From contig NZ_KB913013.1 in the NCBI RefSeq assembly GCF_000383955.1, forward strand, positions 5,916,325 to 5,980,324: DNA of 64,000 bases, written 5' to 3'. A program made the translations under genes and the position numbers. Under the pieces are notes generated by a model, which was not told the origin of the DNA, made no database searches, and worked only from the letters and a program-made list of their open reading frames with translations. The stretch comes from Rudanella lutea DSM 19387 (lineage in GTDB: Bacteria > Bacteroidota > Bacteroidia > Cytophagales > Spirosomataceae). Numbering within the stretch: the first letter of the stretch is position 1; the number at the start of each line of letters is the position of its first letter. Positions 1 to 64,000 of this stretch are shown here, piece after piece.

Positions 1-240
1 CCCGCCAGATGCCCGCTTTGCGGAATTTGGCGTAGTAATAGTAGACGCTTTTCCAGGGCGGCAGATCAGTGGGCATCAACCACCAGGGGTTCCCCCCTTT
101 GACCACATAGAAAATGGCATTGAGCACTTAGTGCAGTTTATGTTTTCGTTGATGGATAAGCAGTTCTTAGATAAATTGCCACAATGCCGACTGCCCGGTG
201 GGAGTCAGTGAGGGAAGTAGGATACATTGGTCGTGTGTTG
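1..240 (-). pseudogene. IS5-type transposase N-terminal remnant
   Basis: Read on the minus strand, this stretch encodes the conserved N-terminal part of an IS5-superfamily transposase, with segments reading LNAIFYVVKGGNPWWLMP and LPPWKSVYYYYAKFRKAGIW. Transposases of this family cut and paste their own element. Two in-frame stops interrupt the reading (one after WQFI, one after RKHKLH), so the gene is dead. The fragment runs off the left edge of the window, so the length of the remnant is unknown. I see no inverted repeat next to it. Confidence 0.75.
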
Positions 241-563
241 TATCGACTAACTTGCTAGCTCCTTATTTCATTCAAAATACCATTTTTAGACAGTCTCTAA
301 AATAGTGAATTATTATCTCCACAGTTTAGCGATTACCAGATAAATAGTTCAAAGTGTTTCCGCAAACGAGTTTACTTGAGCGGATTATGAAATATATTGT
401 AGCTTAAGTACCGTTGACATTAAGAAACTCCACAATAGGATAAGCCGGTGAAACACCCATTGTATACTTAAATTATTAAGGCAAAATATATTAATATGTT
501 TTGCCTTAATAATTTATAACTCGTAATCCTACCAAACGTTTGGATTCTTATTCAGCCATATAG
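241..563. other. Non-coding stretch downstream of the kinase gene
   Basis: AT-rich spacer between the IS5-type remnant and the stop codon of the kinase gene. Apart from the strong hairpin at 470-515 I see no gene, repeat or RNA here. Confidence 0.5.
470..515 (-). terminator. Long hairpin terminator of the PAS kinase gene
   Basis: A perfect 17-bp inverted repeat (470-486 with 499-515, arm AAATTATTAAGGCAAAA) with a 12-nt AT loop lies about 50 bp after the kinase stop codon. In the minus direction the 3' arm is followed by an AT-rich run. It may also act on plus-strand transcripts. Confidence 0.7.
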
Positions 564-3500
564 TTAATCATCAGATTGAGGGAGGTATACGATAAAAGTA
601 CTTCCCTTCCCTGGTTGACTACGGGCCGTGATAAATCCTCCATGATTATCGATTACCCGTTTACAGATCGCTAATCCCATACCGCTGCCTTCATATTGTG
701 ATTTTCCTACTAAACGCTGAAACATGCCAAAGATCCGATCAAGATACTGTTCGTCAAATCCGATGCCGTTATCAGTTATAGTAAATTCGTAATAGCAGGG
801 AGTGAGCTGGTGTGTATCCGGGCGGGAAGAGATTAAGGTAAGGTCTATTTGCTCAACAGGAATCAGTCGGCAATTCAGAACGATTTCAGGCGTCGTTCCT
901 TCCGCAACATATTTAAGTGCATTGCCAATTAGATTAGAAAATAACTGCTGTATCTGAAAAGGATCTGCTATAATCGTAGGTAATTCCCGAACAGTTATAG
1001 ATGCGTGGGTTTGCTCGATTAGCAATTCAAAGTCACTCAAAACGGATTTAATCAACTCTGATATTGCGATAGGGCGTTTGGGTTGCTGATGAGTACTTAA
1101 GCGGGAATATGACAACAGGTCTTTTACCAACTGGGACATTCGCTTAGCAGCGTTCTGCATTCGGTAAAGCAAATCCAACCCATCTTCACTTAATACCTGC
1201 CCGAATTGTTTACTTAAGATGTCCCCAAAGGACTGAATTTTTCGTAACGGTTCCTGCAAATCATGACTGGCTACGTAGGCAAATTGCTGGAGATATTCAT
1301 TACTCCGGCGCAACTCACCATTAACATTCATTAGTTCGGCCGTCCGTTGAGTCACTTCTTTTTCAAGCTGTTCGGCAAATGTTTTCTGGTGGTGAATATG
1401 AATGCCCGTCCCAATAAATCCAATAAAGCTCCCTTCATGGATATTAGGAACTCCTTTAAATAGGCACCACTCATATTGACCCGTTGCGGAGTTCTTTACC
1501 CTACTCTCAAATGAGAAAGGTTGCTGATTTTTAACAGCTTCTGTAAAAGTCTCATAAACTGTAATCAGATCATCAGGATGAGTTAACCCTTCCCAGATGT
1601 ACCCTGAGAACTCCTGCGGACTTGAGAGTCCTAAATAAGTCACCATAGACCAGTTGGCATAATTTGCCCGAATTTGGCTGTCAACTAGCCATACCCAAAC
1701 AGGAGAATCGTCTGACATTCGTCGGAATAAAGCCTCACTTTCCTGGAGGGCCAATTCTATTTGTTTGCGATCTGTAACATCATAATTGATTCCTACAATC
1801 TGAATAGCTTTGCCTTCCGTATTATAGTTTATAGTTGCTTCAGCAGCTAGCCACCTAATTTTATCTTCAACTTGTACACGTAGGTCGTAGGTTAGCTGCG
1901 TTTTTCTTTGGGCGATAGCTTCATCGAGCACCGTTCTAGTTCGTTCATAATCTTCTGGAACAAGGCGACCCGTCCAATCAGTAAGATTAACCAAACCAGT
2001 AACCGTATTCAGGAGCTCTTTTAGAATGCCTGTGACGTGTAGTTTATTTGTCAAAAGATTCCACTCAAAAAAACCCGCCCGCCCCACTTTCTGCGCTAGT
2101 TCAAGGCGGAGAGAGCTCTGTTTTTGATCTGTAAAGTCAGTTGACGAACCCACAAAACCATATAATTCACCAGTAGGATAAAAACTGGGGCGAACTCGTA
2201 CTAAAAACCAATGATATATCCCATCATAGCGACGCAAACGGTACTCTACGTCAAAAGCTTGCTGGTGTTGAAGCCCATTAGCGAAGGCTATTCGCGCTTG
2301 TTGGATATCATCAGGGTGCACCCAATCCAGCTGGGAAGCCTGGTAGTATTGCTTTTCAGTTATTCCAAAATATTGCAGCACACAATTGTTCGCATATTTG
2401 GATGTCCCGTCCGGGTGTAAGGCCCAAACCATCGTTGGTGTAGCGTCTGCAACAATACGAAAACGCGCTTCGCTCTCTTCAACTAAAACATGGGCCTGCT
2501 TCGTTGCTGTAATATCTGTAGCTGTGGTGATAACTAAACGAACGCATCCAGTCTCATCTAAAAGGGGAGTGGAATGCAACATAAGCCATTTTGTGGCATT
2601 GTTATTTTTCTCCACTCGTTTAACGACTGCTTGGCTCTCTCTAGCTGTTTGGAAGGCCAGGGAGGTGCATGTCTGGTCGCTAGACAAAGGGTTATTATTC
2701 TCGTCAAAATATAAGAATTTCTGGTCTGCCATTTCTTTTAGAAATGGCAGACCAGGGCCTAATTCGTTGTACTCGCCTGTCAGTTGATGTATATTTTCGC
2801 GAGCAGCCCGATTGCTTAGTCTTATTTGTCGGGAAGCATCGAATACATATACTTCTGCCGGAATATTTTCAATGGTAAGCTCCAGTTGTTCACGAAGAGA
2901 ATTGATTTCTGCTTCCGCACGTTTACGTTCTGTCGTTTCCTCTACTACAACAGATACAGCAAAGGTATCACCCTTTCCATTTTTAAGTGGATACCAACTC
3001 TCCATCCAGTAGCGCTCCTTGTTGGGGTCCGCTTTTGTGTAACCGTTCAACTCTATGTTTAGTAACGGTTGGCCAGTCTGAAACACGTGTTGTAAAATGG
3101 TGCTAACCTGTCCTGCTAAGTCTGGAACAATATCAGTGATTGTATTTCCCAAATGCTCCTCGATAGATAATCCATTGATTTCAGCCAACCTATCGTTCGC
3201 ACGAATAAACCGAAGCTCTCTGTCAACGACAGCCAAGCCGATGGGGGCATTCTGATAAATATTTTGAAGTTCGTCGAACTGCTCCTGTAATTCCTTCTCA
3301 AGTTGTTTTCGTTCGGTTATGTCCGTAGCTACACCCAAAATTTGTATTGGAGTTCCTTGAATATCTCGTTGAAAAACCCGGGCTCGGTCATACAACCATA
3401 TCCAATTACCACTCTTGTGCTGCATTCTGTATTCAGCGGACAGAACATCATTCTCCTCCTGTTCCAAGAATTGTTGGAAACGCTTATTAGCATCCGATAT

Positions 3501-4892
3501 ATCCTGAGGATGTAAGAGAGTAGACAAGAGGGCGTCACCCTTTGCGGAGATTTCTTCAGCTGTATATCCTAGTATGTCAGTAATTTGGTTAGATACATAT
3601 GTATTGGAGCGCGTAGTTAGATCAAATATGTATGTTAGTGAAGGCGATGCTTCCAGTACACTTTGGGTGAATTTTTGTTGATTTAAAAAGGCTTGTTGAA
3701 CTTCCTTTTTTTGGGAAATATTTTCGGATACACCTATGAGTCTAACTGCGTTACCTTCTGTATATTCTACAATTCCCTGTACCTGAAGCCAAATTGTTGA
3801 CCCATTAATAGGGTGAATAATTCTTTGTTCGTATGCGATTTTATTTACCTCTCCTTTCAATACGCGACTGAACAACTCCTGGACTTCATGACTATCTTCA
3901 GGATGATTAAATCGTTGAGCATCAATTAACGTTTTGGGTAGGTAGTCAGAAGCTATATCAAGGATGCGGGCTGTATTGTCAGACCATATAGATTGACCTG
4001 TTTGCAAATCAATCTCCCAAAAGTACATACTACCGGCTTCCATAGCGAATTGTACCCGTTTTTGGGATTGGCGTAATCGTTCTTCGGTTAATTTCTGCTC
4101 GGTAATATCGAAGTTAGTGCCTATAATGAACTTTATTTTTCCATGTTGATCAAAACAAGTACGTGAACGAGCCAGAATCCAACGTAATGAGCCATCCTTA
4201 CGACGTATACGAAATTGATACTCATACTCGCCCGCTGACGTATTATGGCATTCAGTCAAATTCAGTATGCGAGATTTGTCTTCTTCAAACAGAAAAGAAA
4301 AAAAACTACTGAAATTTCCTCCAAATTCGGCAGGTTCTATTCCATATATATTCAACTGTTCTTGGCTCCAGGTAAGCTCGTCTTTTTCGACTTCCCAATA
4401 CCATGTACCTACATTTCCGGCATTTATACTTAAAGCGAAATAATCGTTTGTTGGATTTAGAACGAACTTATTTGAATCATTAAGTTTTGGGGCTTCAACG
4501 TAGCGACTAATGGCTACACCTTGAAGAAGTATTTGAATATCCTGACTATAAGCTGTTTGAACAGGCGTTGCCGTCCATTGAAAACATTCACGTTGACTTA
4601 CACCCTCGTTATTATTATACATTCGATACTCAGCCAGCATAGCTGGTTGGCCGCTCAGGTATGTCTCTTCGATAAGACTCAATAGTATTGTTTGACTGTC
4701 ACTTGTCCATACATCTTTTACAGTTTGCCCTGCAGTCGAACTCTTCAGGTCATAGACGTTGTCAAATATGGGATTAGTATATATCAATTTCCCAGAAGGA
4801 TGACTAACTATAGCAATAGCGAGAGGTGATTTGTCGAATAATTGATTGGCAGTATAGCGCTCGTCTGATAGTGGTATCTTCTTGGCCGGCAT
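564..4892 (-). CDS. Multi-PAS hybrid-free sensor histidine kinase
   Basis: A 1442-residue sensor kinase, probably cytoplasmic because no signal peptide or membrane segment is visible. About nine PAS/PAC sensor units fill residues ~15-1180; each ends in a PAC-like tail such as DITEQK, DITERK or DVTDRK. They are followed by a short coiled segment and a HisKA dimerisation domain with the phosphoacceptor His at 1210 in SHDLQEPLRK. The HATPase_c domain shows the N box (NLIGNALKY, ~1319-1328), the G1 box DNGIGF (~1374-1379) and the G2 box GSGMGLAI (~1402-1409). Kinases of this class autophosphorylate and pass phosphate to a receiver. There is no receiver domain in the protein itself; the two stand-alone receivers at 6223-6660 and 6920-7345 are possible partners, which is inference. 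The gene stands alone and is followed by a strong hairpin terminator. Confidence 0.93.
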   Translation of the reverse strand: MPAKKIPLSDERYTANQLFDKSPLAIAIVSHPSGKLIYTNPIFDNVYDLKSSTAGQTVKDVWTSDSQTILLSLIEETYLSGQPAMLAEYRMYNNNEGVSQRECFQWTATPVQTAYSQDIQILLQGVAISRYVEAPKLNDSNKFVLNPTNDYFALSINAGNVGTWYWEVEKDELTWSQEQLNIYGIEPAEFGGNFSSFFSFLFEEDKSRILNLTECHNTSAGEYEYQFRIRRKDGSLRWILARSRTCFDQHGKIKFIIGTNFDITEQKLTEERLRQSQKRVQFAMEAGSMYFWEIDLQTGQSIWSDNTARILDIASDYLPKTLIDAQRFNHPEDSHEVQELFSRVLKGEVNKIAYEQRIIHPINGSTIWLQVQGIVEYTEGNAVRLIGVSENISQKKEVQQAFLNQQKFTQSVLEASPSLTYIFDLTTRSNTYVSNQITDILGYTAEEISAKGDALLSTLLHPQDISDANKRFQQFLEQEENDVLSAEYRMQHKSGNWIWLYDRARVFQRDIQGTPIQILGVATDITERKQLEKELQEQFDELQNIYQNAPIGLAVVDRELRFIRANDRLAEINGLSIEEHLGNTITDIVPDLAGQVSTILQHVFQTGQPLLNIELNGYTKADPNKERYWMESWYPLKNGKGDTFAVSVVVEETTERKRAEAEINSLREQLELTIENIPAEVYVFDASRQIRLSNRAARENIHQLTGEYNELGPGLPFLKEMADQKFLYFDENNNPLSSDQTCTSLAFQTARESQAVVKRVEKNNNATKWLMLHSTPLLDETGCVRLVITTATDITATKQAHVLVEESEARFRIVADATPTMVWALHPDGTSKYANNCVLQYFGITEKQYYQASQLDWVHPDDIQQARIAFANGLQHQQAFDVEYRLRRYDGIYHWFLVRVRPSFYPTGELYGFVGSSTDFTDQKQSSLRLELAQKVGRAGFFEWNLLTNKLHVTGILKELLNTVTGLVNLTDWTGRLVPEDYERTRTVLDEAIAQRKTQLTYDLRVQVEDKIRWLAAEATINYNTEGKAIQIVGINYDVTDRKQIELALQESEALFRRMSDDSPVWVWLVDSQIRANYANWSMVTYLGLSSPQEFSGYIWEGLTHPDDLITVYETFTEAVKNQQPFSFESRVKNSATGQYEWCLFKGVPNIHEGSFIGFIGTGIHIHHQKTFAEQLEKEVTQRTAELMNVNGELRRSNEYLQQFAYVASHDLQEPLRKIQSFGDILSKQFGQVLSEDGLDLLYRMQNAAKRMSQLVKDLLSYSRLSTHQQPKRPIAISELIKSVLSDFELLIEQTHASITVRELPTIIADPFQIQQLFSNLIGNALKYVAEGTTPEIVLNCRLIPVEQIDLTLISSRPDTHQLTPCYYEFTITDNGIGFDEQYLDRIFGMFQRLVGKSQYEGSGMGLAICKRVIDNHGGFITARSQPGKGSTFIVYLPQSDD

Positions 4893-5552
4893 TTTAGATA
4901 GTAACTATTTTGAAGTTATTTACTGATTCTTAAAGGTATAGGTAAAATTAATAACGCAGTGTTTCGTAGGATAAAAGTTAAAGATTGTTCTGGTACGACT
5001 ATATGTGATATGCCGAACGGCTAAGAATCTACACTTTGGCGGATGCCATATGAGCAGCACAGGCAAATTAAACACATTAACGAACCGATGGTATTTATGG
5101 CTATTGATTCGTTTTTTAAAATACATACTCATGTATATATTAATTCACAAAATCTTTCGTACACTACGACTAACAATGGCTATGCGACTGGAGTAAATTG
5201 AACGCCCTGCTATCTCGTTTGAATATCATACCGATTCTAGTAGCACCTGTTAGGATCCATCATGGTACCACTGACGAAATTAGTTATAAACCGTCCTAGC
5301 ATTTACAGGTATACCCTGTAGCGGAAGAGTTATGTTGGTTCAAGTTGGCATTTGACGACAGAACAATGAGAGCGAAATACGTTGAAATTTAATAACGCCT
5401 AGTCAGTAAAATTTAAGTACTATCGAGAAACCTAGCTTTTGAACCGTTTTTAATGATGCAACTTTTCAAAATAATTTATATTACTTGCATATAGTAAAAT
5501 ATGAAAACCTTAACCTTAATTTTACCTTTAACTTTAGCTGCACTAAAAAAGT
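4893..5552. other. Intergenic region between kinase and small gene
   Basis: About 660 AT-rich bases between two divergent genes. It should contain the promoters of the kinase (minus) and of the small gene at 5553 (plus). Short open frames exist on both strands, but none has a recognisable product. I see no strong hairpin or repeat. Confidence 0.45.
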
Positions 5553-5795
5553 ATGTCCCTCGACGCACGAATCATCGATGTAATACCCTGTACAGATAGA
5601 GCTACGATCGCACTCGAAACCCGCGACCCTTTGGGAATTCCGGAGCTATTCAAAATGGAGATTCTCAACCCAACTCTACTGCCTAACGTCGGTGATCTAC
5701 TTTTGGGTGACTCTGGGTCAGCCCGTATCTTCTCAGGGGGTATAGAGTACCCATATAAAAGGCAGGCCTACACAAAACTTATTCAGAACTGGTAG
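5553..5795 (+). CDS. Small conserved-looking protein of unknown function (80 aa)
   Basis: An 80-residue soluble, mixed-composition protein starting MSLDARIIDVIPCTDRATI. It has no signal peptide or membrane segment and I recognise no family. It is probably a real gene: residue use is protein-like, it stands free of other genes, and a 12-bp hairpin (5871-5899) lies 76 bp after the stop. The predicted pattern is mostly beta strand with Gly and Pro turns (DPLGIPELF, NVGDLLLGDSGSA). Its role is unknown. Confidence 0.6.
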   Translation: MSLDARIIDVIPCTDRATIALETRDPLGIPELFKMEILNPTLLPNVGDLLLGDSGSARIFSGGIEYPYKRQAYTKLIQNW

Positions 5796-5870
5796 TTAGC
5801 CAACGATACCAATAACCGTAAACCCCAAATAGATCCCCTCTTGACTTTTTAGGTGCACAGTCCCAAAAAG

Positions 5871-5899
5871 AAACTCACCCTTCATCGAAGGGTGAGTTT
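5871..5899 (+). terminator. Hairpin terminator after the 80-aa gene
   Basis: Perfect 12-bp stem AAACTCACCCTT / AAGGGTGAGTTT with loop CATCG. The T-run after it is weak, but the A-rich left side would give a U-run for minus-strand transcripts, so it may work in both directions. Confidence 0.65.
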
Positions 5900-6127
5900 A
5901 CTAAACGCTAGTTAATATAAAAGCCAGGTATTCCAGTGATAAACGTGATAACAAATTCGGCTTAGTCGCCTAGCCCCATCCTGTCAATACCAGCCATCCT
6001 AACACAAAGCGGAAGGTTCACGATTGATTGAGTTATTGACTATTACATTTCACAAGACTAGAACTTACTACCGCATCAAGATGGCCATAAACATGATTAA
6101 ACGGCCCTTATAACACAATGTGTACAA

Positions 6128-6158
6128 AAAATCCCAACTTCAAAGAGGTCGGGATTTT
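6128..6158 (-). terminator. Terminator of the first receiver gene
   Basis: Stem formed by AAAATCCC-AACTT and AGGTC-GGGATTTT with loop CAAAG and one mismatch. In the minus direction it is followed by a T-run (GGGATTTTTTG), as in an intrinsic terminator. It lies about 65 bp after the stop codon of the gene at 6223-6660. Confidence 0.75.
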
Positions 6159-6222
6159 CCCTTTATCCATTTCCCTTAATCCTTGTATCTGTATAGATCA
6201 CCTTTCAATCAGAATATTCTAA

Positions 6223-6660
6223 TCAAATCATCAATACTCGAATTGACAGCAGTGTTTCTTTCCAATAGTCGGTAAATAGTTTCAACGTATGCGACCACCC
6301 TTCAAATGTCTCTGGTTTTGGCAAGTAAGAGTTAACGCGTGGGTGATGAGAGGCCATTGCAGCCTGAAAGTCCTCCTGAGAGGCTAGGGCGACAATGGGC
6401 ATCAATTGGGTACAAGGGTAATTCCGAACTAAGTCGATTACTAAGGGTCCGTTTAACTCAGCCTCATACTTCAAATCTAGTAGAAGTATGTCAAAAAAAG
6501 GTAGCGTGGCCTTATCCAGAATGGCTACTAATTCATCCTGGCTACTAGCTACCTCTAAAACAGAAATAGGGTCAACCGTTTGCAGAGTATTCCTTATGAG
6601 TTGTGCAGTATTACTGTCAGATTCAACCAGTAAAATACTAAGTTGTTTATCGTTGTTCAT
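6223..6660 (-). CDS. Stand-alone response-regulator receiver protein
   Basis: A 145-residue CheY-like receiver with no output domain. The acidic pocket is E13 and D15 (LLVESDSN), the likely phosphoacceptor is D62 (DILLLDLKYEA), the switch residue is S94 (ALASQED) and the conserved lysine is K115 (LPKPE). Such proteins relay phosphate in a phosphorelay or act by protein contact. The gene 6920-7345 upstream encodes a protein with the same spacing to D62, so the two are probably paralogues. A kinase partner is not proven; the nine-PAS kinase at 564-4892 is the nearest. Confidence 0.85.
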   Translation of the reverse strand: MNNDKQLSILLVESDSNTAQLIRNTLQTVDPISVLEVASSQDELVAILDKATLPFFDILLLDLKYEAELNGPLVIDLVRNYPCTQLMPIVALASQEDFQAAMASHHPRVNSYLPKPETFEGWSHTLKLFTDYWKETLLSIRVLMI

Positions 6661-6719
6661 ATATTCGCTTTCGACTTAGTTGTGAAGCATGCACCAGCAA
6701 TAGGTCTAACGGTAAGCAG

Positions 6720-6749
6720 AAATCCGCCTTCAAAGGCGAAGGCGGATTT
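6720..6749 (-). terminator. Hairpin downstream of the second receiver gene
   Basis: Perfect 11-bp stem AAATCCGCCTT / AAGGCGGATTT with loop CAAAGGCG between the two receiver genes. It is about 170 bp after the stop of the upstream gene. The T-run is short on both strands, so termination is likely but not certain. Confidence 0.55.
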
Positions 6750-6919
6750 ACTCACTACTTACACTTAAAAATAACACTAATGAGATGCAAGTGTAAAACT
6801 ACTGACAGACATTTGATATTTACTCATCAGTAAGTTATAATATACAGTCCGGTGGATAACTATCTGACCTACAGTTCTATTCCACGACTTGTATAGTGCA
6901 ATCACTGCTCCGGATTGAC

Positions 6920-7345
6920 TCAAGCAAGTGGGAATGAGTCAATCCTCCATATACCAGCCAAATAGTTTACCGTATTCTCCCATTCCTCTATTACTTTGGG
7001 CATTTGACGAAACACATCTCCATATTTTTGACATGGAGATGGTACGAACCGATCATTCCCTTCGTACGTGTAAGCGATAACAGGCGTCAAATGCGTTAAA
7101 TCATAGGTTCTGATCAGATTAGCTACCGGAAGCCTATCGAGTTTGCTATTCGGGATTGTATCCAGTATAAGTAGGTTTGGCGGCAGTTTAATAGCATTCT
7201 CCAGATGAGTAACTAACTCCGTTCGACTACCTACCGTATAAATTTTTATTTGAGCGTCAACTTTGTGCAATGCATCTTTGATTGCCCTAAAAGTTTCAAA
7301 GTTTTTATCAATGATTAAAAAGATCATTCGGGTATTTAAATACAT
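6920..7345 (-). CDS. Degenerate stand-alone receiver protein
   Basis: A 141-residue protein with the receiver fold pattern. D13 (FLIIDKNF) would be part of the acidic pocket and D62 (LLILDTIPNS) sits where the phosphoacceptor should be. The switch Thr/Ser region reads IAYTYEG, and the usual lysine is not clear (MPKVIEEW is out of place), so phosphorylation may be lost. Its length, D62 position and C-terminal EEWENTVNYL segment parallel the neighbour at 6223-6660 (EGWSHTLKLF), which points to a duplicated pair. An internal start at Met7 is possible. Confidence 0.7.
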   Translation of the reverse strand: MYLNTRMIFLIIDKNFETFRAIKDALHKVDAQIKIYTVGSRTELVTHLENAIKLPPNLLILDTIPNSKLDRLPVANLIRTYDLTHLTPVIAYTYEGNDRFVPSPCQKYGDVFRQMPKVIEEWENTVNYLAGIWRIDSFPLA

Positions 7346-7401
7346 ACATCTAATAGTTATCAGAAAGGCCGATTAAATGCTCACAATATTATTCACTAAA
7401 A

Positions 7402-7436
7402 AAGACGACAATATCACATAAAGATATTGTCGTCTT
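7402..7436 (-). terminator. Orphan minus-strand terminator
   Basis: Perfect 14-bp stem AAGACGACAATATC / GATATTGTCGTCTT with loop ACATAAA. In the minus direction the 3' arm runs into TTTTTTAG, a good U-run. No gene lies directly upstream on the minus strand, so it either serves an undetected transcript or is left from a lost gene. Confidence 0.65.
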
Positions 7437-7701
7437 ATAGATATTTCCTATTGATCTATTCGTAAATCGATTGATTGGTTACTACTCAAAAATGACGACA
7501 TTAAGCATTGACAATATTTTCTTTATCCTTAATTGCATATTAAATCCATTCATCTAATTTTACACATATTCTAAGTAGTTTATCAGCAAAAGCAAGCTAC
7601 CTCTTATATTACCTGCATACCCTAACCCATATTATATCTTCTCACTACTAAGCTGATCAACTTTAATTTATCATTTTAGTAAAAGAAGTTTGTATAACTA
7701 G

Positions 7702-7725
7702 AAACCCGCTTGCTTGAGTGGGTTT
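7702..7725 (+). terminator. Orphan hairpin
   Basis: A 9-bp stem AAACCCGCT / AGTGGGTTT (one G-T wobble) with loop TGCTTG, followed on the plus strand by TCTGCTTTTAT. It looks like an intrinsic terminator, yet no clear plus-strand gene precedes it. Confidence 0.5.
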
Positions 7726-7942
7726 TCTGCTTTTATAAATAGTATTTTTTGTCTATAGGAAATAGCTAATAATACTTAATTGTATGTTTTTTTATAATAC
7801 ACAATTTCCAAAGTGAATACATTGACAATTTTGCAGGAAAAGAGTTATTAAAAGGGAAAATGAACACGTTTTATCACCTTAATCGGTTTACTAAAAGTAA
7901 CAGAAAACTAAATAGTATATAGTTTCTGATCGACTGTAACTG

Positions 7943-7950
7943 TATATTTG
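7943..7950 (+). promoter_or_regulatory. Candidate Bacteroidota -7 box (TATATTTG)
   Basis: TATATTTG matches the TAnnTTTG -7 element of Bacteroidota promoters. It lies just before a 29-codon open frame and about 140 bp before a terminator-like hairpin. No good TTG box is seen at the expected distance upstream, so the call is weak. Confidence 0.35.
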
Positions 7951-7962
7951 CAAAGTATTTAC

Positions 7963-8052
7963 ATGCATACCTTTCAAAGGCATGTTGTCTATTCTGTAGT
8001 CAATGTCATTTTAAGTAGCATACATTCTTTACGACTGTCTATCTTAAGATAG
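7963..8052 (+). CDS. Possible 29-residue peptide or small-RNA unit
   Basis: A 29-codon frame starting MHTFQRHVVYSVV with a hydrophobic centre (VVYSVVNVILSSI) and a basic C-terminal end (RLSILR). It lies between a TATATTTG box and a GC-rich hairpin (8091-8119), so box, frame and terminator make a plausible transcript of about 160 nt. Whether the peptide is made or the product is an RNA cannot be decided from sequence. Confidence is low because frames this short occur by chance. Confidence 0.25.
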   Translation: MHTFQRHVVYSVVNVILSSIHSLRLSILR

Positions 8053-8090
8053 CACTTGAAGGGAAATAACATTTATCAAAAGTAGCTGGC

Positions 8091-8119
8091 AAAGCCTGAC
8101 GTCCTTGATGTCAGGCTTT
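8091..8119 (+). terminator. Hairpin terminator
   Basis: Ten-bp stem AAAGCCTGAC / GTCAGGCTTT with a 9-nt loop, followed by CTGATT. It would end a plus-strand transcript from the 7.95-8.05 kb unit. The left arm is preceded by only short A-runs, so a role on the other strand is less likely. Confidence 0.55.
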
Positions 8120-8371
8120 CTGATTAATAAACCTTTATCCCACGTATTAAGTATTTCGGAGTAAAACTGGGTCTGATTCACTTTGAGTGATCCGTACAAT
8201 TTCGGAACAACAAGTAGTTCTTAATGAGTCGAAAAAATACCTCTGCGCGAATAGCTGGGTCTTTGCTCGGGTCAACTCAGCTCGGTACTGCGTAATTTCA
8301 TGAGAGAAATTGACTGGCTTGGACTGTCCCAACGCACGTTTTAAGTATAATTCAGAAAGACAAAGCAATAA

Positions 8372-8381
8372 ATATACAAAG
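8372..8381. repeat. Target-site duplication, left copy
   Basis: ATATACAAAG directly outside the left end of the ISAs1-family element; the identical right copy is at 9620-9629. Confidence 0.9.
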
Positions 8382-9619
8382 CAGGGCTTTTTCATAAAAC
8401 GATTAACTGGGTTTCCAACAAGCCATTGCCCGCTCTCGACTGGCCGTGCAGTCTTCCCAGTAGGCTCGCAGGTTGCCCCTTCGATCTTCAGCACGCAGTA
8501 AGTTGATCCCAACCGTTAACAGGCTCGATACCGTCCGAAGCCGAGCCCCATGCCCACAACGCAGCCCATCTTCGCCAGCAGTCGTATCCCGCACATGGTG
8601 ATCGGCTTCAATCACCCAATGCTCGCGAATCGCTCGACATAGGCCTGTATCCGTATGCGGCAGATTACTCACAAAATAGGCCTGCTCTTGCCTGATCTGA
8701 CCGTCCTTCAAGCGCGTAGTGTGGCGTTCCACCACAATTAGCGTGCACAAACCCGCCCCTTGCCACCGCTCTTCCAGCAACCAACTCGGCAAGGGGTAGA
8801 GCCGATACGACCGCTTTTCCAGACGGCCATGAGCTTTGGTCCATTCCATGGATTGAGTGATGGCAGCCTGATTGGACCAGGCCGTAAGTTGCCCCAGCAA
8901 CTGGGCCTGATTGGCTTTTGCTCCGACTAAATAACCACTCCCTCCGCCATGCAGCCAAGTCAACAACTCAGGTGTGAGGTGCAAGGCATCCAGTGTAAAA
9001 CGACGACCTGCTAACGCACTCACGGGTAGTGCTTTAAAGTAAGCAGCGACCACCTTGCGTTCCGACTCTTTGTCCCCTTCATAATAGCCCATCAACTGAG
9101 CTTGGCTATCTTCATGGCACACTAACTGCACGATCGCCTGGCCGCGCTTTTGGCCGCCTACTGAGTCGATGCTGCCGCGTAGTTCTTTGCCATCCACACT
9201 GTACCACACCCCAGTTTGGGTTTGTGACCAGTTAAAAAACTGCGCGTTAAGCGTATTATAACAGGTATAGTCCAAGCCTGCCAGCACCCGCCGAAGTTGT
9301 GGATCAGAAATGGGCTTTCTGCTAGCTTGTCCAGTTTGCTTGACTAACCAGTCGTGTTCGCGTACCAGCCAACGGTGTAACTTACTCAGACTTAGCTGGC
9401 CTCCTGAGCGCAGTAAGGCCCACAGCAATCCAGTCAGCACAAAGGCTAAGTCATGGCGTTTGCCTCGATTGTCGCGGCTATCTGGCAGGTGATTTTGCAA
9501 AAACTGGCAGTAGCGGCTAACTTCGTTTTTTGGGATTGGGCAATCATAGGTGAAGAATCTCTTTGGTCGGAGAAAAAACACAAAGGTCGCTCAATCCCTA
9601 CTTTTATGAAAAAGCCCTA
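8382..9619 (-). mobile_element. Complete ISAs1-family insertion sequence (1238 bp)
   Basis: The element is bounded by inverted repeats AGGGCTTTTTCATAAAA (left end at 8382/8383) and TTTTATGAAAAAGCCCT (right end at 9618), differing at the outermost base. The flanks are a perfect 10-bp direct repeat ATATACAAAG at 8372-8381 and 9620-9629, the target duplication made on insertion; 8-10 bp is usual for this family. The transposase frame is intact, so the copy looks recent and probably active. Confidence 0.92.
8403..9581 (-). CDS. ISAs1-family DDE transposase
   Basis: A 392-residue transposase. The N-terminal region (DSRDNRGKRHDLAFVLTGLL) is the usual DDE_Tnp_ISAs1-associated segment. The catalytic core shows the first Asp in YSVDGKELRGS, the second in FTLDALHLTPEL and the Glu region in REHWVIEADHHVRD. 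Its length is normal for the family and the frame has no lesion. Starting at 9581 leaves 38 bp to the right inverted repeat, which fits. It moves its own 1.24-kb element; I see no other cargo. Confidence 0.93.
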   Translation of the reverse strand: MFFLRPKRFFTYDCPIPKNEVSRYCQFLQNHLPDSRDNRGKRHDLAFVLTGLLWALLRSGGQLSLSKLHRWLVREHDWLVKQTGQASRKPISDPQLRRVLAGLDYTCYNTLNAQFFNWSQTQTGVWYSVDGKELRGSIDSVGGQKRGQAIVQLVCHEDSQAQLMGYYEGDKESERKVVAAYFKALPVSALAGRRFTLDALHLTPELLTWLHGGGSGYLVGAKANQAQLLGQLTAWSNQAAITQSMEWTKAHGRLEKRSYRLYPLPSWLLEERWQGAGLCTLIVVERHTTRLKDGQIRQEQAYFVSNLPHTDTGLCRAIREHWVIEADHHVRDTTAGEDGLRCGHGARLRTVSSLLTVGINLLRAEDRRGNLRAYWEDCTASRERAMACWKPS

Positions 9620-9629
9620 ATATACAAAG
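9620..9629. repeat. Target-site duplication, right copy
   Basis: ATATACAAAG directly outside the right end of the ISAs1-family element, matching 8372-8381. Confidence 0.9.
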
Positions 9630-9758
9630 TAGGTAAACGTGACATCATGAGGAAGATTGTTTTTGTTTATGCAATATAAGCTACTACAAAGTACAATAAG
9701 AGATCAATACAAGTGGACCTGGCTCTACTTACTGTAGCTTAAAAGAAGATGATAAAGT

Positions 9759-9783
9759 GAAGGCCCGCTTATTGCGGGCCTTC
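9759..9783 (-). terminator. Terminator of the SdrD_B adhesin gene
   Basis: Ten-bp GC-rich stem GAAGGCCCGC / GCGGGCCTTC with loop TTATT, 8 bp after the stop codon of the gene at 9792-14519. It is strong, and it ends the long minus-strand block of exported proteins. Confidence 0.8.
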
Positions 9784-9791
9784 ATTAGTAA

Positions 9792-12700
9792 TTACTTAGC
9801 TCCTTCTTTTGTCTTCTTTATAACTATTGGCACACATTTAGGTGCTGGACAGACACAGGTAGCTAAAACCGTAATAACGAAATCTTGCTGGCAGACCAGT
9901 TCTGTGCTCGTGGTTAGGCGAACTGTATATACACCCACCCCCAGATTGTCAGCCAGTAACCCACCTATTGGCACGTTACCCTGAGCCAGCACTCGTTCAG
10001 TATCAAACGTTGTTCCTGGCGATATTTGATATAGGAGCCCCGCTCCTATCGATGCGGATGCCAAAGAAGCCAGTTTTATCTGCCCGTTCGAGAGCGGTAC
10101 ATTACCCTGGCAACTCGGGGCTACAGCCAGAGCTGTAACCGGTGGAAATGGAACAGCCTCAATGACTACAGGGCAACACGACCCATCGGTACACGCACCT
10201 TGGCTACCAACTACACTAACCCGATACTCACCCGCCTGTGTCGCCGTGAAGCTGTTCAGTGGCCCGTCGTAAACGGGTTGGTTTTCTCCTAATCGAAACC
10301 ACTTGTAGCGAGAGTATCCAGCCGGAGCAGTCAGCAGGATAGCAATCGGATTATTATCACATACTAGCATGGGAACTGAGGTACAGACCGTAGCCGTTTG
10401 CGACGGAATTTTGGCGGTGTTGTATACAACCCCATCGGCAGCTACTGACGCGGTATATACAAGTGACACAGTAGTACTGGCGGGCAGCGCTGGCAGTGTC
10501 CAGACGCCCCCGGCCGGGGTACTTATGAAACTACCCCGCGAGGAGGTAGCTGAACTTGGTACAAAAACTACTCCCTGCATCACATCGGTCACACTCACTG
10601 GTTCAGAAGCGCCCAGACCTACATTAGCTAGCACCACCGTGTATGTCAGCAGATCACCAAGCCGAGCGCGGCTAGTACTTACCTGCTTCACCAATACCAG
10701 TTGCGCAGGCTGTTCCACCGCTGTTACTGTCAGACTGGCTGAACCAACACAACCAGACTGTGTGGTGCAGGTAGCCGAGTACACCTGTGATGATCTATTT
10801 GGCATAACTGTCGCAGTATTACCGTTCAGGTTGGCGGTGTTGTCTGACCAGCGGAGTGTGCCGCCCGTGCAGCCCTGAGCGGTTAGCGTTACAGTGCTAC
10901 CGGTGGTGACCGTTCCCAAAGGAGTTTGCGTCAGCGTAAGGCTGGGTAGCGGGTTAACTGTTACAGTGCCTGTCGTGCTTATGCTGGTGCTAGTGCAGAT
11001 AGCAGTGTAAGTAAAAATGGCCGTCGTTGTCAGACTGGCCGCCGTACTAATCGTTAGTACATTGCCGTTAACAGAGCCTCCTCCTGCAAATAACACCGAT
11101 TGAGGGCAGCCAATAGCGGTCAGGCTAACGGTTTGCCCGGCGCAGACGGTGGCCGAACCAAGCGTCAAACTGGCGCAGAGCGGAGGAGCTGTGTACCCCA
11201 CCGAGGCTGACCCACATCCGGGCAGCGTAACCAGCAGGTTGTGGGCCCCGGTGCCACTGCGAAGTCCAGTCAGGGTAAACGGTGCAGAGGCTTGCCCTGT
11301 TGTAATGGCTAAGGTAGCTGAGGTGGTTCCGTCTGTCAGGGTGGCTGTACCCGCTACAGCGCTGGTCAGACTAAGGGTACCCGACAGCGCGTACTGGTTT
11401 GTAGTCGTGTTACAAACGGGGGTGTTTACTGCTACGCTGACTGCACAAGGAGCGGCCGCGCCGGTCAAACACAGATTATCGAGCTTAACGTAGAAGCTGG
11501 AACCTACTCCGTTCCCACTTACCCCGCAAACGCGCACTTGAACAGTACCGGCCGGAGCAACACCTGACAAGCTATACGGGCCACCAAAGCTGTTGGTATT
11601 CTCCAGAATATGGGTAATGGAAAAAGAGGCCGGTGTGCCAAGTACCGCACTGTTGCTGTTAAGAAATGAGAGCGTGACCCGCTGCCCGTTGAGCTGATGC
11701 ACACCTGCATAGAAAGTAAGTTGGTAAGTGTTTCCCGCCGTGGCTGATACTGACTGGCAAAGCGTTCCTCCATTGTCGCCCGAAAAAGCAAAGGCGTACC
11801 CATCAGGCGCGGCAAAACCCGCATTTGGGTTGTTATCGGCTGTACCGCCCGTCCAGCCGACAGGTGGACTCTGTAGTGTCTGACCGACCGGTAGCACGGG
11901 TAGTCCCTGCTCGAACGATGGGTTCGTAAGCAGGTTTGTTCCAACACAGGGAGTTGCGGTGCAACTCGTCGGTGACAGATACGTCAGGCTCTGGGTACCG
12001 CAGTCCGTTGTCGAGAACGAAACTGATACTACATGCCGACGTCCACCGCTGACCAGCCCCGTCAGAGTGAAGGGTAAGGTTACTTGTCCGGCTGATACGG
12101 ATAGTACCGTCGCTACGGCCGGGGTGTTGGCCCCGTCATCGATAATTGTTAATGAACCGCCGGGCGTAGCTGTGAAGGTAACCGTACCCGTTACAGCGTA
12201 ACGGTTGGTAGTTGGGTTACAGGAGCCAGGCTTAGCCGTGAAGCTCAAGGCGCATGGCACATAACCAGCATCATAGGAGAAATTATTCTGGCCCGCCTGC
12301 CCCAGTGTAAAGGCAATTACCCCCGCCGCTGTTGGGTCAGAATCAATATAGTCAGCGCTGGTGCCGGTGCCCGCATTAGGCTGGCTACTAAGAGCCAACC
12401 CACTAGCTGATGTTGGGAAACACAGACTATAACTACCGCCATAGGTGAGGTTGACGCCGTAGTTGTAGCCGTTGCCATCGGTTCCGGCTGCATTCGTAAA
12501 GTAATATTCACCCTGCGCGTTGGTCGTTACAGTACCTATAGTTGTGCTATTTGGGCCTTTAAGAGTTATTAGCACCCCACTAATTCCTGGCTCAGCCGCG
12601 TCCTGAACCCCATTATTATTCAAATCAGACCATACGCGATTACCGATTTGAACAGGGGCAGCATCACACAACGCTTTGATCACTCCCAAGCCATTGGCTT

Positions 12701-14519
12701 TGCCATAGGTAATGCCTCCATCACTGTTCGAATCATATAATTGGGCGCGTCTTACGCTGGCACCTGTTGTATTGTCGAACCAGCCAAAACCACCCGTAAA
12801 GACATCGAAGGGGTCCATGATAGAAACAATCGTCTGATTAAGTCCAGGCACAGAAAATCCACTGCCCATACCCGTTTCTTCGTGGATGGTACTGTAATTT
12901 TCACCGAAAAAGAATTCACCTGAAGGGCTGCTGTATCCATTGCTTGTTGGGGTGCCTGGTCCCTGCCCATTATTGCTACCCACGCTGGCCAAAGGTCCCA
13001 AAGTAGCGTTTTGTTCTAACACCCAACCGGTCCCCGTATAATTAGCCCGCAGTAAATCCCCGCCAATGTATCCATTGTATAGGGTGGGATTACTACCTGC
13101 GTCAGTTGTATTACGCTGCTCATAGCCTAACTGATGGCCACTTCGGTCGCTAAAGGCTACTATCATATCACCATCATCAGCGAAGGTGATATCCGTAAGC
13201 ATAGGCTGTGGGCGCCCTACCCGGACGGCTCCGCTCGAAATAGTGCCTCCTATATTGAGCTGATTGAATTGTGTTACCCAGGTTTCCCAATTATCCCCCA
13301 AATTACTGTCGCCAGTATGTACTTGCCCTTTTGAATAATTTAGTCGAAAGCTTAGAACAGGGATTGAAGGAATTGCGGTAGCCCCTTCGTTCATTGCATA
13401 AATATGGGCGTACAGATCGCTCGCGCTGCCTCCGTTTTCGCCTGTACAAACCATACCAATAAAGACCTTACTATCCTGAACAGTGACAGCGAACGGACGG
13501 GCCACACCACGATTACAGGCTGGATCAGGCAAGTTAATTTGAGTCAGATTGGCTCCTGACAGCGACGTTGCCGCTGGATTGCCAATTTTTAAGGCTAATA
13601 ACTTCCGGTTGAATAGATCGACAGCGTAAAGAACGGTTCCATCGGTGGAAAGGGCTAAACCACCCAACCCGACTGTTCCTACGGCACTAAAGGCAAGGGG
13701 ATCTGTGCTGGAGGCCGTTCCACTTACCGGTAGAGTTCGCCCTGTCAGCCGGGAAGCTCCCAGATTCAGATTGAACGGAGCACTTTCCAGGTCTACATAG
13801 AGAGAGGGCGTAGGCGCTCCTGTTGTGTTAGTCACGTAGATTCCTCCCAGTCCGGCAGGCCCCAACCCAACATGTCGTTTAAGAAAAGCGGCCGTAAATA
13901 GCTTTTTTGTCTCACGCTGGTAGGCCGCCCCCCAAACGCTTCCAATATGTCTTGCATCGGCCAGGGGTGTTGCCACAACGGCGGTTCCCTGAGCTGTGTA
14001 AGGCACATTTACAAGCACATGCTCATCAGCTACCGTACTGTTACTGGCTAAGGGATCGCCACTAACGAAACAAGGCACGATTAGAGGAGGGGACTGCTGA
14101 CAATAATCGTTTGGATAGTTTAGGCCAAAATTAACAGCTGTCGATGGGGCTTTCACAAACTGAATAGACGTTGCGCTACCTCCTGCCGCTCTACCACGAG
14201 TGGTCTCGTAATCCCCCCCTGGTAAATTGCCAAATTCAATCCGATAGGTTTGTCCGGTTGTTAAGCCTGTCAGGCTATAGCTCCCTGTCAAGCTATTGCT
14301 GTAAACGGTTGCCACCTCGGTACCGGCGGAATTGTAAGCACGAATGCTCACTCCACCAATACCAGGTTCTCCATAGCTATAGGTACCCGATGCTGGCAGG
14401 CTTGTATACAGGCCATCTGCGTTGAAATCCCGAAACACCGTGCCGGAAATCGATTGTGCCTCTGCACCCATCGAAGCCACCACTACTAATAGGAAGGCGA
14501 GAAAAAATTTATGACACAT
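9792..14519 (-). CDS. Giant secreted SdrD_B / DUF11 adhesin-like protein
   Basis: I chose the start at 14519 (MCHKFFLAFLLVVVASMGAEAQ) because it gives a clean signal peptide; the frame is open 31 codons further upstream. The mature chain of about 1550 residues holds SdrD_B-like domains at ~24-120 (SISGTVFRDFNADGLYTS) and ~623-758 (IGNRVWSDLNNNGVQDAAEP). Between them is a long non-repeated region. A carbohydrate-binding-like segment (NLLTNPSFEQG) lies at ~860-1016 and a DUF11 domain at ~1280-1363. The C-terminus is short, Cys-containing and basic (CVCPAPKCVPIVIKKTK), and I see no classical T9SS domain. SdrD_B domains bind calcium and build rigid surface rods, so a surface or matrix role is likely. 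The 5' end overlaps the gene at 14509-14943 by 11 bp. Confidence 0.85.
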   Translation of the reverse strand: MCHKFFLAFLLVVVASMGAEAQSISGTVFRDFNADGLYTSLPASGTYSYGEPGIGGVSIRAYNSAGTEVATVYSNSLTGSYSLTGLTTGQTYRIEFGNLPGGDYETTRGRAAGGSATSIQFVKAPSTAVNFGLNYPNDYCQQSPPLIVPCFVSGDPLASNSTVADEHVLVNVPYTAQGTAVVATPLADARHIGSVWGAAYQRETKKLFTAAFLKRHVGLGPAGLGGIYVTNTTGAPTPSLYVDLESAPFNLNLGASRLTGRTLPVSGTASSTDPLAFSAVGTVGLGGLALSTDGTVLYAVDLFNRKLLALKIGNPAATSLSGANLTQINLPDPACNRGVARPFAVTVQDSKVFIGMVCTGENGGSASDLYAHIYAMNEGATAIPSIPVLSFRLNYSKGQVHTGDSNLGDNWETWVTQFNQLNIGGTISSGAVRVGRPQPMLTDITFADDGDMIVAFSDRSGHQLGYEQRNTTDAGSNPTLYNGYIGGDLLRANYTGTGWVLEQNATLGPLASVGSNNGQGPGTPTSNGYSSPSGEFFFGENYSTIHEETGMGSGFSVPGLNQTIVSIMDPFDVFTGGFGWFDNTTGASVRRAQLYDSNSDGGITYGKANGLGVIKALCDAAPVQIGNRVWSDLNNNGVQDAAEPGISGVLITLKGPNSTTIGTVTTNAQGEYYFTNAAGTDGNGYNYGVNLTYGGSYSLCFPTSASGLALSSQPNAGTGTSADYIDSDPTAAGVIAFTLGQAGQNNFSYDAGYVPCALSFTAKPGSCNPTTNRYAVTGTVTFTATPGGSLTIIDDGANTPAVATVLSVSAGQVTLPFTLTGLVSGGRRHVVSVSFSTTDCGTQSLTYLSPTSCTATPCVGTNLLTNPSFEQGLPVLPVGQTLQSPPVGWTGGTADNNPNAGFAAPDGYAFAFSGDNGGTLCQSVSATAGNTYQLTFYAGVHQLNGQRVTLSFLNSNSAVLGTPASFSITHILENTNSFGGPYSLSGVAPAGTVQVRVCGVSGNGVGSSFYVKLDNLCLTGAAAPCAVSVAVNTPVCNTTTNQYALSGTLSLTSAVAGTATLTDGTTSATLAITTGQASAPFTLTGLRSGTGAHNLLVTLPGCGSASVGYTAPPLCASLTLGSATVCAGQTVSLTAIGCPQSVLFAGGGSVNGNVLTISTAASLTTTAIFTYTAICTSTSISTTGTVTVNPLPSLTLTQTPLGTVTTGSTVTLTAQGCTGGTLRWSDNTANLNGNTATVMPNRSSQVYSATCTTQSGCVGSASLTVTAVEQPAQLVLVKQVSTSRARLGDLLTYTVVLANVGLGASEPVSVTDVMQGVVFVPSSATSSRGSFISTPAGGVWTLPALPASTTVSLVYTASVAADGVVYNTAKIPSQTATVCTSVPMLVCDNNPIAILLTAPAGYSRYKWFRLGENQPVYDGPLNSFTATQAGEYRVSVVGSQGACTDGSCCPVVIEAVPFPPVTALAVAPSCQGNVPLSNGQIKLASLASASIGAGLLYQISPGTTFDTERVLAQGNVPIGGLLADNLGVGVYTVRLTTSTELVCQQDFVITVLATCVCPAPKCVPIVIKKTKEGAK

Positions 14520-14943
14520 GATGTAATACTGTTTTTTGGGATAAGTGGAGCGGCTTCCAGTTACGAAGTACCAATGCAAGCCGTTCCAACTCATCATGTT
14601 GCCAGTTATCATAGTTCCGGTTTCGTATCATGAGTTTTTTACGGTCCAGATGTGCCGCCTTCATCACTGGGCGAATGGTCTCTTCGGGCATCGTGGTTAA
14701 CTGTAGTGTAAGCGAACGAAGATTTGCAATAGCTACAGTGTTTATGTTGAGCCGTTCGCCCAATACAATCAGTTCACTGGGTCTCCAGCTTTTGGGATCT
14801 TTACGCCGTTTATGAATAACTGTAGCGGTCGTCTTAAGCAAGTCAATAGAAGTTTGTACACTCATTGGCCTATCGGCGCAAGCCCATAGAATAGCATTAC
14901 GGCTTTTCAAATAAGCCTCTAAGAGAGTTAGTACTTTGTCCAT
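14509..14943 (-). CDS. Hypothetical helical protein upstream of the adhesin
   Basis: A 144-residue, charged, mostly helical protein without signal peptide. Two segments look alike, DPKSWRPSELIVLGERLNI and YDNWQHDELERLALVLRNW, each like a short helix-turn-helix-type unit, so a DNA-binding or regulatory role is possible but unproven. Its 3' end overlaps the adhesin start codon, which implies translation coupling and a shared transcript. I recognise no family. Confidence 0.5.
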   Translation of the reverse strand: MDKVLTLLEAYLKSRNAILWACADRPMSVQTSIDLLKTTATVIHKRRKDPKSWRPSELIVLGERLNINTVAIANLRSLTLQLTTMPEETIRPVMKAAHLDRKKLMIRNRNYDNWQHDELERLALVLRNWKPLHLSQKTVLHHVS

Positions 14944-14982
14944 ATGTTGAAGAACCTGCTTTGGGCAAGTAGGTAAAATGGG

Positions 14983-15837
14983 TTAAGGCATAATGAGCAA
15001 TTTGTTGCACAGGCCGGTCCGCCCGGGTGCATTGCCCAACGATTCCGTTAACAGGTAAGCTTGTCCCGTCAGTTGGCGGGGCACCCGGATCGAATAGTTG
15101 ATTAATTTGTCGGCCGATTCTTCCAGTCGTCCAAACTCAACCCCCGTAGCTGATAACAGTCTCAATCGCAGCCGTGCGCCGTCGGGGTAGCCTTTCAGTG
15201 TGACCCGAAAGCTGTCGCCCGTAATGGGGTTGGGAAATACCGTCAGAGTCGCATCCGTAGCCGTTATTTCGGAAATGGATAGGTTCGCCAGTTGGATGGT
15301 GTCCAAGACGGGACGGAACAGCTCAATGCCCCTGTGATCCTGAAGGGTATTGCTGAAATCACCACCTCCCATACCGACCTGCGCAGAGCGGGGATCGCGC
15401 CCGTTTGCATACAGCCGAACACCTTCTATATAGCCCCCCGGAAGGCGGAACGCAAACAGCAAAAGAGGGACATCGGCTTGCACGTCGAGGATACGGCCAA
15501 TGCTGTTAACCCCGTGAAAGTCGAGACCAGGGGCCGCAGCGGGAGCAAAAACCGACGAATAATCAGTCCAGCGACCCGATCCGCCAAAGACACTCAGCGA
15601 TTGATCAGCCACCGACCGGGGCACGGCCACCGTAATCTGCGATGGCCCTAAGGCAAAGCCTGTCTGGCTGAAGTTGGCCGTTGCATAGACTTCATACTGA
15701 TTCTGTTCGGCGTTATAGCTCAGGTGTACGCCCAACTGCCGACCTGTTGTAGCCACCATCGGGAAGCCCGTTGGCTGGGCTCGCGTATAAAGTGGAGTGG
15801 CCAGCAGCAGCCACATAGTAAATCGGAGTGTTTTCAT
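14983..15837 (-). CDS. Secreted protein with T9SS sorting domain
   Basis: A 284-residue exported protein with signal peptide MKTLRFTMWLLLATPLYTRAQ. Residues ~25-190 form a beta-rich domain (LSYNAEQNQYEVYATANFSQTG) that is clearly paralogous to the protein at 17002-17574. The last ~85 residues look like a type A T9SS C-terminal domain: VFPNPITGD opens it, and GYPDGARLRLRLLSATG, QAYLL and KLLIMP follow in order. Such domains direct passage through the outer membrane and are usually removed. The product is therefore likely secreted or surface-attached. The ligand is unknown. Confidence 0.8.
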   Translation of the reverse strand: MKTLRFTMWLLLATPLYTRAQPTGFPMVATTGRQLGVHLSYNAEQNQYEVYATANFSQTGFALGPSQITVAVPRSVADQSLSVFGGSGRWTDYSSVFAPAAAPGLDFHGVNSIGRILDVQADVPLLLFAFRLPGGYIEGVRLYANGRDPRSAQVGMGGGDFSNTLQDHRGIELFRPVLDTIQLANLSISEITATDATLTVFPNPITGDSFRVTLKGYPDGARLRLRLLSATGVEFGRLEESADKLINYSIRVPRQLTGQAYLLTESLGNAPGRTGLCNKLLIMP

Positions 15838-15865
15838 ATAAATTCTTGAAAGGTAGCCGAAGCCC

Positions 15866-16975
15866 TTAGCGAGTCAAGCGGCTCACGGTGATCGGAACAC
15901 ATTTGGGAATGCAGTCGGCACAGAGCCGCAGAGTGAGGACATCCGACTGAGCCACACAAACGCCTGTCGGAATAGTCAGCCGGGTGCCGGGTTGCAGTGT
16001 CAGAGGTTGATTATCGGTATATACCAGACTATAGGCACGATAGATACCGGGAGTCAGGCCTATGGTCGTAAAGGTCGATTGCTGATTCACCTGCACCAGC
16101 AACCCAGTGCTGTCTTCAAGTAGGTAGCGGGTCTGAGTGTTGGTCGTCTGAGAACCACCTGAATTTCGTAAACTAATGACTGTTCCGATTGTGTAATCGC
16201 AGTCCGTAGAGGCCGGTACACAAACCCTCGTCGACAAAGCATCCGACCAGGCAAGACATGAGGCCGACACTGCACTAAGTGGTTGTCCAACGGTCAGGTT
16301 CATTACCGGCCCTTCGTAACTTAGGGCCAGTACCATGTAGGTACGGGTCCCGGCCAGTCCACTAAATGTAGGGGTTGTGTTGATCTGACGAATAACGCCT
16401 ATCGAATCGGCCAATATATATCGCACTATACCTGTGCCTGCACCACCTGTGCTGTTGAACGTTACAGTAGGTGTTGAGTAGTCGCAGACGGACAGACTGA
16501 GGGGACACCCGTAAGCGTTGACTACCGTACCCGTGGGCGTGTCAGGGCAGCGGTCGTTAGTGTCTATTACACCATCGCCGTCTGCATCACCCGTACTCAC
16601 ACACACCCGAATGGGCAGATCATTGGACCAGTTGAAGCACGAAGCGGATACCGCGCTTAACGGTTGTCCGGCGGTTAGGTTCGTTGCCTGCCCCTCGTAG
16701 CTTAGGGCCAGTGCCGTATAGCTCTGCGAGCCGGTCAGCTCTCCGAATGTGGGTGTACTGCTTACCTGACGTATCAACCCGGCTGCATCGACAAGAACGT
16801 AGCGAACGGTGCCACCGCCTGAACCGCCCGCGCTTGTCAGGGTAACCGTTGCGGTAGTGTAGTCGCAGGGAGCCGTGGTCTGTTGCGCCAGCGTGACGCT
16901 GTTCAGCAACCCCAACAGGGCCAGCAGCAACCCCAGCAGGGCATTCCGGTGCGTTTGGGTAAAATTAAGCGTCAT
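15866..16975 (-). CDS. Secreted TSP3-repeat protein with triple internal repeat
   Basis: A 369-residue exported protein; the signal peptide ends near VTLAQQ. Three ~90-residue repeats start CDYTTATVTLTSAGG, CDYSTPTVTFNSTGG and CDYTIGTVISLRNSGG, each with a VRY(V/I)L(V/A)D or TRYLLEDS core. Between repeats 1 and 2 sits a thrombospondin type 3 calcium-binding motif, DADGDGVIDTNDRCPDTP. The C-terminus (CADCIPKCVPITVSRLTR) resembles that of the adhesin at 9792-14519. It is probably a periplasmic or surface protein in the same expression block. Function unknown. Confidence 0.75.
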   Translation of the reverse strand: MTLNFTQTHRNALLGLLLALLGLLNSVTLAQQTTAPCDYTTATVTLTSAGGSGGGTVRYVLVDAAGLIRQVSSTPTFGELTGSQSYTALALSYEGQATNLTAGQPLSAVSASCFNWSNDLPIRVCVSTGDADGDGVIDTNDRCPDTPTGTVVNAYGCPLSLSVCDYSTPTVTFNSTGGAGTGIVRYILADSIGVIRQINTTPTFSGLAGTRTYMVLALSYEGPVMNLTVGQPLSAVSASCLAWSDALSTRVCVPASTDCDYTIGTVISLRNSGGSQTTNTQTRYLLEDSTGLLVQVNQQSTFTTIGLTPGIYRAYSLVYTDNQPLTLQPGTRLTIPTGVCVAQSDVLTLRLCADCIPKCVPITVSRLTR

Positions 16976-17001
16976 GTTTTTGTTGCTTGATGGGATGGAC
17001 C

Positions 17002-17574
17002 TTACTTACTTAGTGAGGGTGCTACCAGTACACAGTCTGTGCAAAGAGTACCTGTGTTCACATAGTTGGCCCGATACACGCTTGTGGTATTGTTAGCGGC
17101 CGCTACATACACGACATTCGTAAAGTCGCCCGGCATGGTTGAAGGGTTCGACCCAGGGTCGGAGCCGTTCACAAACAGCCGCAGCCCCGCTACACAGGCG
17201 TTGCCCGGCAGTGTAAAGCTGAACAGGAGCAGTTCCTGATTAGCCACAAGCGTAGTAGAGCGGCCGGTCGAACCAATACCATGAAAATCAAGCCCTGGAG
17301 CGGCCGCCGGGGCATATAATTGTGAGTTGTCGTCCCAGGCGCCGGCGTTGTGGCTGGTTACGTTGAACGCCCCATTCCCTACGGAAGCAGGTGTGACAAC
17401 GCTTACTTGGGCACTGCCCCACAGAAATCCGGTCTGTGAAAAGTTGGGCCGGGCATACACTTCATAGCGGCTCTGGGCCAGATTGTAGCGTAGTGTCAGG
17501 TCAATTTGTCCACTCTGGGCATAAGTACTTATACCGGCCACCAGAAGGAATGTAAGGAGAAATAGACGTTTCAT
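17002..17574 (-). CDS. Secreted paralogue of the T9SS protein, without sorting domain
   Basis: The start at 17574 (MKRLFLLTFLLVAGISTYAQ) gives a signal peptide; the frame is open 26 codons upstream but that part looks non-coding. The 190-residue product matches the N-terminal domain of the protein at 14983-15837 (LRYNLAQSRYEVYARPNFSQTG against LSYNAEQNQYEVYATANFSQTG; both carry APAAAPGLDFHG). It lacks the PNP-type C-terminal domain and ends in a short CTDC tail. It may be a periplasmic or matrix partner of the longer paralogue, which is inference. Confidence 0.75.
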   Translation of the reverse strand: MKRLFLLTFLLVAGISTYAQSGQIDLTLRYNLAQSRYEVYARPNFSQTGFLWGSAQVSVVTPASVGNGAFNVTSHNAGAWDDNSQLYAPAAAPGLDFHGIGSTGRSTTLVANQELLLFSFTLPGNACVAGLRLFVNGSDPGSNPSTMPGDFTNVVYVAAANNTTSVYRANYVNTGTLCTDCVLVAPSLSK

Positions 17575-17658
17575 TGTGATTGACTGTGTGTCATTGTTAT
17601 TGATACAAGATGATGGCTGAACGAGCGAACTGTCTTTCACCCGTTCAGCCATTACCGA

Positions 17659-20600
17659 TTAGGGCAACTGCTCCACCAAAAAGTCGTAGTTGTAGAGTGG
17701 TCCAGTATTTAGTATGTAGGTAGCCACCACGTTGCTGAAAATCCAGGTTGGGTCGTTGACCGATCCCTGGTATTTCACTTTACCGTTGAGGTCCACATCG
17801 CCCCAGAAATAGCCAAAGGCGAAGTCATAGTTGTAGGTCGGACTGCTGTTGCCGGTCTGAGCGGTGATGACTTCATTCAGCACGGTGGTCAGGTCCGAAG
17901 CTGTACCGGCATACTTTACCTTGCCATCAGCGTTGGCATCACCGGCCCACAGAGCCTGCCGCCCGCTGACGGTCACCATTTCGTTGCCGTTGTAGTTCAC
18001 TGCGCCAGGCTGGTCGTAGATCTGAGACGATGTCATAATTGAGAAGTCGACTACCGTACCTGAACTGCTCAATGGTAGGGCCATGGCCGTCATTACGCCG
18101 AGGTGATTGCGGTGCTTCACTGACACGTAGTACTGACTACCCGTCAGGCCCGTGAACGTAAGCGGTGAGGTACCATCAGCAGGCAACACCACGTCACCAT
18201 CGCGCTGAAGCAGACCGGAGCGGGTAGCCAATATTAGTGTTGGGTTGGCTGCACTACGCAGTTCGACCAGCACCCAATCAACAATCGCGTTGGTTCCTGT
18301 CACCGACAGCACAGCCGACGTTGTGGTTTCGCTACCACCGCCACCGCTCTGACTAAATCGCGGGCTGACCGACGCTGAGTAGGGCGAGGTGGCGGGTAAA
18401 TAGCCGCCCGCCCGCAGGTCGTCGCGCATGAGTGTACCGCTGCCCACGTTGAACAACGCCCCCTGTAAGAGCATCCGCACGTTCAGCCGGACAAGGCCAC
18501 CCACGGGGGCCGGTTGCACCAGCACCGATACCGTGGCCGGGCTGCACTTGCCAGCCGAGTTACAGGCAGCATAGGTGAAGCTAACCGGCCCCACGAAGCC
18601 CGGCGCGGGCGTGAACGTATAGCTCCCCGTTGAACTCATCACAACCGTTCCGCTCTGCGGCTGCCCTGCGGTATAGGTCAGGAGCAGGTTTTGTGGGTCG
18701 TAACTGTTGGTGGCCACCGTGCCCATCGCTGGGGTGTTCACCGGCGTAATCAGCACACCATCGGTAGCTACCGGCGAGATGGTCGTGCCTGTGGGGAGTG
18801 TGGGCTGCACGTTCACCGTCAGCAGGGCCGTGCTGCACAGGGGCGAAGTTGCTTTGTCGCACACCTGATACGGCACACTGACTATGCCGGTGAAGCCAGC
18901 CGGTGGCGTGTAGGTCACAGTACCGTCGTTGTTGACCACCGCCGTGCCCTGGGCGGGCTGACTTAGCAGCGTGGGCCGGTTCAGTTGGCCGTTGGCTGTG
19001 CCGGGGTTGTCGGGGTCACTCACGTTGGCCAGCAGGTTCACCGTCACTGGTACGGCCTGCGTGGTTTGCGTGTTGAGGTTGCTGGCCACGGGCGCGTTGT
19101 TGGCTAGGGCCGACTGGGGCGCGGGCACGACATTCACCGTCACGCAGGCACTGTTGCTGTGACCGGCCGTATTGCTCGCCGTATAGCAGAACGAGGTGGT
19201 GCCGGTAAAGCCCGTGGGGGGCGTATAGGTGTAGCTGCCATCGGGGTTGAGTGTGGCCATTCCCACCGTGGGCGGGGTTGTCAGTGAAGCAGTCAGGGGC
19301 AGTCCGAGCGGGTCGCGGTCGTTAGTCAGCACGTTGCCCGTCACCGGCGTACCGGGGTTAGTGTTGGCAATGTCGGGCATTGTTACGGGCGGCTGGGCTA
19401 CTGTCAGTGTGACGGGTCGGCTGGTGCAGCCACCCGCGTTGCAGGCTGTTACCGTCAGGGTCGTTATACCATCGGGCAGCGTTACGGGGCAGCTAAACGT
19501 ACCCGAACTACTTGCAGTGGTGGTGCAAAGCGTCACCGGGCCAGGCCCCGTCAGGGTAATCTGCGCGCCCGGATTTGCTGTGCCCGTTACTGGCTGCGTG
19601 GGCGGACCAGGGGCCACCGGTGGATCAACCACCAGCGAAGGCCGCACCGGAGCTGTCGTGCTGACGCAGCTCGTTACATTACAGGCCGTCACGATCACAC
19701 TCGTCAGGCTCGGTGGCAGCGGACCAGGGCAGCTAAACGTGCCCGACTGGCTGGCTGTCGTTGTACACAGGGTTTGGCCCGTGGGGTCTGTGAGCGTCAG
19801 GGCTACACCCGGCGTGGCCGTACCCGTAATAGGGCCGGTAGGCGGCACAGGATCTACGATCACAACAGGCGGTCCAATCACCGTGCGGCTGGTGGGCTGC
19901 GTCACGCAACTCGCCGAATTGCAAGCCGTTACAGTCAGGTTCGTTTCGCCGGGGGGTAAGGTGACCGGACAGCTAAACGTACCGCTGCTGCTGGCCGTGG
20001 TGGTGCAGAGCGTAACCGGACCAGGTCCGGTGATGGTGATCTGTGCCCCCGGATTTGCCGTACCCGTAATGGGTTGCGTGGGTGGCCCAGGACTTACAGG
20101 CGGAGCAACTGTCAGGCTGGGCAAAGGCGTTACGGTCTGGCTGGTGCAGCCCGCCAGGTTGCAGGCCGTTACAATGATGTTGGTCAGGCTCGGAGGGAGC
20201 GTAACCGGACAACTGTAGCTGCCACTGCTGCTGGCCGTGGTGGTACAGAGAGTACGTCCGCTGGGGTCGGTAATCACAATCTGCGCGTCGGGCGTAGCCG
20301 TACCCGTCGTGGGGCCGGTAGGCGGCACCGGATCAACTATGAGCGTGGGGGGCGCGACGACACTGAAACTGCTGATGGCTGTACCGCAACCAACGGAGGT
20401 ACAGGCAATGGCCGTAACCGTCTGTGAGCCGGGGGTAAACGTCAGACTCGTGCAGGTAAACGTACCGGTGTTGCTGGCCGTCACGACGCAGGGGCCACCG
20501 GTGGTGCCGGGTCCACCCGTCAGTGTGACGCTGGTGCCGGGTGTAGCCGTACCCGTAATGGGCGGGTTGGTGGTCGTCACAAACGTGTTGGGTGCCGGGC

Positions 20601-23600
20601 CGGTGATAGCTACACTCGGTGGATCGACCACCGGAGCGGCCGGGCAGCGGGCACCGTCGTTATTGGCCGAAACTGGCCCCTGTGAGAACAGCGTAGCCGC
20701 CAGACCGCCTGTATGCGGGTTGGGGATGCGGAAAATCTGTCCGGTGGCATTGTTACCGAGGTACAAACTTCCATCCAGATCCATGTAGGCGGCTCCAAAA
20801 CCACTATCCGTAGCCCGAATCGCGGTGCCCGTTACAGACCCGACTACCGTGCGCGCGCCCGTCGAAGGGTTGAACCGCAACAACTGGAACGTATTGTCAA
20901 CCCCGTAGAGGTTGCCATCAATCGGGCTAAAGGCCCAGTCGGCCATCAACGTAGCGGTCGTGGTTAAATTAGGAAGCAAGGCCAGATAGGTAGACGAATT
21001 GGGGTTCAAATCCACCCGGTAAATGGTTGTGCTGGTGCCATTACCGCTGAACAGGTACAGCACACCATTGGCATTCACATCGCCCACGTTGAACGCACCA
21101 TTGGCGGGCAACCCGTTGATGTTCATTACCTGTGCCGAAAAATCGCCCCCGATGCGTACCACCTGACTCGTATTGACCCGATAACCCCAGATGTAATCAT
21201 CGAAGGTATTGTATCCCAATGCGTTAAGCTGGTTGTCGGGTGCCGGGGCAATACTATTCGCTGCGGTTGAACTGACTCCGCTGGATAAGTTGACCCGCAC
21301 AACGCCGGTAGAAACATTGGCCGGGTTCTGGAACAAATAAGCGTCTGTGCCGCATACAAACTGGGGCTGTGGGGTCAGCACGGGCGCACTGGGGCAACGT
21401 GCCCCGTCGTTGTTGGCCGACGGTGATCCGGTTGAGAACAGAGTCGTTACGAGCGAACCCGAATGCGGCTGGGCAAGCCGGAAAATCTGACCCGTGGCGT
21501 TGTTGCTCAGATACAAGGCACCCGTATTGTCCATGTAGGTCGCGCCGAAACCGCTGTCGGTCGCCCGAATCGCGGTGCCCGTTACCGCACCAACCACCGT
21601 GCGCGCGCCCGTTGCCGGGTTGAACCGCAGCAACTGGAACGTATTATCGACCGTATAGAAATTCCCGTCGACCGGGCTGACCGACCAGTCGGCAATGATC
21701 GAAGCCGTGGTCGTCAGGCTCGACAACAACGTCAGGTAGGTAGGCGAAGTCGGGCGCAGGTCGACCCGGTAAATGGTTGTGCTGCTGCCGCTGCCGCTAT
21801 ACAGGTACAGAATCCCGTCGAGACCCACATCGCCCACGTTGAAGCTGCCGTTTACAGGTAAACCCGCAATTGTCACGGGTTGAACACCAAACCCGGCCCC
21901 GACTCGCACAATCTGATCCGTGTTGAGTCGATATCCCCAGATAAAGTTGTCGATGGTGTTATAGCCCATCGCGTTTAAATCGGTGTTGGGGGTCGGCAAC
22001 ATCCCCTGAGCTACGGTGGTACTGGCACCCGATTGCAGGTTCACGCTGACGATACTGGTAGGTACACCGACGAGGTTCTGAAACAGGTACGCACTCGTGC
22101 CGCAGACATAGGAAGTCTGCTCCCAGAGCGTCACGAATGGGACACTGGCTACCGAACTACGCCCCGCTGAGTTGCCCGCTACGGCCGACACACTGTTGCG
22201 CCCCGACACAAAAGTCAGACTCGTGCAGGTCCAGGAACCGTCGTTAGCCGCCGTAACTACACACGGCCCGCCCGTGGTGCCGGGGCTTCCCGTTACCGTC
22301 ACGCTCGCGCCCGGTGTGGCCGTACCCGTAATGGGCGGGTTGAGCGAGGCTACCAGCGTATTGGGAGCCGGGCTGGTGATAGCTACCGTGGGCAGGACCG
22401 GACACACGCCAAACAGCAGCCCGTTGGACCACTGCACGCAGGCTCCGCCCACGGCCGATACCGCCGTGCCAACGCTCAGGGTGGGTAGAGGTGTCTGTGT
22501 ATTGTCGAACGTGACGTGATACACCAGATACGTAGCCGGAGCCAGACCCGACACCCCGTTACCGCCCGGTGCTGAAACGGCCTGAATCACGCCCGTCAAA
22601 TCCACGGCCACGACCTGCGCCGTGGTGTTGGACCCATTCGACTGACTTACCACATTGATGCTCAGGCTACCCGTGCGGCTGTCGCACAGGGCCGTCTGGC
22701 AGGCTGTGTTGCTGGTGATAAGGGTTGCAGACGTAGCCGAAACGTCGGCGCAGCCGGTGCCGTTGTTCACTACGGCACGGTATTGCTGGCTATTTTGCGC
22801 ATTGACGAAGTTGTACGACGCCTTACCCGCGCTGCCCGCAATGGGCTGCCACGTAGCGCCGTTGTTCGTGCTGGTTTCCCAGCGCACTACATCACCGGTT
22901 TGGCCGGTTATTGTTAAGCTGCCCACGTTGCTCTGAGTACACAGGGGCAGGTTGCCCAAATAGCTCACTAAACCGCCCACGGTAGGTGTAGCACAGGGGG
23001 TTACATTGGCACTGCCAAAGGTATAGGCCGTGTAGATGTTCGGGACTACGGCTGTAGTGGTCGTGATGCTGCCTGAGCCAGCAAGTGTTCCCGTGGCCGT
23101 GCCGCCCAGATTCACCCATTGGGTGCCGTCCCAGCCGACAATGACTAAATTGCTCAGGGTGCCGCCCGTCAGGGTGGTGAGGTTGCTGGCCGCGTTCCAG
23201 GTAAGGGTCAAGTTGACAGCACCGGGGCCGTTAATGTCCCAATACTCCACCGGACTCACACCCGTTACACCTGCCCCCAAAGCCGCCGTACTGAACGGCC
23301 CACCCGTGGGCAACGTAGCCGACGAAGGGTTGGTGGCGAAATAAGCCGCCGAATAGGTTCCGCTGCTGGGCGGGGCCGAAATGCCAGCTGGGCGTAGCAC
23401 CGCGCTATTGCCGACCGGGAAGGTGAAGGCTGTATTGCCTACTCGTTCGGCGTAGCCGTCCACATGGCTCGCATCCGAGGTGCCGTTATGCGATGCGCCC
23501 GGTTGCCAGCTAATGTTGGCCGTGGGTTCGGGGCGGGGCGTGACCACGTAGCCCGAAACGGCCGTCAGGGTGCCGTAAACACCCATATGGCCGCCCGAAT

Positions 23601-23724
23601 GTACGCCCACGTTGCCGAACACCCCGCTGCCCGTTTGGGCCTGGGCAAGCGGCACGAGCACTAGCAGCGGCAACGCCAGCCAAAGGAATACCAGCGCGAC
23701 AGTTTGATGTAACAGTCGTTTCAT
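17659..23724 (-). CDS. Giant mosaic exported protein (2021 aa)
   Basis: Signal peptide to about residue 29 (LVPLAQAQ). An N-terminal module follows (~30-250; SGYVVTPRP, AFTFPVGN, RPAGIS, EYWDING), also present twice in the protein at 24608-26641. Two tandem ~240-residue DUF6923-like units begin YVCGTSAYLFQN and FVCGTDAYLFQN (nt ~22115-21395 and ~21365-20645). Ig-like repeats of the ITGTATPGA type with LCTTTAS and VTACN follow (nt ~20640-19395). Cadherin-like or Big repeats (GSYTYTPPTGFTG) come next. The C-terminus has two dockerin-like calcium motifs, GDANADGKVKYAG and GDVDLNGKVKYQG. It is probably a very large cell-surface fibre. I see no catalytic motif and no classical T9SS domain. Confidence 0.85.
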   Translation of the reverse strand: MKRLLHQTVALVFLWLALPLLVLVPLAQAQTGSGVFGNVGVHSGGHMGVYGTLTAVSGYVVTPRPEPTANISWQPGASHNGTSDASHVDGYAERVGNTAFTFPVGNSAVLRPAGISAPPSSGTYSAAYFATNPSSATLPTGGPFSTAALGAGVTGVSPVEYWDINGPGAVNLTLTWNAASNLTTLTGGTLSNLVIVGWDGTQWVNLGGTATGTLAGSGSITTTTAVVPNIYTAYTFGSANVTPCATPTVGGLVSYLGNLPLCTQSNVGSLTITGQTGDVVRWETSTNNGATWQPIAGSAGKASYNFVNAQNSQQYRAVVNNGTGCADVSATSATLITSNTACQTALCDSRTGSLSINVVSQSNGSNTTAQVVAVDLTGVIQAVSAPGGNGVSGLAPATYLVYHVTFDNTQTPLPTLSVGTAVSAVGGACVQWSNGLLFGVCPVLPTVAITSPAPNTLVASLNPPITGTATPGASVTVTGSPGTTGGPCVVTAANDGSWTCTSLTFVSGRNSVSAVAGNSAGRSSVASVPFVTLWEQTSYVCGTSAYLFQNLVGVPTSIVSVNLQSGASTTVAQGMLPTPNTDLNAMGYNTIDNFIWGYRLNTDQIVRVGAGFGVQPVTIAGLPVNGSFNVGDVGLDGILYLYSGSGSSTTIYRVDLRPTSPTYLTLLSSLTTTASIIADWSVSPVDGNFYTVDNTFQLLRFNPATGARTVVGAVTGTAIRATDSGFGATYMDNTGALYLSNNATGQIFRLAQPHSGSLVTTLFSTGSPSANNDGARCPSAPVLTPQPQFVCGTDAYLFQNPANVSTGVVRVNLSSGVSSTAANSIAPAPDNQLNALGYNTFDDYIWGYRVNTSQVVRIGGDFSAQVMNINGLPANGAFNVGDVNANGVLYLFSGNGTSTTIYRVDLNPNSSTYLALLPNLTTTATLMADWAFSPIDGNLYGVDNTFQLLRFNPSTGARTVVGSVTGTAIRATDSGFGAAYMDLDGSLYLGNNATGQIFRIPNPHTGGLAATLFSQGPVSANNDGARCPAAPVVDPPSVAITGPAPNTFVTTTNPPITGTATPGTSVTLTGGPGTTGGPCVVTASNTGTFTCTSLTFTPGSQTVTAIACTSVGCGTAISSFSVVAPPTLIVDPVPPTGPTTGTATPDAQIVITDPSGRTLCTTTASSSGSYSCPVTLPPSLTNIIVTACNLAGCTSQTVTPLPSLTVAPPVSPGPPTQPITGTANPGAQITITGPGPVTLCTTTASSSGTFSCPVTLPPGETNLTVTACNSASCVTQPTSRTVIGPPVVIVDPVPPTGPITGTATPGVALTLTDPTGQTLCTTTASQSGTFSCPGPLPPSLTSVIVTACNVTSCVSTTAPVRPSLVVDPPVAPGPPTQPVTGTANPGAQITLTGPGPVTLCTTTASSSGTFSCPVTLPDGITTLTVTACNAGGCTSRPVTLTVAQPPVTMPDIANTNPGTPVTGNVLTNDRDPLGLPLTASLTTPPTVGMATLNPDGSYTYTPPTGFTGTTSFCYTASNTAGHSNSACVTVNVVPAPQSALANNAPVASNLNTQTTQAVPVTVNLLANVSDPDNPGTANGQLNRPTLLSQPAQGTAVVNNDGTVTYTPPAGFTGIVSVPYQVCDKATSPLCSTALLTVNVQPTLPTGTTISPVATDGVLITPVNTPAMGTVATNSYDPQNLLLTYTAGQPQSGTVVMSSTGSYTFTPAPGFVGPVSFTYAACNSAGKCSPATVSVLVQPAPVGGLVRLNVRMLLQGALFNVGSGTLMRDDLRAGGYLPATSPYSASVSPRFSQSGGGGSETTTSAVLSVTGTNAIVDWVLVELRSAANPTLILATRSGLLQRDGDVVLPADGTSPLTFTGLTGSQYYVSVKHRNHLGVMTAMALPLSSSGTVVDFSIMTSSQIYDQPGAVNYNGNEMVTVSGRQALWAGDANADGKVKYAGTASDLTTVLNEVITAQTGNSSPTYNYDFAFGYFWGDVDLNGKVKYQGSVNDPTWIFSNVVATYILNTGPLYNYDFLVEQLP

Positions 23725-23797
23725 GCGTTAGAAAATTAATTTTATGTCTTCAGAGACTGATGTGAGGCTGCAGAAGCCTTAATTAAACGTCGCGATT

Positions 23798-24568
23798 TTA
23801 CCGCAACTCAATCACTTGAAGAGAGCCTCCGGTTGCGTTAAGGGCCACTCCTGCAGTGAGTGCTGTGTTCATAGACGAGTTTGCTATAAATGCTGACACC
23901 GTATCGTTTGCATTTAAATACACCACTATTGAAAATGATCCGGACTGGCGTGTACCTGTCAACGAGCCAAGATTAGGAGCCAAATTCCTGTAACAATTCT
24001 CTCCTATCGGCGTTGCATTTTTTTGATAGTATATACACGTGGAAACAAGTGTTCCTGCGGCATCGTCCACTCCAAGAGTCCCATTAATTTGATAGTAACC
24101 TGCACGAGGAACTACGATTCTGTTATTAACTAAATCAACGCTTCCAGGGTAAGATTGAAAATCAACGCTAACAAAATCAATCGGCGTGTTGGTGGTCGCG
24201 CTCGGCACGACTTGAGAAGCATTTTGCTTCATAGAGGCAATAAACCGGGGTTGTAGTGAAACAGCAGCCGGTGCTTTCTGCACGTAACCATCAGCGGTAA
24301 TCATCAGCGTCTGAGCTGCCGAGGTTTGGCCTTCTTTTACGCCCGTGACCTGTAGCGGGTCACCGCTAAATGTACCTGATACACTGACCGCACCAGTTGT
24401 TTTGTCCACAATTACCTTATTCCCATTCGTGGCCTCCACCTCCAGGTTGCTGTTGCTGCCGATGGTGGTGTAGTTGTTGCCGATTTTGACCTGAGCGCGG
24501 CTTGCTTCCGGCAACAGCAACAAACCGGCAAGCAGTGAAAAAACGTAAACGAGTTGATTGATTTTCAT
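23798..24568 (-). CDS. Secreted protein with VKIG module and C1q/TNF-like domain
   Basis: A 256-residue protein with signal peptide ending RAQ. Residues ~26-65 (VKIGNNYTTIGSNSNLEVEA, then VDKTTGAVSVSG) form a module shared with the proteins at 27387-28067 and 28628-29374. The C-terminal ~140 residues look like a C1q/TNF-type jelly roll (AGYYQINGTLGV, NDTVSAFIANSS), a fold that usually trimerises. This layout resembles phage-tail-fibre-like or stalk-plus-head surface proteins. It lies between two giant mosaic proteins on the same strand and may share transcripts with them. Confidence 0.75.
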   Translation of the reverse strand: MKINQLVYVFSLLAGLLLLPEASRAQVKIGNNYTTIGSNSNLEVEATNGNKVIVDKTTGAVSVSGTFSGDPLQVTGVKEGQTSAAQTLMITADGYVQKAPAAVSLQPRFIASMKQNASQVVPSATTNTPIDFVSVDFQSYPGSVDLVNNRIVVPRAGYYQINGTLGVDDAAGTLVSTCIYYQKNATPIGENCYRNLAPNLGSLTGTRQSGSFSIVVYLNANDTVSAFIANSSMNTALTAGVALNATGGSLQVIELR

Positions 24569-24607
24569 TGGAGTTGGTCGCCCAGCGGGCGGGTTAATGG
24601 TTGACTT

Positions 24608-26641
24608 TTATTTCGTTATCACACTCGCCTGCACCGTACAATTTACTGGGCAGGCCCCGGCACTTGTCGTGAGCGTGACGGTCGCGGACGTTGCCGCCGT
24701 ACAACCGGCTCCGTTCTGCACCACCGCCCGATACTGTTGGCCGTTCTGGGCGTTCGTAAACGGAAGGCTTGTAGTTGTGTTTGCGACGGGGTTCCAGGTG
24801 GTGCCGTTGTCGGTGCTGGTTTCCCAGCCCGTCACGTTCCCCGTTTGGCCGGTGAGCGTAATCACACCCGCGTTGGCTATGTTGCAGAGCGCACCGCCCG
24901 CAAATGTGGCCGTACCGCCCACCGAGGGGCTGGGGCAGGTGGCAGGCACCACAAAGCTGCTGGTGGCGGTGTTGCTGGTGCCAACCGAGTTGCTCGCAAT
25001 GGCCGTGATGGTGTGGCCCATGCCCGTTGCAAACGTCAGGCTCGTGCAGGTCCAGCTGCCGTCGGGGGCAGCCGTTACGATGCACGGGCCGCCCGTGCTG
25101 TTACCCCCACCGCTGACGGTCACGCTGGCCCCCGCCGTAGCCGACCCCACAATGGGCGGATTCGGTGTAGCCTGGGAGCCGTTGGCCGGGGTGAAAATAG
25201 CCACCGTGGGGGGCTGGGGTGCTGCCGCCTTGCTGCCAAACGTATAGGCCATATAGGTGTTCGGCGTGATGCCGGGCACGGTCAGCGTACCGGTGCCGCT
25301 CAGGGTGCCGGTGGTGCTGGGCGAACCGAGGTCCACCCACTTACTCCCGTCCCATCCCACCATAATCAGATCATTCAGGTTGCCGTTTGTCAGCGTGCTG
25401 AGGTCGCTGGCCGGGTTCCACGTAAAAGTCAGGTCCACTGGCTCGGTGCCGTTCACATCCCAATACTCCACCGGACTTACCGCATTCACACCCATGCCCC
25501 GGCTGGTGGTGCTGAAGGGCGCGCCCGCAGGCAACGTGGCCGATGCCGGGTTGGTGCTGAAATAAGCGGCCTGTAGCGTGGACGTCGCGCTCGCCGGGGC
25601 ACTCATGCCCACGGGCCGGAGCGCGGTGCCGTCGCCCACAGGAAACACGAAGGCCGTGTTGCCCACCTTCTCCACATAGCCGTTCACGTGGCTGTCGTCG
25701 GAGGCATCGAACCAGTTGGTGCCGGGCATGAATACAATATTGTCGTCCGCCGTAGGCCGGGGGGTATTCACATAGCCATCCACAAACGTTACGTCGCAAT
25801 ACACGGCCATTGTACCGCTAGGGTGAACCTCCACATCGGTAGGGCCATGAATCACAATGCCGCAGGTGCTGCTGGCGGTGGGGGGCGTTACCACGTTGCC
25901 TTTGCGGGCCAGGGTGTAGGCCGTATAGGTGTCGGGCACTACGGGCGTAGTGGTCGTGATGGACCCCGTAGCCAGCGGATTGCCGGTGGCCGTGCCGCCC
26001 AGATCGACCCACCGGGTGCCGTCCCAGCCCGCAATCGTAATCAGGCTGGTGTTATTGGCAAAGCCGTTGGCAATCAGGTTGCTCGTCAGGTTCCAGGTCA
26101 GGGTGATGTTCACCGCCTGCGCCCCGTTGATGTCCCAATATTCGGTGCCGCTCACACCGAGAAGGCCCGAACCGAGGGCTGTGCGGCTAAACGGTCCGCC
26201 CGTGGGCAGGGTAGCCGTGCCGGGGTCGGCATAGAAGTAAGCTGCCTGAAAGGTGCCGCTCGTAGGGGGAGCCGATATACCCGCCGGGCGTAGCGTGGTG
26301 CCGTCACCAACCGGAAACGTAAACGCCGACGTACCGGCCACCTCGGCATAGCCGTTCACGTGGCTCCCGTCCGACGCGCCCGTGTAGCCGCTGCCGGGCC
26401 GGAAACTGATGTTGTCATTGGGCGAAGCGCGGGGCGTAATCACGTAGCCACTCACAAACGTGAGCGAATTATAGATAGCCAGCTTGCCGCCCGGAGTGGA
26501 TGCTCCCGGCATGGAGGTGCCATTAGGGTGAACCTGCACCGTGCCGAAAACGGAACTTTGGGTGGTTTGGGCCAGCAGTGGCCCTACACCCAATACCCAC
26601 AGGGTAAGCCCGGCGATCAGAAGGAGTAGCCGTCTTTTCAT
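24608..26641 (-). CDS. Mosaic exported protein with two copies of the N-terminal module
   Basis: The start at 26641 (MKRRLLLLIAGLTLWVLGVG) gives a signal peptide; the frame upstream overlaps the plus-strand gene and is unlikely. The 677-residue product carries two tandem ~220-residue copies of the module seen once in the 2021-residue protein: GYVITPRASPNDNISF, AFTFPVGDG, LRPAGIS, EYWDING in the first and GYVNTPRP, AFVFPVGDG, LRPVGMS, EYWDVNG in the second. An Ig-like unit (GSATAGASVTVSGGG) and a C-terminal unit (GQTGNVTGWETSTDNG) follow, both also found in the 2021-residue protein. It is probably surface-exposed. Its start codon is about 50 bp from that of the divergent gene on the plus strand. 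Confidence 0.82.
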   Translation of the reverse strand: MKRRLLLLIAGLTLWVLGVGPLLAQTTQSSVFGTVQVHPNGTSMPGASTPGGKLAIYNSLTFVSGYVITPRASPNDNISFRPGSGYTGASDGSHVNGYAEVAGTSAFTFPVGDGTTLRPAGISAPPTSGTFQAAYFYADPGTATLPTGGPFSRTALGSGLLGVSGTEYWDINGAQAVNITLTWNLTSNLIANGFANNTSLITIAGWDGTRWVDLGGTATGNPLATGSITTTTPVVPDTYTAYTLARKGNVVTPPTASSTCGIVIHGPTDVEVHPSGTMAVYCDVTFVDGYVNTPRPTADDNIVFMPGTNWFDASDDSHVNGYVEKVGNTAFVFPVGDGTALRPVGMSAPASATSTLQAAYFSTNPASATLPAGAPFSTTSRGMGVNAVSPVEYWDVNGTEPVDLTFTWNPASDLSTLTNGNLNDLIMVGWDGSKWVDLGSPSTTGTLSGTGTLTVPGITPNTYMAYTFGSKAAAPQPPTVAIFTPANGSQATPNPPIVGSATAGASVTVSGGGNSTGGPCIVTAAPDGSWTCTSLTFATGMGHTITAIASNSVGTSNTATSSFVVPATCPSPSVGGTATFAGGALCNIANAGVITLTGQTGNVTGWETSTDNGTTWNPVANTTTSLPFTNAQNGQQYRAVVQNGAGCTAATSATVTLTTSAGACPVNCTVQASVITK

Positions 26642-26692
26642 ACCGCTAAGGGGGTTATAATGTGTTTTTTTGGTAAAAATTTCTCTGTTTTC

Positions 26693-27334
26693 ATGGCTAT
26701 TTCTGAAAAACCATTTGCCAGTTGTACGCTCAAAAGCGTCGATAAACAATTCAGAACCCGGCGAACCGAGCAGCTTCCGTCGCTGACCGATTGGCTTAAC
26801 CGACCTGCCGAAATTTCCAACTTCGAGCGGGAGGCTCTGATGCGGTTTCAACGAGGACTAAACTTCAACGTACACGACTGGAACGAACACGAGCTGGATA
26901 CCCACTTCATCGGCCCAATCTTCGCTTTAATCGACTTCTCGACGCTGGCCTTCAATCACTTCAGTCAACGCGACATCGAAGCCACCGTCGATGGCATGGT
27001 GGCAAGCAGCTACCGCGAGCCAGAACAGCCATTCTTTGTGTTTCAAGACTACAAGCTCAACCTCGACAGTGACGACTGCCCAGCCCACGTCGACCCGGCC
27101 GGTCAGTGCCTGGCTGCGATGCTGGCGGGGCAAATGCTGAACCCCTCGCCCGACCTGCCCGTGTATGGCTGCAACGTGATGGGTAGCCTTTGGCAGTTTA
27201 TGACACTCGAAGACCGCCAATACGCCACCAGCCCCGGTTACTCAGCCACCTCTGACGACTTGTTCGACGTCGTCCGCATTCTGAAAACCTTGAAGCAGAT
27301 CGTAGCCGAGCGCGTAGCGGCTGTTAATCCCTGA
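26693..27334 (+). CDS. Hypothetical protein, possible PD-(D/E)XK-like fold
   Basis: About 213 residues if started at MAISEKPFASCTL; the frame is open back to 26660, where a GGGGG run precedes the ATG. The centre (PFFVFQDYKLNLDSD, then QCLAAMLAGQ, YGCNVMGSLWQFMTLEDRQY) follows the pattern of restriction-endonuclease-like folds in which an acidic-x-Lys strand is followed by a helix with Gln and a 'YG..T.G..W.F' strand. This is a fold guess, not a family match. It is the only plus-strand gene in the exported-protein block and has no signal peptide, so it is probably cytoplasmic. Confidence 0.6.
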   Translation: MAISEKPFASCTLKSVDKQFRTRRTEQLPSLTDWLNRPAEISNFEREALMRFQRGLNFNVHDWNEHELDTHFIGPIFALIDFSTLAFNHFSQRDIEATVDGMVASSYREPEQPFFVFQDYKLNLDSDDCPAHVDPAGQCLAAMLAGQMLNPSPDLPVYGCNVMGSLWQFMTLEDRQYATSPGYSATSDDLFDVVRILKTLKQIVAERVAAVNP

Positions 27335-27386
27335 ATTGCGATTTTGTTGCTTGTCATCTAAGACCGAAGTCGATATCCTTAGACGA

Positions 27387-28067
27387 TTAATTAGATACAG
27401 GTATGGCAAAAATTCTCCCCTCACCCGAGTATGTTGCGCTTCCTGTTGCGTTAGGGTTTACACTGGAATTAGCGAAAGCCCACATGTAGTAAGTAGTTGT
27501 TGTAGTTGGTGCCACGTTATAAGCTGCCGCAACCGGAGAGAATGTTAAGGTGGGAGCAGCCCCGCTCAACGTTCTTCCCGTGATTGTGTTGGTTGTATTT
27601 GACGTTGATAAATCCCACCAGATATTGATAGGGGCATTGTAGCTATTTAGGTACGTTGCATTGAAGTACAATAGCCATTTTCCCGGAGGTAGCGTGATTC
27701 GTGCACCTGTATTAACCGCGTTGGCAGGATTGCTTGTTAGCGGGAGACCCGGCCACGAAGCAGGTAATGTACCAGTGACTACATTGACCGTAGCTCCAGC
27801 CACCCAACTCCCTGTTCCATTTGCATCTGAGGTCCAAATTTTCCCAGCACCCTCTGTTCCATCTTTGATGGTAGTTGCAGCGTTAATCGTCACAGCACCA
27901 GTGCCTTTATCCACAATCATTTTCTTCCCATTAGCCGCTTCCACTTCCAAATTGGAATTGGAGCCGATGGTCTTGGCATTGGCCCCAATTTTTACCTGAG
28001 CCTGGGTCGCCTGTGGGAGCAGCAGGGCGGTCAGGCAAAGATATAATGCGTAAATCAGTTGTTTCAT
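27387..28067 (-). CDS. Secreted protein with VKIG module (second paralogue)
   Basis: The start at 28067 (MKQLIYALYLCLTALLLPQATQAQ) gives a clear signal peptide; longer versions of the frame overlap the next gene. The shared module VKIGANAKTIGSNSNLEVEA, then VDKGTGAVTINA, opens the mature protein. The rest (~110-226) is beta-rich and looks like a jelly-roll head (GKWLLYFNATYLNS, TYYMWAFANSS). Its neighbours at 23798-24568 and 28628-29374 are paralogues with different heads. Function unknown; an adhesive or structural surface role is likely. Confidence 0.72.
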   Translation of the reverse strand: MKQLIYALYLCLTALLLPQATQAQVKIGANAKTIGSNSNLEVEAANGKKMIVDKGTGAVTINAATTIKDGTEGAGKIWTSDANGTGSWVAGATVNVVTGTLPASWPGLPLTSNPANAVNTGARITLPPGKWLLYFNATYLNSYNAPINIWWDLSTSNTTNTITGRTLSGAAPTLTFSPVAAAYNVAPTTTTTYYMWAFANSSVNPNATGSATYSGEGRIFAIPVSN

Positions 28068-28140
28068 TGGTTTTGTGTGCCTGGTAGCAGGCTGGTTTAT
28101 GATTATTGGATGGTTCTCGTTGTAGCTTGTCGTTGGCTGT

Positions 28141-28608
28141 TCAAGCAGTGGCTTGGGGCAGGTTACAGAAAAAGAAATTAGTCCAACGCGATTCGTCGCT
28201 GTAGAGTCTGCTATCCCCGGTTTGCGGCTCATCCACGCGCCAATAGCGTAGCAGTACCCCGCGTAGGTTAGGCCGTGCAATGGGCGGAGCATTGGTCCAG
28301 AGCCGCCATGGGTTGAGTAATTGTTGTACTAGGCATACACTCACAGGTTGCCCAGCCCGCCCCCAGGCTCCTACCGTGGTGGTGGAGGCAAAGTCGTCGG
28401 GAAAGCTTAACTCTACTTTATCCTCCAGGACCGAACCAAAATATAGACTCAGATGGTAAAGCGTACCCGCGGGCCCGCCCGGATCGCTGATCTGCAACCG
28501 AAAGGCGTACATTCCATCGGAGGGGAGCCGTATTTCGCCAAAGTCGGCGATATAGGTCACCTCGGCCCGGAGCCGCTGTAACGGGTGAATATGTTGAGGG
28601 TATGACAT
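28141..28608 (-). CDS. Hypothetical soluble protein between two VKIG paralogues
   Basis: A 155-residue protein starting MSYPQHIHPLQRLRAEVTYI, without signal peptide. The text is protein-like and mostly beta strand (DGMYAFRLQISDPGG, YHLSLYFGSV). It may be a cytoplasmic or carrier-dependent partner of its exported neighbours. I recognise no family. Spacing is 19 bp from the gene at 28628-29374, so the two are probably cotranscribed. Confidence 0.55.
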   Translation of the reverse strand: MSYPQHIHPLQRLRAEVTYIADFGEIRLPSDGMYAFRLQISDPGGPAGTLYHLSLYFGSVLEDKVELSFPDDFASTTTVGAWGRAGQPVSVCLVQQLLNPWRLWTNAPPIARPNLRGVLLRYWRVDEPQTGDSRLYSDESRWTNFFFCNLPQATA

Positions 28609-28627
28609 GAGGCTGTTGATTGATAGG

Positions 28628-29374
28628 TTACAACATCTTTGTGATGGTCAGATTGGTCAAATCTGGAGTTATTGTGTACGTCTGAGGACATGCCGTACTG
28701 TTTGGGCCGCAAGATTGCGTGGCTAAGTAGAGTATATCCCCCGCATTTAGTGGTATCGTTACCGATCCCGACATAACAGCCTTACCCGGACCGTTGGCAT
28801 AACTTGCACCACCCACGTCGTTTATTTTAATAGATGTATTATTGACAACCACATATGCAGTGATAGCGACGGTATTATTCTGAGTAGTGTAGTTGAATGA
28901 AATTACCCCTGATATCATGTAGATACCATTGGTGGCAATGGTATAGCTGTTGGTGTTTGTTGAGAAACCTCCATCATTGAGTGACATAGTGTTAATGGGT
29001 GTCTTTCGTAGAGAACCAAGCGATGTGGCATCGAAGTTAGCCGAAGTACCCCCTGAAGCCCGTACGGTTGGAATGCTGATGGTTGTTCCCTGTTTTTTCA
29101 CCACTCCGTTACCGTCAATCAAAAGGGCCGTTTCCGAACCCGTTGCTGGTTGTAAGCCAACCAATTTTAGGGGATCGGCGGTAGCCGTTATGCTTACTGC
29201 GCCGGTGGCTTTATCAACTACAGTCTTGTTACCATTATTCGCTTCGACTTCGAGGTTGCTTGATGAGCCAATAATACCGGGGTTGGCCCCGATTTTCACC
29301 TGCGCGTGGGCGAGTGTGCCACCAAGCCAAAGCAGGGCAATCAGACTGGTCAGAAAGTAAATGTGCTTTTTCAT
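28628..29374 (-). CDS. Secreted protein with VKIG module (third paralogue)
   Basis: A 248-residue protein with signal peptide MKKHIYFLTSLIALLWLGGTLAHAQ and the shared module VKIGANPGIIGSSSNLEVEA followed by VDKATGAVSITA. A linker (LKLVGLQPATGSETALLID) resembles that of the protein at 23798-24568 (LQVTGVKEGQTSAAQTLMI). The C-terminal half is a C1q/TNF-like jelly roll (NGIYMISGVISFNY, LNAGDILYLATQS). It is the first gene of the minus-strand exported block, next to a divergent promoter region. Confidence 0.75.
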   Translation of the reverse strand: MKKHIYFLTSLIALLWLGGTLAHAQVKIGANPGIIGSSSNLEVEANNGNKTVVDKATGAVSITATADPLKLVGLQPATGSETALLIDGNGVVKKQGTTISIPTVRASGGTSANFDATSLGSLRKTPINTMSLNDGGFSTNTNSYTIATNGIYMISGVISFNYTTQNNTVAITAYVVVNNTSIKINDVGGASYANGPGKAVMSGSVTIPLNAGDILYLATQSCGPNSTACPQTYTITPDLTNLTITKML

Positions 29375-29469
29375 AGATATACGATGCCCCTGACCCCTGT
29401 TGAGGGCTTTTTTGGAGGGGCCAGATTTAGGTGAAAAACCAGTTAATAAAATGCGGACACTTCGCTAAC

Positions 29470-29499
29470 GCTTATGTATATACGTAAGCATATTTATGC
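29470..29499. promoter_or_regulatory. Two overlapping palindromes, possible operator
   Basis: GCTTATGTA-TA-TACGTAAGC (29470-29489, one mismatch in the arms) runs into GCATA-TT-TATGC (29488-29499, perfect). They lie about 100 bp upstream of the first gene of the minus-strand exported block, so a regulator dimer may bind here. The adjacent LytTR protein is one candidate, but its known-type direct repeats are not visible. Confidence 0.4.
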
Positions 29500-29927
29500 A
29501 AGTAGCTTTGGGTAATCAGATTAGGGGGGCGTGGAGCGGTGGCCTCAGGGGCTGGCGGGAAACTGGCCCAGACGGTACAAACTGATATTGACATAGCGGG
29601 TAAGGTGTCGGCTTGCTATAAGTATGACACATTTGGATAGTTACAAAAACCATGACACTTTGTTTGTTTGTAGGTATCCAGCACGAGCCATTGATGCAAA
29701 AAGTCTATTTATTATCGCCAATTTGTGTTTTGATACCCTCAATTGAAGAGTCGGCCCATAGGGCTCGGACGGCCTCTTTTTTGAAGAATAAAATAGTATC
29801 TAACCTGCGCTCAATAAGCATTTTATTGCTCTCAACTCGATATTTGCTATCCTCAACGATGAGTTACATGATATGTATTAGCGCCTAAGCACCTCTATAC
29901 GACAAAAAATGGCAAGAAAAATGTAGC

Positions 29928-29935
29928 TATCTTTG
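29928..29935 (+). promoter_or_regulatory. Candidate -7 box for the LytTR operon
   Basis: TATCTTTG fits the Bacteroidota TAnnTTTG consensus and lies about 190 bp upstream of the LytTR gene on the same strand. No clear TTG box at about -33. Confidence 0.35.
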
Positions 29936-30122
29936 GTCAGCAACCGACGAGGATCCGTTCGGTTCTGCTTCACCGTTCGGTTACTCTCCACCATTACATC
30001 CGTGCTAAAATAGTCTGGTTCAGCATAAAGCAGTCATCGTCTAAAGAAGCATATTGAGAAGCTTTTCTATGGATTTTATTCATTTTGACAATACAGTTGA
30101 CACCTCTCATCCATTGTGCTAA

Positions 30123-30830
30123 ATGATTAAGCAATACCTGATTGTCGATGATAACGTCGACGATGCCCGGCAGCTTGTTTCGATGCTCGATGCCCTGGGC
30201 TTGTATCAGTGCCTGGGCATAGTGCCTACCCTGGAAGAAGCCATTGAGCAAATCGGTAGCCAAATTCTTGATATGATCTTTCTGGATATTCGGTTGGAAC
30301 ACTCCTCAGGTTTAACCCTACTGAAGACTAATACGCAGCTCCCGCCCGTCATTATGGTCAGTGCTTATCCTGAATATGCCGTTGACAGTTACGAAATTGG
30401 CCGGGCGGTCGACTTTTTGCTCAAACCCTTTACCCTCGAACGGCTTCATATGGCTATTAGCAGGGCTTTACAACGCACCCGTCACCCGCAGCATCTGATT
30501 GAGACGGATGTTGCCTATCTTAAAATGGGACGAAAAGTACAGCGATTTGAGTACAGTAGTATTTTTTATGTTGAAGCGTTCGGTATTTATTCTAAAGTTT
30601 TTACCGGCGATTCTATCTACACGGTTAATGAGCGAATCTCAACGCTCGAAAATCTGCTTCCGCCCCGGTTATTTATGCGCGTACACAAATCTTACTTGAT
30701 AAACACGAGCAAAATTACCAGTTTCGACCGCAGCACTATATGGCTCGGCCGCATACAGGTGCCCATTGGTGTGTCATTCAGGCCACGTTTAGAGAAACTG
30801 CTTGGCCTGTTTGAGGGGCATGACGATTAA
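30123..30830 (+). CDS. LytTR-type response regulator
   Basis: A 235-residue regulator. The receiver domain (1-~118) has acidic pocket D9-D10 (LIVDDN), phosphoacceptor D55 (MIFLDIRLEHSSGL), switch S80 (VSAYPEYA) and lysine K101 (LLKPF). The LytTR DNA-binding domain (~130-232) reads VFYVEAFGIYSKVFT, RISTLENLLP and FMRVHKSYLINTSKI. Proteins of this type bind direct repeats upstream of target genes after phosphorylation. The kinase gene follows after 23 bp, so the two form a two-component operon. The nearby divergent exported-protein block is a possible target, which is inference. Confidence 0.95.
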   Translation: MIKQYLIVDDNVDDARQLVSMLDALGLYQCLGIVPTLEEAIEQIGSQILDMIFLDIRLEHSSGLTLLKTNTQLPPVIMVSAYPEYAVDSYEIGRAVDFLLKPFTLERLHMAISRALQRTRHPQHLIETDVAYLKMGRKVQRFEYSSIFYVEAFGIYSKVFTGDSIYTVNERISTLENLLPPRLFMRVHKSYLINTSKITSFDRSTIWLGRIQVPIGVSFRPRLEKLLGLFEGHDD

Positions 30831-30853
30831 TTACCCGTAATGAAATTACTCCT

Positions 30854-32950
30854 ATGCGCTCGTTTCTACTGTTCATCCTGGTTTGGCTATCTTTTCTGTG
30901 TCAGGCACAAACCACTGCATCATCACCAATAGCGAAATGGAAGTATGAGATTGCAGCTGCTGCGCATGATAGTATCCGGTTGCGCATCTGCACCCAGATT
31001 GTCAGGCAGTATCAGATCGAGAATCAATACGATAGTCTGTATCAGTATGTGCAGCGGGGGCTGGGGTTTCACAAGGCAAGCCCTTCCGATTTTTACGTCT
31101 GTGAATTACACTATTATCTCGGTCGCTATTACCGGCACAAAGGGCTTTATCGCCGGGGTATTAGTCCGCTACAACAGGCAATTGCTCATGCTGATCGGGC
31201 AGGCAGCGAGGCCAAATCAGCCCGGTATCAGTATGTGCTTGCCGTTATGTTTTCCGATGCCGGCCAGTTGGAAAAAGCCGTAGAGCAGATAGGCAACAAC
31301 CTGAAATACCTGCTCACACACTATAACGAGCCTATGCTTGCAGCCAACTATCTGCTGATTATTGAGTTATACGGCAACATGGGTAATACGAACCTACAGG
31401 CTCAGTATCAGCAAAAATACCTTTCACTCGTTAAAGATAGCTGGCCACCCGACCACAGAATGTATGCCCACATTATGAAAGGGCAGGTATTGGAAAAAAA
31501 GAATAGGTGGCAAGGTGCAGCCAATGAATATCGAGCCGGGTTACGTTGTGCTCAGCGAACCGGGGACTCGCTCAAGGTGATAGAAATGCTGCATTACCTT
31601 GGGGTAAACGGACGGCACCGGCGTCAATACTTATCCGCACTTAGTTTGTTCAACAACATGGAGGTAATGGCTCGCCGATTGCACGACCTGTCGTTTCAGG
31701 CAACGGCTAAGCGTGAACAGGCCATAACATATCTGCTGATGCAACAGCCCAAAACTGCGCTGCAGAAGGCCCGACAGGCCGCCAACTACTCGCGCCAGAA
31801 CAAGCAAGAAGAAGAGTTGATAATCACTCTGCAAACGCTGGTTACTGCGCTCGAAGCCAACGGAGAGTACCGCAATGCACTGATCGTTAGCCGTGAAGCT
31901 CAGCAAATTAAAGATCGGCGGTTTGCTGAACAAAGTGCCCAGAAAGTAGCGCAGATGCAGGCCGAGTTCGACAGCGAAACGAGTGAGCATACGATTCGGG
32001 TGCTCCAGAAGAACGCGCAAATTGCCCAACTTCAGGCAAGTCGGCAGCAACAGCAAATTCAACTGGCTCAGCGAACACAGCTTGCAGCAGCTGTAGTAAT
32101 CGGGCTGTTGGGGATCCTATGTGGGGTTGTTATCTATTTTCTTCGAAAAACGCAACGTACTAACATCCAGTTAAATGAACAGCAGCAACTGTTGCAGCAA
32201 ACGGCCGATGCACTGGCAGAATCCAATGCCACTAAAGATAAGCTATTCTCGCTAATTAGCCACGATCTGCGTAGCCCGGTGGCCAGCATGAAGAATAGCA
32301 TCCGTCAGTTACGGTCCTTAGACACAGAGTTCCATCTGAAACCTCTGATGAACCGTTTAGATCTACAGGTCGACAGTGTGCTGCACCTATTAACAAACCT
32401 ACTCGATTGGTCAATGGTACAGCTAAAGGGGTTTCAGCTTAATTTTGAATCGCTTGTTTTACAAGAGTTGGTGGCCGAAGTACTCAGTCAGACCAGCGAG
32501 TTAATACAGCAGAAACAACTGACGGTTATCAATCAGGTCGATAAACATCAGCTTGTGGTCGCGGATCGGCATCAACTTATGGCTGTAATAAGGAATGTAC
32601 TGACTAATGCCATTAAGTTTACGCCTACGGATGGGTTCATTCGTTTGCACACGGTAGCAAAATCGGCAATGGTTGAACTGCACATTCGGGACACAGGCGT
32701 GGGCATGACAGCTGAGCAGATTAGTAACCTCTTCAAGAGTCCCGACGTACGTAGCGGTACGTCGGGAGAGAAAGGGGTTGGACTGGGGTTGCGGATCTGC
32801 CGGGAAATGATGGACCGCCAAGGTGGAACATTATGGGTAGAACAACTACCTAAAAGCGGCACACTGGTTCGTATTGGGATAGCTACACCTGTACAAACTG
32901 TATATAATTCTGTCGCAAACGACCACGTGCCCTCATCAGCCGCATTTTGA
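30854..32950 (+). CDS. TPR-containing sensor histidine kinase
   Basis: A 698-residue membrane kinase. Signal peptide MRSFLLFILVWLSFLCQAQ; periplasmic tetratricopeptide-like helical repeats to ~360; a coiled coil rich in Gln (~370-410); one membrane segment at ~411-430 (AAAVVIGLLGILCGVVIYFL); HisKA with phosphoacceptor H470 (FSLISHDLRSP); HATPase_c with NVLTNAIKFTP, DTGVGM and GEKGVGLGLRI. It should sense through its periplasmic TPRs and phosphorylate the LytTR regulator encoded just upstream. The last 68 bp overlap the tail of the convergent ECF sigma gene. Confidence 0.95.
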   Translation: MRSFLLFILVWLSFLCQAQTTASSPIAKWKYEIAAAAHDSIRLRICTQIVRQYQIENQYDSLYQYVQRGLGFHKASPSDFYVCELHYYLGRYYRHKGLYRRGISPLQQAIAHADRAGSEAKSARYQYVLAVMFSDAGQLEKAVEQIGNNLKYLLTHYNEPMLAANYLLIIELYGNMGNTNLQAQYQQKYLSLVKDSWPPDHRMYAHIMKGQVLEKKNRWQGAANEYRAGLRCAQRTGDSLKVIEMLHYLGVNGRHRRQYLSALSLFNNMEVMARRLHDLSFQATAKREQAITYLLMQQPKTALQKARQAANYSRQNKQEEELIITLQTLVTALEANGEYRNALIVSREAQQIKDRRFAEQSAQKVAQMQAEFDSETSEHTIRVLQKNAQIAQLQASRQQQQIQLAQRTQLAAAVVIGLLGILCGVVIYFLRKTQRTNIQLNEQQQLLQQTADALAESNATKDKLFSLISHDLRSPVASMKNSIRQLRSLDTEFHLKPLMNRLDLQVDSVLHLLTNLLDWSMVQLKGFQLNFESLVLQELVAEVLSQTSELIQQKQLTVINQVDKHQLVVADRHQLMAVIRNVLTNAIKFTPTDGFIRLHTVAKSAMVELHIRDTGVGMTAEQISNLFKSPDVRSGTSGEKGVGLGLRICREMMDRQGGTLWVEQLPKSGTLVRIGIATPVQTVYNSVANDHVPSSAAF

Positions 32951-33452
32951 CTGCACTTTCAGAGAGTTGATTTTGTTGCGCCATATCACGAATCGACAGC
33001 TGATCAAAATAATGTTGCCTGATAAACTTCCGTTCCTGATTGTTTAACGTTTCCATGGACTTGCGGAGCTGTTCAGGGCACGCAAAACTTTCTTCATTTT
33101 CAGCAGCTGCCAGATTCATTTGCAAAAATTCAGATTCTTCGACTACCTCAATCAGAATTTTGTCCTGCCGACGCAGATGGTCATAGCATAAATTCTGAGT
33201 TACGGAGTACACCCAAGTACTGAACCGAGCAGTACCGCTGAAGCTGTCAAGCCGGGCTAAGACTTTTAGAAAAAGGTCTTGGGATAGATCTTTTGCATCT
33301 TCTTGACGCTTTGTATAGCGGCTACACAAACTTATCACTTTACTCTGGTAGCGTATGTAAAGGGCGTCGAAATAGACGGCCTGACGCGTGTTCAAGTATA
33401 ACTGAACAAGTTCTTCATCACGTAATGATTCTTTTGATAGAGGTATTCTCAC
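32883..33452 (-). CDS. ECF-type RNA polymerase sigma factor
   Basis: A 189-residue sigma-70 family protein. Region 2 spans ~20-95 (AVYFDALYIRYQSKVI, AKDLSQDLFLKVL, FSTWVYSVTQNLCYDHLRR) and region 4 ~130-180 (LNNQERKFIRQHYFDQLSIRDMAQ, SESAVKMRLMRARGRLR). The regions stand in normal order and length. No anti-sigma gene is adjacent, which is unusual for the family. The gene converges on the TPR kinase and overlaps its 3' end by 68 bp, so antisense interference is possible. Confidence 0.93.
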   Translation of the reverse strand: MRIPLSKESLRDEELVQLYLNTRQAVYFDALYIRYQSKVISLCSRYTKRQEDAKDLSQDLFLKVLARLDSFSGTARFSTWVYSVTQNLCYDHLRRQDKILIEVVEESEFLQMNLAAAENEESFACPEQLRKSMETLNNQERKFIRQHYFDQLSIRDMAQQNQLSESAVKMRLMRARGRLRQNYIQFVQV

Positions 33453-33666
33453 GTATTGTTAGACTAACAGGCTATTTAGTTAATCTAGTCAAAATTAGTC
33501 CTACATATAAAGCATTACAATTAACAAACTATTAACTTAAATTTAAATGTCCCCAATACGTAAATCATTGATACGAATGAGCAATTCCTTAAAAAATGAG
33601 TATTTCGGAGTAAACTGGCTCAGCGTCACTTTAGGTGAATCCCAGTACTTTTTTGGTTGAAGAAGT

Positions 33667-33990
33667 ATGGACCTGACCCCACTCTTGCCGCTTGGATTTC
33701 TGTTCTGCCACCATCAACTCACCGACGACTCATTGGTTATTGGTTTGTTAGCCATCGATGCGGTTGGCAGTTGTCCGCTTTGTCAGACACCCGCCAACCG
33801 AGTGCATAGTTTCTACCAATGCACCTTAGCCGACCTACCCATAAGTGGTAAACGCATCAAACTCCACGTGTGACTACGCAAGTTTTTCTGGCCACTAGCT
33901 GACTGTCCTCGCAAAGTCTTTGCCCAGTCATGCCACTCCGTCTGCGAACCCTATGCCCGTAGACTCCTCAGAGCAGACCAACAGATCTGA
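33667..33990 (+). pseudogene. ISL3-family transposase, N-terminal piece
   Basis: The first 68 codons include the family's zinc-binding segment CPLCQTPANRVHSFYQ and DLPISGKRIKLHV. An in-frame TGA follows (33871-33873). After it the frame continues with LRKFFWPLADCPRKVFAQ, which is typical of the next family segment, up to another stop at 33988. The IS3-type fragment begins directly after. The gene is therefore inactive. Confidence 0.75.
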
Positions 33991-34125
33991 ACTTGCTACA
34001 GTATAGTGGAGATTTTTTCTTAGGCAGCCATCGAGGAGGTGTAAAAATAACATTCTTGTTGACTGGGGGTACGGTAGCTTAATCTCGAATGTTTTCGCCG
34101 ACGATTACACCACCCTTCAATGTAC

Positions 34126-34141
34126 CGCTCAGGCGGCCCTG
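34126..34141 (+). repeat. 16-nt mini-insertion, diverged copy (E)
   Basis: CGCTCAGGCGGCCCTG inside the IS3-type orfB. Removal gives TTT GAG TAC ATT GAA GGG on the coding strand, that is FEYIEG, the family's usual motif; with it the frame is broken. It differs from the other copies at positions 5, 6, 12, 15 and 16. The changes at 5/16 and 6/15 are paired, so the internal repeat stays complementary (CAGG/CCTG). The element sequence lies opposite to the orfB reading direction. Confidence 0.8.
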
Positions 34142-34218
34142 TCAAAGGTGGCTAATCGAGCCGCTGCCCGCGTCTCAAAATGAGTGGGGTTAACCAACTC
34201 GCTTTTGAGCGTCTTGAA

Positions 34219-34234
34219 TCGGATCGCCGAAGCG
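34219..34234 (-). repeat. 16-nt mini-insertion (D)
   Basis: On the minus strand CGCTTCGGCGATCCGA. Its removal joins GAG AGT TTT to TTC AAG ACG, giving ESFFKT, the conserved segment holding the catalytic Glu. The insertion lies two codons after that Glu. Flanks are T on both sides and no target duplication is visible. Confidence 0.88.
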
Positions 34235-34261
34235 AAAACTCTCAGCAACCGCATTAGGCCA

Positions 34262-34277
34262 TCGGACCGCCGAAGCG
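34262..34277 (-). repeat. 16-nt mini-insertion (C)
   Basis: On the minus strand CGCTTCGGCGGTCCGA. Removal gives AAT TGC TGG CCT AAT GCG, that is NCWPNA, leading into the catalytic VAES. Only 27 nt separate it from copy D. It is identical to the copy in the IS256 transposase at 46460. Confidence 0.88.
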
Positions 34278-34560
34278 GCAATTTCCCTTCCGACTCATGC
34301 TCTGCTCAACTGGCAAGTCCTTTAGTTGCGCTCTGAATTCGGTGCAGGCATATTGAACCCCACGGTCCGAATGAAACAGAAGTCGACCGTTTAGTGGCCT
34401 GTTCTTGAGGGTCATACGCTAAGCGGCCACACTCATATCCACCGCTTTGAGACTCTCACTCAAGGCCCAGCCTACCACTTTCCGATCCGCCAAATCCAAA
34501 ATCACGGTTATATAGAGCCACCCCTCAATGGTGGCAATGTAGGTGATGTCGGACACCCAT

Positions 34561-34576
34561 CGCTTCGGCGCTCCGA
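34561..34576 (+). repeat. 16-nt mini-insertion (B), opposite orientation
   Basis: On the plus strand CGCTTCGGCGCTCCGA, so antisense to orfB, unlike copies C and D. Removal gives GGG CAA AAA TGG GTG TCC GAC ATC, that is GQKWVSDI, which holds the first catalytic Asp. Variable position 11 is C here, G or A in the other copies. Confidence 0.88.
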
Positions 34577-34965
34577 TTTTGCCCCGGTTTATCAGCTGTG
34601 AACTCTCTGTTTAGCAAGTTTTTGGCTACTGGATAATCGTACTTTGAGTCAGTGGTCTGTACTCGATACTTTTTGTACATAATGCTTCGTATGCCCGCTT
34701 TTTGCATAAGTCGAGTAACGCGATTGCGGGCCACCTTTATGCCCTGATCACTAAGTTCATCAACAATTCGGGGACTGCCGTAACGAGATTGACTTTGCCG
34801 ATGCACTCGTCGGATATGGCTCTCCAACTGCTTCTGATTTGTTGTCTGGTACTAACTGGATGCTTCCGCCAATAGTAATAGCCACTACTGCTCACATTGA
34901 GCACTTTACACATCCTTTCAACGGAAAATTCGCTGGCATGTTCCTTTATGAAGTGGATTTGCCAG

Positions 34966-35315
34966 AAACAGATCGGCTCCTTCTGAAACACTTGCTTGGT
35001 GGTAATGAACCTATCAGCCAAGTCCATCGCTTGGGTTTACAATTCAAGAAACTGATGGAGACTAAACAAGCTCATGAGTTAGCTAGTTGGTGTGCTGATG
35101 TCGAAAATTTACTTATCTTGAGTGGTTTTGTGTGGGCCATCCGTCAAGATTTTGCTGCCATTGAAGAAGCCTTCCTCTCAGAGTGGAGTAATAAGCAAAC
35201 GGAGGAACAGGTGAACCGGCTGAAGACCATCAAGCGAACGATGTATGGCAAAGCAAACTTTGACCTATTACGGCTGCGGGTGTTGGCCCAAAATTGGACT
35301 GGTCCCCCAAAGTGA
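34966..35315 (+). pseudogene. ISL3-family transposase, C-terminal piece
   Basis: The plus-strand frame reads DRLLLKHLLGGNEPISQVHR, then HELASWCADVENLLILSGFVW and finally SEWSNKQTEEQVNRLKTIKR followed by MYGKANFDLLRLRVL. The EQVNRLKTIKR-MYG block is the C-terminal signature of ISL3-family transposases. The catalytic middle was lost where the IS3-type fragment now sits. The frame stops 25 bp before the right inverted repeat. Confidence 0.78.
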
Positions 35316-35340
35316 CGCTCAGCCACTTTGACCGGAATAC

Positions 35341-35708
35341 ACATATACCTAGCCCCGTTGATCGCCCGGTTGGGTTTGACCGACGATACGATCCGCTACT
35401 ATGCCCAGTACGTCCTCGATAACCGGAGCTTACAGTTCATTAGAATGTAGGGAGCTCCATGCTACCGCTAAATATACTCGAACAGCTTAATGTGTGAATT
35501 AGCTTAGAAAGCAGAAAACATGCCCTGTTTTCACTGCTATAGTGTGATTATGCCACTTTTAGTGAGAAACTTTAGATTCACTCTGAATATGGATAGGACC
35601 CATTTTAGGTTGAAAGCCCAGTGTATAAGACCTTTATAGTAATTGTATTGTAACATTGGCTAAATTGGTGAGTTCGAAAGACCCGTGAATTACTGAACTG
35701 ATATAGTA
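35341..35708. other. Gap with C-terminal fragment of a lost gene
   Basis: Directly right of the ISL3-type element the plus strand encodes LIARLGLTDDTIRYYAQYVL and nine more residues up to a TAG at 35448-35450. This looks like the last ~35 residues of a gene cut off by the element. I cannot name the family. The rest of the gap, to the integrase stop at 35709, is AT-rich and shows no gene. Confidence 0.4.
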
Positions 35709-36680
35709 TTACAGCCCTAACTTCATAGCAGCATTATGTTTCACAATCTGTTGCACCCGGGTATAACGATCAATCATCGTCCTCGTACGATGCTTTGTTT
35801 GCTGCATGATTTGGGAATCATCAGCACCGTTGAGTTTGGCAATAGTCACAAACGAAGCCCTCAGCGAGTGTGCTGAATAGGCATCACCCAGATACATTTT
35901 TACCGCTCTCGCTACCTGCTTGTCCGACAACCGATCCGTCGTGACCTGCTCTCCCTTTCGTATCCGTACAAAAAGAGGCCCTGAGCTACGTTCTAATACG
36001 TTGATGTAGTCCTGTAGGGAACGTACAGGACAGGTGTCGGGATCCGGACTGTAAAAGATTGCTTTCTGTTCGGTTCGCCCATACTGATTGGTTTTACTGC
36101 CCTGAAAACTAAGGATCGCTCCGTGGCGTGTAAACTGAACTCCTTCGATATCCAGAGCAACCAGTTCTGAACGGCGAAAAGCCCCCGCGAACCCAACCAG
36201 TAGCAGCGCCCGATCCCGCATACCTGTCGGTGTTGGCGGAATAGGGCGTATCTGCTCTTTGTATTCCTGTATATCAAACGCGGGTGCCTGAGTTGGCTCA
36301 GTACCTATACTTCGCTTGATTCCTTCTAAAACCAGTCGTACCGTTTCGTCGGCCGACGGGTCTGGATGCTTATGAAGGCGATGCCATTTTCGAATTGCCG
36401 CCAATCCACGGATGATTGTAGACCACTTATGTTCGGAAGCCTGATCGGATAGATACGTAGCTAAGGTTGCCGGGCTGATTGGAAGATCATCGATGCCTTG
36501 CTGGCGAAGCCACGCCTGTACCTTTTTGATGTCTGCGGAGTAGGCAATCCGCGTGTTAGTCGAGCCTTCAATACCTTTTCTAAAAAAAGCCGCCGTTTGC
36601 TGATTCAGTTGTTGTGCTGAACAAATGGTTACGGAATGGGCCTCACTGATAACATTAGGAGTAATGACTGACTTTCTCAT
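35709..36680 (-). CDS. Tyrosine recombinase / integrase
   Basis: A 323-residue XerC/D-type recombinase. The N-terminal SAM-like DNA-binding domain covers ~24-110 (NTRIAYSADIKKVQAWL). The catalytic set is complete: R170 (AGAFRRSELVAL), K196 (GSKTNQ), H271 and R274 (AHSLRASF), H297 (TKHRT) and Y306 (IDRYTRVQ). Beside the replication gene its usual role would be resolving plasmid dimers or integrating a mobile segment; I see no candidate core site. The gap to rep is 131 bp and both genes read the same way. Confidence 0.92.
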   Translation of the reverse strand: MRKSVITPNVISEAHSVTICSAQQLNQQTAAFFRKGIEGSTNTRIAYSADIKKVQAWLRQQGIDDLPISPATLATYLSDQASEHKWSTIIRGLAAIRKWHRLHKHPDPSADETVRLVLEGIKRSIGTEPTQAPAFDIQEYKEQIRPIPPTPTGMRDRALLLVGFAGAFRRSELVALDIEGVQFTRHGAILSFQGSKTNQYGRTEQKAIFYSPDPDTCPVRSLQDYINVLERSSGPLFVRIRKGEQVTTDRLSDKQVARAVKMYLGDAYSAHSLRASFVTIAKLNGADDSQIMQQTKHRTRTMIDRYTRVQQIVKHNAAMKLGL

Positions 36681-36811
36681 AGACGTGTAGAAGAATATGG
36701 AGCAAGGTACAGATTTTACTGTTATGTCCGATAAGTAAAAGTTATCGGAAGTAGTAAATAAGGTTACTCTTGCCGGACGACTCTCTTTTTTTCCCTTCTA
36801 TTCTTACGCAA

Positions 36812-37921
36812 TTAGCCGACGTCCCCGGATGGGAGTCCCTTCTTCTTATAGTTGAAGACGCTTTGGGCGACGTAGGCTTCAGGGTCTTTGTTGGCAAATC
36901 CGTAATCGGCATATAGATCGGCGCGTAGAAATGCCTGTAGCTTATCTGAATTCTGAAGGATTGCTTTCCGTTGCTGATGTGTGAAGGACGGGTAGTATTG
37001 ACTGAGTTTGGTGCCGGCATAGGCGATGATCTCAGCAATGTCCATCTGCATAAGTTCATCATACCGCTGCTTCATTTCCGCCTTTTTGGTTTCCTTCTCC
37101 AACTCATCAACAGACATTTTTGACTTAATGTGAAACGTGATACCAACCACGGCTCGACTTTGCATCATCGGCGTGTACGTTACTGATAAACCTGTGTGCT
37201 CGTTGATCTGCCGCAGTGATAAGTCGATGACCCGAGTCCGAAATGCAGAGTAGCTGTTATACGATTTTTCCTTCGCGCCGATCAGTTCCCGCAGTTCATC
37301 TAAACCGACACGCCAAATGCCTGTGTTTCGGAAGCGGGCTAGGTTTGTGAAAAGTAGTTGAGCATATTCACTGCTCAAAATCAGCGCATCTTCAAGACCA
37401 TACTGTGCGTAGCCACTACCCAGAAACAGAAAGACGGGGATAACAGCATGATACATTGTCAACTCAATAATGCCTTTGTTGGGCCAGTATTCGGCCATCG
37501 GAAAAACAACGACGTTTGTATGTTTCCCTGATTCGTCTTCCCAACTGATGGTACGCTTTTGAATCAGGTCCAGCACTTTCTTGATAGAGGAATTTGGATT
37601 ACCCTTAATTACCTCCGAGTAATGAAAACGAAACTTTAATTCCTCAAACGGCTTGATTTTCAATTTATCAAGTGCCTGTATATTTCGAACCTCACGAAGT
37701 ACCAGCCAGTAAAGACGACGCTCGAAGAACCCAAACTCCGTCGTACTGGTCAGCAACTTCAGAGGCTCCCGAATCAAAATAGTCTTGTTCGTATCTGTGC
37801 GAAGGACAATGGTTTCGGGGTTTACCTCCACCGGGGAGGTTACTGTCGCGCTCTCAAATACCAGCGAGAGTTGACCATCTGCCAGTTGAAGGGATTTGTT
37901 CGTGCTGGATAACTTTTTCAT
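36812..37921 (-). CDS. Rep_3-family plasmid replication initiator
   Basis: A 369-residue initiator. Two winged-helix domains are expected at ~45-170 and ~180-290. Visible hallmarks are FFERRLYWLVLREV near the start, FRFHYSEVI, ELTMYHAVIPVFLFLG, LSSEYAQLLFTNLARFRNTG and VGLDELRELIGA. Rep_3 proteins bind iterons as monomers to start replication and bind inverted repeats as dimers to repress their own gene. Both kinds of site are present directly upstream (see 37924-37993 and 38077-38353). The C-terminal ~80 residues (AYVAQSVFNYKKKGLPSG) are also typical. The start at 37921 lies two bases from an inverted iteron-like sequence, so autoregulation is likely. Confidence 0.92.
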   Translation of the reverse strand: MKKLSSTNKSLQLADGQLSLVFESATVTSPVEVNPETIVLRTDTNKTILIREPLKLLTSTTEFGFFERRLYWLVLREVRNIQALDKLKIKPFEELKFRFHYSEVIKGNPNSSIKKVLDLIQKRTISWEDESGKHTNVVVFPMAEYWPNKGIIELTMYHAVIPVFLFLGSGYAQYGLEDALILSSEYAQLLFTNLARFRNTGIWRVGLDELRELIGAKEKSYNSYSAFRTRVIDLSLRQINEHTGLSVTYTPMMQSRAVVGITFHIKSKMSVDELEKETKKAEMKQRYDELMQMDIAEIIAYAGTKLSQYYPSFTHQQRKAILQNSDKLQAFLRADLYADYGFANKDPEAYVAQSVFNYKKKGLPSGDVG

Positions 37922-37923
37922 AC

Positions 37924-37993
37924 CCTAACAAATAATAGTAGGTGCAAGGTAAAGGGTTTATCGTTCCTAACAAAGTCGATGTAATTTGTTAGG
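37924..37993 (-). promoter_or_regulatory. Rep operator: inverted iteron half-sites
   Basis: CCTAACAAA (37966-37974) and TTTGTTAGG (37985-37993) form a perfect 9-bp inverted repeat with a 10-bp spacer. CCTAACAAATAATAG (37924-37938) is a further iteron in reverse orientation ending two bases before the rep start codon. Rep_3 dimers usually bind such inverted sites to shut off rep transcription. Confidence 0.75.
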
Positions 37994-38209
37994 TATAAAA
38001 CATTGATTATTAAGTATTTATAAGTTTTAGTTGTTTCAATTCTTTAAAGTTGAGACCTTTTCTTCCGTGTTTTCTACTATTATCTGTTAGGGTAAAGGAA
38101 TATGCGACAAGGGGTGTTCACTGCCCTCTAAGGAATAAAACTTTGTTTTATACAATTTTTAACCCTCGATCTGCAACTATCTTCCCTTAACGGTTGACTT
38201 CACTTTCTG

Positions 38210-38353
38210 CTATTATCTGTTAGGCTCATTACTATCATCTGTTAGGGATGCTGCTATTATCTGTTAGGGTAAAGACTATTATCTGTTAGGTTTGTGCTAT
38301 CAAATGTTAGGCTTATACTATTAAATGTTAGGCTTCTGCTATTATCTGTTAGA
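38210..38353 (+). repeat. Seven tandem iterons
   Basis: Repeats start at 38210, 38232, 38254, 38276, 38297, 38318 and 38339, so the spacing is 22, 22, 22, 21, 21, 21 bp, about two helical turns. The consensus is CTATTATCTGTTAGG. Copies 5 and 6 carry CAAATG and TAAATG instead of TATCTG, and the last ends AGA. An isolated further copy lies at 38077-38092. Confidence 0.92.
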
Positions 38354-38575
38354 GATAGCTAAGTTATCCACATCTAAGATCCTGAATTTTAAGGGTTTAT
38401 AAGCTATATGTACATCCTATAATTATCTAATTATCTAATCTATCATTTAAAAATGATTTTAAAATTTAAAAATAACTAAGATTATAAGGTCATTGAAAGA
38501 CAAAAAGGCACGCATGCTGGTTAAAGCTGACACGAAAAAGAAAAAATCATAAAAGTTTGGACTACGGTAAAATAT

Positions 38576-38600
38576 TATATTTCCCTTTAAGGGAAATATA
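38576..38600. promoter_or_regulatory. Perfect 12-bp palindrome upstream of the 271-aa gene
   Basis: TATATTTCCCTT-T-AAGGGAAATATA lies 46 bp before the start codon at 38647. Arms of 12 bp with a single central base suit a dimeric repressor; a hairpin in the leader RNA is less likely because the loop is only one base. Confidence 0.6.
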
Positions 38601-38646
38601 AAGCGAATTAGCTATTTTAGCTCCATCAATCTTAATTCTTGGAAAT

Positions 38647-39462
38647 ATGGAAGATGAATTGACCGGCCATGCTAAGCGGAAGCACTACGATAAACAGACT
38701 TATGCCCGGCTATTGGCTCAGTTCACGCAGTTGATGGACGAAGTTCCCAAACTGCGCCCAAATCGCGATGCCTGGGATATTGAGGGTGACTGGGCATCGA
38801 CCGGTGTCATACACTTCGTCGATATGGCTTACCAACCTTTTTTTGAGACAATACGTGATTTCGATTGTCGAACGATTAAGATGGTCAATTTAGACCGGCC
38901 TGCTGTTCGCATTACTTTTTACCGTAAACACCGGTACTTTTTGCTAAAGGACAAAGACCTTACGCCCGATCAGAAGCAGGAGCAGATCAAACAATACATT
39001 GACGACCTCACCGTGAAAGCTCAGATGCTGGAATCGAAGCTGGAAAGTATGAATGCTACGAAACAGGCCGAGACAAAGGGTTTGATCGGATTACACTGGG
39101 AGCAGGTGAAGACATGGCGGGAAATTTTGGATAACCCTACCCGGTATGAAATGGCTGTGTCTAACTATAGTCGTCAGCATTTTTACGTAACGGCTAATTA
39201 CAAGTATCGGCTTCCTTCGGGTGATTATGCTAACGCCCAAGAGCATCTATTGAACACCCAGCGCGATAAACTGGGCAATATAACCCAGGTACGTTATAAC
39301 ATATTCTTCGTTGACCCCGTCGAGATTTTGCGCGATCATCCCTATCAGAATCGTGAGGTAGAAGGATACCTTAATAATTTCCCTGTTAAGTCAGAGGTTG
39401 GCCGGATGACGATTTATGCACGGCTGAGGCCAGAAAATGAAGTAGTGGATTCGTTCAAATAG
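38647..39462 (+). CDS. Hypothetical plasmid protein (271 aa)
   Basis: A soluble 271-residue protein starting MEDELTGHAKRKHYDKQTYARLL. It has a helical coiled segment (~115-150, KAQMLESKLESMNATKQAETKG) and a C-terminal part rich in beta strands (HFYVTANYKYRLPSGDYANA). No catalytic motif or family is recognised. It faces away from the origin and is separated from it by a palindrome, so it may be controlled by a plasmid repressor. Replication or partition accessory roles are possible but unproven. Confidence 0.6.
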   Translation: MEDELTGHAKRKHYDKQTYARLLAQFTQLMDEVPKLRPNRDAWDIEGDWASTGVIHFVDMAYQPFFETIRDFDCRTIKMVNLDRPAVRITFYRKHRYFLLKDKDLTPDQKQEQIKQYIDDLTVKAQMLESKLESMNATKQAETKGLIGLHWEQVKTWREILDNPTRYEMAVSNYSRQHFYVTANYKYRLPSGDYANAQEHLLNTQRDKLGNITQVRYNIFFVDPVEILRDHPYQNREVEGYLNNFPVKSEVGRMTIYARLRPENEVVDSFK

Positions 39463-39473
39463 CTGTATTAAAA

Positions 39474-39517
39474 TATTTTGGAATAGCAAAATATTAAAAT
39501 TTTACTATTCCAAAATA
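39474..39517. terminator. Bidirectional terminator between convergent genes
   Basis: Perfect 13-bp stem TATTTTGGAATAG / CTATTCCAAAATA with an 18-nt AT-rich loop. It lies 11 bp after the 271-aa gene and 42 bp after the res stop codon, so it can serve both convergent transcripts. It is AT-rich, and an operator role cannot be excluded. Confidence 0.6.
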
Positions 39518-39559
39518 ATAATATCTTTGGCCTAGCTATATAAGTCGAGTATATGGCTA

Positions 39560-42500
39560 CTATTGTTCTACTATACTGTCTTGTCTGAACAACATTTTAG
39601 TAAGTATCTTCTCAAGATACTCGGCAGATTGGTGCGTCTGAAAATAAATGTTGTGTGCATTGAAGTCGTCAATGGGGGGTAAGCCTCCCCAGCTTTTTAA
39701 CCGTTCGTAAGGAGTTACCGATACAATGAAGGAAGACAAATGCAAGGCCGGATCATTTAGTTTCGGCTCCAACTCGGTTTGAATACGCCGTGAGAACTGA
39801 ATCTTTGGCTCATCAAATCCTGAAAAATTACGGATGCCCTTGGGATCGATAAAAGCCAGGTGCTGGTGCCCGGCCTGAATTACCCAAAGCAGAAAATCGG
39901 GGTAGAAGTTGTTGGCATCGAAAAAGCCTATACCTTTCCGGCTTTGGTTACGCAGCAGATGAACAGTAGTGTCCTGTAGAAAAGAAAGTCCATAAAGTAC
40001 GACTTTTCGTAAGTCCTCGACAAACCGCCGTTCGCCCTCGTTTAAGGCGACAGGTTGAATGCTAACGGCGTCCTGATAGCTTTTAGCATCAATGTACAGC
40101 AGGGGTTGGTACAGGTGCGGCACTACATGCAGCGCATCAAAACGGTTACCTAAACGGCTGTCGGTTGTGAACTGACCGGCTTGTAGAGCAGCCTGTAACC
40201 GGCGCAGGTTGTCGATCAGGGTTTCGTTGCCGGCTTCAATGATGCTTATTCGATATCCCTTCTCGAAATTAGGGTGGGCGGTGTCCAGCAGGGCGGTTTC
40301 GGGGTGTTGGGCATTGTACGCACTTCGGGCCTGATTGTACATACGTTCACAGTAGCCCTTCAGCAAACTGGTCGCTATTTCCTGCCAGGTACGTACCTGC
40401 TCGAAGTGGGTAAATTCCAGTTGTTCAGCCGGAATAGACAGCTCGTACCAGGATGTATCGTGCAGAGCCGCCAGCAGGTCATCCCGACGCAGATCGATGT
40501 TATACCAGCCCCGTTCATTTTTATAGGTGAGCAGGGCCGCGTATAATTGGTCAACATCTAAGAAAGCAATATGCCGGTCGGTCAGCGAATGCGTTTGGAC
40601 TACCGTTACCTGACTGAGTGTATTTCCACGCGCCGATTGCATGAGCTGAACCTTGGGGTACCAGTCCAGGCGAACGGGGTACATCGGTTTGCCCGTCAGA
40701 CGAACCACCTGCTGTTTCTTAAAGTCACGTCCTTCCCGAAAACGAACGTACTTCAGCCCCTTTTTAGCCAGATCGACTACCGGCAGAATGGGTAGCGTTA
40801 GCTCGATGGGTTGCTCCTCATCGCCGTTTTTTAGTCCCTCCCCTTCCAGGTACTCCTTGAAACGATCCATGTAGTCGGCTCGTATGCCGAAGATGTTTAG
40901 GGTTTCCAGCCGGGTCAAGTGGTCAGCAATAGATGCCGGCCGGATACTGGCGTCAAGTTGGGTGCTTCGTTTGAGTGAAAACCCATATCCCTTTAAGCGT
41001 ACCCCCCGGCCAAACAACTGAATGATTTCGGAGCCTTCACCCCGTCCAATGTTCAGCAAGCCCATTGTGCTGACCCGCCAGCTACTCCAGCCCTCCGAGA
41101 ACTTCTTGGAGCCGATTAGCAGATTGACCGGCGAACCAGGCGCGTTGATGGACCGAAACAGTGAGGCCGAAAACTCCTTTTCGTCGGTCAGCAAGCCGAC
41201 CTCTTCGCAGAGTTTGAGCAGGGCCGTATCGTCGCCGACGTTGATAACGCCGAAGTAATCGGCATTGCCCAGCCGCAGGCCAATTTCACCGTCCTGCCCT
41301 TTCAGGTTATCTATGTGCAGCAGGGCGTTGGCCGACGAACTGTTGAACACGTCGGTCAGCAATTGCGTAAACAATTGGTCACTACTGAACCCCTGCTGGC
41401 GAAGGTAACGGAAACTGTTACTGAAGATAGACCGGCCTGCCTTGTCGATCAGGCCATCCTGCCCGACCAGTAGCAGGTCAATATCGCGTCGGCTACGGTC
41501 GCCATGCTTCACAAAATCGGCCAGGAATAGCAGCACCTCCACCACATCTGATACCTTCCTGCCGCCGTCGGTACGAACCGCCGTTACTTTACTGCCCACA
41601 AAAATAGCTAAGGGCTTTTCGATGCCGAAGGCGGTGGCACCGGCCCGGTCATTGCGGTAGAGCAGCAACTGCTCAAAGAACGTGAGCAGGCAGGCGGTCA
41701 GGTAGCGCGTTGTGAAGTCGTTGGACTGGGTATTGGCGGGGCGGCCTTCCGCTAAGTTCAGAATGTGGTAATCTTTGCCATATCCGTCGGCGTAAAAATA
41801 CCGGTACGAGTAATCGAACAAGATGCTGCGGCCGTATTCGTTCAGCAGGTCACGCTGTTTTTTGCCCGTCTGGGCATTAACGGCCTGCCCAAAGGTGGCC
41901 GAGTACTCAAAGGAAAAGCCTTCGGCGCTCAGGCGGTTTCGGTAATCTTTCCAGACTTCGCCCCCGCTGCCCCGGTGGCCTTCGTCGATCAGCACCAGGT
42001 TGTTGCCCTCAAACGCTTCGATGGCCACCGTCTTTTCGCCACCCGTTTCGCGAAACTTGCTGATGTCGATGATTTCAATCTTCTGACCGACGTACAGTGT
42101 ACCGCCTGTTTTGGAAAACAATTCGGCATCAAGCCCCGACTGCCCAAACTCAGCCAGGTGCTGCCGTGACAGCCCATCGTTTGGGGTTAGCACGATAATC
42201 CGGTTCAAGCTTTTCTCTCTGCCATGCTTTTTCAAGTAGTACTGATATTGCAGAATATTGACGTGCATCAGCAGGGTTTTGCCCGACCCGGTGGCATTCC
42301 AGAAAGCCAGTTTGGTTAGTTCGGATACGTCGGTGTATTTATTAACGCCTGTGGAGCGGTCGAATCGTTCTTCCCAAAACCGGTTAATGTCGGTCAGGAG
42401 CGCGTCGGCATCGCGAAAGTACCGGTCCAGGAAGATTTCGGTGAACAGCAGGGCCACGTACTGAAAATACTTCCAGCGCACCGGCTGCGGACGCGATTGG

Positions 42501-42739
42501 CTGACACGCAGGGTGTGCGAGACAATGTTCTGATCGTACTCGAACAGCAGCGATTCGGGCAGGTTTGTGTTGGCGTAGAAGCGTTGCACCAACTGCCGGT
42601 GAAAATGGCTGACGTGGTTTTCGTCGTAGCCCTCGTAGGCTGCGTCGCGCAGGTTCTCGGACAGGGCTTGTAGGTCTTTGACACCGAATTGGTGCAGGAT
42701 GTATTGGTTGAGCAGCAGAGCTTGCGAAAGGCGGGGCAT
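39560..42739 (-). CDS. res: Type III restriction enzyme Res subunit
   Basis: A 1059-residue helicase-nuclease. The SF2 helicase core shows Walker A ATGSGKT (149-155) in FWNATGSGKTLLMHV and the DEAH-type box DEGH (252-255). A later segment has IGSKKFSEGWSSWRVS and QLFGRGVRLKG, the conserved helicase motif VI region. The C-terminal nuclease is PD-(D/E)XK: PDF at 947-949 and IDPKG at 964-968. In type III systems Res cuts DNA only in complex with Mod, which also recognises the site. Its start follows the DUF4276 stop by 4 bp. The associated mod gene is broken, so the enzyme is probably inactive unless another Mod serves it. Confidence 0.9.
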   Translation of the reverse strand: MPRLSQALLLNQYILHQFGVKDLQALSENLRDAAYEGYDENHVSHFHRQLVQRFYANTNLPESLLFEYDQNIVSHTLRVSQSRPQPVRWKYFQYVALLFTEIFLDRYFRDADALLTDINRFWEERFDRSTGVNKYTDVSELTKLAFWNATGSGKTLLMHVNILQYQYYLKKHGREKSLNRIIVLTPNDGLSRQHLAEFGQSGLDAELFSKTGGTLYVGQKIEIIDISKFRETGGEKTVAIEAFEGNNLVLIDEGHRGSGGEVWKDYRNRLSAEGFSFEYSATFGQAVNAQTGKKQRDLLNEYGRSILFDYSYRYFYADGYGKDYHILNLAEGRPANTQSNDFTTRYLTACLLTFFEQLLLYRNDRAGATAFGIEKPLAIFVGSKVTAVRTDGGRKVSDVVEVLLFLADFVKHGDRSRRDIDLLLVGQDGLIDKAGRSIFSNSFRYLRQQGFSSDQLFTQLLTDVFNSSSANALLHIDNLKGQDGEIGLRLGNADYFGVINVGDDTALLKLCEEVGLLTDEKEFSASLFRSINAPGSPVNLLIGSKKFSEGWSSWRVSTMGLLNIGRGEGSEIIQLFGRGVRLKGYGFSLKRSTQLDASIRPASIADHLTRLETLNIFGIRADYMDRFKEYLEGEGLKNGDEEQPIELTLPILPVVDLAKKGLKYVRFREGRDFKKQQVVRLTGKPMYPVRLDWYPKVQLMQSARGNTLSQVTVVQTHSLTDRHIAFLDVDQLYAALLTYKNERGWYNIDLRRDDLLAALHDTSWYELSIPAEQLEFTHFEQVRTWQEIATSLLKGYCERMYNQARSAYNAQHPETALLDTAHPNFEKGYRISIIEAGNETLIDNLRRLQAALQAGQFTTDSRLGNRFDALHVVPHLYQPLLYIDAKSYQDAVSIQPVALNEGERRFVEDLRKVVLYGLSFLQDTTVHLLRNQSRKGIGFFDANNFYPDFLLWVIQAGHQHLAFIDPKGIRNFSGFDEPKIQFSRRIQTELEPKLNDPALHLSSFIVSVTPYERLKSWGGLPPIDDFNAHNIYFQTHQSAEYLEKILTKMLFRQDSIVEQ

Positions 42740-42743
42740 TCTG

Positions 42744-43412
42744 TTAGTCAGTACGGGGTTGAGCCAACCCTTCCAGCCGCGTCAGCCACTCATTGAAATG
42801 AGGACATTCGCGCCGGAGAACGGGTAGCGTAATTTCTTTAAGAATCAGGATTCCATCGGCCACTTTATCGTAACCGGGACAGAGCGACAAAATGCGCTTC
42901 GACGGAGCCGTTAACAGGCTATCGTTAATCTCTTCGGGGGTTTGATACCCCTGCCGTATTGCGGTTAAACTACCGGCTACCAGTTTAGGATGGTCGAGCT
43001 GAAGCCAGCTTTCGGTATGGGCTGGATCGGCGAACAGCAGGGCTTCAAACTCGTGCAGTTGCAGATACGGAATGAACCTTTGGTGATCGATACGCTCACC
43101 AAAGGCCTGTTCGAGCCGGGCGATACGCGCATACGGCCGCATTAGCCGGGCCTCTTCGTAGGCTGGAAACCCGCTATCTAAGCCATACAGGTCAATCAAC
43201 GTAGTGTGCCAGGCAGTGGAATCTTCGCGAAGCCACTGCCGGATGTCGAACTCGGCTTTGCCAAAACTGGTGTAGCCTCCCCGGTGCCCTTTGCTGGTCC
43301 GCAATCGGCGTACGTCGGCGTAGATGCCCAGCGGAAGCAGATGGGGACGCAGCAACTGATTGACAAACTGTTCTTCGGCATGGCCCTCGGCGGTGATGTT
43401 CAATCGAATCAT
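42744..43412 (-). CDS. DUF4276 Toprim-like protein
   Basis: I chose MIRLNITAEGHAEEQF (start 43412) because its ATG overlaps the TGA of the upstream ATPase gene (ATGA), implying coupled translation. The 222-residue product has the family's acidic marks: E9 in ITAEGHAEE, D74 in LIDLYGLDSGFP and E121/E123 in LHEFEALLFADP. The pattern EG..E, later D, later E is like a Toprim catalytic core, so a nuclease role is plausible (inference). It pairs with the AAA ATPase and sits between mod and res. Confidence 0.78.
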   Translation of the reverse strand: MIRLNITAEGHAEEQFVNQLLRPHLLPLGIYADVRRLRTSKGHRGGYTSFGKAEFDIRQWLREDSTAWHTTLIDLYGLDSGFPAYEEARLMRPYARIARLEQAFGERIDHQRFIPYLQLHEFEALLFADPAHTESWLQLDHPKLVAGSLTAIRQGYQTPEEINDSLLTAPSKRILSLCPGYDKVADGILILKEITLPVLRRECPHFNEWLTRLEGLAQPRTD

Positions 43413-44530
43413 GGGGTTCCGCCGATTACGTTTTTCTCCCACAAGTCGCCCAGGCTGTACTCGGTGAGCCAAGTGGCCAGTTCCTCGGTCTGTAGCCGGC
43501 GGAACGTGGAACTTCCGGGGCGGCCGTCCGCGTTTTCGCGGTCCACGACGATGATGTCGTCGGGGGAGAAGGCATTGACCAGGTTGATACTTTGTGTAGA
43601 AACGATGACCTGGGTACGTGATGCGGCTTTTTTGAGCAGACCGGCCAGCAGCGCCAGGGCCGTGGGATGCAGGCCCAGTTCGGGTTCGTCAAGCAGGATC
43701 AGGCTGGGCAGGTTGGGTTGAAGCAGTAGCGTGGCCAGACAGATGAACCGCAACGACCCGTCGGACAGATCGCCCGCGTTGAAGCGCATGTCTGAACCGG
43801 TATCCTGCCACTCTAGCAGAATTTTCTGTTCGTTGTACGGATTGGGCCGCAGGGCAAAATCCTTGAAAAACGGCAGTACCAGCTGAATCGTGCTGACGAT
43901 GCGGTCGTAGTGCCGGGGCGACTTCTGTTGCAAATAGTACAGGAAGGCCGCCAGGTTGCCAGCATCAGGCCGCAGAAACGCTACGTCGTTGAGGTCTGCC
44001 AGCTTCTTGACCCGGGCCTCGGCGCTGGTGTCGTGAAAATGATACACCCGCCAGTCCTGCAACTGTGATCTGATGAGTCGGCTAACTGAGCGATCATCTT
44101 TCGTTAGTTTTGACTCCGTGCTGCCCCTCGAAACGGGTTTTTCATCGGGATTCAACCCAAAATCAAATCCTTTATGTGTTACATCTTCATCCCGTATGAT
44201 GAGCCGGTCGCCTTCGCCCGGAACAAGCTCAAGATGATACACTATATCGCCTACGAGCAGTTCAATATGGATCAACTGGGTTTCCCGGCTCCCGTAATGC
44301 AACAGCTTGTCGGCCCCTCCTTTGACGGCCGTATAAACCTGCAGGCGCCCATTGATGATTTCATTCAGGAACCGGAACAACTCGATGAAGTTCGACTTTC
44401 CCGCGCCGTTCTGCCCGATCAACACATTCAGATGCTGGACAGGCAGATATGGTAGTTCCCGAATTGACCGAAAACCGCTGACGAAGATAGTGTGTAAAAC
44501 GTGCTGCTTGTCCATACTTAAAGCTACCAT
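43409..44530 (-). CDS. AAA ATPase partner of DUF4276
   Basis: A 373-residue AAA_21/ABC-type ATPase. Walker A is GQNGAGKSN (39-47), the signature-like LSDGSLRFICL precedes Walker B LILLDEPELGLHP (277-289), and a D-loop with STQSIN follows. There is no C-terminal nuclease domain, so any nuclease would be the DUF4276 partner, as in split OLD-type pairs. Its start lies 26 bp after the mod stop. An alternative start at Met6 is possible. In the same operon as mod and res it suggests a second defence module built into the restriction operon. Confidence 0.82.
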   Translation of the reverse strand: MVALSMDKQHVLHTIFVSGFRSIRELPYLPVQHLNVLIGQNGAGKSNFIELFRFLNEIINGRLQVYTAVKGGADKLLHYGSRETQLIHIELLVGDIVYHLELVPGEGDRLIIRDEDVTHKGFDFGLNPDEKPVSRGSTESKLTKDDRSVSRLIRSQLQDWRVYHFHDTSAEARVKKLADLNDVAFLRPDAGNLAAFLYYLQQKSPRHYDRIVSTIQLVLPFFKDFALRPNPYNEQKILLEWQDTGSDMRFNAGDLSDGSLRFICLATLLLQPNLPSLILLDEPELGLHPTALALLAGLLKKAASRTQVIVSTQSINLVNAFSPDDIIVVDRENADGRPGSSTFRRLQTEELATWLTEYSLGDLWEKNVIGGTP

Positions 44531-44556
44531 TTTCTCCGCTACGGCGGACCGTTCCC

Positions 44557-45897
44557 CTACCCCATTCGTTTGCTGAATTCCTCCTCAATGAGTGTAACCT
44601 TCCATGTCTCGTCGTCGCGCCGGAGATTCTCCAGGTGGTTGTCGCCGTTGACGTAGATGCGGTCGAACTCGCGGTCGCGGGGATTGTAGCCGCTTTTTTG
44701 CAGCCATTCGTTCAGGGCCGCGTTATCCACCTCGTCCTGATTGCGCCAGATGATGAGCGTTTTCTCTCCTTTCAAGGTTTGCCCCGTAACGACGCGGATA
44801 TGCTTACCGCTGATGTACTGCCCTTCGACTACTAAGCCGATGAGGTAGTTGAAGGTTTCGACCAGATCGACGCGGGTGGGGGTGCGCTCGTTTTGCCGGG
44901 TTACGTCGATGTAGCAGGCGAAGGGGTTGCGGAACCGGGCCACATCAAACAAGGACGCCCGGCTTTCGACATCGAGCATATAGCGGAGCAAATACCCCTC
45001 GCGGAACTGAGCCGAACCACCGAGCGCCAGTTCCTGCTGGGCTGTGCGGGCCAGGCTAAGGTTGTTGAGTGTGTCTTCGTAGCTTTCCAGCCGCAGGTAT
45101 TTGAAGCAGTGGCTGATACCCTGCCTGCCAAGAGGCTTGCCGTCGCGCCAGTCTTTCGAGTAAATGACTTTCTGGATACGCGGCTTCGTGACGGTATCGA
45201 AATACTCGCCCATCTCGACCAGAATATATTTACGCTTGCCCTCATCTTCGCGGTTTAAGTTGATAACCGCGTGCCCTGTTGTACCCGAACCGGCGAAATA
45301 GTCAAGGATTATTGATTCTTTACCAACCCCAGAAACTTTCAACGAATCACTTACGGCATGAACCGATTTTGGGAAACTAAACGCCTGCTTATCGCCAAAA
45401 ATATCTGTTATAGCTGCAGTTCCGTTATCACGTGCTGAATAAAGCGGGTTATCCCACCATGTTCGAGGCAGTATGCCACTTAAATTTATACGTTTCTTTT
45501 TATAAACTTCATACGAATCACCCTGCAATTTAACTTTGAATTCTGTTAGATCAGCACGTACTCTATCAACTCCATACTGCCAAACTTTCTGATTACCAGA
45601 ACTATTTATTGGATAAATTGGTATCTCTGACTCTGTAACCTGTTCATTAATGACCCATGAATTTTGCAAGTCTGACCAGCGCATATCAGGAACCCGAATA
45701 GCTTCTGTGTTCTTATTGAAATAAATTGGAAAGAACTGTTTAGGCCGATCATATCTATTTGAATCAGCGCTACTTTTTCTGAAGTTCTCCCATTCAAACG
45801 GGACACCGTTCTGGTCCACTTCATCATACCGCTCTATCTGCTGTTCTGAGTGTGGTAAGCGACCGACTTCAGTTAACTTATCTGATTTTGAGACTGC
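44557..45897 (-). pseudogene. mod: Type III methyltransferase Mod, N-terminus lost
   Basis: The frame is open to the edge of the IS256 element, reading KAVSKSDKLTEVGRLPHSEQ at the very edge and then EWENFRKSSADSNRYD. It contains the DNMT motif I (ILDYFAGSGTTGHAVINLNRED) and the C-terminal Mod part (RAQ..LALGGSAQFREGYL region). In beta-class Mod proteins the catalytic DPPY motif and target recognition start lie N-terminal of motif I, and here they are absent, being cut off by IS256. The protein cannot methylate and the gene is probably not expressed. The 420 residues from GTG at 45819 are the C-terminal portion. Confidence 0.85.
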
Positions 45898-45963
45898 TTT
45901 TTAAACTGTGTCAAGATTGGGTTTGAATAGAAGGGAAGAAAACAATTTCCTAATTTCCTACTC

Positions 45964-47197
45964 ATGACTGACTCCTTCGACTACGAAGCCTTCAAAAAAG
46001 CGGCCATCAAGGGCCTTTATGATGGCAAGCCCCTTACCGGCCAGGACGGCCTGTTCGCTCCCTTACTCAAGCACTTTTTAGAATCAGCTTTGGACGGGGA
46101 AATGGAGAACCACTTAGCCGAGTCACGCCCCCAAGCCAACCGACGCAACGGCAAAACCACCAAGACAGTTAAGAGTAGCGCAGGGCTACTGGAGCTGACC
46201 ACGCCCCGTGATCGAGCGGGCAGCTATCAACCGCAACTCGTCCCCAAGCGCCAAGTGGTACTCACTGATCAGTTGGAAGCTAAAATTCTTTCGCTCTATG
46301 GGCGCGGCTGTAGCTACGCCGACATCAGTCAGCATCTCCAGGAGATGTATGGTTACTCACTCTCTGATAGTGAGCTAACCAGCATTACCGATAAGGTTTT
46401 GCCCGCCATGCGGGACTGGCAAAACCGGCCCCTGGCGAGTTTGTATGTATTGATGTGGCCGCTTCGGCGGTCCGATGGATGGCATCTATTACAAGGTTCG
46501 TCAGGAGGGTAAAGTGGTCACGCGTGTGTTGTACAGCGTGATCGGGCTGACGCTATCAGGTCGTAAACAGGTACTGGGCATTTATACAGCCGAGAGCGAA
46601 TCGGCCCGCTTCTGGCTAACAGTGCTGACGGACTTAAAACAACGAGGGGTAGAAGACATTCTGATTAGTTGTGTGGATGGGCTCAAAGGCTTTGATACGG
46701 CTATCAACACGGTTTTCCCCCGCACAACGGTCCAGTTATGCATTGTGCATCAGTTACGTAATTCGTTCCGCTTTATTCCTGATAAGCATCTGAAAGAGTT
46801 TGTCAAGGCCATCAAAACCGTTTATCAGGCTCCTACTGCCGAGCAGGGCTGGGAGAATCTACAATGGATGCAAGAGCAGTGGGGCAGTAGGTACCCGCAA
46901 GCACTGGCAGGCTGGGTGAGCAACTGGTCGTTGCTATCCTCGTTTTACGATTACCCCGCCAGCCTTCGCAAGGTGGTCTATACCACCAACACGGTGGAAG
47001 CTTACCATCGCCAGCTCCGCAAGGTGACCAAGACGAAGGGAGCTTTTGCTTCTGACGTAGCTTTGCAAAAGCTGGTGTATCTGGTGATTCAGAATCTGGA
47101 AACAAAGTGGGAAACAAAAACCTACAACTGGAAGGAGGTCATCAACGACCTGACAAGTATCTTTGAAGAACGCATCAAACCGCATCGCTTCGACTAA
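45964..47197 (+). pseudogene. IS256-family transposase split by a 16-nt insertion
   Basis: Two overlapping frames together make a 405-residue IS256 transposase. The first ends at a TAA near 46510; the second starts in the next frame. Removing the 16 nt at 46460-46475 fuses them to read MWLDGIYYKVRQEGKV, with total length a whole number of codons. Catalytic residues are D in WLDG, D in SCVDGLKGF and E in NTVEAYHRQ. No other lesion is visible, so the gene is intact apart from that insertion. The break is one codon before the first catalytic Asp. Confidence 0.9.
46460..46475 (+). repeat. 16-nt mini-insertion (A) in IS256 transposase
   Basis: CGCTTCGGCGGTCCGA between TGATGTGGC and TGGATGGCATC. 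Deletion gives ATG TGG CTG GAT GGC ATC (MWLDGI). Identical to copy C in the IS3-type element about 12 kb away, although the two transposases are unrelated. Confidence 0.92.
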
Positions 47198-47221
47198 AGC
47201 CCGCCTGACACAGTTTAAAAA

Positions 47222-47854
47222 TCACTCCCAAGTGATGCCGCCGGTATCGTCCAATTCGACTATTTGCGTCAGCCTGGCCTTCATTTCCTCGGTCAGCAGC
47301 AAACTAAGCCTTCGATAGGTTTCCTGGTGCAGCTGTTCATCCAGGCTACCAACAATCCTTTCCAATGTCCCAATAGACGGCCTCATAATTTTTTCCTGCC
47401 CCAGTTTTAAACACACTTGCCTGAGCAATATCGGCTGGTTGTCATGTTCCATCCCCTTATCGAGCAGCCAGGGCAAAAGCCAGATTTCATCCAGGGGCTG
47501 CCACCGGCGGAATTTCAAATATTTTAAGATTACATTTAAATGCTCCGTTCTGGTCTTATCCCGTTGCCCGTATATTAATAACAGTTCAATATCAGAATCC
47601 AGTTGCCTACTTACCATGGCAGCTACATTTGCCGGGATCTGCTGCTGCCATTTGTCTGGAAGAAAACCCATGAACCGGACAATCCCAATCTGGAGTGCGA
47701 TCGCTAGCCGGTTGTGCTCCCCTCTGAACGATTTAAGAAAAATATTGTCCTGCCGCGTGATTTGGAAAAATTGCATCAGGTCATATTCTGATATTTCTGT
47801 CGGGACCTTTTCGTAACGTTCACGCTGGGATTGGTTCAAAAATCGTGATGCCAT
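47222..47854 (-). pseudogene. tnpA: Tn3-family transposase, N-terminal 210 residues
   Basis: The frame gives the DUF4158-type N-terminal domain of Tn3-family transposases: MASRFLNQSQRERYEKVPTE, FLKSFRGEHNRLAIALQIG and GFLPDKWQQQIPANVAAM. Family members are about 1000 residues. Here the frame stops at a TGA formed exactly where the IS256 end begins, so about 80 percent is missing. It cannot transpose. It diverges from the resolvase gene, as is common in Tn3-type elements. Confidence 0.85.
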
Positions 47855-47866
47855 ATGAAAATGGGG

Positions 47867-47967
47867 CTATCAAAAAGGGTATCAAAATTCACCCCGTCTG
47901 CAATAGGTTTAAAGCCTGTTTTTAAGCGTTAAAAAGTATATTTGTAAAGGAGTTCCTTTTTGATAAG
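47867..47967. other. Candidate resolvase (res) site
   Basis: CTATCAAAAAGG at 47867-47878 recurs inverted as CCTTTTTGATAAG at 47955-47967, with an additional TATCAAAA half-site at 47880-47887. Such half-sites between divergent tnpA and tnpR genes are where serine resolvases bind. A TATATTTG box (47937-47944) in the same gap could serve the resolvase gene. Confidence 0.5.
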
Positions 47968-47974
47968 CAATTAA

Positions 47975-48589
47975 ATGAAAAAACAGAACAATCGGGCCAA
48001 ACGGGTAGCACTATATGCCAGAGTATCTACTCTGGATAAAGGGCAGGATCCACAGACCCAGCTGGACCAGTTACGGGACTACGCCCAAAGACGAAACTTT
48101 GAAGTCATGGGAGAATTTATAGACTACGCTTCCGGAACAACCCAAGACAGGGTCCAGTATAAATTGATGATGGAAGCGGCCAGAAAGAGAAAGCTGGATG
48201 TAGTCCTGGTTTGGCGGTATGACCGCTTTGCCCGCTCAACCCAGGCACTGGTCAATGCCATGAAGGAATTTCAGAGTATGGGAATAGATTTTATCTCCTA
48301 TCAGGAAAATATTGATACCACCACGCCGACTGGTGAGCTGATATTTCATGTGATGGCTTCTCTGGCCCAATTTGAGAGCTCACTGATCAGCCAAAGGGTT
48401 AAAGCCGGTATGGCAAGGGCAAAAGCACAAGGAAAACGTATTTCACGGCCAACTATATCAATGGATCGACAGAATGAAATTTTTGATTTGCAAAAGCAAG
48501 GATTATCAATGAACAAGATTTCTAAACAACTAGGAATAGCTTATGGAACAGTTTACAACTACCTATCCAAAGCGAAGGATACTCTTTAA
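47975..48589 (+). CDS. tnpR: Serine recombinase (Tn3-type resolvase)
   Basis: A 204-residue serine recombinase. The catalytic Ser is S18 (LYARVSTLDKGQDPQTQ), with conserved Arg residues in RYDRFAR. The catalytic domain covers ~9-145 and a helix-turn-helix follows (MDRQNEIFDLQKQGLSMNKISKQLGI). It resolves cointegrates at a res site and would be the only intact recombination gene of the truncated transposon. It lies 121 bp from the divergent tnpA start. Confidence 0.93.
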   Translation: MKKQNNRAKRVALYARVSTLDKGQDPQTQLDQLRDYAQRRNFEVMGEFIDYASGTTQDRVQYKLMMEAARKRKLDVVLVWRYDRFARSTQALVNAMKEFQSMGIDFISYQENIDTTTPTGELIFHVMASLAQFESSLISQRVKAGMARAKAQGKRISRPTISMDRQNEIFDLQKQGLSMNKISKQLGIAYGTVYNYLSKAKDTL

Positions 48590-48626
48590 CCGCGTTAATT
48601 TAGCATCAATGATGATCTTGGCTTTT

Positions 48627-49052
48627 CTAAATCTCCTCATAAAAAGTTAACAGATTGCGATGGTGGTCTAGTGCCGGAAATTCCCGGTCTCCCCATGGCT
48701 GCTCTTGTACAACAGTGTCAATATCATAAATTACACCTTGCTTTTTATATTCTTCGTACAACTCATCAATACCCTGGACTTCAATCCGGCAACTGGCCGT
48801 GCCTGCCAGAAAGCTTTCAGCCCCACTGCAAATTGGATCTGCTACCAGGGATAAGCCTTTATTCTTCCAGCTTTCATCCGAAGATGCCCACAAGTGGATT
48901 TCAATTTCGTCCCGGACTACTTTTGCAAAGCCATCGTCATAATAAGGTGCTGTAAAACCTAACTTTTCAGAATAGAATTTAACGGATTCGTCAATGTTTT
49001 TAACAGGAAGAGCTGGGATCGTTTTCTTCATTTTCATAGATACTGATATCAT
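48627..49052 (-). CDS. VOC-family protein, bleomycin-resistance-like
   Basis: About 134-141 residues depending on start (Met1, Met6 or Met8; MKKTIPALPVKNIDESVKFYSEKLGF is the family start). One vicinal-oxygen-chelate unit repeat pair is seen: ALPVKNIDESVKFY, then IHLWASSDESW, VQGIDELYEEYKKQG and WGDREFPALDHHRNLLTFYE. Such proteins bind glycopeptide drugs or carry out glyoxalase-type reactions; the substrate is not evident. It is probably a cargo gene of the Tn3-type element. Confidence 0.85.
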   Translation of the reverse strand: MISVSMKMKKTIPALPVKNIDESVKFYSEKLGFTAPYYDDGFAKVVRDEIEIHLWASSDESWKNKGLSLVADPICSGAESFLAGTASCRIEVQGIDELYEEYKKQGVIYDIDTVVQEQPWGDREFPALDHHRNLLTFYEEI

Positions 49053-49057
49053 TTAGT

Positions 49058-49267
49058 TCAAGCACAGCACGACTTATTCAATTGTATCGGGGGACATTTT
49101 TGGGTTCCATAAGTGCAAAAAACACAGCAGTCACCGGAAGCAGGCTTTAACAATGTTTTGCAATTTGTACACTCGTAAAAGTACATACATGCATCAACAG
49201 GCATTGTTTCCAAGCGTCGGGTGCCGCAATGCGGACAAGTAAGTATGGATTCCAATATTAAATTCAT
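49058..49267 (-). CDS. GDCCVxC-domain small Cys-rich protein
   Basis: A 69-residue protein with CPHC (11-14), CTNC, GDCCVFC and a C-terminal KSCCA. The GDCCVxC motif is a known domain marker and is often found beside mercury or arsenic genes, with likely metal-binding function. It has ten or more cysteines in 69 residues. It lies 6 bp after the MerT-MerP fusion stop, in the same operon. Confidence 0.85.
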   Translation of the reverse strand: MNLILESILTCPHCGTRRLETMPVDACMYFYECTNCKTLLKPASGDCCVFCTYGTQKCPPIQLNKSCCA

Positions 49268-49273
49268 AACTGC

Positions 49274-49861
49274 TTAGTTTGTTTCAACAACTTTATAACC
49301 AGTAGCGTCGACTGCCTTTTTAATTTCTGCCAGTGACGTTTTCTTACTATCATATCTAACCGTTGCATTGCCATTCTTATACGAGACCTGAACCTGCCGT
49401 ATGCCTTTTAACTTATTAACTTCCTGTTTAACATGATGTTCACACCCTTCACAGGTCATTCCCTTAATTTTTATATAGGCTGTTTGGTCTGTTTTGGAAA
49501 CCGGTTGTTGTGCTTCCTGCTTTTGCTGATAGGCCAGTCCTGAATAACTTGGGACGGCAATCAGAAGTACTGCTGCAAGGGTTACCAGGCTTAAAAACTT
49601 TTTGGTTTGCATAAATGGTTTGTTTTCAGGTCCACAATTACATGAGTCTTCGGAAGCGGGTTTTAACTGCTGATACCATGCAAAACCCAAAATCAATACG
49701 GTTCCAGCAATAAAATAAGGACGCGCAGGCGCAATCCAATCAAAAGTGGTTGCCAAGCTGCTTGTCCCGGCCACCATGGCCAATAATGGTGTGATACAGC
49801 AAACAGAACTTGCCAATGCAGTTAGTATGCTGGCATTAGCGGTGATTTTGGACGCTTTCAT
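49274..49861 (-). CDS. merTP: MerT-MerP-type mercury transport fusion
   Basis: A 195-residue membrane protein. The MerT-like part has three or more helices, a membrane Cys pair C21-C22 (SVCCITP), and a loop with C74 and C76 (SCNCGPENKP). The C-terminal HMA domain, like MerP, has GMTCEGC (134-140; C137, C140). In known systems MerP passes Hg(II) to MerT for import and reduction. No mercuric reductase is visible nearby, so the metal and role are uncertain. The start overlaps the ArsR gene stop by 4 bp (ATGA). Confidence 0.88.
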   Translation of the reverse strand: MKASKITANASILTALASSVCCITPLLAMVAGTSSLATTFDWIAPARPYFIAGTVLILGFAWYQQLKPASEDSCNCGPENKPFMQTKKFLSLVTLAAVLLIAVPSYSGLAYQQKQEAQQPVSKTDQTAYIKIKGMTCEGCEHHVKQEVNKLKGIRQVQVSYKNGNATVRYDSKKTSLAEIKKAVDATGYKVVETN

Positions 49862-50262
49862 AAGGCTACACTTTCTTGACTGGGGATATCAACAAATAGT
49901 TGACCGATGATACTGGCCTGATCAGGTATGATCGAATAAAAGATAGTTTGTCCAGTTTTTCTGGTACGTACTAAACTGGCATCTTTCAGTTTTCGCAGGT
50001 GCTGAGAAATAGCAGGGACGGTCATTTGCAAAATATCACTCAAATCGCAAGGACAAAGCTCGTTCTGCTGCTGGATAAGATAAAGTATTTTAAGCCGGGC
50101 CTCATTTCCAGCAAGCGCATAAACCTGCGCTAACCTGGTAAAAGCGTCTTCATTTTCGTCTAAGGTTTCCTTGCATAGTTGGATCTGCTCTTGATCCGCG
50201 AACAAACGGATGCAGCTACTAATTTGATCTGACTCTTTTTCTACATCTTCCATATCTGCCAC
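49858..50262 (-). CDS. ArsR/SmtB-family metal-responsive repressor
   Basis: A 134-residue winged-helix regulator. The ELCPCDL motif (68-74; C70, C72) is the alpha-3 metal-binding site as in ArsR-type proteins, and ISQHLRKLKDASLVRTRKTGQTIFYSI is the recognition helix and wing. Two further Cys (C17, C30) lie in the N-terminal helix. It starts the metal operon and probably represses it until metal binds. It is followed directly by the overlapping merTP gene. Confidence 0.92.
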   Translation of the reverse strand: MADMEDVEKESDQISSCIRLFADQEQIQLCKETLDENEDAFTRLAQVYALAGNEARLKILYLIQQQNELCPCDLSDILQMTVPAISQHLRKLKDASLVRTRKTGQTIFYSIIPDQASIIGQLFVDIPSQESVAL

Positions 50263-50508
50263 TAATATTTGGGCAAATATAACAGTATTTAAGTATTTGC
50301 TTAAATATATTTTTGAAGATTAAAAACTATGTGCAAATAGTCAAACAGAGTAAACTAACTCATTGGCCGCCGCTGCGGTTGGGACCGGGTTGGCGGACCA
50401 GAAGAACCCTATTTCAAGGCAACTGGAAATTTCGTATAGAACAGTGTATAAATTATGCCTCAAAACTAAAAGCGTAGTTTACTAACGCCGTTTTCCGGAC
50501 ATTTGTAA
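50263..50508. other. Probable right end of the Tn3-type transposon
   Basis: Non-coding. Near 50465-50506 the reverse complement reads TGTCCGGAAAACGGCGTTAG followed by TAAACTACG, which resembles the inner part of Tn3-family inverted repeats (e.g. GTC.GGAAAA.GCGG). The outermost GGGG is not seen. The photolyase homology begins directly after at 50509, consistent with an insertion boundary. Confidence 0.4.
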
Positions 50509-51252
50509 GAAAAACCTCTATATCAGGCTTACCAGCAGGCGGTTCGTCCCCCTAATGGCAGCAATGGCATTCGCCCTTCGGCCCTGTTCATTTCCCGACT
50601 GCGTGCTCAAAGTTATTTCATTCAACTCTTTGAGCGCGATGAGCGCATCGAGTTCGAGAACAAGCACTCCGCTTTCGATGCCCTTGAAAAGCAGGTGAAC
50701 CCAGCGCATTTTTTGGCCTGGCAAACGGGTCAGACAGGTTATCCACTAATTGATGCCTGTATGCGGTGTCTGATTGCTACGGGCTATGTCAACTTTAGAA
50801 TGCGGGCCCTGCTGATTTCGTTTCTGACGCACCATCTGTTTCAGCACTGGCAGGAAGGGGGCTGGCATTTAGCCCGTCAGTACACGGATTTTGAACCGGG
50901 GATCCACTATGCTCAGCTTCAGCTACAGGCCGGAATTCTGGCCAGTGATCGCCAGCCCGTCCGAATTTATAACCCCGTCAAGCAATCACAGGAACACGAT
51001 CCTGAGGGGCAATTCATCCGGCAGTGGGTACCTGAACTGGTTGCCTGCCCGACGCGGTACATTCACCAGCCATGGACGATGCCAGCGTTAGAACAACAGA
51101 CCGCTGGGTGCCGGATCGGTCAGGAGTACCCGGCCCCTATCATAGACACGAAGCAAACGTACCAGTTCGCACAAGAACAGTTCTATAAATTTCGTAACCA
51201 AATAACCTCTTCGAGGAGCGACCTGCCCGGCGACCATCTGGTCGAAAGATAG
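50509..51252 (+). pseudogene. DNA photolyase, N-terminal part missing
   Basis: The frame is open from 50509 (EKPLYQAYQQAVRPP) and carries the FAD-binding part of a class I photolyase/cryptochrome: SYFIQLFERDERIEFENKHS, AWQTGQTGYPLIDACMRCL, TGYVNFRMRALLISFLTHHL, DFEPGIHYAQLQLQAG and RIYNPVKQSQEHDPEGQFI. The antenna-binding N-terminal domain (about 200 residues) and its start codon are missing, replaced by the Tn3-type end. These enzymes repair cyclobutane pyrimidine dimers with blue light, but this copy should be dead. Confidence 0.85.
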
Positions 51253-51360
51253 TTGGGCGAGAACCATCCTTGACTAAGCTGTATTAGATGATAAAATTCT
51301 GAAGTTATAATTGTCTGGAAATCATTGAAAATTATAAACAATCTACCCCTTTGTTCCTCA

Positions 51361-51384
51361 CTGACTGCCCTTAAAGGCAGTCAG
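51361..51384 (-). terminator. Terminator of the DUF932 gene
   Basis: Nine-bp stem CTGACTGCC / GGCAGTCAG with a 6-nt loop, 8 bp after the stop codon of the gene at 51393. No U-run in the minus direction, so efficiency is uncertain. Confidence 0.55.
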
Positions 51385-51392
51385 CTTGCTTT

Positions 51393-52391
51393 CTACAAAA
51401 TGTAGTGGGCAGCTATGGCGTGAAAGGCTTTTTCATCAAGGGCGTAACGGGCGGGTAGCGTCAGACCCGAATTACCATTGAATAGCGCGTGGTTTACGCC
51501 GTTGTACAGGAGCCAAGCGTTGGGGCCGGAGCCTAAAACGCATTCCTCGGTGGCCATACGTTCCATAGCGGCATCAACCAATTTTTGCGAAACACCCACT
51601 TTACGGACCAGTCGGGCGGCTTCCTGCCGGTCGGTTACGGCGGTGTCCTGCATCACGCTAAACACGTCCTGCGTAGGGCTGGGGCAGTCCTGCGCGTAGC
51701 GTAGGAAGTCGCGCAAAAAGTTGACCAGAAAGGCACGGAACTGATTCAGGTTGATACCCCGGTGGGTAAAGATGTGCTGATAGGCTCGTAAGGTCTCGGC
51801 ACTTTCATAGACCCATTCCAAGCCCTTTACTTTGGCTTTCTCCGGCGTTTGACCCGTCACGAGCCAATCAAGGTACTGGTCAAGGCTTACGAACTCGTCG
51901 GCCCATCCCATCATACCGTTTGAACAGATTTGACGGTAAAATGCTACCCGTACCTTTTGCTCCCGTACCCGCTTCATCTCCGTACCCTGAATGGTAAACT
52001 GAGACTTACCCGTGTACGAATTAGTAAACGTCAGTTGCCGCTGAATCACGTCGTTAGGACCTACGGTCGTTTCGTCGGGCAGAATGATATTAATCGAGTA
52101 CTCACCGTTACGGCTGTAGCGGATATGTACGGGCTGCTCAATACCCGTCACTTCTGTAACAGCATCGCGAATAACTGCGTTTGGAATGAGCGAATAGCGG
52201 GGCGACTGGGCGGCAAAAATCTGGCGTTCTTCGCTGGGCATGGTGCCGACGATAAAATGCTGCCGGTCGGTAGGTACGACCCGGTAGGGGTCGGGCAGGA
52301 TGTCACGGGCGGGAACGGACTTGACGGGAAAGCAAATCGTGTCCCAAGAATCAGTGGTTAAAAGTTGGTTGTTTATGTTGGCTTTGCGCAT
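51393..52391 (-). CDS. DUF932 plasmid/phage protein
   Basis: A 332-residue protein, start MRKANINNQLLTTDSW (four codons more are open upstream). It matches the DUF932 family of phage and plasmid proteins: EYSINIILPDETTVGPNDV, FTIQGTEMKRVREQKVRVAFY, RQICSNGMMGW and LVNFLRDFLRYAQDCP. Function of the family is not firmly known. It supports a plasmid origin of this region. It is flanked by small plasmid genes reading the same way. Confidence 0.8.
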   Translation of the reverse strand: MRKANINNQLLTTDSWDTICFPVKSVPARDILPDPYRVVPTDRQHFIVGTMPSEERQIFAAQSPRYSLIPNAVIRDAVTEVTGIEQPVHIRYSRNGEYSINIILPDETTVGPNDVIQRQLTFTNSYTGKSQFTIQGTEMKRVREQKVRVAFYRQICSNGMMGWADEFVSLDQYLDWLVTGQTPEKAKVKGLEWVYESAETLRAYQHIFTHRGINLNQFRAFLVNFLRDFLRYAQDCPSPTQDVFSVMQDTAVTDRQEAARLVRKVGVSQKLVDAAMERMATEECVLGSGPNAWLLYNGVNHALFNGNSGLTLPARYALDEKAFHAIAAHYIL

Positions 52392-52554
52392 GGCGATCAG
52401 CAAGTTTTGTTGTTTTGTACGGCCCTACCGTCAGGCCGTTTGCTGATATAAAAATAGCCAATCAATTACAGTATAACTAATTCACCATCAAAGACATAAC
52501 ACTTTCAACTCCACTATGTTAATGCAAATTTTCAGCACCCCTTGATTAAAAAAA

Positions 52555-52573
52555 CGGTGCCGTAAAGGCACCG
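52555..52573 (-). terminator. Terminator of the 91-aa gene
   Basis: Seven-bp stem CGGTGCC / GGCACCG with loop GTAAA; on the minus strand a run of seven T follows. It sits 2 bp after the stop codon of the gene at 52575. Confidence 0.75.
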
Positions 52574-52574
52574 C

Positions 52575-52850
52575 TCACGACCCAAACGGATTGACAAGAG
52601 CACCAAGCAGGACAGCCATAAATCCTTTGATTCGCTCCCATAACGTCAACAGTCTTGGCTCGTCGCCGTGCGTAGCTTCGGGGCGATTAGTACGGCTCGC
52701 GATAACAGTTCTGGGTTGCTGTTGCTCATCTATGTACAGGATTTTGCCGGTCGTCTGACCGCTTTTTAGCCATTCTGTGAGTTGTTTGGCTGTGTCTGGA
52801 TTATTCAGGATAGCTTTGGCGCGTTCGCTGTAGGGTGCTCTCATACTCAA
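52575..52850 (-). CDS. Hypothetical plasmid protein (91 aa)
   Basis: A 91-residue protein, MSMRAPYSERAKAILNNPDT at its start, with a hydrophobic C-terminal end (FMAVLLGALVNPFG) that could be a membrane anchor. No family recognised. It follows the 105-aa gene after 14 bp, so both belong to one small operon. Confidence 0.5.
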   Translation of the reverse strand: MSMRAPYSERAKAILNNPDTAKQLTEWLKSGQTTGKILYIDEQQQPRTVIASRTNRPEATHGDEPRLLTLWERIKGFMAVLLGALVNPFGS

Positions 52851-52864
52851 AGATAAGTATTCTG

Positions 52865-53182
52865 TTACGCATACACACGGGAAAGAGAAAGCCGTAATCC
52901 AGTCATCCGCTCAATAGTGGCGTGTAACTGACCTATTTCTACCTGCTCGATGACAATTTCGGAAATGGTTTTAGCAGTCTCAGTTAGAAACGAAACTTCG
53001 TACAAATCGCTGGTGATGTCGTAGCGAACAGTAACACTTTTGATTTTCGAGTTGGCTATCTGCCACCTTAACGAGTTTGCCCGGTTATCGACGTGGAAAC
53101 GTTTGGCTCCCATCATCGAGAAAGCCATAGGGCCAATTTGGTCGTACAGGGTTTGTACGTAGGGGTTCATAGTCTTTGTCAT
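52865..53182 (-). CDS. Hypothetical plasmid protein (105 aa)
   Basis: Start chosen at 53182 (MTKTMNPYVQTLYDQIGPMA) because the frame upstream is low in protein character and overlaps the next gene. The product is a soluble alpha/beta protein (KSVTVRYDITSDLYEVSFL) with a helical C-terminal end. No family recognised. It is encoded 38 bp after the gene at 53221-53481. Confidence 0.55.
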   Translation of the reverse strand: MTKTMNPYVQTLYDQIGPMAFSMMGAKRFHVDNRANSLRWQIANSKIKSVTVRYDITSDLYEVSFLTETAKTISEIVIEQVEIGQLHATIERMTGLRLSLSRVYA

Positions 53183-53220
53183 ATCAGAATGAATAGGGTG
53201 TTTAAAGTAGGGTAGGGGGC

Positions 53221-53481
53221 TTATTGACGCATTCGGCGGGACAGATATAATTGAAACAGTGTGGCTTCGATGGCCTTTCCCATCAACCAGTGCATTACGT
53301 CGGGCGTACACATGAAGGCCGGATTTTCTAAGTCGGCGACGGCCACGCGCTCCCTGATGAGGAAGTCTTCGGGCGGGTTGCTGAACACAAATCCCTGCTC
53401 TCGGGCCGTAGCGATAAGGTCGCGGTTGATGCGGCTGTCGATGGCTAACCGAACGCGGGCAGGGCTGCAAAAACAAGTCAT
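53221..53481 (-). CDS. Hypothetical plasmid protein (86 aa)
   Basis: An 86-residue soluble protein (MTCFCSPARVRLAIDSRINR, then LENPAFMCTPDVMHWLMGK). No family recognised. It is first of three consecutive small genes running towards DUF932 and likely shares their transcript. Confidence 0.5.
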   Translation of the reverse strand: MTCFCSPARVRLAIDSRINRDLIATAREQGFVFSNPPEDFLIRERVAVADLENPAFMCTPDVMHWLMGKAIEATLFQLYLSRRMRQ

Positions 53482-53661
53482 AAGGGCCGTAATCTCAGCG
53501 GGGTTAGTTAAGTCGTTCGCTGATTCACTACCTAAATTTACAGCCTACTTTATATACATAAAACTCTGATTTTCAATAAATTGCTCTTTATAAATCCTCT
53601 TTGATTTACCTATTTATCTTCGCCCAATCCCCTTTGATTATACCCAGATGGGCGTAAAAAA

Positions 53662-53678
53662 ACCCGCTTCCAGCGGGT
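53662..53678 (-). terminator. Terminator of the HTH gene
   Basis: Seven-bp stem ACCCGCT / AGCGGGT with loop TCC; on the minus strand it runs into seven T. It is 8 bp after the stop codon of the gene at 53687. Confidence 0.8.
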
Positions 53679-53686
53679 CAGAACGT

Positions 53687-53968
53687 TTACGCCTTAGACG
53701 GTTCGGGTAAAGGCATATTTTGTTCCTCAAGATAGGCTCGTTTATAGACAGCGAAACACAGACTAAACACCTGTTCGGGTGGTAAATCGAGGAACATGGC
53801 CAATTCTCCTATTTCATTGAGACTCAAATTGCGTAGGTGATTCTGTTTGGTTTTGTACCAATTGTTGTAAGACATCTTCATCACCTCGGCGATTTTGCCT
53901 TGTTTGATGCCCCGAAATTCAAAGAGGCCGTAGATGTCTTCGTAAAGAAGTTTGGGTTTCTGTTCCAT
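53687..53968 (-). CDS. Small helix-turn-helix protein
   Basis: A 93-residue protein with an XRE-like helix-turn-helix: LFEFRGIKQGKIAEVMKMSYN is the recognition region and LSLNEIGELAMFLDLPPEQVF resembles the closing helices of phage-type repressors. Such proteins often control plasmid maintenance genes. The C-terminal tail is Pro/Glu-rich. It has its own terminator, so it is probably expressed alone. Confidence 0.7.
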   Translation of the reverse strand: MEQKPKLLYEDIYGLFEFRGIKQGKIAEVMKMSYNNWYKTKQNHLRNLSLNEIGELAMFLDLPPEQVFSLCFAVYKRAYLEEQNMPLPEPSKA

Positions 53969-54061
53969 ATTCGCATAGCAGAGGGCCTGGTAAGCAAGCC
54001 CCTGCGGTGCAAATAAGATTATTTTTCACGGTTGTTACTAATAGATTCATTAGTTTTTTGT

Positions 54062-54556
54062 TTAATTTTTTATGTATTCATCATCGTCTCCTCTCGCGAT
54101 AGGAAAGCCCAAATCCTCCACCATCTGGCAAAAGCCCGGACTGTAGTAATGCTTTCCGGCGCATACCGCCCTCAGAAGCCGCCCCATTTCTTCGTTGGTA
54201 TCGGTGGCCGCACAGTACCCAGCCAGATCACTATTGAAGGTGTGAATGAACTTGCACAAGTCCGGTTTATCAAAATGGATGACCGGCGAAAACAGGGCAT
54301 TTTGCGCTCTGTACTGCTGAATCTGAAAGATGATTTCATGCGACAGGGCACTTGCATCCGCCAGGAGCACCAGCCGCTTAGGCAGAATACAATTGACCTT
54401 GCTGGCTCTCCGCCAAAAGGTTTCCCAATCCATCACCTGACGAGGTCGCCATGCGCTGTCACCCTGATCTGGTGTTGATAATGAAGGCCATATGCTATTG
54501 GCCGAATTGCCAAACAACCAGACATCCTGGGTACGTGTAAATAAATTGTTGCACAT
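54062..54556 (-). CDS. Hypothetical protein, receiver-like C-terminal half
   Basis: A 164-residue soluble protein. The C-terminal half (SDLAGYCAATDTNEEMGRLLR, then AVCAGKHYYSPGF) follows the end of NarL/FixJ receiver domains, where GYLxKDA..EEL..AIRxV..G is typical. The catalytic Asp positions and lysine are not clear, and no DNA-binding domain follows. So it is either a decayed response regulator or an unrelated protein. No neighbour suggests a partner. Confidence 0.5.
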   Translation of the reverse strand: MCNNLFTRTQDVWLFGNSANSIWPSLSTPDQGDSAWRPRQVMDWETFWRRASKVNCILPKRLVLLADASALSHEIIFQIQQYRAQNALFSPVIHFDKPDLCKFIHTFNSDLAGYCAATDTNEEMGRLLRAVCAGKHYYSPGFCQMVEDLGFPIARGDDDEYIKN

Positions 54557-54625
54557 CTTGGGTTAGTAAGGACTGCGCTTTTGTCTTCACCCATCAGTCA
54601 GGTGGAGCGTCCATGTTTCAAAAAA

Positions 54626-54654
54626 ACAGGCTGAAGCGGTGCGCCCCAACCTGT
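54626..54654 (-). terminator. Terminator of the DUF4198-like gene
   Basis: Eight-bp stem ACAGG(T/C)TG around a GC loop, followed on the minus strand by a run of seven T. It lies 6 bp after the stop codon at 54661. Confidence 0.7.
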
Positions 54655-54660
54655 ATTCGA

Positions 54661-55017
54661 TTAACCCTTTTGCATTTTCGACCAATCGGCGAAGTGGCAT
54701 TCCTGTTCGGTGAATTTGTAGCAACGCTGCAATTCGGCCTGCTTAGGCGTAAACTGGACCTGATAGCAGTTCTCGGCGGGGATTAATGTCAGCGGCTCGG
54801 TGGTGCCATCGGGCAGCAACACTGAGGCCGTGAAAGCTTTGATACCGTTCAAAACAGAACCTTTTTCGCGCAGACCATTTTCGAGTTCACCGAAGTAGCA
54901 TTGCACCGTCATGGGTTCACCCACCTTACCGGCACCTTTCAGTTCGAGCCAATAGCTGTGGGCCTGGGTCAACAGGGGAAGCAGGGAAAGCAGCAGGACA
55001 GAAAGTGTAGTTTTCAT
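54661..55017 (-). CDS. Secreted DUF4198-like protein
   Basis: A 118-residue exported protein with signal peptide MKTTLSVLLLSLLPLLTQA; the mature end begins HSYWLELKG, the usual start of DUF4198-type proteins. The known family is about 250 residues, so this may be a shortened version. The family is linked with metal uptake or resistance, and the gene is beside a metal-efflux cluster. The Cys pair (C95, C103) and His suggest metal binding, which is inference. Confidence 0.65.
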   Translation of the reverse strand: MKTTLSVLLLSLLPLLTQAHSYWLELKGAGKVGEPMTVQCYFGELENGLREKGSVLNGIKAFTASVLLPDGTTEPLTLIPAENCYQVQFTPKQAELQRCYKFTEQECHFADWSKMQKG

Positions 55018-55119
55018 TTTTTCTATTGTTAATTATCTGAAAATCAGAATACATTGGACATCTTTAACGGTACTGATACCGGCAAAACACCCCAAACAAG
55101 CTGCGTTGAGTCGTGCTGA

Positions 55120-55719
55120 TTAGAGCCAACGCCGGGTCTGGGTTCGGTACGCCCGATACGCTTCCCCGTGCTGTCGTTCCAGAAACTCCTCCTCCAGACG
55201 TACCTGTAATTGCATGACCACATAGCCCACGCCCAACAGGCACAGCGTAACGGCATTGGGCAGCACCAGAAACAGCCCGCCAATGCCGACCAGCATACCC
55301 AGGAAGATTGGGTTGCGGGAATAGGCAAAGATGCCGGTGGTAACCAGCGTGGTTGGATGAGCCTCATCGATACCGATGCGCCACGACTGATTCATCTGGT
55401 GCTGGGCAAGCATAATCCACAACAGCGACAAAGCGACCAGTCCAACACCGGTTGCCCCGATCTTAGGTCCCTCCAGCCAGCGAATCGGAGTTAACCAGCC
55501 ATACCCGTCGGTAAAGCAATACACCAGAATCGTACCCAGCAACAGGCCCATCAGTACCTTGAAAACCCGCCCTGCGTAATCATGCGCCGAGTCAGTGTTG
55601 CCAAACGTTAGTGGGTTGATGCCGGTCTGCTTTCACACCCGGTAGGTGGGCAGTACCAGTACAATACCGCCATATAACAGAAAAATAAGCCATAAATTCG
55701 GTTTGATGTACGTCTCCAT
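55120..55719 (-). pseudogene. Isoprenylcysteine methyltransferase-like protein with premature stop
   Basis: From METYIKPNLWLIFLLYGGIV the frame is open to an in-frame TGA at 55633-55635 (reading PTYRV*KQTGINPLTF). It then continues through GLLLGTILVYCFTDGYGWL to the family's methyltransferase core: AYSRNPIFLGMLVGIGGLF and LEEEFLERQHGEAYRAYRTQ. TGG to TGA is the simplest change. The family methylates isoprenylated Cys or phospholipids; bacterial members have uncertain substrates. The part after the stop, from 55551, could still be translated as a 143-residue protein. Confidence 0.75.
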
Positions 55720-55735
55720 TGAGTGTGTAGGTAGG

Positions 55736-55759
55736 CCAGCCCTGTAGGGACAGGGCTGG
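55736..55759 (-). terminator. Terminator of the P-type ATPase gene
   Basis: Ten-bp stem CCAGCCCTGT / ACAGGGCTGG with loop AGGG, 10 bp after the ATPase stop. Very stable; the U-run is missing, so it may also act as a processing or pausing hairpin. Confidence 0.65.
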
Positions 55760-55769
55760 TGTGTGTTAA

Positions 55770-57791
55770 CTACTTTCCATCAAATTTCAGATTCTGCACC
55801 CGCACGGCGTTCAGGATGGCCAGCATCGCCACACCTACGTCGGCGAAGACAGCCTCCCACATGGTGGCTACGCCCCCGGCTCCCAACACCAGCACGATGG
55901 CTTTGACTACCAGTGAGAGCGTAATGTTCTGCCAGACAATTCGACGCGTGGCCCGGCCAATCTCCACCGCCGTAGCAATTTTAGAGGGTTCGTCGTTCTG
56001 AATGATTACATCGGCGGTTTCGATAGTGGCATCCGAGCCAAGGCCCCCCATCGCCATGCCCACGTCGGCCAGGGCCACGACCGGCGCGTCGTTTACGCCA
56101 TCACCCACGAAAGCCAGCTTCGCCGGGCGACGCTTCGCCTTTGGGTTAGCGGCTTGCTCTGCTTTGAGCCGTTCTACCTGGGCTACCTTATCTTCGGGTA
56201 ACAGATCGCCGTGCCATTCGTCAATGCCTACCTGTTTGGCCACTATCTCGACAACAGCCGACTTATCGCCCGACAGCATCACGGTGCGAATGCCTTCGGC
56301 TTGCAGCCGTTTGACCGCGTCGGTAGCGTCGGGTTTGGCTTCGTCGGCGATGGTAAAGTAGCCCGCAAATGTCCCGTCGAGGGCGGTCATCACCACCGTG
56401 TAGGGAATCCGGGTCAGTACCTCGTCGAACGCTACCCCGAACTTGCGGAGCAGTTTGGCATTGCCCACCAACATTTCTTTCCCATCGACGCGTCCTTTTA
56501 GCCCATGCCCGGCAATCTCCTCGACGGCTTCGACGGGTACGTTCCCGAAGGCGTTATCATCCCCGTTTACACGGGCGTACTCGATGACCGCTGTCGCGAC
56601 CGGGTGGGTTGATTTACTTTCTAATGCCGCCGTGAGCCGGGCCAGCGTACCCGCGTCGATACCAACGGGGTTGACTTCCTGCACCCGGAACACGCCCTTC
56701 GTCAACGTACCGGTCTTGTCCATGACAACGGTTTTGACCTGCGTCATCAGGTCCAAAAATACCGAGCCTTTGAACAGGATACCCTGCCGCGACCCCGCCC
56801 CGATACCGCCGAAGTAGCCCAGCGGAATGGAGATCACCAGCGCACACGGACAGCCGATCACCAGAAACACCAGCCCCCGGTACAGCCAGTCGGCCAAGCG
56901 GTAGTCGGCGACGAAGAAATACGGTAGTACCGTAATCAGCACGGCCAGCAAACAGATGATGGGCGTGTATATCTTGGCGAAGCGGGCGATAAACTCCTGA
57001 GTCTGCGCCTTGCGGCCTGTCGCCTGCTGCACCAGCTTCAGGATGCGCGACAACTTGGAATCCTGATACGGAGTCGTTACGTCCATCTCCACCAGCGATT
57101 GCCGGTTGATCATGCCTGCCAGCACCGCTTCGCCCCGCCCGATGGTGCGCGGAACGCTCTCGCCCGTCAGAGCCGCCGTATCGAACGTACCCGAGTCGGA
57201 GCGCATCGTCCCATCCAGCCCGACTTTCTCGCCCGGCCTGATCTGGATCACCTCGCCGACGGCCACCGTCGCGGCCTTCACTACCTGGGCGTTGCCGTTT
57301 CTAAGCACCGTTACCTCGTCGGGCCGCACGTCCAGCAGGGCTTTGATGCTGCGACGCGCCCGCAGCACGGCGGCTTCCTGAAACAGTTCGCCGATAGTGT
57401 AGAACAGCATCACGGCCACGCCTTCGGGGTATTCGCGAATAGCGAACGCGCCGAGCGTCGCGACGCTCATCAGGAAAAATTCCGTGAAGACATCCCCCCG
57501 GCGAATGCTGCTCCACGCCCGGCGCAGCACCGGCCAGCCAACGGGCAGGTACGCCACGACGTACCAGATGAGTCGCCAGGGGTCGCCAAACCAGCCCGGC
57601 GCGTATTGATCCAGCCCGATGCCGCCCAGCAGCAGCACCAGACTACTGATAGCCGGAGCGTAGGTACGTACCGTTTGGAACGGCCCTTCTTTAGCCGGGG
57701 CCGCGTCGGCTGCGGGGGTAGTCCCTGCTTCAATGAGGTCTACGTCGTCGTGATTGTGTCCCTCGTGGTCGTGACTATGGTCGTGTGCCAT
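55770..57791 (-). CDS. P1B-type heavy-metal ATPase
   Basis: A 673-residue efflux ATPase. The N-terminus is His/Asp-rich (MAHDHSHDHEGHNHDD) instead of an HMA domain. Motifs: TGES (209-212), the metal-binding CPC (314-316, GCPCALVI), DKTGT with D358, SKSTHP with H396, and GDGVNDAP (563-570). CPC with a His-rich N-terminus suggests Zn/Cd/Co/Pb export, but Cu cannot be excluded. Eight membrane helices are expected. It precedes the NicO-like gene and the RND pump genes, all on the minus strand, as one metal-efflux cluster. Confidence 0.92.
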   Translation of the reverse strand: MAHDHSHDHEGHNHDDVDLIEAGTTPAADAAPAKEGPFQTVRTYAPAISSLVLLLGGIGLDQYAPGWFGDPWRLIWYVVAYLPVGWPVLRRAWSSIRRGDVFTEFFLMSVATLGAFAIREYPEGVAVMLFYTIGELFQEAAVLRARRSIKALLDVRPDEVTVLRNGNAQVVKAATVAVGEVIQIRPGEKVGLDGTMRSDSGTFDTAALTGESVPRTIGRGEAVLAGMINRQSLVEMDVTTPYQDSKLSRILKLVQQATGRKAQTQEFIARFAKIYTPIICLLAVLITVLPYFFVADYRLADWLYRGLVFLVIGCPCALVISIPLGYFGGIGAGSRQGILFKGSVFLDLMTQVKTVVMDKTGTLTKGVFRVQEVNPVGIDAGTLARLTAALESKSTHPVATAVIEYARVNGDDNAFGNVPVEAVEEIAGHGLKGRVDGKEMLVGNAKLLRKFGVAFDEVLTRIPYTVVMTALDGTFAGYFTIADEAKPDATDAVKRLQAEGIRTVMLSGDKSAVVEIVAKQVGIDEWHGDLLPEDKVAQVERLKAEQAANPKAKRRPAKLAFVGDGVNDAPVVALADVGMAMGGLGSDATIETADVIIQNDEPSKIATAVEIGRATRRIVWQNITLSLVVKAIVLVLGAGGVATMWEAVFADVGVAMLAILNAVRVQNLKFDGK

Positions 57792-57796
57792 TTCGC

Positions 57797-58423
57797 TTAG
57801 AATTCAATGAAAAAGTTGAGAATCGCCAGCCCAACGAGGGTCAGGCCGGTAATCAGGTTTTCGTAGTGCTCGAACCAGTGGGGGTTCACCCGTTGCAGTC
57901 CCCGCCGACCAATCGCGACCATCACCAGCATTCCCGACAGCGTGACGACGTTATAGATCAGGGCTACCAGCAGTACCGCCGACCAGCCCTTCGCGCCCGC
58001 GCTGAGGAAGTACGCTTCGATTTCCAGACAGGGCGAGAGAAACATGGCCAGCCCCAGCGAGAGTAGCAGGGCCGAAAACGAACGCGCTTTCCGCGCTGTG
58101 TCCGTATCGATGTGGTCATGCACGTGGCGGTGGCGCAGGTGTTGCATCAAATACCACAATCCTAACGCCAGGAGCAACAGCGGTATGGCTCGCTCCGAGA
58201 GGTCGTGGTAGTTTTCGGCCAGTTGCCAGCCCGCCAGGCTCACCAGTACACCCAGCAGCGTCGTGCTAATCGTGTGAGCCAGCCCCGCAATGGTCGTTAC
58301 CGTCAACGTCTGCCGAAGGCTCCACCGTTCGGTTTGCCCAATGGTGACGAAGGGGAGCCAATGGCTGGGAATCAGCGCGTGAAGCAGGCTCAGGGTCAGG
58401 CTACCAATCAGAATACTGTCCAT
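57797..58423 (-). CDS. NicO/RcnA-like metal transporter
   Basis: A 208-residue membrane protein with about six helices. The start has LTLSLLHALIPSHWLPFVTIG, an HALxPxHW motif typical of NicO-type Ni/Co transporters, and a His-rich loop (HLRHRHVHDHID) follows. The C-terminal part has two long helices ending LVGLAILNFFIEF. It probably exports nickel, cobalt or a similar ion; some similar proteins handle sulphur compounds instead. The ATPase gene follows after 5 bp. Confidence 0.7.
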   Translation of the reverse strand: MDSILIGSLTLSLLHALIPSHWLPFVTIGQTERWSLRQTLTVTTIAGLAHTISTTLLGVLVSLAGWQLAENYHDLSERAIPLLLLALGLWYLMQHLRHRHVHDHIDTDTARKARSFSALLLSLGLAMFLSPCLEIEAYFLSAGAKGWSAVLLVALIYNVVTLSGMLVMVAIGRRGLQRVNPHWFEHYENLITGLTLVGLAILNFFIEF

Positions 58424-58435
58424 CGTCCTGTCTGT

Positions 58436-59704
58436 TTAGTGCGCGTGTCCTTCTTCTTCCCCACTGGCCGCTTTGAGCTGCGACAGCAGCGCGTAGGCCC
58501 CCTTCACCACTACCCGTGACTTCGCTATATCCAGATTGCCCGGCAACGTCACCTGCGAATAGCCGCCTTCGGTTACGCCCCGGCGCACGGGTATTTGTTT
58601 AAACCGCGACGGTGGATCGGATGCTTCATGCTCTTCCTTCTCTGACTGTTCAGCTTCTCCTTCCTCGTGGTGATGTGCTGCCTGATCGTCGGTCTCGATA
58701 AAGATGTAATCTTTTCCCTCCGCCGACACGATGGCCCCTTCGGGCAGGGCCGTAACCCGGCTGTTACCGAGGTCTAAACTCGCTTTCAGAAACGTGTTCG
58801 GCACCAACCGGGCATCGGATTGGTCAAGCCGCACAACCACCCGAACGGAACGGTCTGCGTCGATGGCCCGGTTGATAAAGCTGATGCGTCCCAAACGCTC
58901 CCGGCCCCCTTCGTTGTTGAGTACGATGCTCACCCGCTGGCCTTCGCGCAACTGGGGCAAATCCTTTTCGAATACCGTCAGTTCGGCATACAAACCCTGG
59001 CTGCTGGTAAGGCGGGCAATCACGTCGGCGGGCTGCACGTACTGCCCGGCCACGGCGGGTACGTCGGTCACGACGCCCGCCACGGGAGCGGTAACGACGT
59101 AGCCGGCACTGAATTTTCCCGCTAATGCCGACTGGGGCGACAGGCCCACCAGCCGGATGCGCTGGGCCAGCCCCGTCACGCGGGCGCGGGTCGCCCTCAG
59201 ATCGGCGGTGGTTTGCTGCAACACCTTCAGGGCACTGACGTTCTCGCGGCTCAGTTCCTGCTGGCGGGCAAACTCGGCTTCGAGGTACGTCAGGCGGCTG
59301 TGGGTTTCGGCGTATTCCTGCTGCACCCCGATCAGGTCGGGGTTTTCAATGCGGGCCAGGACCTGCCCCTTCCGCACGGGCTGGCCGGGTAGCAGGGGGA
59401 TGGCCCGTACAAACCCGCCTTGCAGGGCCGTGATGTTCACCTGGCTCTGAGCCGGCACGGCCAATCGGCCATTGACCTGTAGCGTCTGGCCGAGGTTGCG
59501 GTATTCGACGCTGCCTACTGCTATGGCGGCAATACGTCGCTGATCGTCGGTCAGTTCGACCACATCCGTCGGGCCTTCTTCGTGGGGATGCTCGGCTTCC
59601 CCGGTTGGTTTTGCCGCGTCGCCGGTGCGCTGCTGGCAGGCCATCGGTACAGCCAGTAAGCTGAACAATAGGGCGATAAATGATACACTTCGTCTGAAAA
59701 TCAT
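58436..59704 (-). CDS. RND efflux periplasmic adaptor (CzcB/CusB type)
   Basis: A 422-residue membrane-fusion protein. The signal has a lipobox (SLLAVPMAC, C23), so it is a lipoprotein. The lipoyl/barrel-sandwich part is at ~85-220 (GGFVRAIPLLPGQPVRKGQV, APVAGVVTDVPAVAGQYV) with a helical hairpin between (YAETHSRLTYLEAEFARQQE). The barrel part follows, and the C-terminal tail is His/Glu-rich (DQAAHHHEEGEAEQSEKEEH). The adaptor joins the inner-membrane pump and the outer-membrane channel encoded just downstream. Its own position 12 bp upstream of the NicO-like gene argues for one operon. Confidence 0.93.
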   Translation of the reverse strand: MIFRRSVSFIALLFSLLAVPMACQQRTGDAAKPTGEAEHPHEEGPTDVVELTDDQRRIAAIAVGSVEYRNLGQTLQVNGRLAVPAQSQVNITALQGGFVRAIPLLPGQPVRKGQVLARIENPDLIGVQQEYAETHSRLTYLEAEFARQQELSRENVSALKVLQQTTADLRATRARVTGLAQRIRLVGLSPQSALAGKFSAGYVVTAPVAGVVTDVPAVAGQYVQPADVIARLTSSQGLYAELTVFEKDLPQLREGQRVSIVLNNEGGRERLGRISFINRAIDADRSVRVVVRLDQSDARLVPNTFLKASLDLGNSRVTALPEGAIVSAEGKDYIFIETDDQAAHHHEEGEAEQSEKEEHEASDPPSRFKQIPVRRGVTEGGYSQVTLPGNLDIAKSRVVVKGAYALLSQLKAASGEEEGHAH

Positions 59705-59717
59705 GGATTCAGTGGGG

Positions 59718-62700
59718 TTATGGCAGGCCCAGAAGTTGCTCCAGTTGGACGACCGCCTGATTGTATTGATTGATCGTATCTAAATAGCCCGACTGCGTCT
59801 GGTAGGCGCGGGTCAGGGCCTGGCTGTAGTCTAAATAACCGGCTTCACCGGCCCGGAACGCCTTTTCGGCTCCCTCGGCCAGTCGGCGGGCAACGGGCAG
59901 GCCGGTCTGCTCATAATAGGTCAGGCTCGCCTGCTGCTTGCGTACCTCCTGCACAACGGCGGCCAAATTGCCTTGCAGATTCCGCTGGTTAAAGTCGAGT
60001 GCGGCTTCGGCGAGTTGCTGCCCCAGCCGGGCCGATTCGATGCGGGCGCGCTGAGCTTTCTGAAACAGCGGAATCGCCACGCCCACCTGCACCCCATGAA
60101 ACCGCCTTCCCGCGCCAAAATACCGGTCCTGCCCGTCGATGTTCTGCATACCGATCAGTGACTGATTGAAGTAGCCCACCGAATAATCGGGCCGTAAACG
60201 GGCCTGCTCGACGGCGATTTGCCCCCCGGCAATGAACACCTGCTGCCGCAGCAAAGCCAGGGTCGGGTTCTGGGCCAGGGCCGAATCGGTCAGCAACGGT
60301 AGTGGGCGACGTGCCAGCGGGCTGGTCGGGAGCGTTAACGGACTCGTCGTATTAAGCAGCGTTTGCAGACTTGTCAGGGCAATTTGCCGGTCGGCTTCGG
60401 TCAGGGCCAGTTGGTTGCGTAGTTCGCCGATGAGGTTGTCGGCGGTGGCTACTTCGAGTGCCGTCCCCTCGCCGGTGCGCTGCCGCACTTCAGTGGCCCG
60501 GCGAAAGGCGACGAGCAGACTATCCTGCCGGGCCAATAGGTTGAGCCGTTCAATGAGGTACGTTAGTTCCAGGTACGTGCCTTTTACCCGCGCCCTTAGC
60601 TCGGTTTGGGTCAACTGGCGTTGTAATTCACCCCCCCGGATGGTTGCATCGGCCAGTCGTTCCAGCCCCCGGATCAGCTTGCCGTTGGGAATACTTTGGG
60701 AGATGGTAAGGTTGTTATCCCAATTAAGCGAATTGTACTGCCCGCTCACCAGCGATACGTCGGTCCGGCCAATGTCGCGGGCCGTGCGCCGGGCGGTTTG
60801 CTGGATAGCGATGTTCAGGCTGCTCACCCGGCTTGACCCATTATTGGCAATTGCCTGGTTCAAAGCCGCTTCGAGCGTCAGCGGGCCGGTCGTTGGGTTG
60901 CCCGTGTTGCCCGTCGGGGGCGTTTGCGCCTGGGCCGACAGGCCAAGTCCACCCAGCAACGTACCTACCAGCAGCCAGCTCGTCGCGGGCGCAGGGCGGG
61001 GTACGTTGCCCGATTTCTTCGCGCCCCAGCGGGTTTGCTCCCACCAGTAGAGGCAGGGCAGGACCAGCAGGGTCAGCAACGTAGCCGATACCAGCCCACC
61101 GATGACGACCGTAGCCAGCGGGCGTTGCACTTCGGCCCCGGCGGTCTGGGCCAAGGCCATCGGCAGAAACCCGAGCGAAGCCACCAGCGCGGTCATCATC
61201 ACGGGCCGCAGCCGGGTAGCCGTGCCTTGCAGAATAATCGTCCGTAAATCAGCCAGGCCCCCTGCTTTGAGGTGATTGAACTCCCCGATCAGCACGATGC
61301 CGTTGAGCACCGCTACGCCAAACAGAGCAATGAAGCCCACGCCCGCCGAAATACTAAAGGGCATATCCCGGAGCCAGAGGGCAACTACGCCCCCGATGGC
61401 CGACAGCGGAATGGCCGAGAAGATCAGCAGGCTTTGCCGTACCGAGCCGAAGGTGAAGAACAGCAGGAGGAAAATCAGTCCCAGGGCGACGGGTACGGCG
61501 ATGCTCAGGCGGTCTTTGGCTTCCTGAAGGTTCTGAAACTGGCCGCCGTAGGTCACGTAGTAGCCGGGGGGCAGCTTTACCTGGCTGTCCAACTTCTGCT
61601 GCAACTCGCGCACGACACTTTCTACGTCACGTTCGCGCACGTTGAAGGCTACCGTAATGCGCCGTTGGGCATTCTCGCGCTGAATCTGGTTGACGCTGTT
61701 CTGAAACGATACGTCGGCGATCTGACCTAACGGCACTGCCTGATTATTAACCGTCGTCACCAATAGGTTCTGCACATCTTCAAGTCGTTGGCGGCTTTGT
61801 TGCTGCAACCGCACCACCAGGTCATAGCGTCGTTCGCCTTCGTACACCAGCCCCGCCGAGGCCCCCGCGAAGGCGGCCTGCAAACTTCGATTGGCCTCCT
61901 CAATGCTCATCCCGAAGCGAGCCAGGGCATCCCGGTCGAACCTGACCACAATCTGCGACAACCCCGATACCTGCTCGACGTAGAGGTCTTTGGCCCCTGG
62001 CACCGTGCTGACCACCCGGCCAATGCGGGCGGCATAGTCGGCCAGAATCCCCAAATCCTCGCCGTAGAGCTTCACGGCTACGTCCTGCTTGACGCCCGTC
62101 ATCAACTCGCTGAAGCGCATCTGAATGGGTTGGAGAAAGCCGAAACTCACCCCCGGTATCTGCTCTAATTTGGCCTGCATCTTTTCGGCCAATTCCTCCC
62201 GGCTGTTGGCCGAAGTCCATTCCCTGCGGTCTTTCAGAATCACCATCAGATCAGTGGCTTCGATGGGCATGGGGTCGGTGGGAATCTCACCCGCGCCGGT
62301 TTTGCCGACCACCTCAATGACTTCCGGGAAGTTTTGTTTGAGCACCCGTCCGGCCTGTAACGCGGCATCCGACGATTGGGCCAGCGAGGAGCCGGTCATC
62401 ACGCGGGTTTCCACCGCAAAATCGCCCTCGTCCAATTGCGGAATGAACTCGCCCCCTAACCGGCTAAAGACGAATAGCGAAACGGCGAACAGGGCGACCG
62501 ACAGCCCGACGACGATACCCTTGTGGTTTAATGTCCAGCGGATAGCCGGGTCGTAGAGCCGGTGGAAGAAGGCCATGATCCGGTCGGAGATAGTGCGGGT
62601 TCCTTCACGCACAGGTTTCTTGCTGAGCAACAGGGCCGACACCATCGGTACGTAGGTCAGGGAAAGGATGAAGGCCCCGGCAATGGCAAAGGCGACGGTC

Positions 62701-64000
62701 TGGGCCATCGGGCGAAACATCTTGCCCTCGATGCCGACCAGGGCCAGAATGGGCAGATAGACGATCAGGATGATGATTTCACCGAACGCTGCCGACGAGC
62801 GGATGCGGCTGGCCGATTCATACACTTCTTCGTCCATTTCGGCCTGGGTCAGGTTATGCCTATAGTTCTTCAGGGCGATGTGGTGCAGGGTGGCCTCGAC
62901 GATAATGACGGCCCCGTCCACGATCAGCCCAAAGTCGATGGCACCTAAGCTCATCAGGTTGCCCGACACGCCGAAGAGGTTCATCATCGAGACGGCAAAA
63001 AGCATCGACAAAGGGATGACCGACGCGACGACCAAACCCGCCCGCCAGTTACCCAGCATCAGCACCAGCACGAACACCACGATCAGGGCACCTTCGATGA
63101 GGTTGCGCTCGACGGTACCGATGGCGCGGTTGACGAGTTTGGTGCGGTCTAAAAAGGCGTGAATCTCAACCCCTTCGGGCAGCGATTTTTTGATCTGCTC
63201 GATGCGGGCCTTGACGTTGCCGATCACTTCGGACGAATTGGCCCCCTTGAGCATCATCACGATGGCCCCCACGACCTCGCCTTCGTCGTTTCGGGTCATG
63301 GCTCCGTAGCGAATCGCCGAGCCGAACTGCACTTGCGCCACGTCGCGTACCAGCACGGGTACGCCCTCATCGGTTCGGCGCACGACGATCTTGCCGATGT
63401 CTCCTAACGTGCCGATTAGCCCTTCGGAGCGGATAAAGTAGGCGTTGGGCCGACGGTCGATGTAAGCCCCGCCCGCGTTCTGGTTGTTGCGTTCGAGGGC
63501 GGTGAACAATTCGTCCATCGTTACGCCGGTCGCCCGGAGCCGCTGCGGATCGACGGCCACCTCGTACTGTTTCAACAGGCCCCCGAAACTACTTACGTCA
63601 GCCACGCCCTTGGTGCCCAACAGTTGCCGCCGAACGATCCAGTCCTGAATCGAGCGCAGTTCCATACCGTTATAGCGTTTTTCGTAGCCGGGTTTCGCCC
63701 GAATCACGTACTGGTAGATTTCGCCAAGCCCCGTCGTGACGGGAGCCAGTTCGGGGTTGCCCGCACCGGCTGGTATCTGGGCGCGGGCCTGTTGCAGTCG
63801 TTCAAAGACCTGCTGGCGGGCTGTTAGTACGTCAACCGCATCGGTAAAAACGATGGTGACGACAGATAAACCGAAGCGGGAAATGGAACGTACCTCGACC
63901 AGATCGGGCAGGGTGGCCATTGTCTGCTCGATGGGAAAGCTAATGAGCCGCTCTACGTCGGGGGCCGACAGGGCCGGGCTTTGGGTGATGACCTGCACCT
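59718..64000 (-). CDS. CusA/CzcA RND pump fused to a TolC-type outer-membrane channel (partial)
   Basis: At least 1426 residues; the 5' end lies beyond the right edge of the window (about 45 N-terminal residues are missing, from before VQVITQSPALSAPDVERL). Residues to ~1000 are a CusA/CzcA-type proton-driven pump, with DFGLIVDGAVIIVEATLHH (the conserved Asp in helix 4) and LRDMPFSISAGVGFIALFGV. A linker (APATSWLLVGTLLGGLGLSAQAQ) resembles a signal peptide and then a ~400-residue OMF domain follows (LTLEAALNQAIANNGSSRVS to LEQLLGLP). Such fusions are known from Bacteroidota heavy-metal systems. The linker raises the question of cleavage by signal peptidase. It should export Cu, Zn, Co or Cd. 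Confidence 0.92.
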   Translation of the reverse strand, partial: VQVITQSPALSAPDVERLISFPIEQTMATLPDLVEVRSISRFGLSVVTIVFTDAVDVLTARQQVFERLQQARAQIPAGAGNPELAPVTTGLGEIYQYVIRAKPGYEKRYNGMELRSIQDWIVRRQLLGTKGVADVSSFGGLLKQYEVAVDPQRLRATGVTMDELFTALERNNQNAGGAYIDRRPNAYFIRSEGLIGTLGDIGKIVVRRTDEGVPVLVRDVAQVQFGSAIRYGAMTRNDEGEVVGAIVMMLKGANSSEVIGNVKARIEQIKKSLPEGVEIHAFLDRTKLVNRAIGTVERNLIEGALIVVFVLVLMLGNWRAGLVVASVIPLSMLFAVSMMNLFGVSGNLMSLGAIDFGLIVDGAVIIVEATLHHIALKNYRHNLTQAEMDEEVYESASRIRSSAAFGEIIILIVYLPILALVGIEGKMFRPMAQTVAFAIAGAFILSLTYVPMVSALLLSKKPVREGTRTISDRIMAFFHRLYDPAIRWTLNHKGIVVGLSVALFAVSLFVFSRLGGEFIPQLDEGDFAVETRVMTGSSLAQSSDAALQAGRVLKQNFPEVIEVVGKTGAGEIPTDPMPIEATDLMVILKDRREWTSANSREELAEKMQAKLEQIPGVSFGFLQPIQMRFSELMTGVKQDVAVKLYGEDLGILADYAARIGRVVSTVPGAKDLYVEQVSGLSQIVVRFDRDALARFGMSIEEANRSLQAAFAGASAGLVYEGERRYDLVVRLQQQSRQRLEDVQNLLVTTVNNQAVPLGQIADVSFQNSVNQIQRENAQRRITVAFNVRERDVESVVRELQQKLDSQVKLPPGYYVTYGGQFQNLQEAKDRLSIAVPVALGLIFLLLFFTFGSVRQSLLIFSAIPLSAIGGVVALWLRDMPFSISAGVGFIALFGVAVLNGIVLIGEFNHLKAGGLADLRTIILQGTATRLRPVMMTALVASLGFLPMALAQTAGAEVQRPLATVVIGGLVSATLLTLLVLPCLYWWEQTRWGAKKSGNVPRPAPATSWLLVGTLLGGLGLSAQAQTPPTGNTGNPTTGPLTLEAALNQAIANNGSSRVSSLNIAIQQTARRTARDIGRTDVSLVSGQYNSLNWDNNLTISQSIPNGKLIRGLERLADATIRGGELQRQLTQTELRARVKGTYLELTYLIERLNLLARQDSLLVAFRRATEVRQRTGEGTALEVATADNLIGELRNQLALTEADRQIALTSLQTLLNTTSPLTLPTSPLARRPLPLLTDSALAQNPTLALLRQQVFIAGGQIAVEQARLRPDYSVGYFNQSLIGMQNIDGQDRYFGAGRRFHGVQVGVAIPLFQKAQRARIESARLGQQLAEAALDFNQRNLQGNLAAVVQEVRKQQASLTYYEQTGLPVARRLAEGAEKAFRAGEAGYLDYSQALTRAYQTQSGYLDTINQYNQAVVQLEQLLGLP

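Follow-up and report, generated by a model that had tools for sequence, protein, structure and literature searches.

Putative mobile mini-elements of 15–16 nt with two interleaved stems in Rudanella lutea and related Spirosoma-type bacteria

Results and discussion

Comparison with homologous sequences identifies five 16-mers in a 64,000-nt stretch of Rudanella lutea DNA (the window) as inserts, each an exact gain of 16 nt with neither duplication nor loss of target bases, and from filled and empty sites we infer that such 16-mers move. The initial annotation had described one single 16-mer, which gave way to a superfamily of 15–16-mers. Our preferred explanation, to which we give slightly better than even chances, is that the members of this superfamily, with their covarying two-stem pattern, are likely moved in trans and in single-stranded form by a nuclease that probably belongs to the HUH Y1 type.

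Inserts in two transposase genes of the window

Four of the inserts lie in a remnant of an IS3-family orfB on the minus strand at 33987..34952, delimited by its blastn range against IS3 relatives and recognised by HTH_21 on one piece and by the restored motifs. The first, mini-element CGCTCAGGCGGCCCTG (34126..34141, plus strand), is a diverged copy with a CAG/CTG stem variant and lies antisense in orfB; in the alignment, exactly 16 nt were absent from the homologues L019, L199, L465, and L360. Mini-element CGCTTCGGCGATCCGA (34219..34234, minus strand, sense) interrupts ESF^FKT, a site empty in L019, L199, and L465; L360 and L319 have an insert at the identical nucleotide. At GNC^W, the site of CGCTTCGGCGGTCCGA (34262..34277, minus strand, sense), L019, L199, L465, L360, and L319 were empty and L008 was filled at the same nucleotide. 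The site of CGCTTCGGCGCTCCGA (34561..34576, plus strand, antisense), GQ^KW, was empty in L019, L199, and L319 and filled in L360 and in a plasmid of Spirosoma sp. KNUC1025 (L465). The fifth insert, again CGCTTCGGCGGTCCGA (46460..46475, plus strand), lies in sense orientation in an IS256-family transposase (MW^LDG), and exactly 16 nt were absent there in seven homologous IS256 alignments from five genomes.

Searching the window for CGCTTCGGCGNTCCGA gave exact copies at 34219 (−), 34262 (−), 34561 (+), and 46460 (+), and 5 matches when 3 mismatches were allowed (shuffle mean, 1.67); the annotated positions and sequences of all five copies, one of them diverged, were borne out. Removal of the 16 nt restored the reading frame, as had been claimed, and the pairs of empty and filled sites were precise, with 3 to 5 IS3 relatives lacking the insert per IS3 site in addition to the IS256 alignments. 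Site comparisons also upheld the location of the copies in unrelated transposases and in both orientations, and no target duplication was observed at any of the five window sites when compared with empty homologues. The same 16 nt proved not to be normal sequence of homologous transposases; some homologues had an identical insert at the corresponding position. Among gapped homologous alignments at the sites, the gap was exactly 16 in 55 of 81. By-eye reading showed that the IS3 orfB also has a frameshift upstream and a single in-frame stop, which the 16-mers do not account for.

The IS256-family element extends over 45890..47229 on the plus strand, as judged from the ends and 8-bp flanks of its copies. 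Its transposase is cut at the 16-mer into two ORFs (45964-46512 and 46475-47197), both of which match NCBIfam NF033543. All four copies matched in the genome were interrupted and none was intact. Each copy lies at a different insertion point with 8-bp duplications in its flanks; therefore, the interrupted copies have apparently moved. An intact copy since lost, or another host, may have been the source of the transposase. That all four copies are interrupted yet apparently moved would also suit an element acting at the RNA level, removed by splicing or skipped by the ribosome, with the host transposase remaining functional. This is very improbable, since elements point either way relative to genes and also occur in intergenic repeats, neither of which it explains.

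Fifty-four sites, not all of them proven interrupted genes, were spanned by an ORF of 110 aa or more once the 16-mer was removed. Pieces from 40 of these were scanned with Pfam, and so were 10 of 13 chance-match ORFs; of the 40, 17 had no match at 1e-4, and 20 of the 23 matched ORF pieces were of transposase type. In the record of the Spirosoma sp. KNUC1025 plasmid, one IS3 gene appears as two annotated pieces, and the first stops shortly beyond the element. The elements are relevant to gene annotation because they split transposases in public records. Plasmid records contained IS3 relatives, partial similarity only for IS256, and no match for the host gene of L007.

Insert length and the two-stem pattern

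Insert lengths were taken from a motif-free census of alignment gaps, the loci of which had been fetched for the seed 16-mer, a Y1 gene, IS256, or host repeats; the census is independent of the pairing rule. With near-identical contexts removed, as in all unique-site counts given here (107, 127, and 177 included), 16 nt accounted for 32 unique insertions and 15 nt for 8 (every other length, 1–14 each).

The pattern consists of two interleaved 3-bp stems, 1-3:8-10 and 5-7:14-16, both of which covary. Six Watson-Crick pairs within 4 nt were present in 29 of the 32 unique 16-nt inserts, compared with 228 of 9600 shuffled ones (2.4%). When wobble pairs and boundary-consistent shifts were allowed, six pairs were found in 28 of the 32, with strand and shift chosen by best fit, compared with 2.9% of random places; the controls of both stem tests were given the same freedom.

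In the studied loci, from which the pairing rule was derived and in which its matches, its fit against shuffled inserts, its per-Mb rates, and the mutual-information couplings were likewise counted, the rule matched 31 distinct 16-mers at 155 sites (parallel-pairing control, 0); 15 of the 31 occurred at two or more sites, and some of the single-site ones may be chance matches. Leaving out the seed 16-mer, the rule gave 102.6 matches per Mb in loci of the family (control, 0) and 3.7 per Mb in viral contigs (control, 0); for other phyla the rate equalled that of the control (5.2 per Mb each). No Rfam family exceeded its threshold at 33000-47500 of the window.

Distribution

The whole R. lutea genome contains 10 exact copies of CGCTTCGGCGNTCCGA and none of the reversed pattern; an excess of 16-mers was seen in its plasmid-like DNA and no excess in the chromosome sample. 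Across the 150 sampled genomes of the family, 296 exact copies were found in 69, with one control match, far above the chance occurrence that the initial annotation had named as an alternative. Spirosoma profusum BT702 proved rich in the elements. Among 391 other genomes of the phylum, the exact 16-mer was present in 6, once each, compared with 2 for the control; therefore, its occurrence beyond the family is near chance. Among the matches listed, named genomes of other Bacteroidota orders had single matches.

In genome G120, fixed flanks with an intervening gap of 0–30 nt allowed were separated by 0 or 16 nt, with one case of 4, among the matches listed of 147; at least 11 of those listed were filled, and the listed matches of other species were all empty. 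Palindromic repeats in G120 occur both empty and filled, which points to insertion within other repeats.

Coupling of element bases to flanking bases

A pyrimidine on the left of all five window copies had been noted initially and holds; T, given for the right of four, is found on the right of all five when read in element orientation. Of 107 unique sites, 100 have a pyrimidine at base 0 and 92 have T at base 17, which fits insertion at Y^T. The target had been supposed to be short or loose. It is not merely loose, because the left target base follows element base 11, and inserts are found at an identical nucleotide in diverged transposases.

From element base 11, the left flank base 0 was predicted correctly at 107 of the 127 unique sites; shuffles gave a mean of 70.6, and in 0 of 10,000 was the observed count equalled. 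Mutual information over 177 sites peaked at 11:0 (z 35), followed by the weaker 12:-1 (z 13.8) and 4:17 (z 13.7), and these coupled positions are extensions of both stems into the flanks. The couplings 12:-1 and 4:17 may reflect few ancestral changes, because they are mostly between subfamilies. DNA folding with the flanks included predicts a pair between base 0 and base 11 in three copies, two from the window (46460, z -2.1; 34126, z -2.1) and one of GGC/GCC type from L319 (z -0.3), at energies only modestly below those of shuffles. A related candidate 16-mer overlooked in the initial annotation, CGCTACGGCGGACCGT (44537..44552, plus strand), lies between two minus-strand ORFs, and its bases satisfy the pairing of both stems as well as the 0:11 rule. 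From the base coupling, we infer guided target choice.

A Watson-Crick pair 0:11 was present at 97 of 127 sites, compared with a shuffle mean of 61, and such pairing would also be left by templated fold-back, in which a polymerase copies flank bases onto a folded 3′ end. This is scarcely credible, since T0 accompanies C11 at 14 of 16 sites, and the combinations favoured at 12:-1 are T with G and C with A; none of these are copied complements. Three sequences moreover share the C11/T0 combination at one homologous site, and subfamily bases other than the coupled ones are fixed and common to several genera. Targeting of hairpins was considered separately and rejected: some sites lie in palindromes, but the joined empty sites folded no better than the flanking sequence (lower in 48 of 107, p 0.68).

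Candidate enzymes

In the explanation by guided single-strand movement, the 16-mers would be non-autonomous mini-elements served by an enzyme acting in trans, which some hosts alone may provide. Movement would be strand-specific through a single-stranded intermediate, and the nuclease is predicted to select its target through base pairing between target and element. Least secure in this account is the class of the enzyme, for which an HUH Y1 nuclease is the closest analogue.

Y1_Tnp was present in 130 of the 150 family genomes and absent from two copy-rich genomes, G142 with 15 exact copies and G105 with 4; four more genomes with at least 4 copies had weak Y1 matches only. Genomes with strong Y1 matches were richer in copies across all 150 (p 0.008), with p 0.17 after genus g12 was dropped, and for want of a clear correlation thereafter a resident Y1 nuclease was rejected as the mover. 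The best-scoring 30 Y1 loci, few of them REP-type and taken with flanks of up to 1.5 kb, had two CGC/GCG-type 16-mers, one rule-fitting; the rule-fitting 16-mer interrupts the Y1 gene itself.

An RNA copy turned into DNA by a reverse transcriptase could show a single covarying pattern as well, and RVT_1 matches were present in G142 and G105, the two copy-rich genomes without Y1_Tnp. At E 0.001, however, RVT_1 matched none of the four genomes of the genus, among them R. lutea, and it was also missing from 10 of the 25 genomes that have 4 or more exact copies. A resident reverse transcriptase was rejected, none being found in the genus; the enzyme may have acted in a former host, and we consider the route as a whole quite improbable.

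Copy number is clearly tracked by neither Y1 nor reverse transcriptase, and exact insertion free of duplication names no enzyme. Both observations would fit elements that are substrates of a non-HUH DNA enzyme, such as a recombinase or transposase of another kind, or that began as short DNA hairpins picked up in the course of repair. We regard this group of alternatives as unlikely: fixed length, covarying stems, and flank coupling are not predicted by capture in repair, and bases common to both junctions, the sign of a recombinase core, were not seen.

Returning to movement by a guided nuclease, we suggest, only tentatively, that the 16-mers represent a new class of mobile DNA: pseudoknot-shaped single-strand transposons of 15–16 nt, whose stems reach into the target, which carry a two-sided target code, and which spread among Spirosoma-type bacteria inside transposons and plasmids, disabling the transposases they hit. 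If true, few mobile elements described so far would be smaller, and every base could be given a role. With filled and empty sites in culturable Spirosoma, and pairing and target rules that can be broken one base at a time, the question of how gene-less DNA moves and chooses its site becomes testable.

Comparison with known systems

As strings, five of the 16-mers matched no article text in a search outside which supplements and most subscription journals lay, and no title or abstract on small mobile repeats, Spirosoma or Rudanella repeats, REPINs, or 16-bp insertions described such elements.

For the small dispersed repeats (SDRs) of cyanobacteria, we know of no enzyme. Elhai et al. reportedly described in 2008 the families SDR4, SDR5, and SDR6, of 21–27 nt, inserted in other repeats and with a fold backed by compensatory changes, and are said to have proposed a reverse-transcriptase route. 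The mini-elements resemble these in being very small, dispersed, nested in repeats, and covarying in fold, which does not imply identity with the SDR fold. They differ in length (peak at 16 and 15 nt), in their occurrence in Spirosoma-type Bacteroidota, in their flank-coupled bases, and in often lying in transposase genes. Like MITEs, they are non-autonomous, palindromic, and present in many copies; MITEs, however, duplicate their target and are several times longer, whereas empty sites revealed no duplication here.

The lack of target duplication and insertion 3′ of a short target are shared with IS200/IS605 elements; strand specificity and the coupling of target bases to element bases would, by analogy, be shared as well. 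Unlike these elements, the 16-mers have no gene of their own, none fitting in a total of about 16 nt. Guide-like bases lie 3′ of the first stem in the mini-elements, for which no TnpA match was identified, and 5′ of it in IS200/IS605. Cleavage at CT and the choice of sites by guide sequences are described for TnpAREP and IS200/IS605 in PMC8266576 and PMC6006769. Compared with REPs, for which PMC6006769 gives 21–65 nt, the mini-elements are shorter, often lie inside genes, and were not clustered near the 30 Y1 genes examined. The REP foot GT[AG]G was not found at left flanks, which have a pyrimidine at base 0 and weak preferences upstream. As with REPs and REPINs and their TnpAREP/RAYT proteins, we are dealing with small palindromic repeats in many copies, and their preference for C^T resembles the cleavage dinucleotide given for TnpAREP in PMC8266576.

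Distribution of the 16-nt element

The initial annotation placed four exact copies of a 16-mer and one diverged copy in the window, and all five were confirmed in the sequence. The exact copies start at 34219 and 34262 (minus strand) and at 34561 and 46460 (plus strand), and the diverged copy at 34126 (plus strand); the element at 46460 lies in an IS256-family element (45890..47229, plus strand) and the other four in an IS3-family orfB remnant (33987..34952, minus strand). The genome of Rudanella lutea DSM 19387 contained 10 exact copies and, over its whole length, no match to the reversed pattern. Four copies belong to a single interrupted IS256 present four times (three on contig C1, one on contig C2), three lie inside the IS3 gene of the window, C2 has two more (one in an IS3 gene and one in a DDE_3 gene, which we take to be IS630-type), and one is chromosomal, at 2.35 Mb. 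Exact copies were present in all four genomes of the genus (10, 2, 5, and 6) and in 69 of 150 family genomes, with 52 in the richest, G120; the family total of 296, against one match for the reversed control, is far beyond chance. Outside the family the exact 16-mer was near chance level, with a single copy in each of 6 genomes out of 391 (control, 2).

Empty and filled sites

In homologous transposases the 16 nt were not part of the normal sequence, although some had the insert at the same position. Opposite the IS256 site, alignment showed a 16-nt gap in all seven homologous stretches (five genomes), and the six whose frame was determined were open over 402–424 aa; the seventh, from G058, has small further gaps in its alignment. 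Among IS3 relatives, site 34126 was empty in loci L019, L199, L465, and L360; site 34219 was filled in L360 and L319 and empty in L019, L199, and L465; site 34262 was filled in L008 and empty in five relatives; and site 34561 was filled in L360 and L465 (a Spirosoma sp. KNUC1025 plasmid) and empty in L019, L199, and L319. This comparison leaves out L319 at 34126, where a second insert lies alongside, and L466 at 34561, which aligned poorly. The pattern across the four sites is a mosaic. Over all sites in the analysed loci, the gap was exactly 16 nt in 55 of 81 gapped homologous alignments, the other 26 having gaps of 1–5 or 15, many within repeats.

G120 also carries palindromic repeats (ATGCTTCGTNCCTCAGCATGAC; 147 pattern matches), often as inverted pairs about 60 nt apart, which are a separate repeat family. 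When their flanks were fixed and a gap of 0–30 nt was allowed, the matches listed had a gap of 0 or exactly 16, apart from one row of 4, and included at least 11 filled copies.

Ten sequence pairs from six shared insertion points were compared, pairs within one point not being independent. The 15 flanking bases on each side matched at 9–14 of 15 positions, and in nine pairs all 16 element bases were identical. Such identity within diverged flanks is difficult to explain by old common descent; it would be compatible with recurrent insertion, gene conversion over a short tract, or constraint acting on the insert. In the tenth pair, L204 and L465, the element differs at base 11 (A vs C); since left bases 16–45 are identical at 29 of 30 positions, this may be a single insertion that was later altered. 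At a further point, gggcgac^ggga, L466 and L319 share a 15-nt insert and L019 has a different one, 15 nt long by the gap census.

A superfamily defined by two interleaved stems

A motif-free census was made by all-against-all alignment of the analysed loci, with gaps having matching flanks as the sole requirement. It gave 32 unique insertions of 16 nt and 8 of 15 nt; other lengths seen between 5 and 40 nt had 1–14 each, 5 nt being the commonest among them. The 32 comprised 23 distinct sequences, and census inserts besides the seed 16-mer included CGCAACGGCGGACCGT, CGCAATGGCGGACCAT, CGCACGGGCGGCCCCG, GGCACGGGCCGCCCCG, GGCATCGGCCGTCCGA, and GCCACGGGGCGCCCCG. With element bases numbered 1–16, bases 1–3 pair with 8–10 and bases 5–7 with 14–16. 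All six pairs were formed in 28 of the 32 inserts (wobble and boundary-consistent shifts allowed), compared with 2.9% of random places, and in 2 of the 8 15-mers, using a stem layout shortened by one base. When only Watson-Crick pairs and shifts of ≤4 nt were allowed, 29 of 32 inserts reached six pairs, as did 228 of 9600 shuffled inserts.

Both stems are backed by paired changes, because each occurs in several complementary variants: CGC/GCG, GGC/GCC, and GCC/GGC for stem 1, and TCG/CGA, CAG/CTG, CGG/CCG, ACG/CGT, ATG/CAT, and others for stem 2. In G120, searched with bases 5, 6, 15, and 16 left free, pair 5:16 was present in 33 of 38 copies (shuffle mean 18; reached by none of 5000 shuffles); pair 6:15 was nearly invariant and thus uninformative. 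As the stems interleave, the fold would be an H-type pseudoknot or a pair of alternative hairpins.

Adding a condition on bases 0 and 11 (base 0 lying directly left of the element), the rule matched 155 sites in the family loci and window, with 31 different 16-mers among them, where a parallel-pairing control gave no match. With the seed left out, its density in the family loci, a non-random sample, was 102.6 per Mb (control, 0); in other phyla the rule and its control both gave 5.2 per Mb, and in viral contigs the rule gave 3.7 and the control 0. Insertions of 13 nt with similar sequences (GATAACCGCAGCA, GATAACCGCAGTA), outside the 15–16-nt length, were seen at L366 1062 and L447 1202, and CGCTTCGGCGATCCGA occurs as a head-to-tail triplet spanning 48 nt at L356 1717-1764 (genome G018).

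Host genes and plasmid-like DNA

Pfam matches were obtained for 23 of 40 ORF pieces scanned at insertion sites. Twenty had transposase-type, IS integrase-core, or IS3-type HTH domains (IS256, IS3/rve, DDE_3, IS110, ISL3, IS4/5-type, IS1, and Y2); the others had a winged-helix, a CobW-like, and a DUF1016/YhcG domain. With NCBIfam, TraG and TraJ were identified in two pieces from a decayed conjugative element, and a further piece was of IS4 type. Ten ORFs that match the loose pattern by chance were also scanned; nine gave hits, and none was a transposase. The decayed element, with TraG/TraJ-like pieces (L351 1-8000; G003:C501), has seven loose-pattern matches within 5 kb, all of CCGG type.

Applied to the window's genome, the strict rule gave 7 matches (control, 7) in 1.52 Mb of sampled chromosome excluding the exact copy at 2.35 Mb, 4 (control, 0) in 80 kb at 5.846–5.926 Mb, 5 (control, 0) in the window, and 4 (control, 0) in 200 kb of C2. 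When the base 0:11 condition was dropped, the respective counts were 33 (30), 7 (3), 6 (0), and 7 (3). We infer that C2 (203,683 bases) is a plasmid and that the window's segment is integrated plasmid DNA. The excess in these regions, and none in the chromosome sample, indicates that in this genome the elements reside mainly in plasmid-like DNA, which may have gathered them in other hosts. The window also has a restriction-modification-like block (39560-45819) comprising a ResIII-domain protein (39560-42739), an N6_N4 methylase (44557-45819), and, between them, a putative ATPase named by eye.

All four IS256 copies found in this genome are interrupted and none is intact. Two have direct 8-bp duplications (GTACGCTC, GTTTCCCT); the other two, at window 45890-47229 and G000:C1:5858816, have each other's (AAGTGATG and CTGATTTT, swapped). 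The interrupted copies thus apparently moved, perhaps through a foreign transposase, an intact copy since lost, frameshifting, or gene conversion. The swapped duplications would fit a circle of about 103 kb, containing most of the window, that was integrated when one IS copy recombined with another. A Rep3 plasmid initiator is located at window 36812-37921.

Coupling to target bases and possible mechanism

Base 11 was G or T with C0, or A or C with T0, at 107 of 127 unique sites (shuffle mean 70.6; reached by none of 10,000). In a second set, 177 sites selected by the stems alone, G11 occurred with C0 in 107/114, A11 with T0 in 26/32, and C11 with T0 in 14/16; T11 was mixed (8 C, 5 A, 1 G, 1 T). 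Mutual information ranked 11:0 first (z 35), followed by 12:-1 (13.8), 4:17 (13.7), and 5:-1 (11.8), the last being what a link between bases 5 and 12 would produce. Pairs 11:0, 12:-1, and 4:17 would extend stems 1 and 2 outward. The contacts are partly non-Watson-Crick (T12 favours G, C12 favours A, T4 goes with T17, and A4 oftener with C17), which speaks against flank bases simply being copied and, as a correlation so far, for a guide-like read-out of target bases resembling that of IS200/IS605, for which non-canonical contacts are described (PMC6006769).

A single-strand, guide-assisted route would be expected to leave the traces seen here, namely an exact gain with no duplication, strand specificity in the target, a small covarying pattern, and flank coupling; we lean slightly towards this route, with an enzyme acting in trans. 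Movement by a reverse transcriptase would be an alternative; against it, such enzymes were looked for in the genomes of the genus and none was found. That the nuclease of the single-strand route is of the HUH Y1 class is somewhat less probable than the route itself. TnpAREP nucleases cleave at CT (PMC8266576). G142 and G105 had no Y1 genes, which argues against a resident Y1 enzyme. Genomes with strong Y1 matches had more copies over all 150 (p 0.008) but not without one genus, g12 (p 0.17). Many Y1 proteins in loci L380-L400 show, by eye, the Y..NQ..HH motif of TnpA subclass 1.2, and are a candidate mover; this subclass has been described chiefly in Cyanobacteria and Bacteroidetes, with typical IS200 ends generally absent. 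At L379 428-443 (genome G128), a minus-strand CGCACGGGCGGCCCCG element interrupts a Y1_Tnp gene, whose coding resumes beyond it in another frame.

Comparison with known systems

No comparable elements were found in the titles and abstracts searched, which took in few subscription journals. We assign the elements to the tiny mobile repeats. The nearest kind is the SDRs of cyanobacteria, which are 21–27 nt long, whereas the present elements are 15–16 nt.
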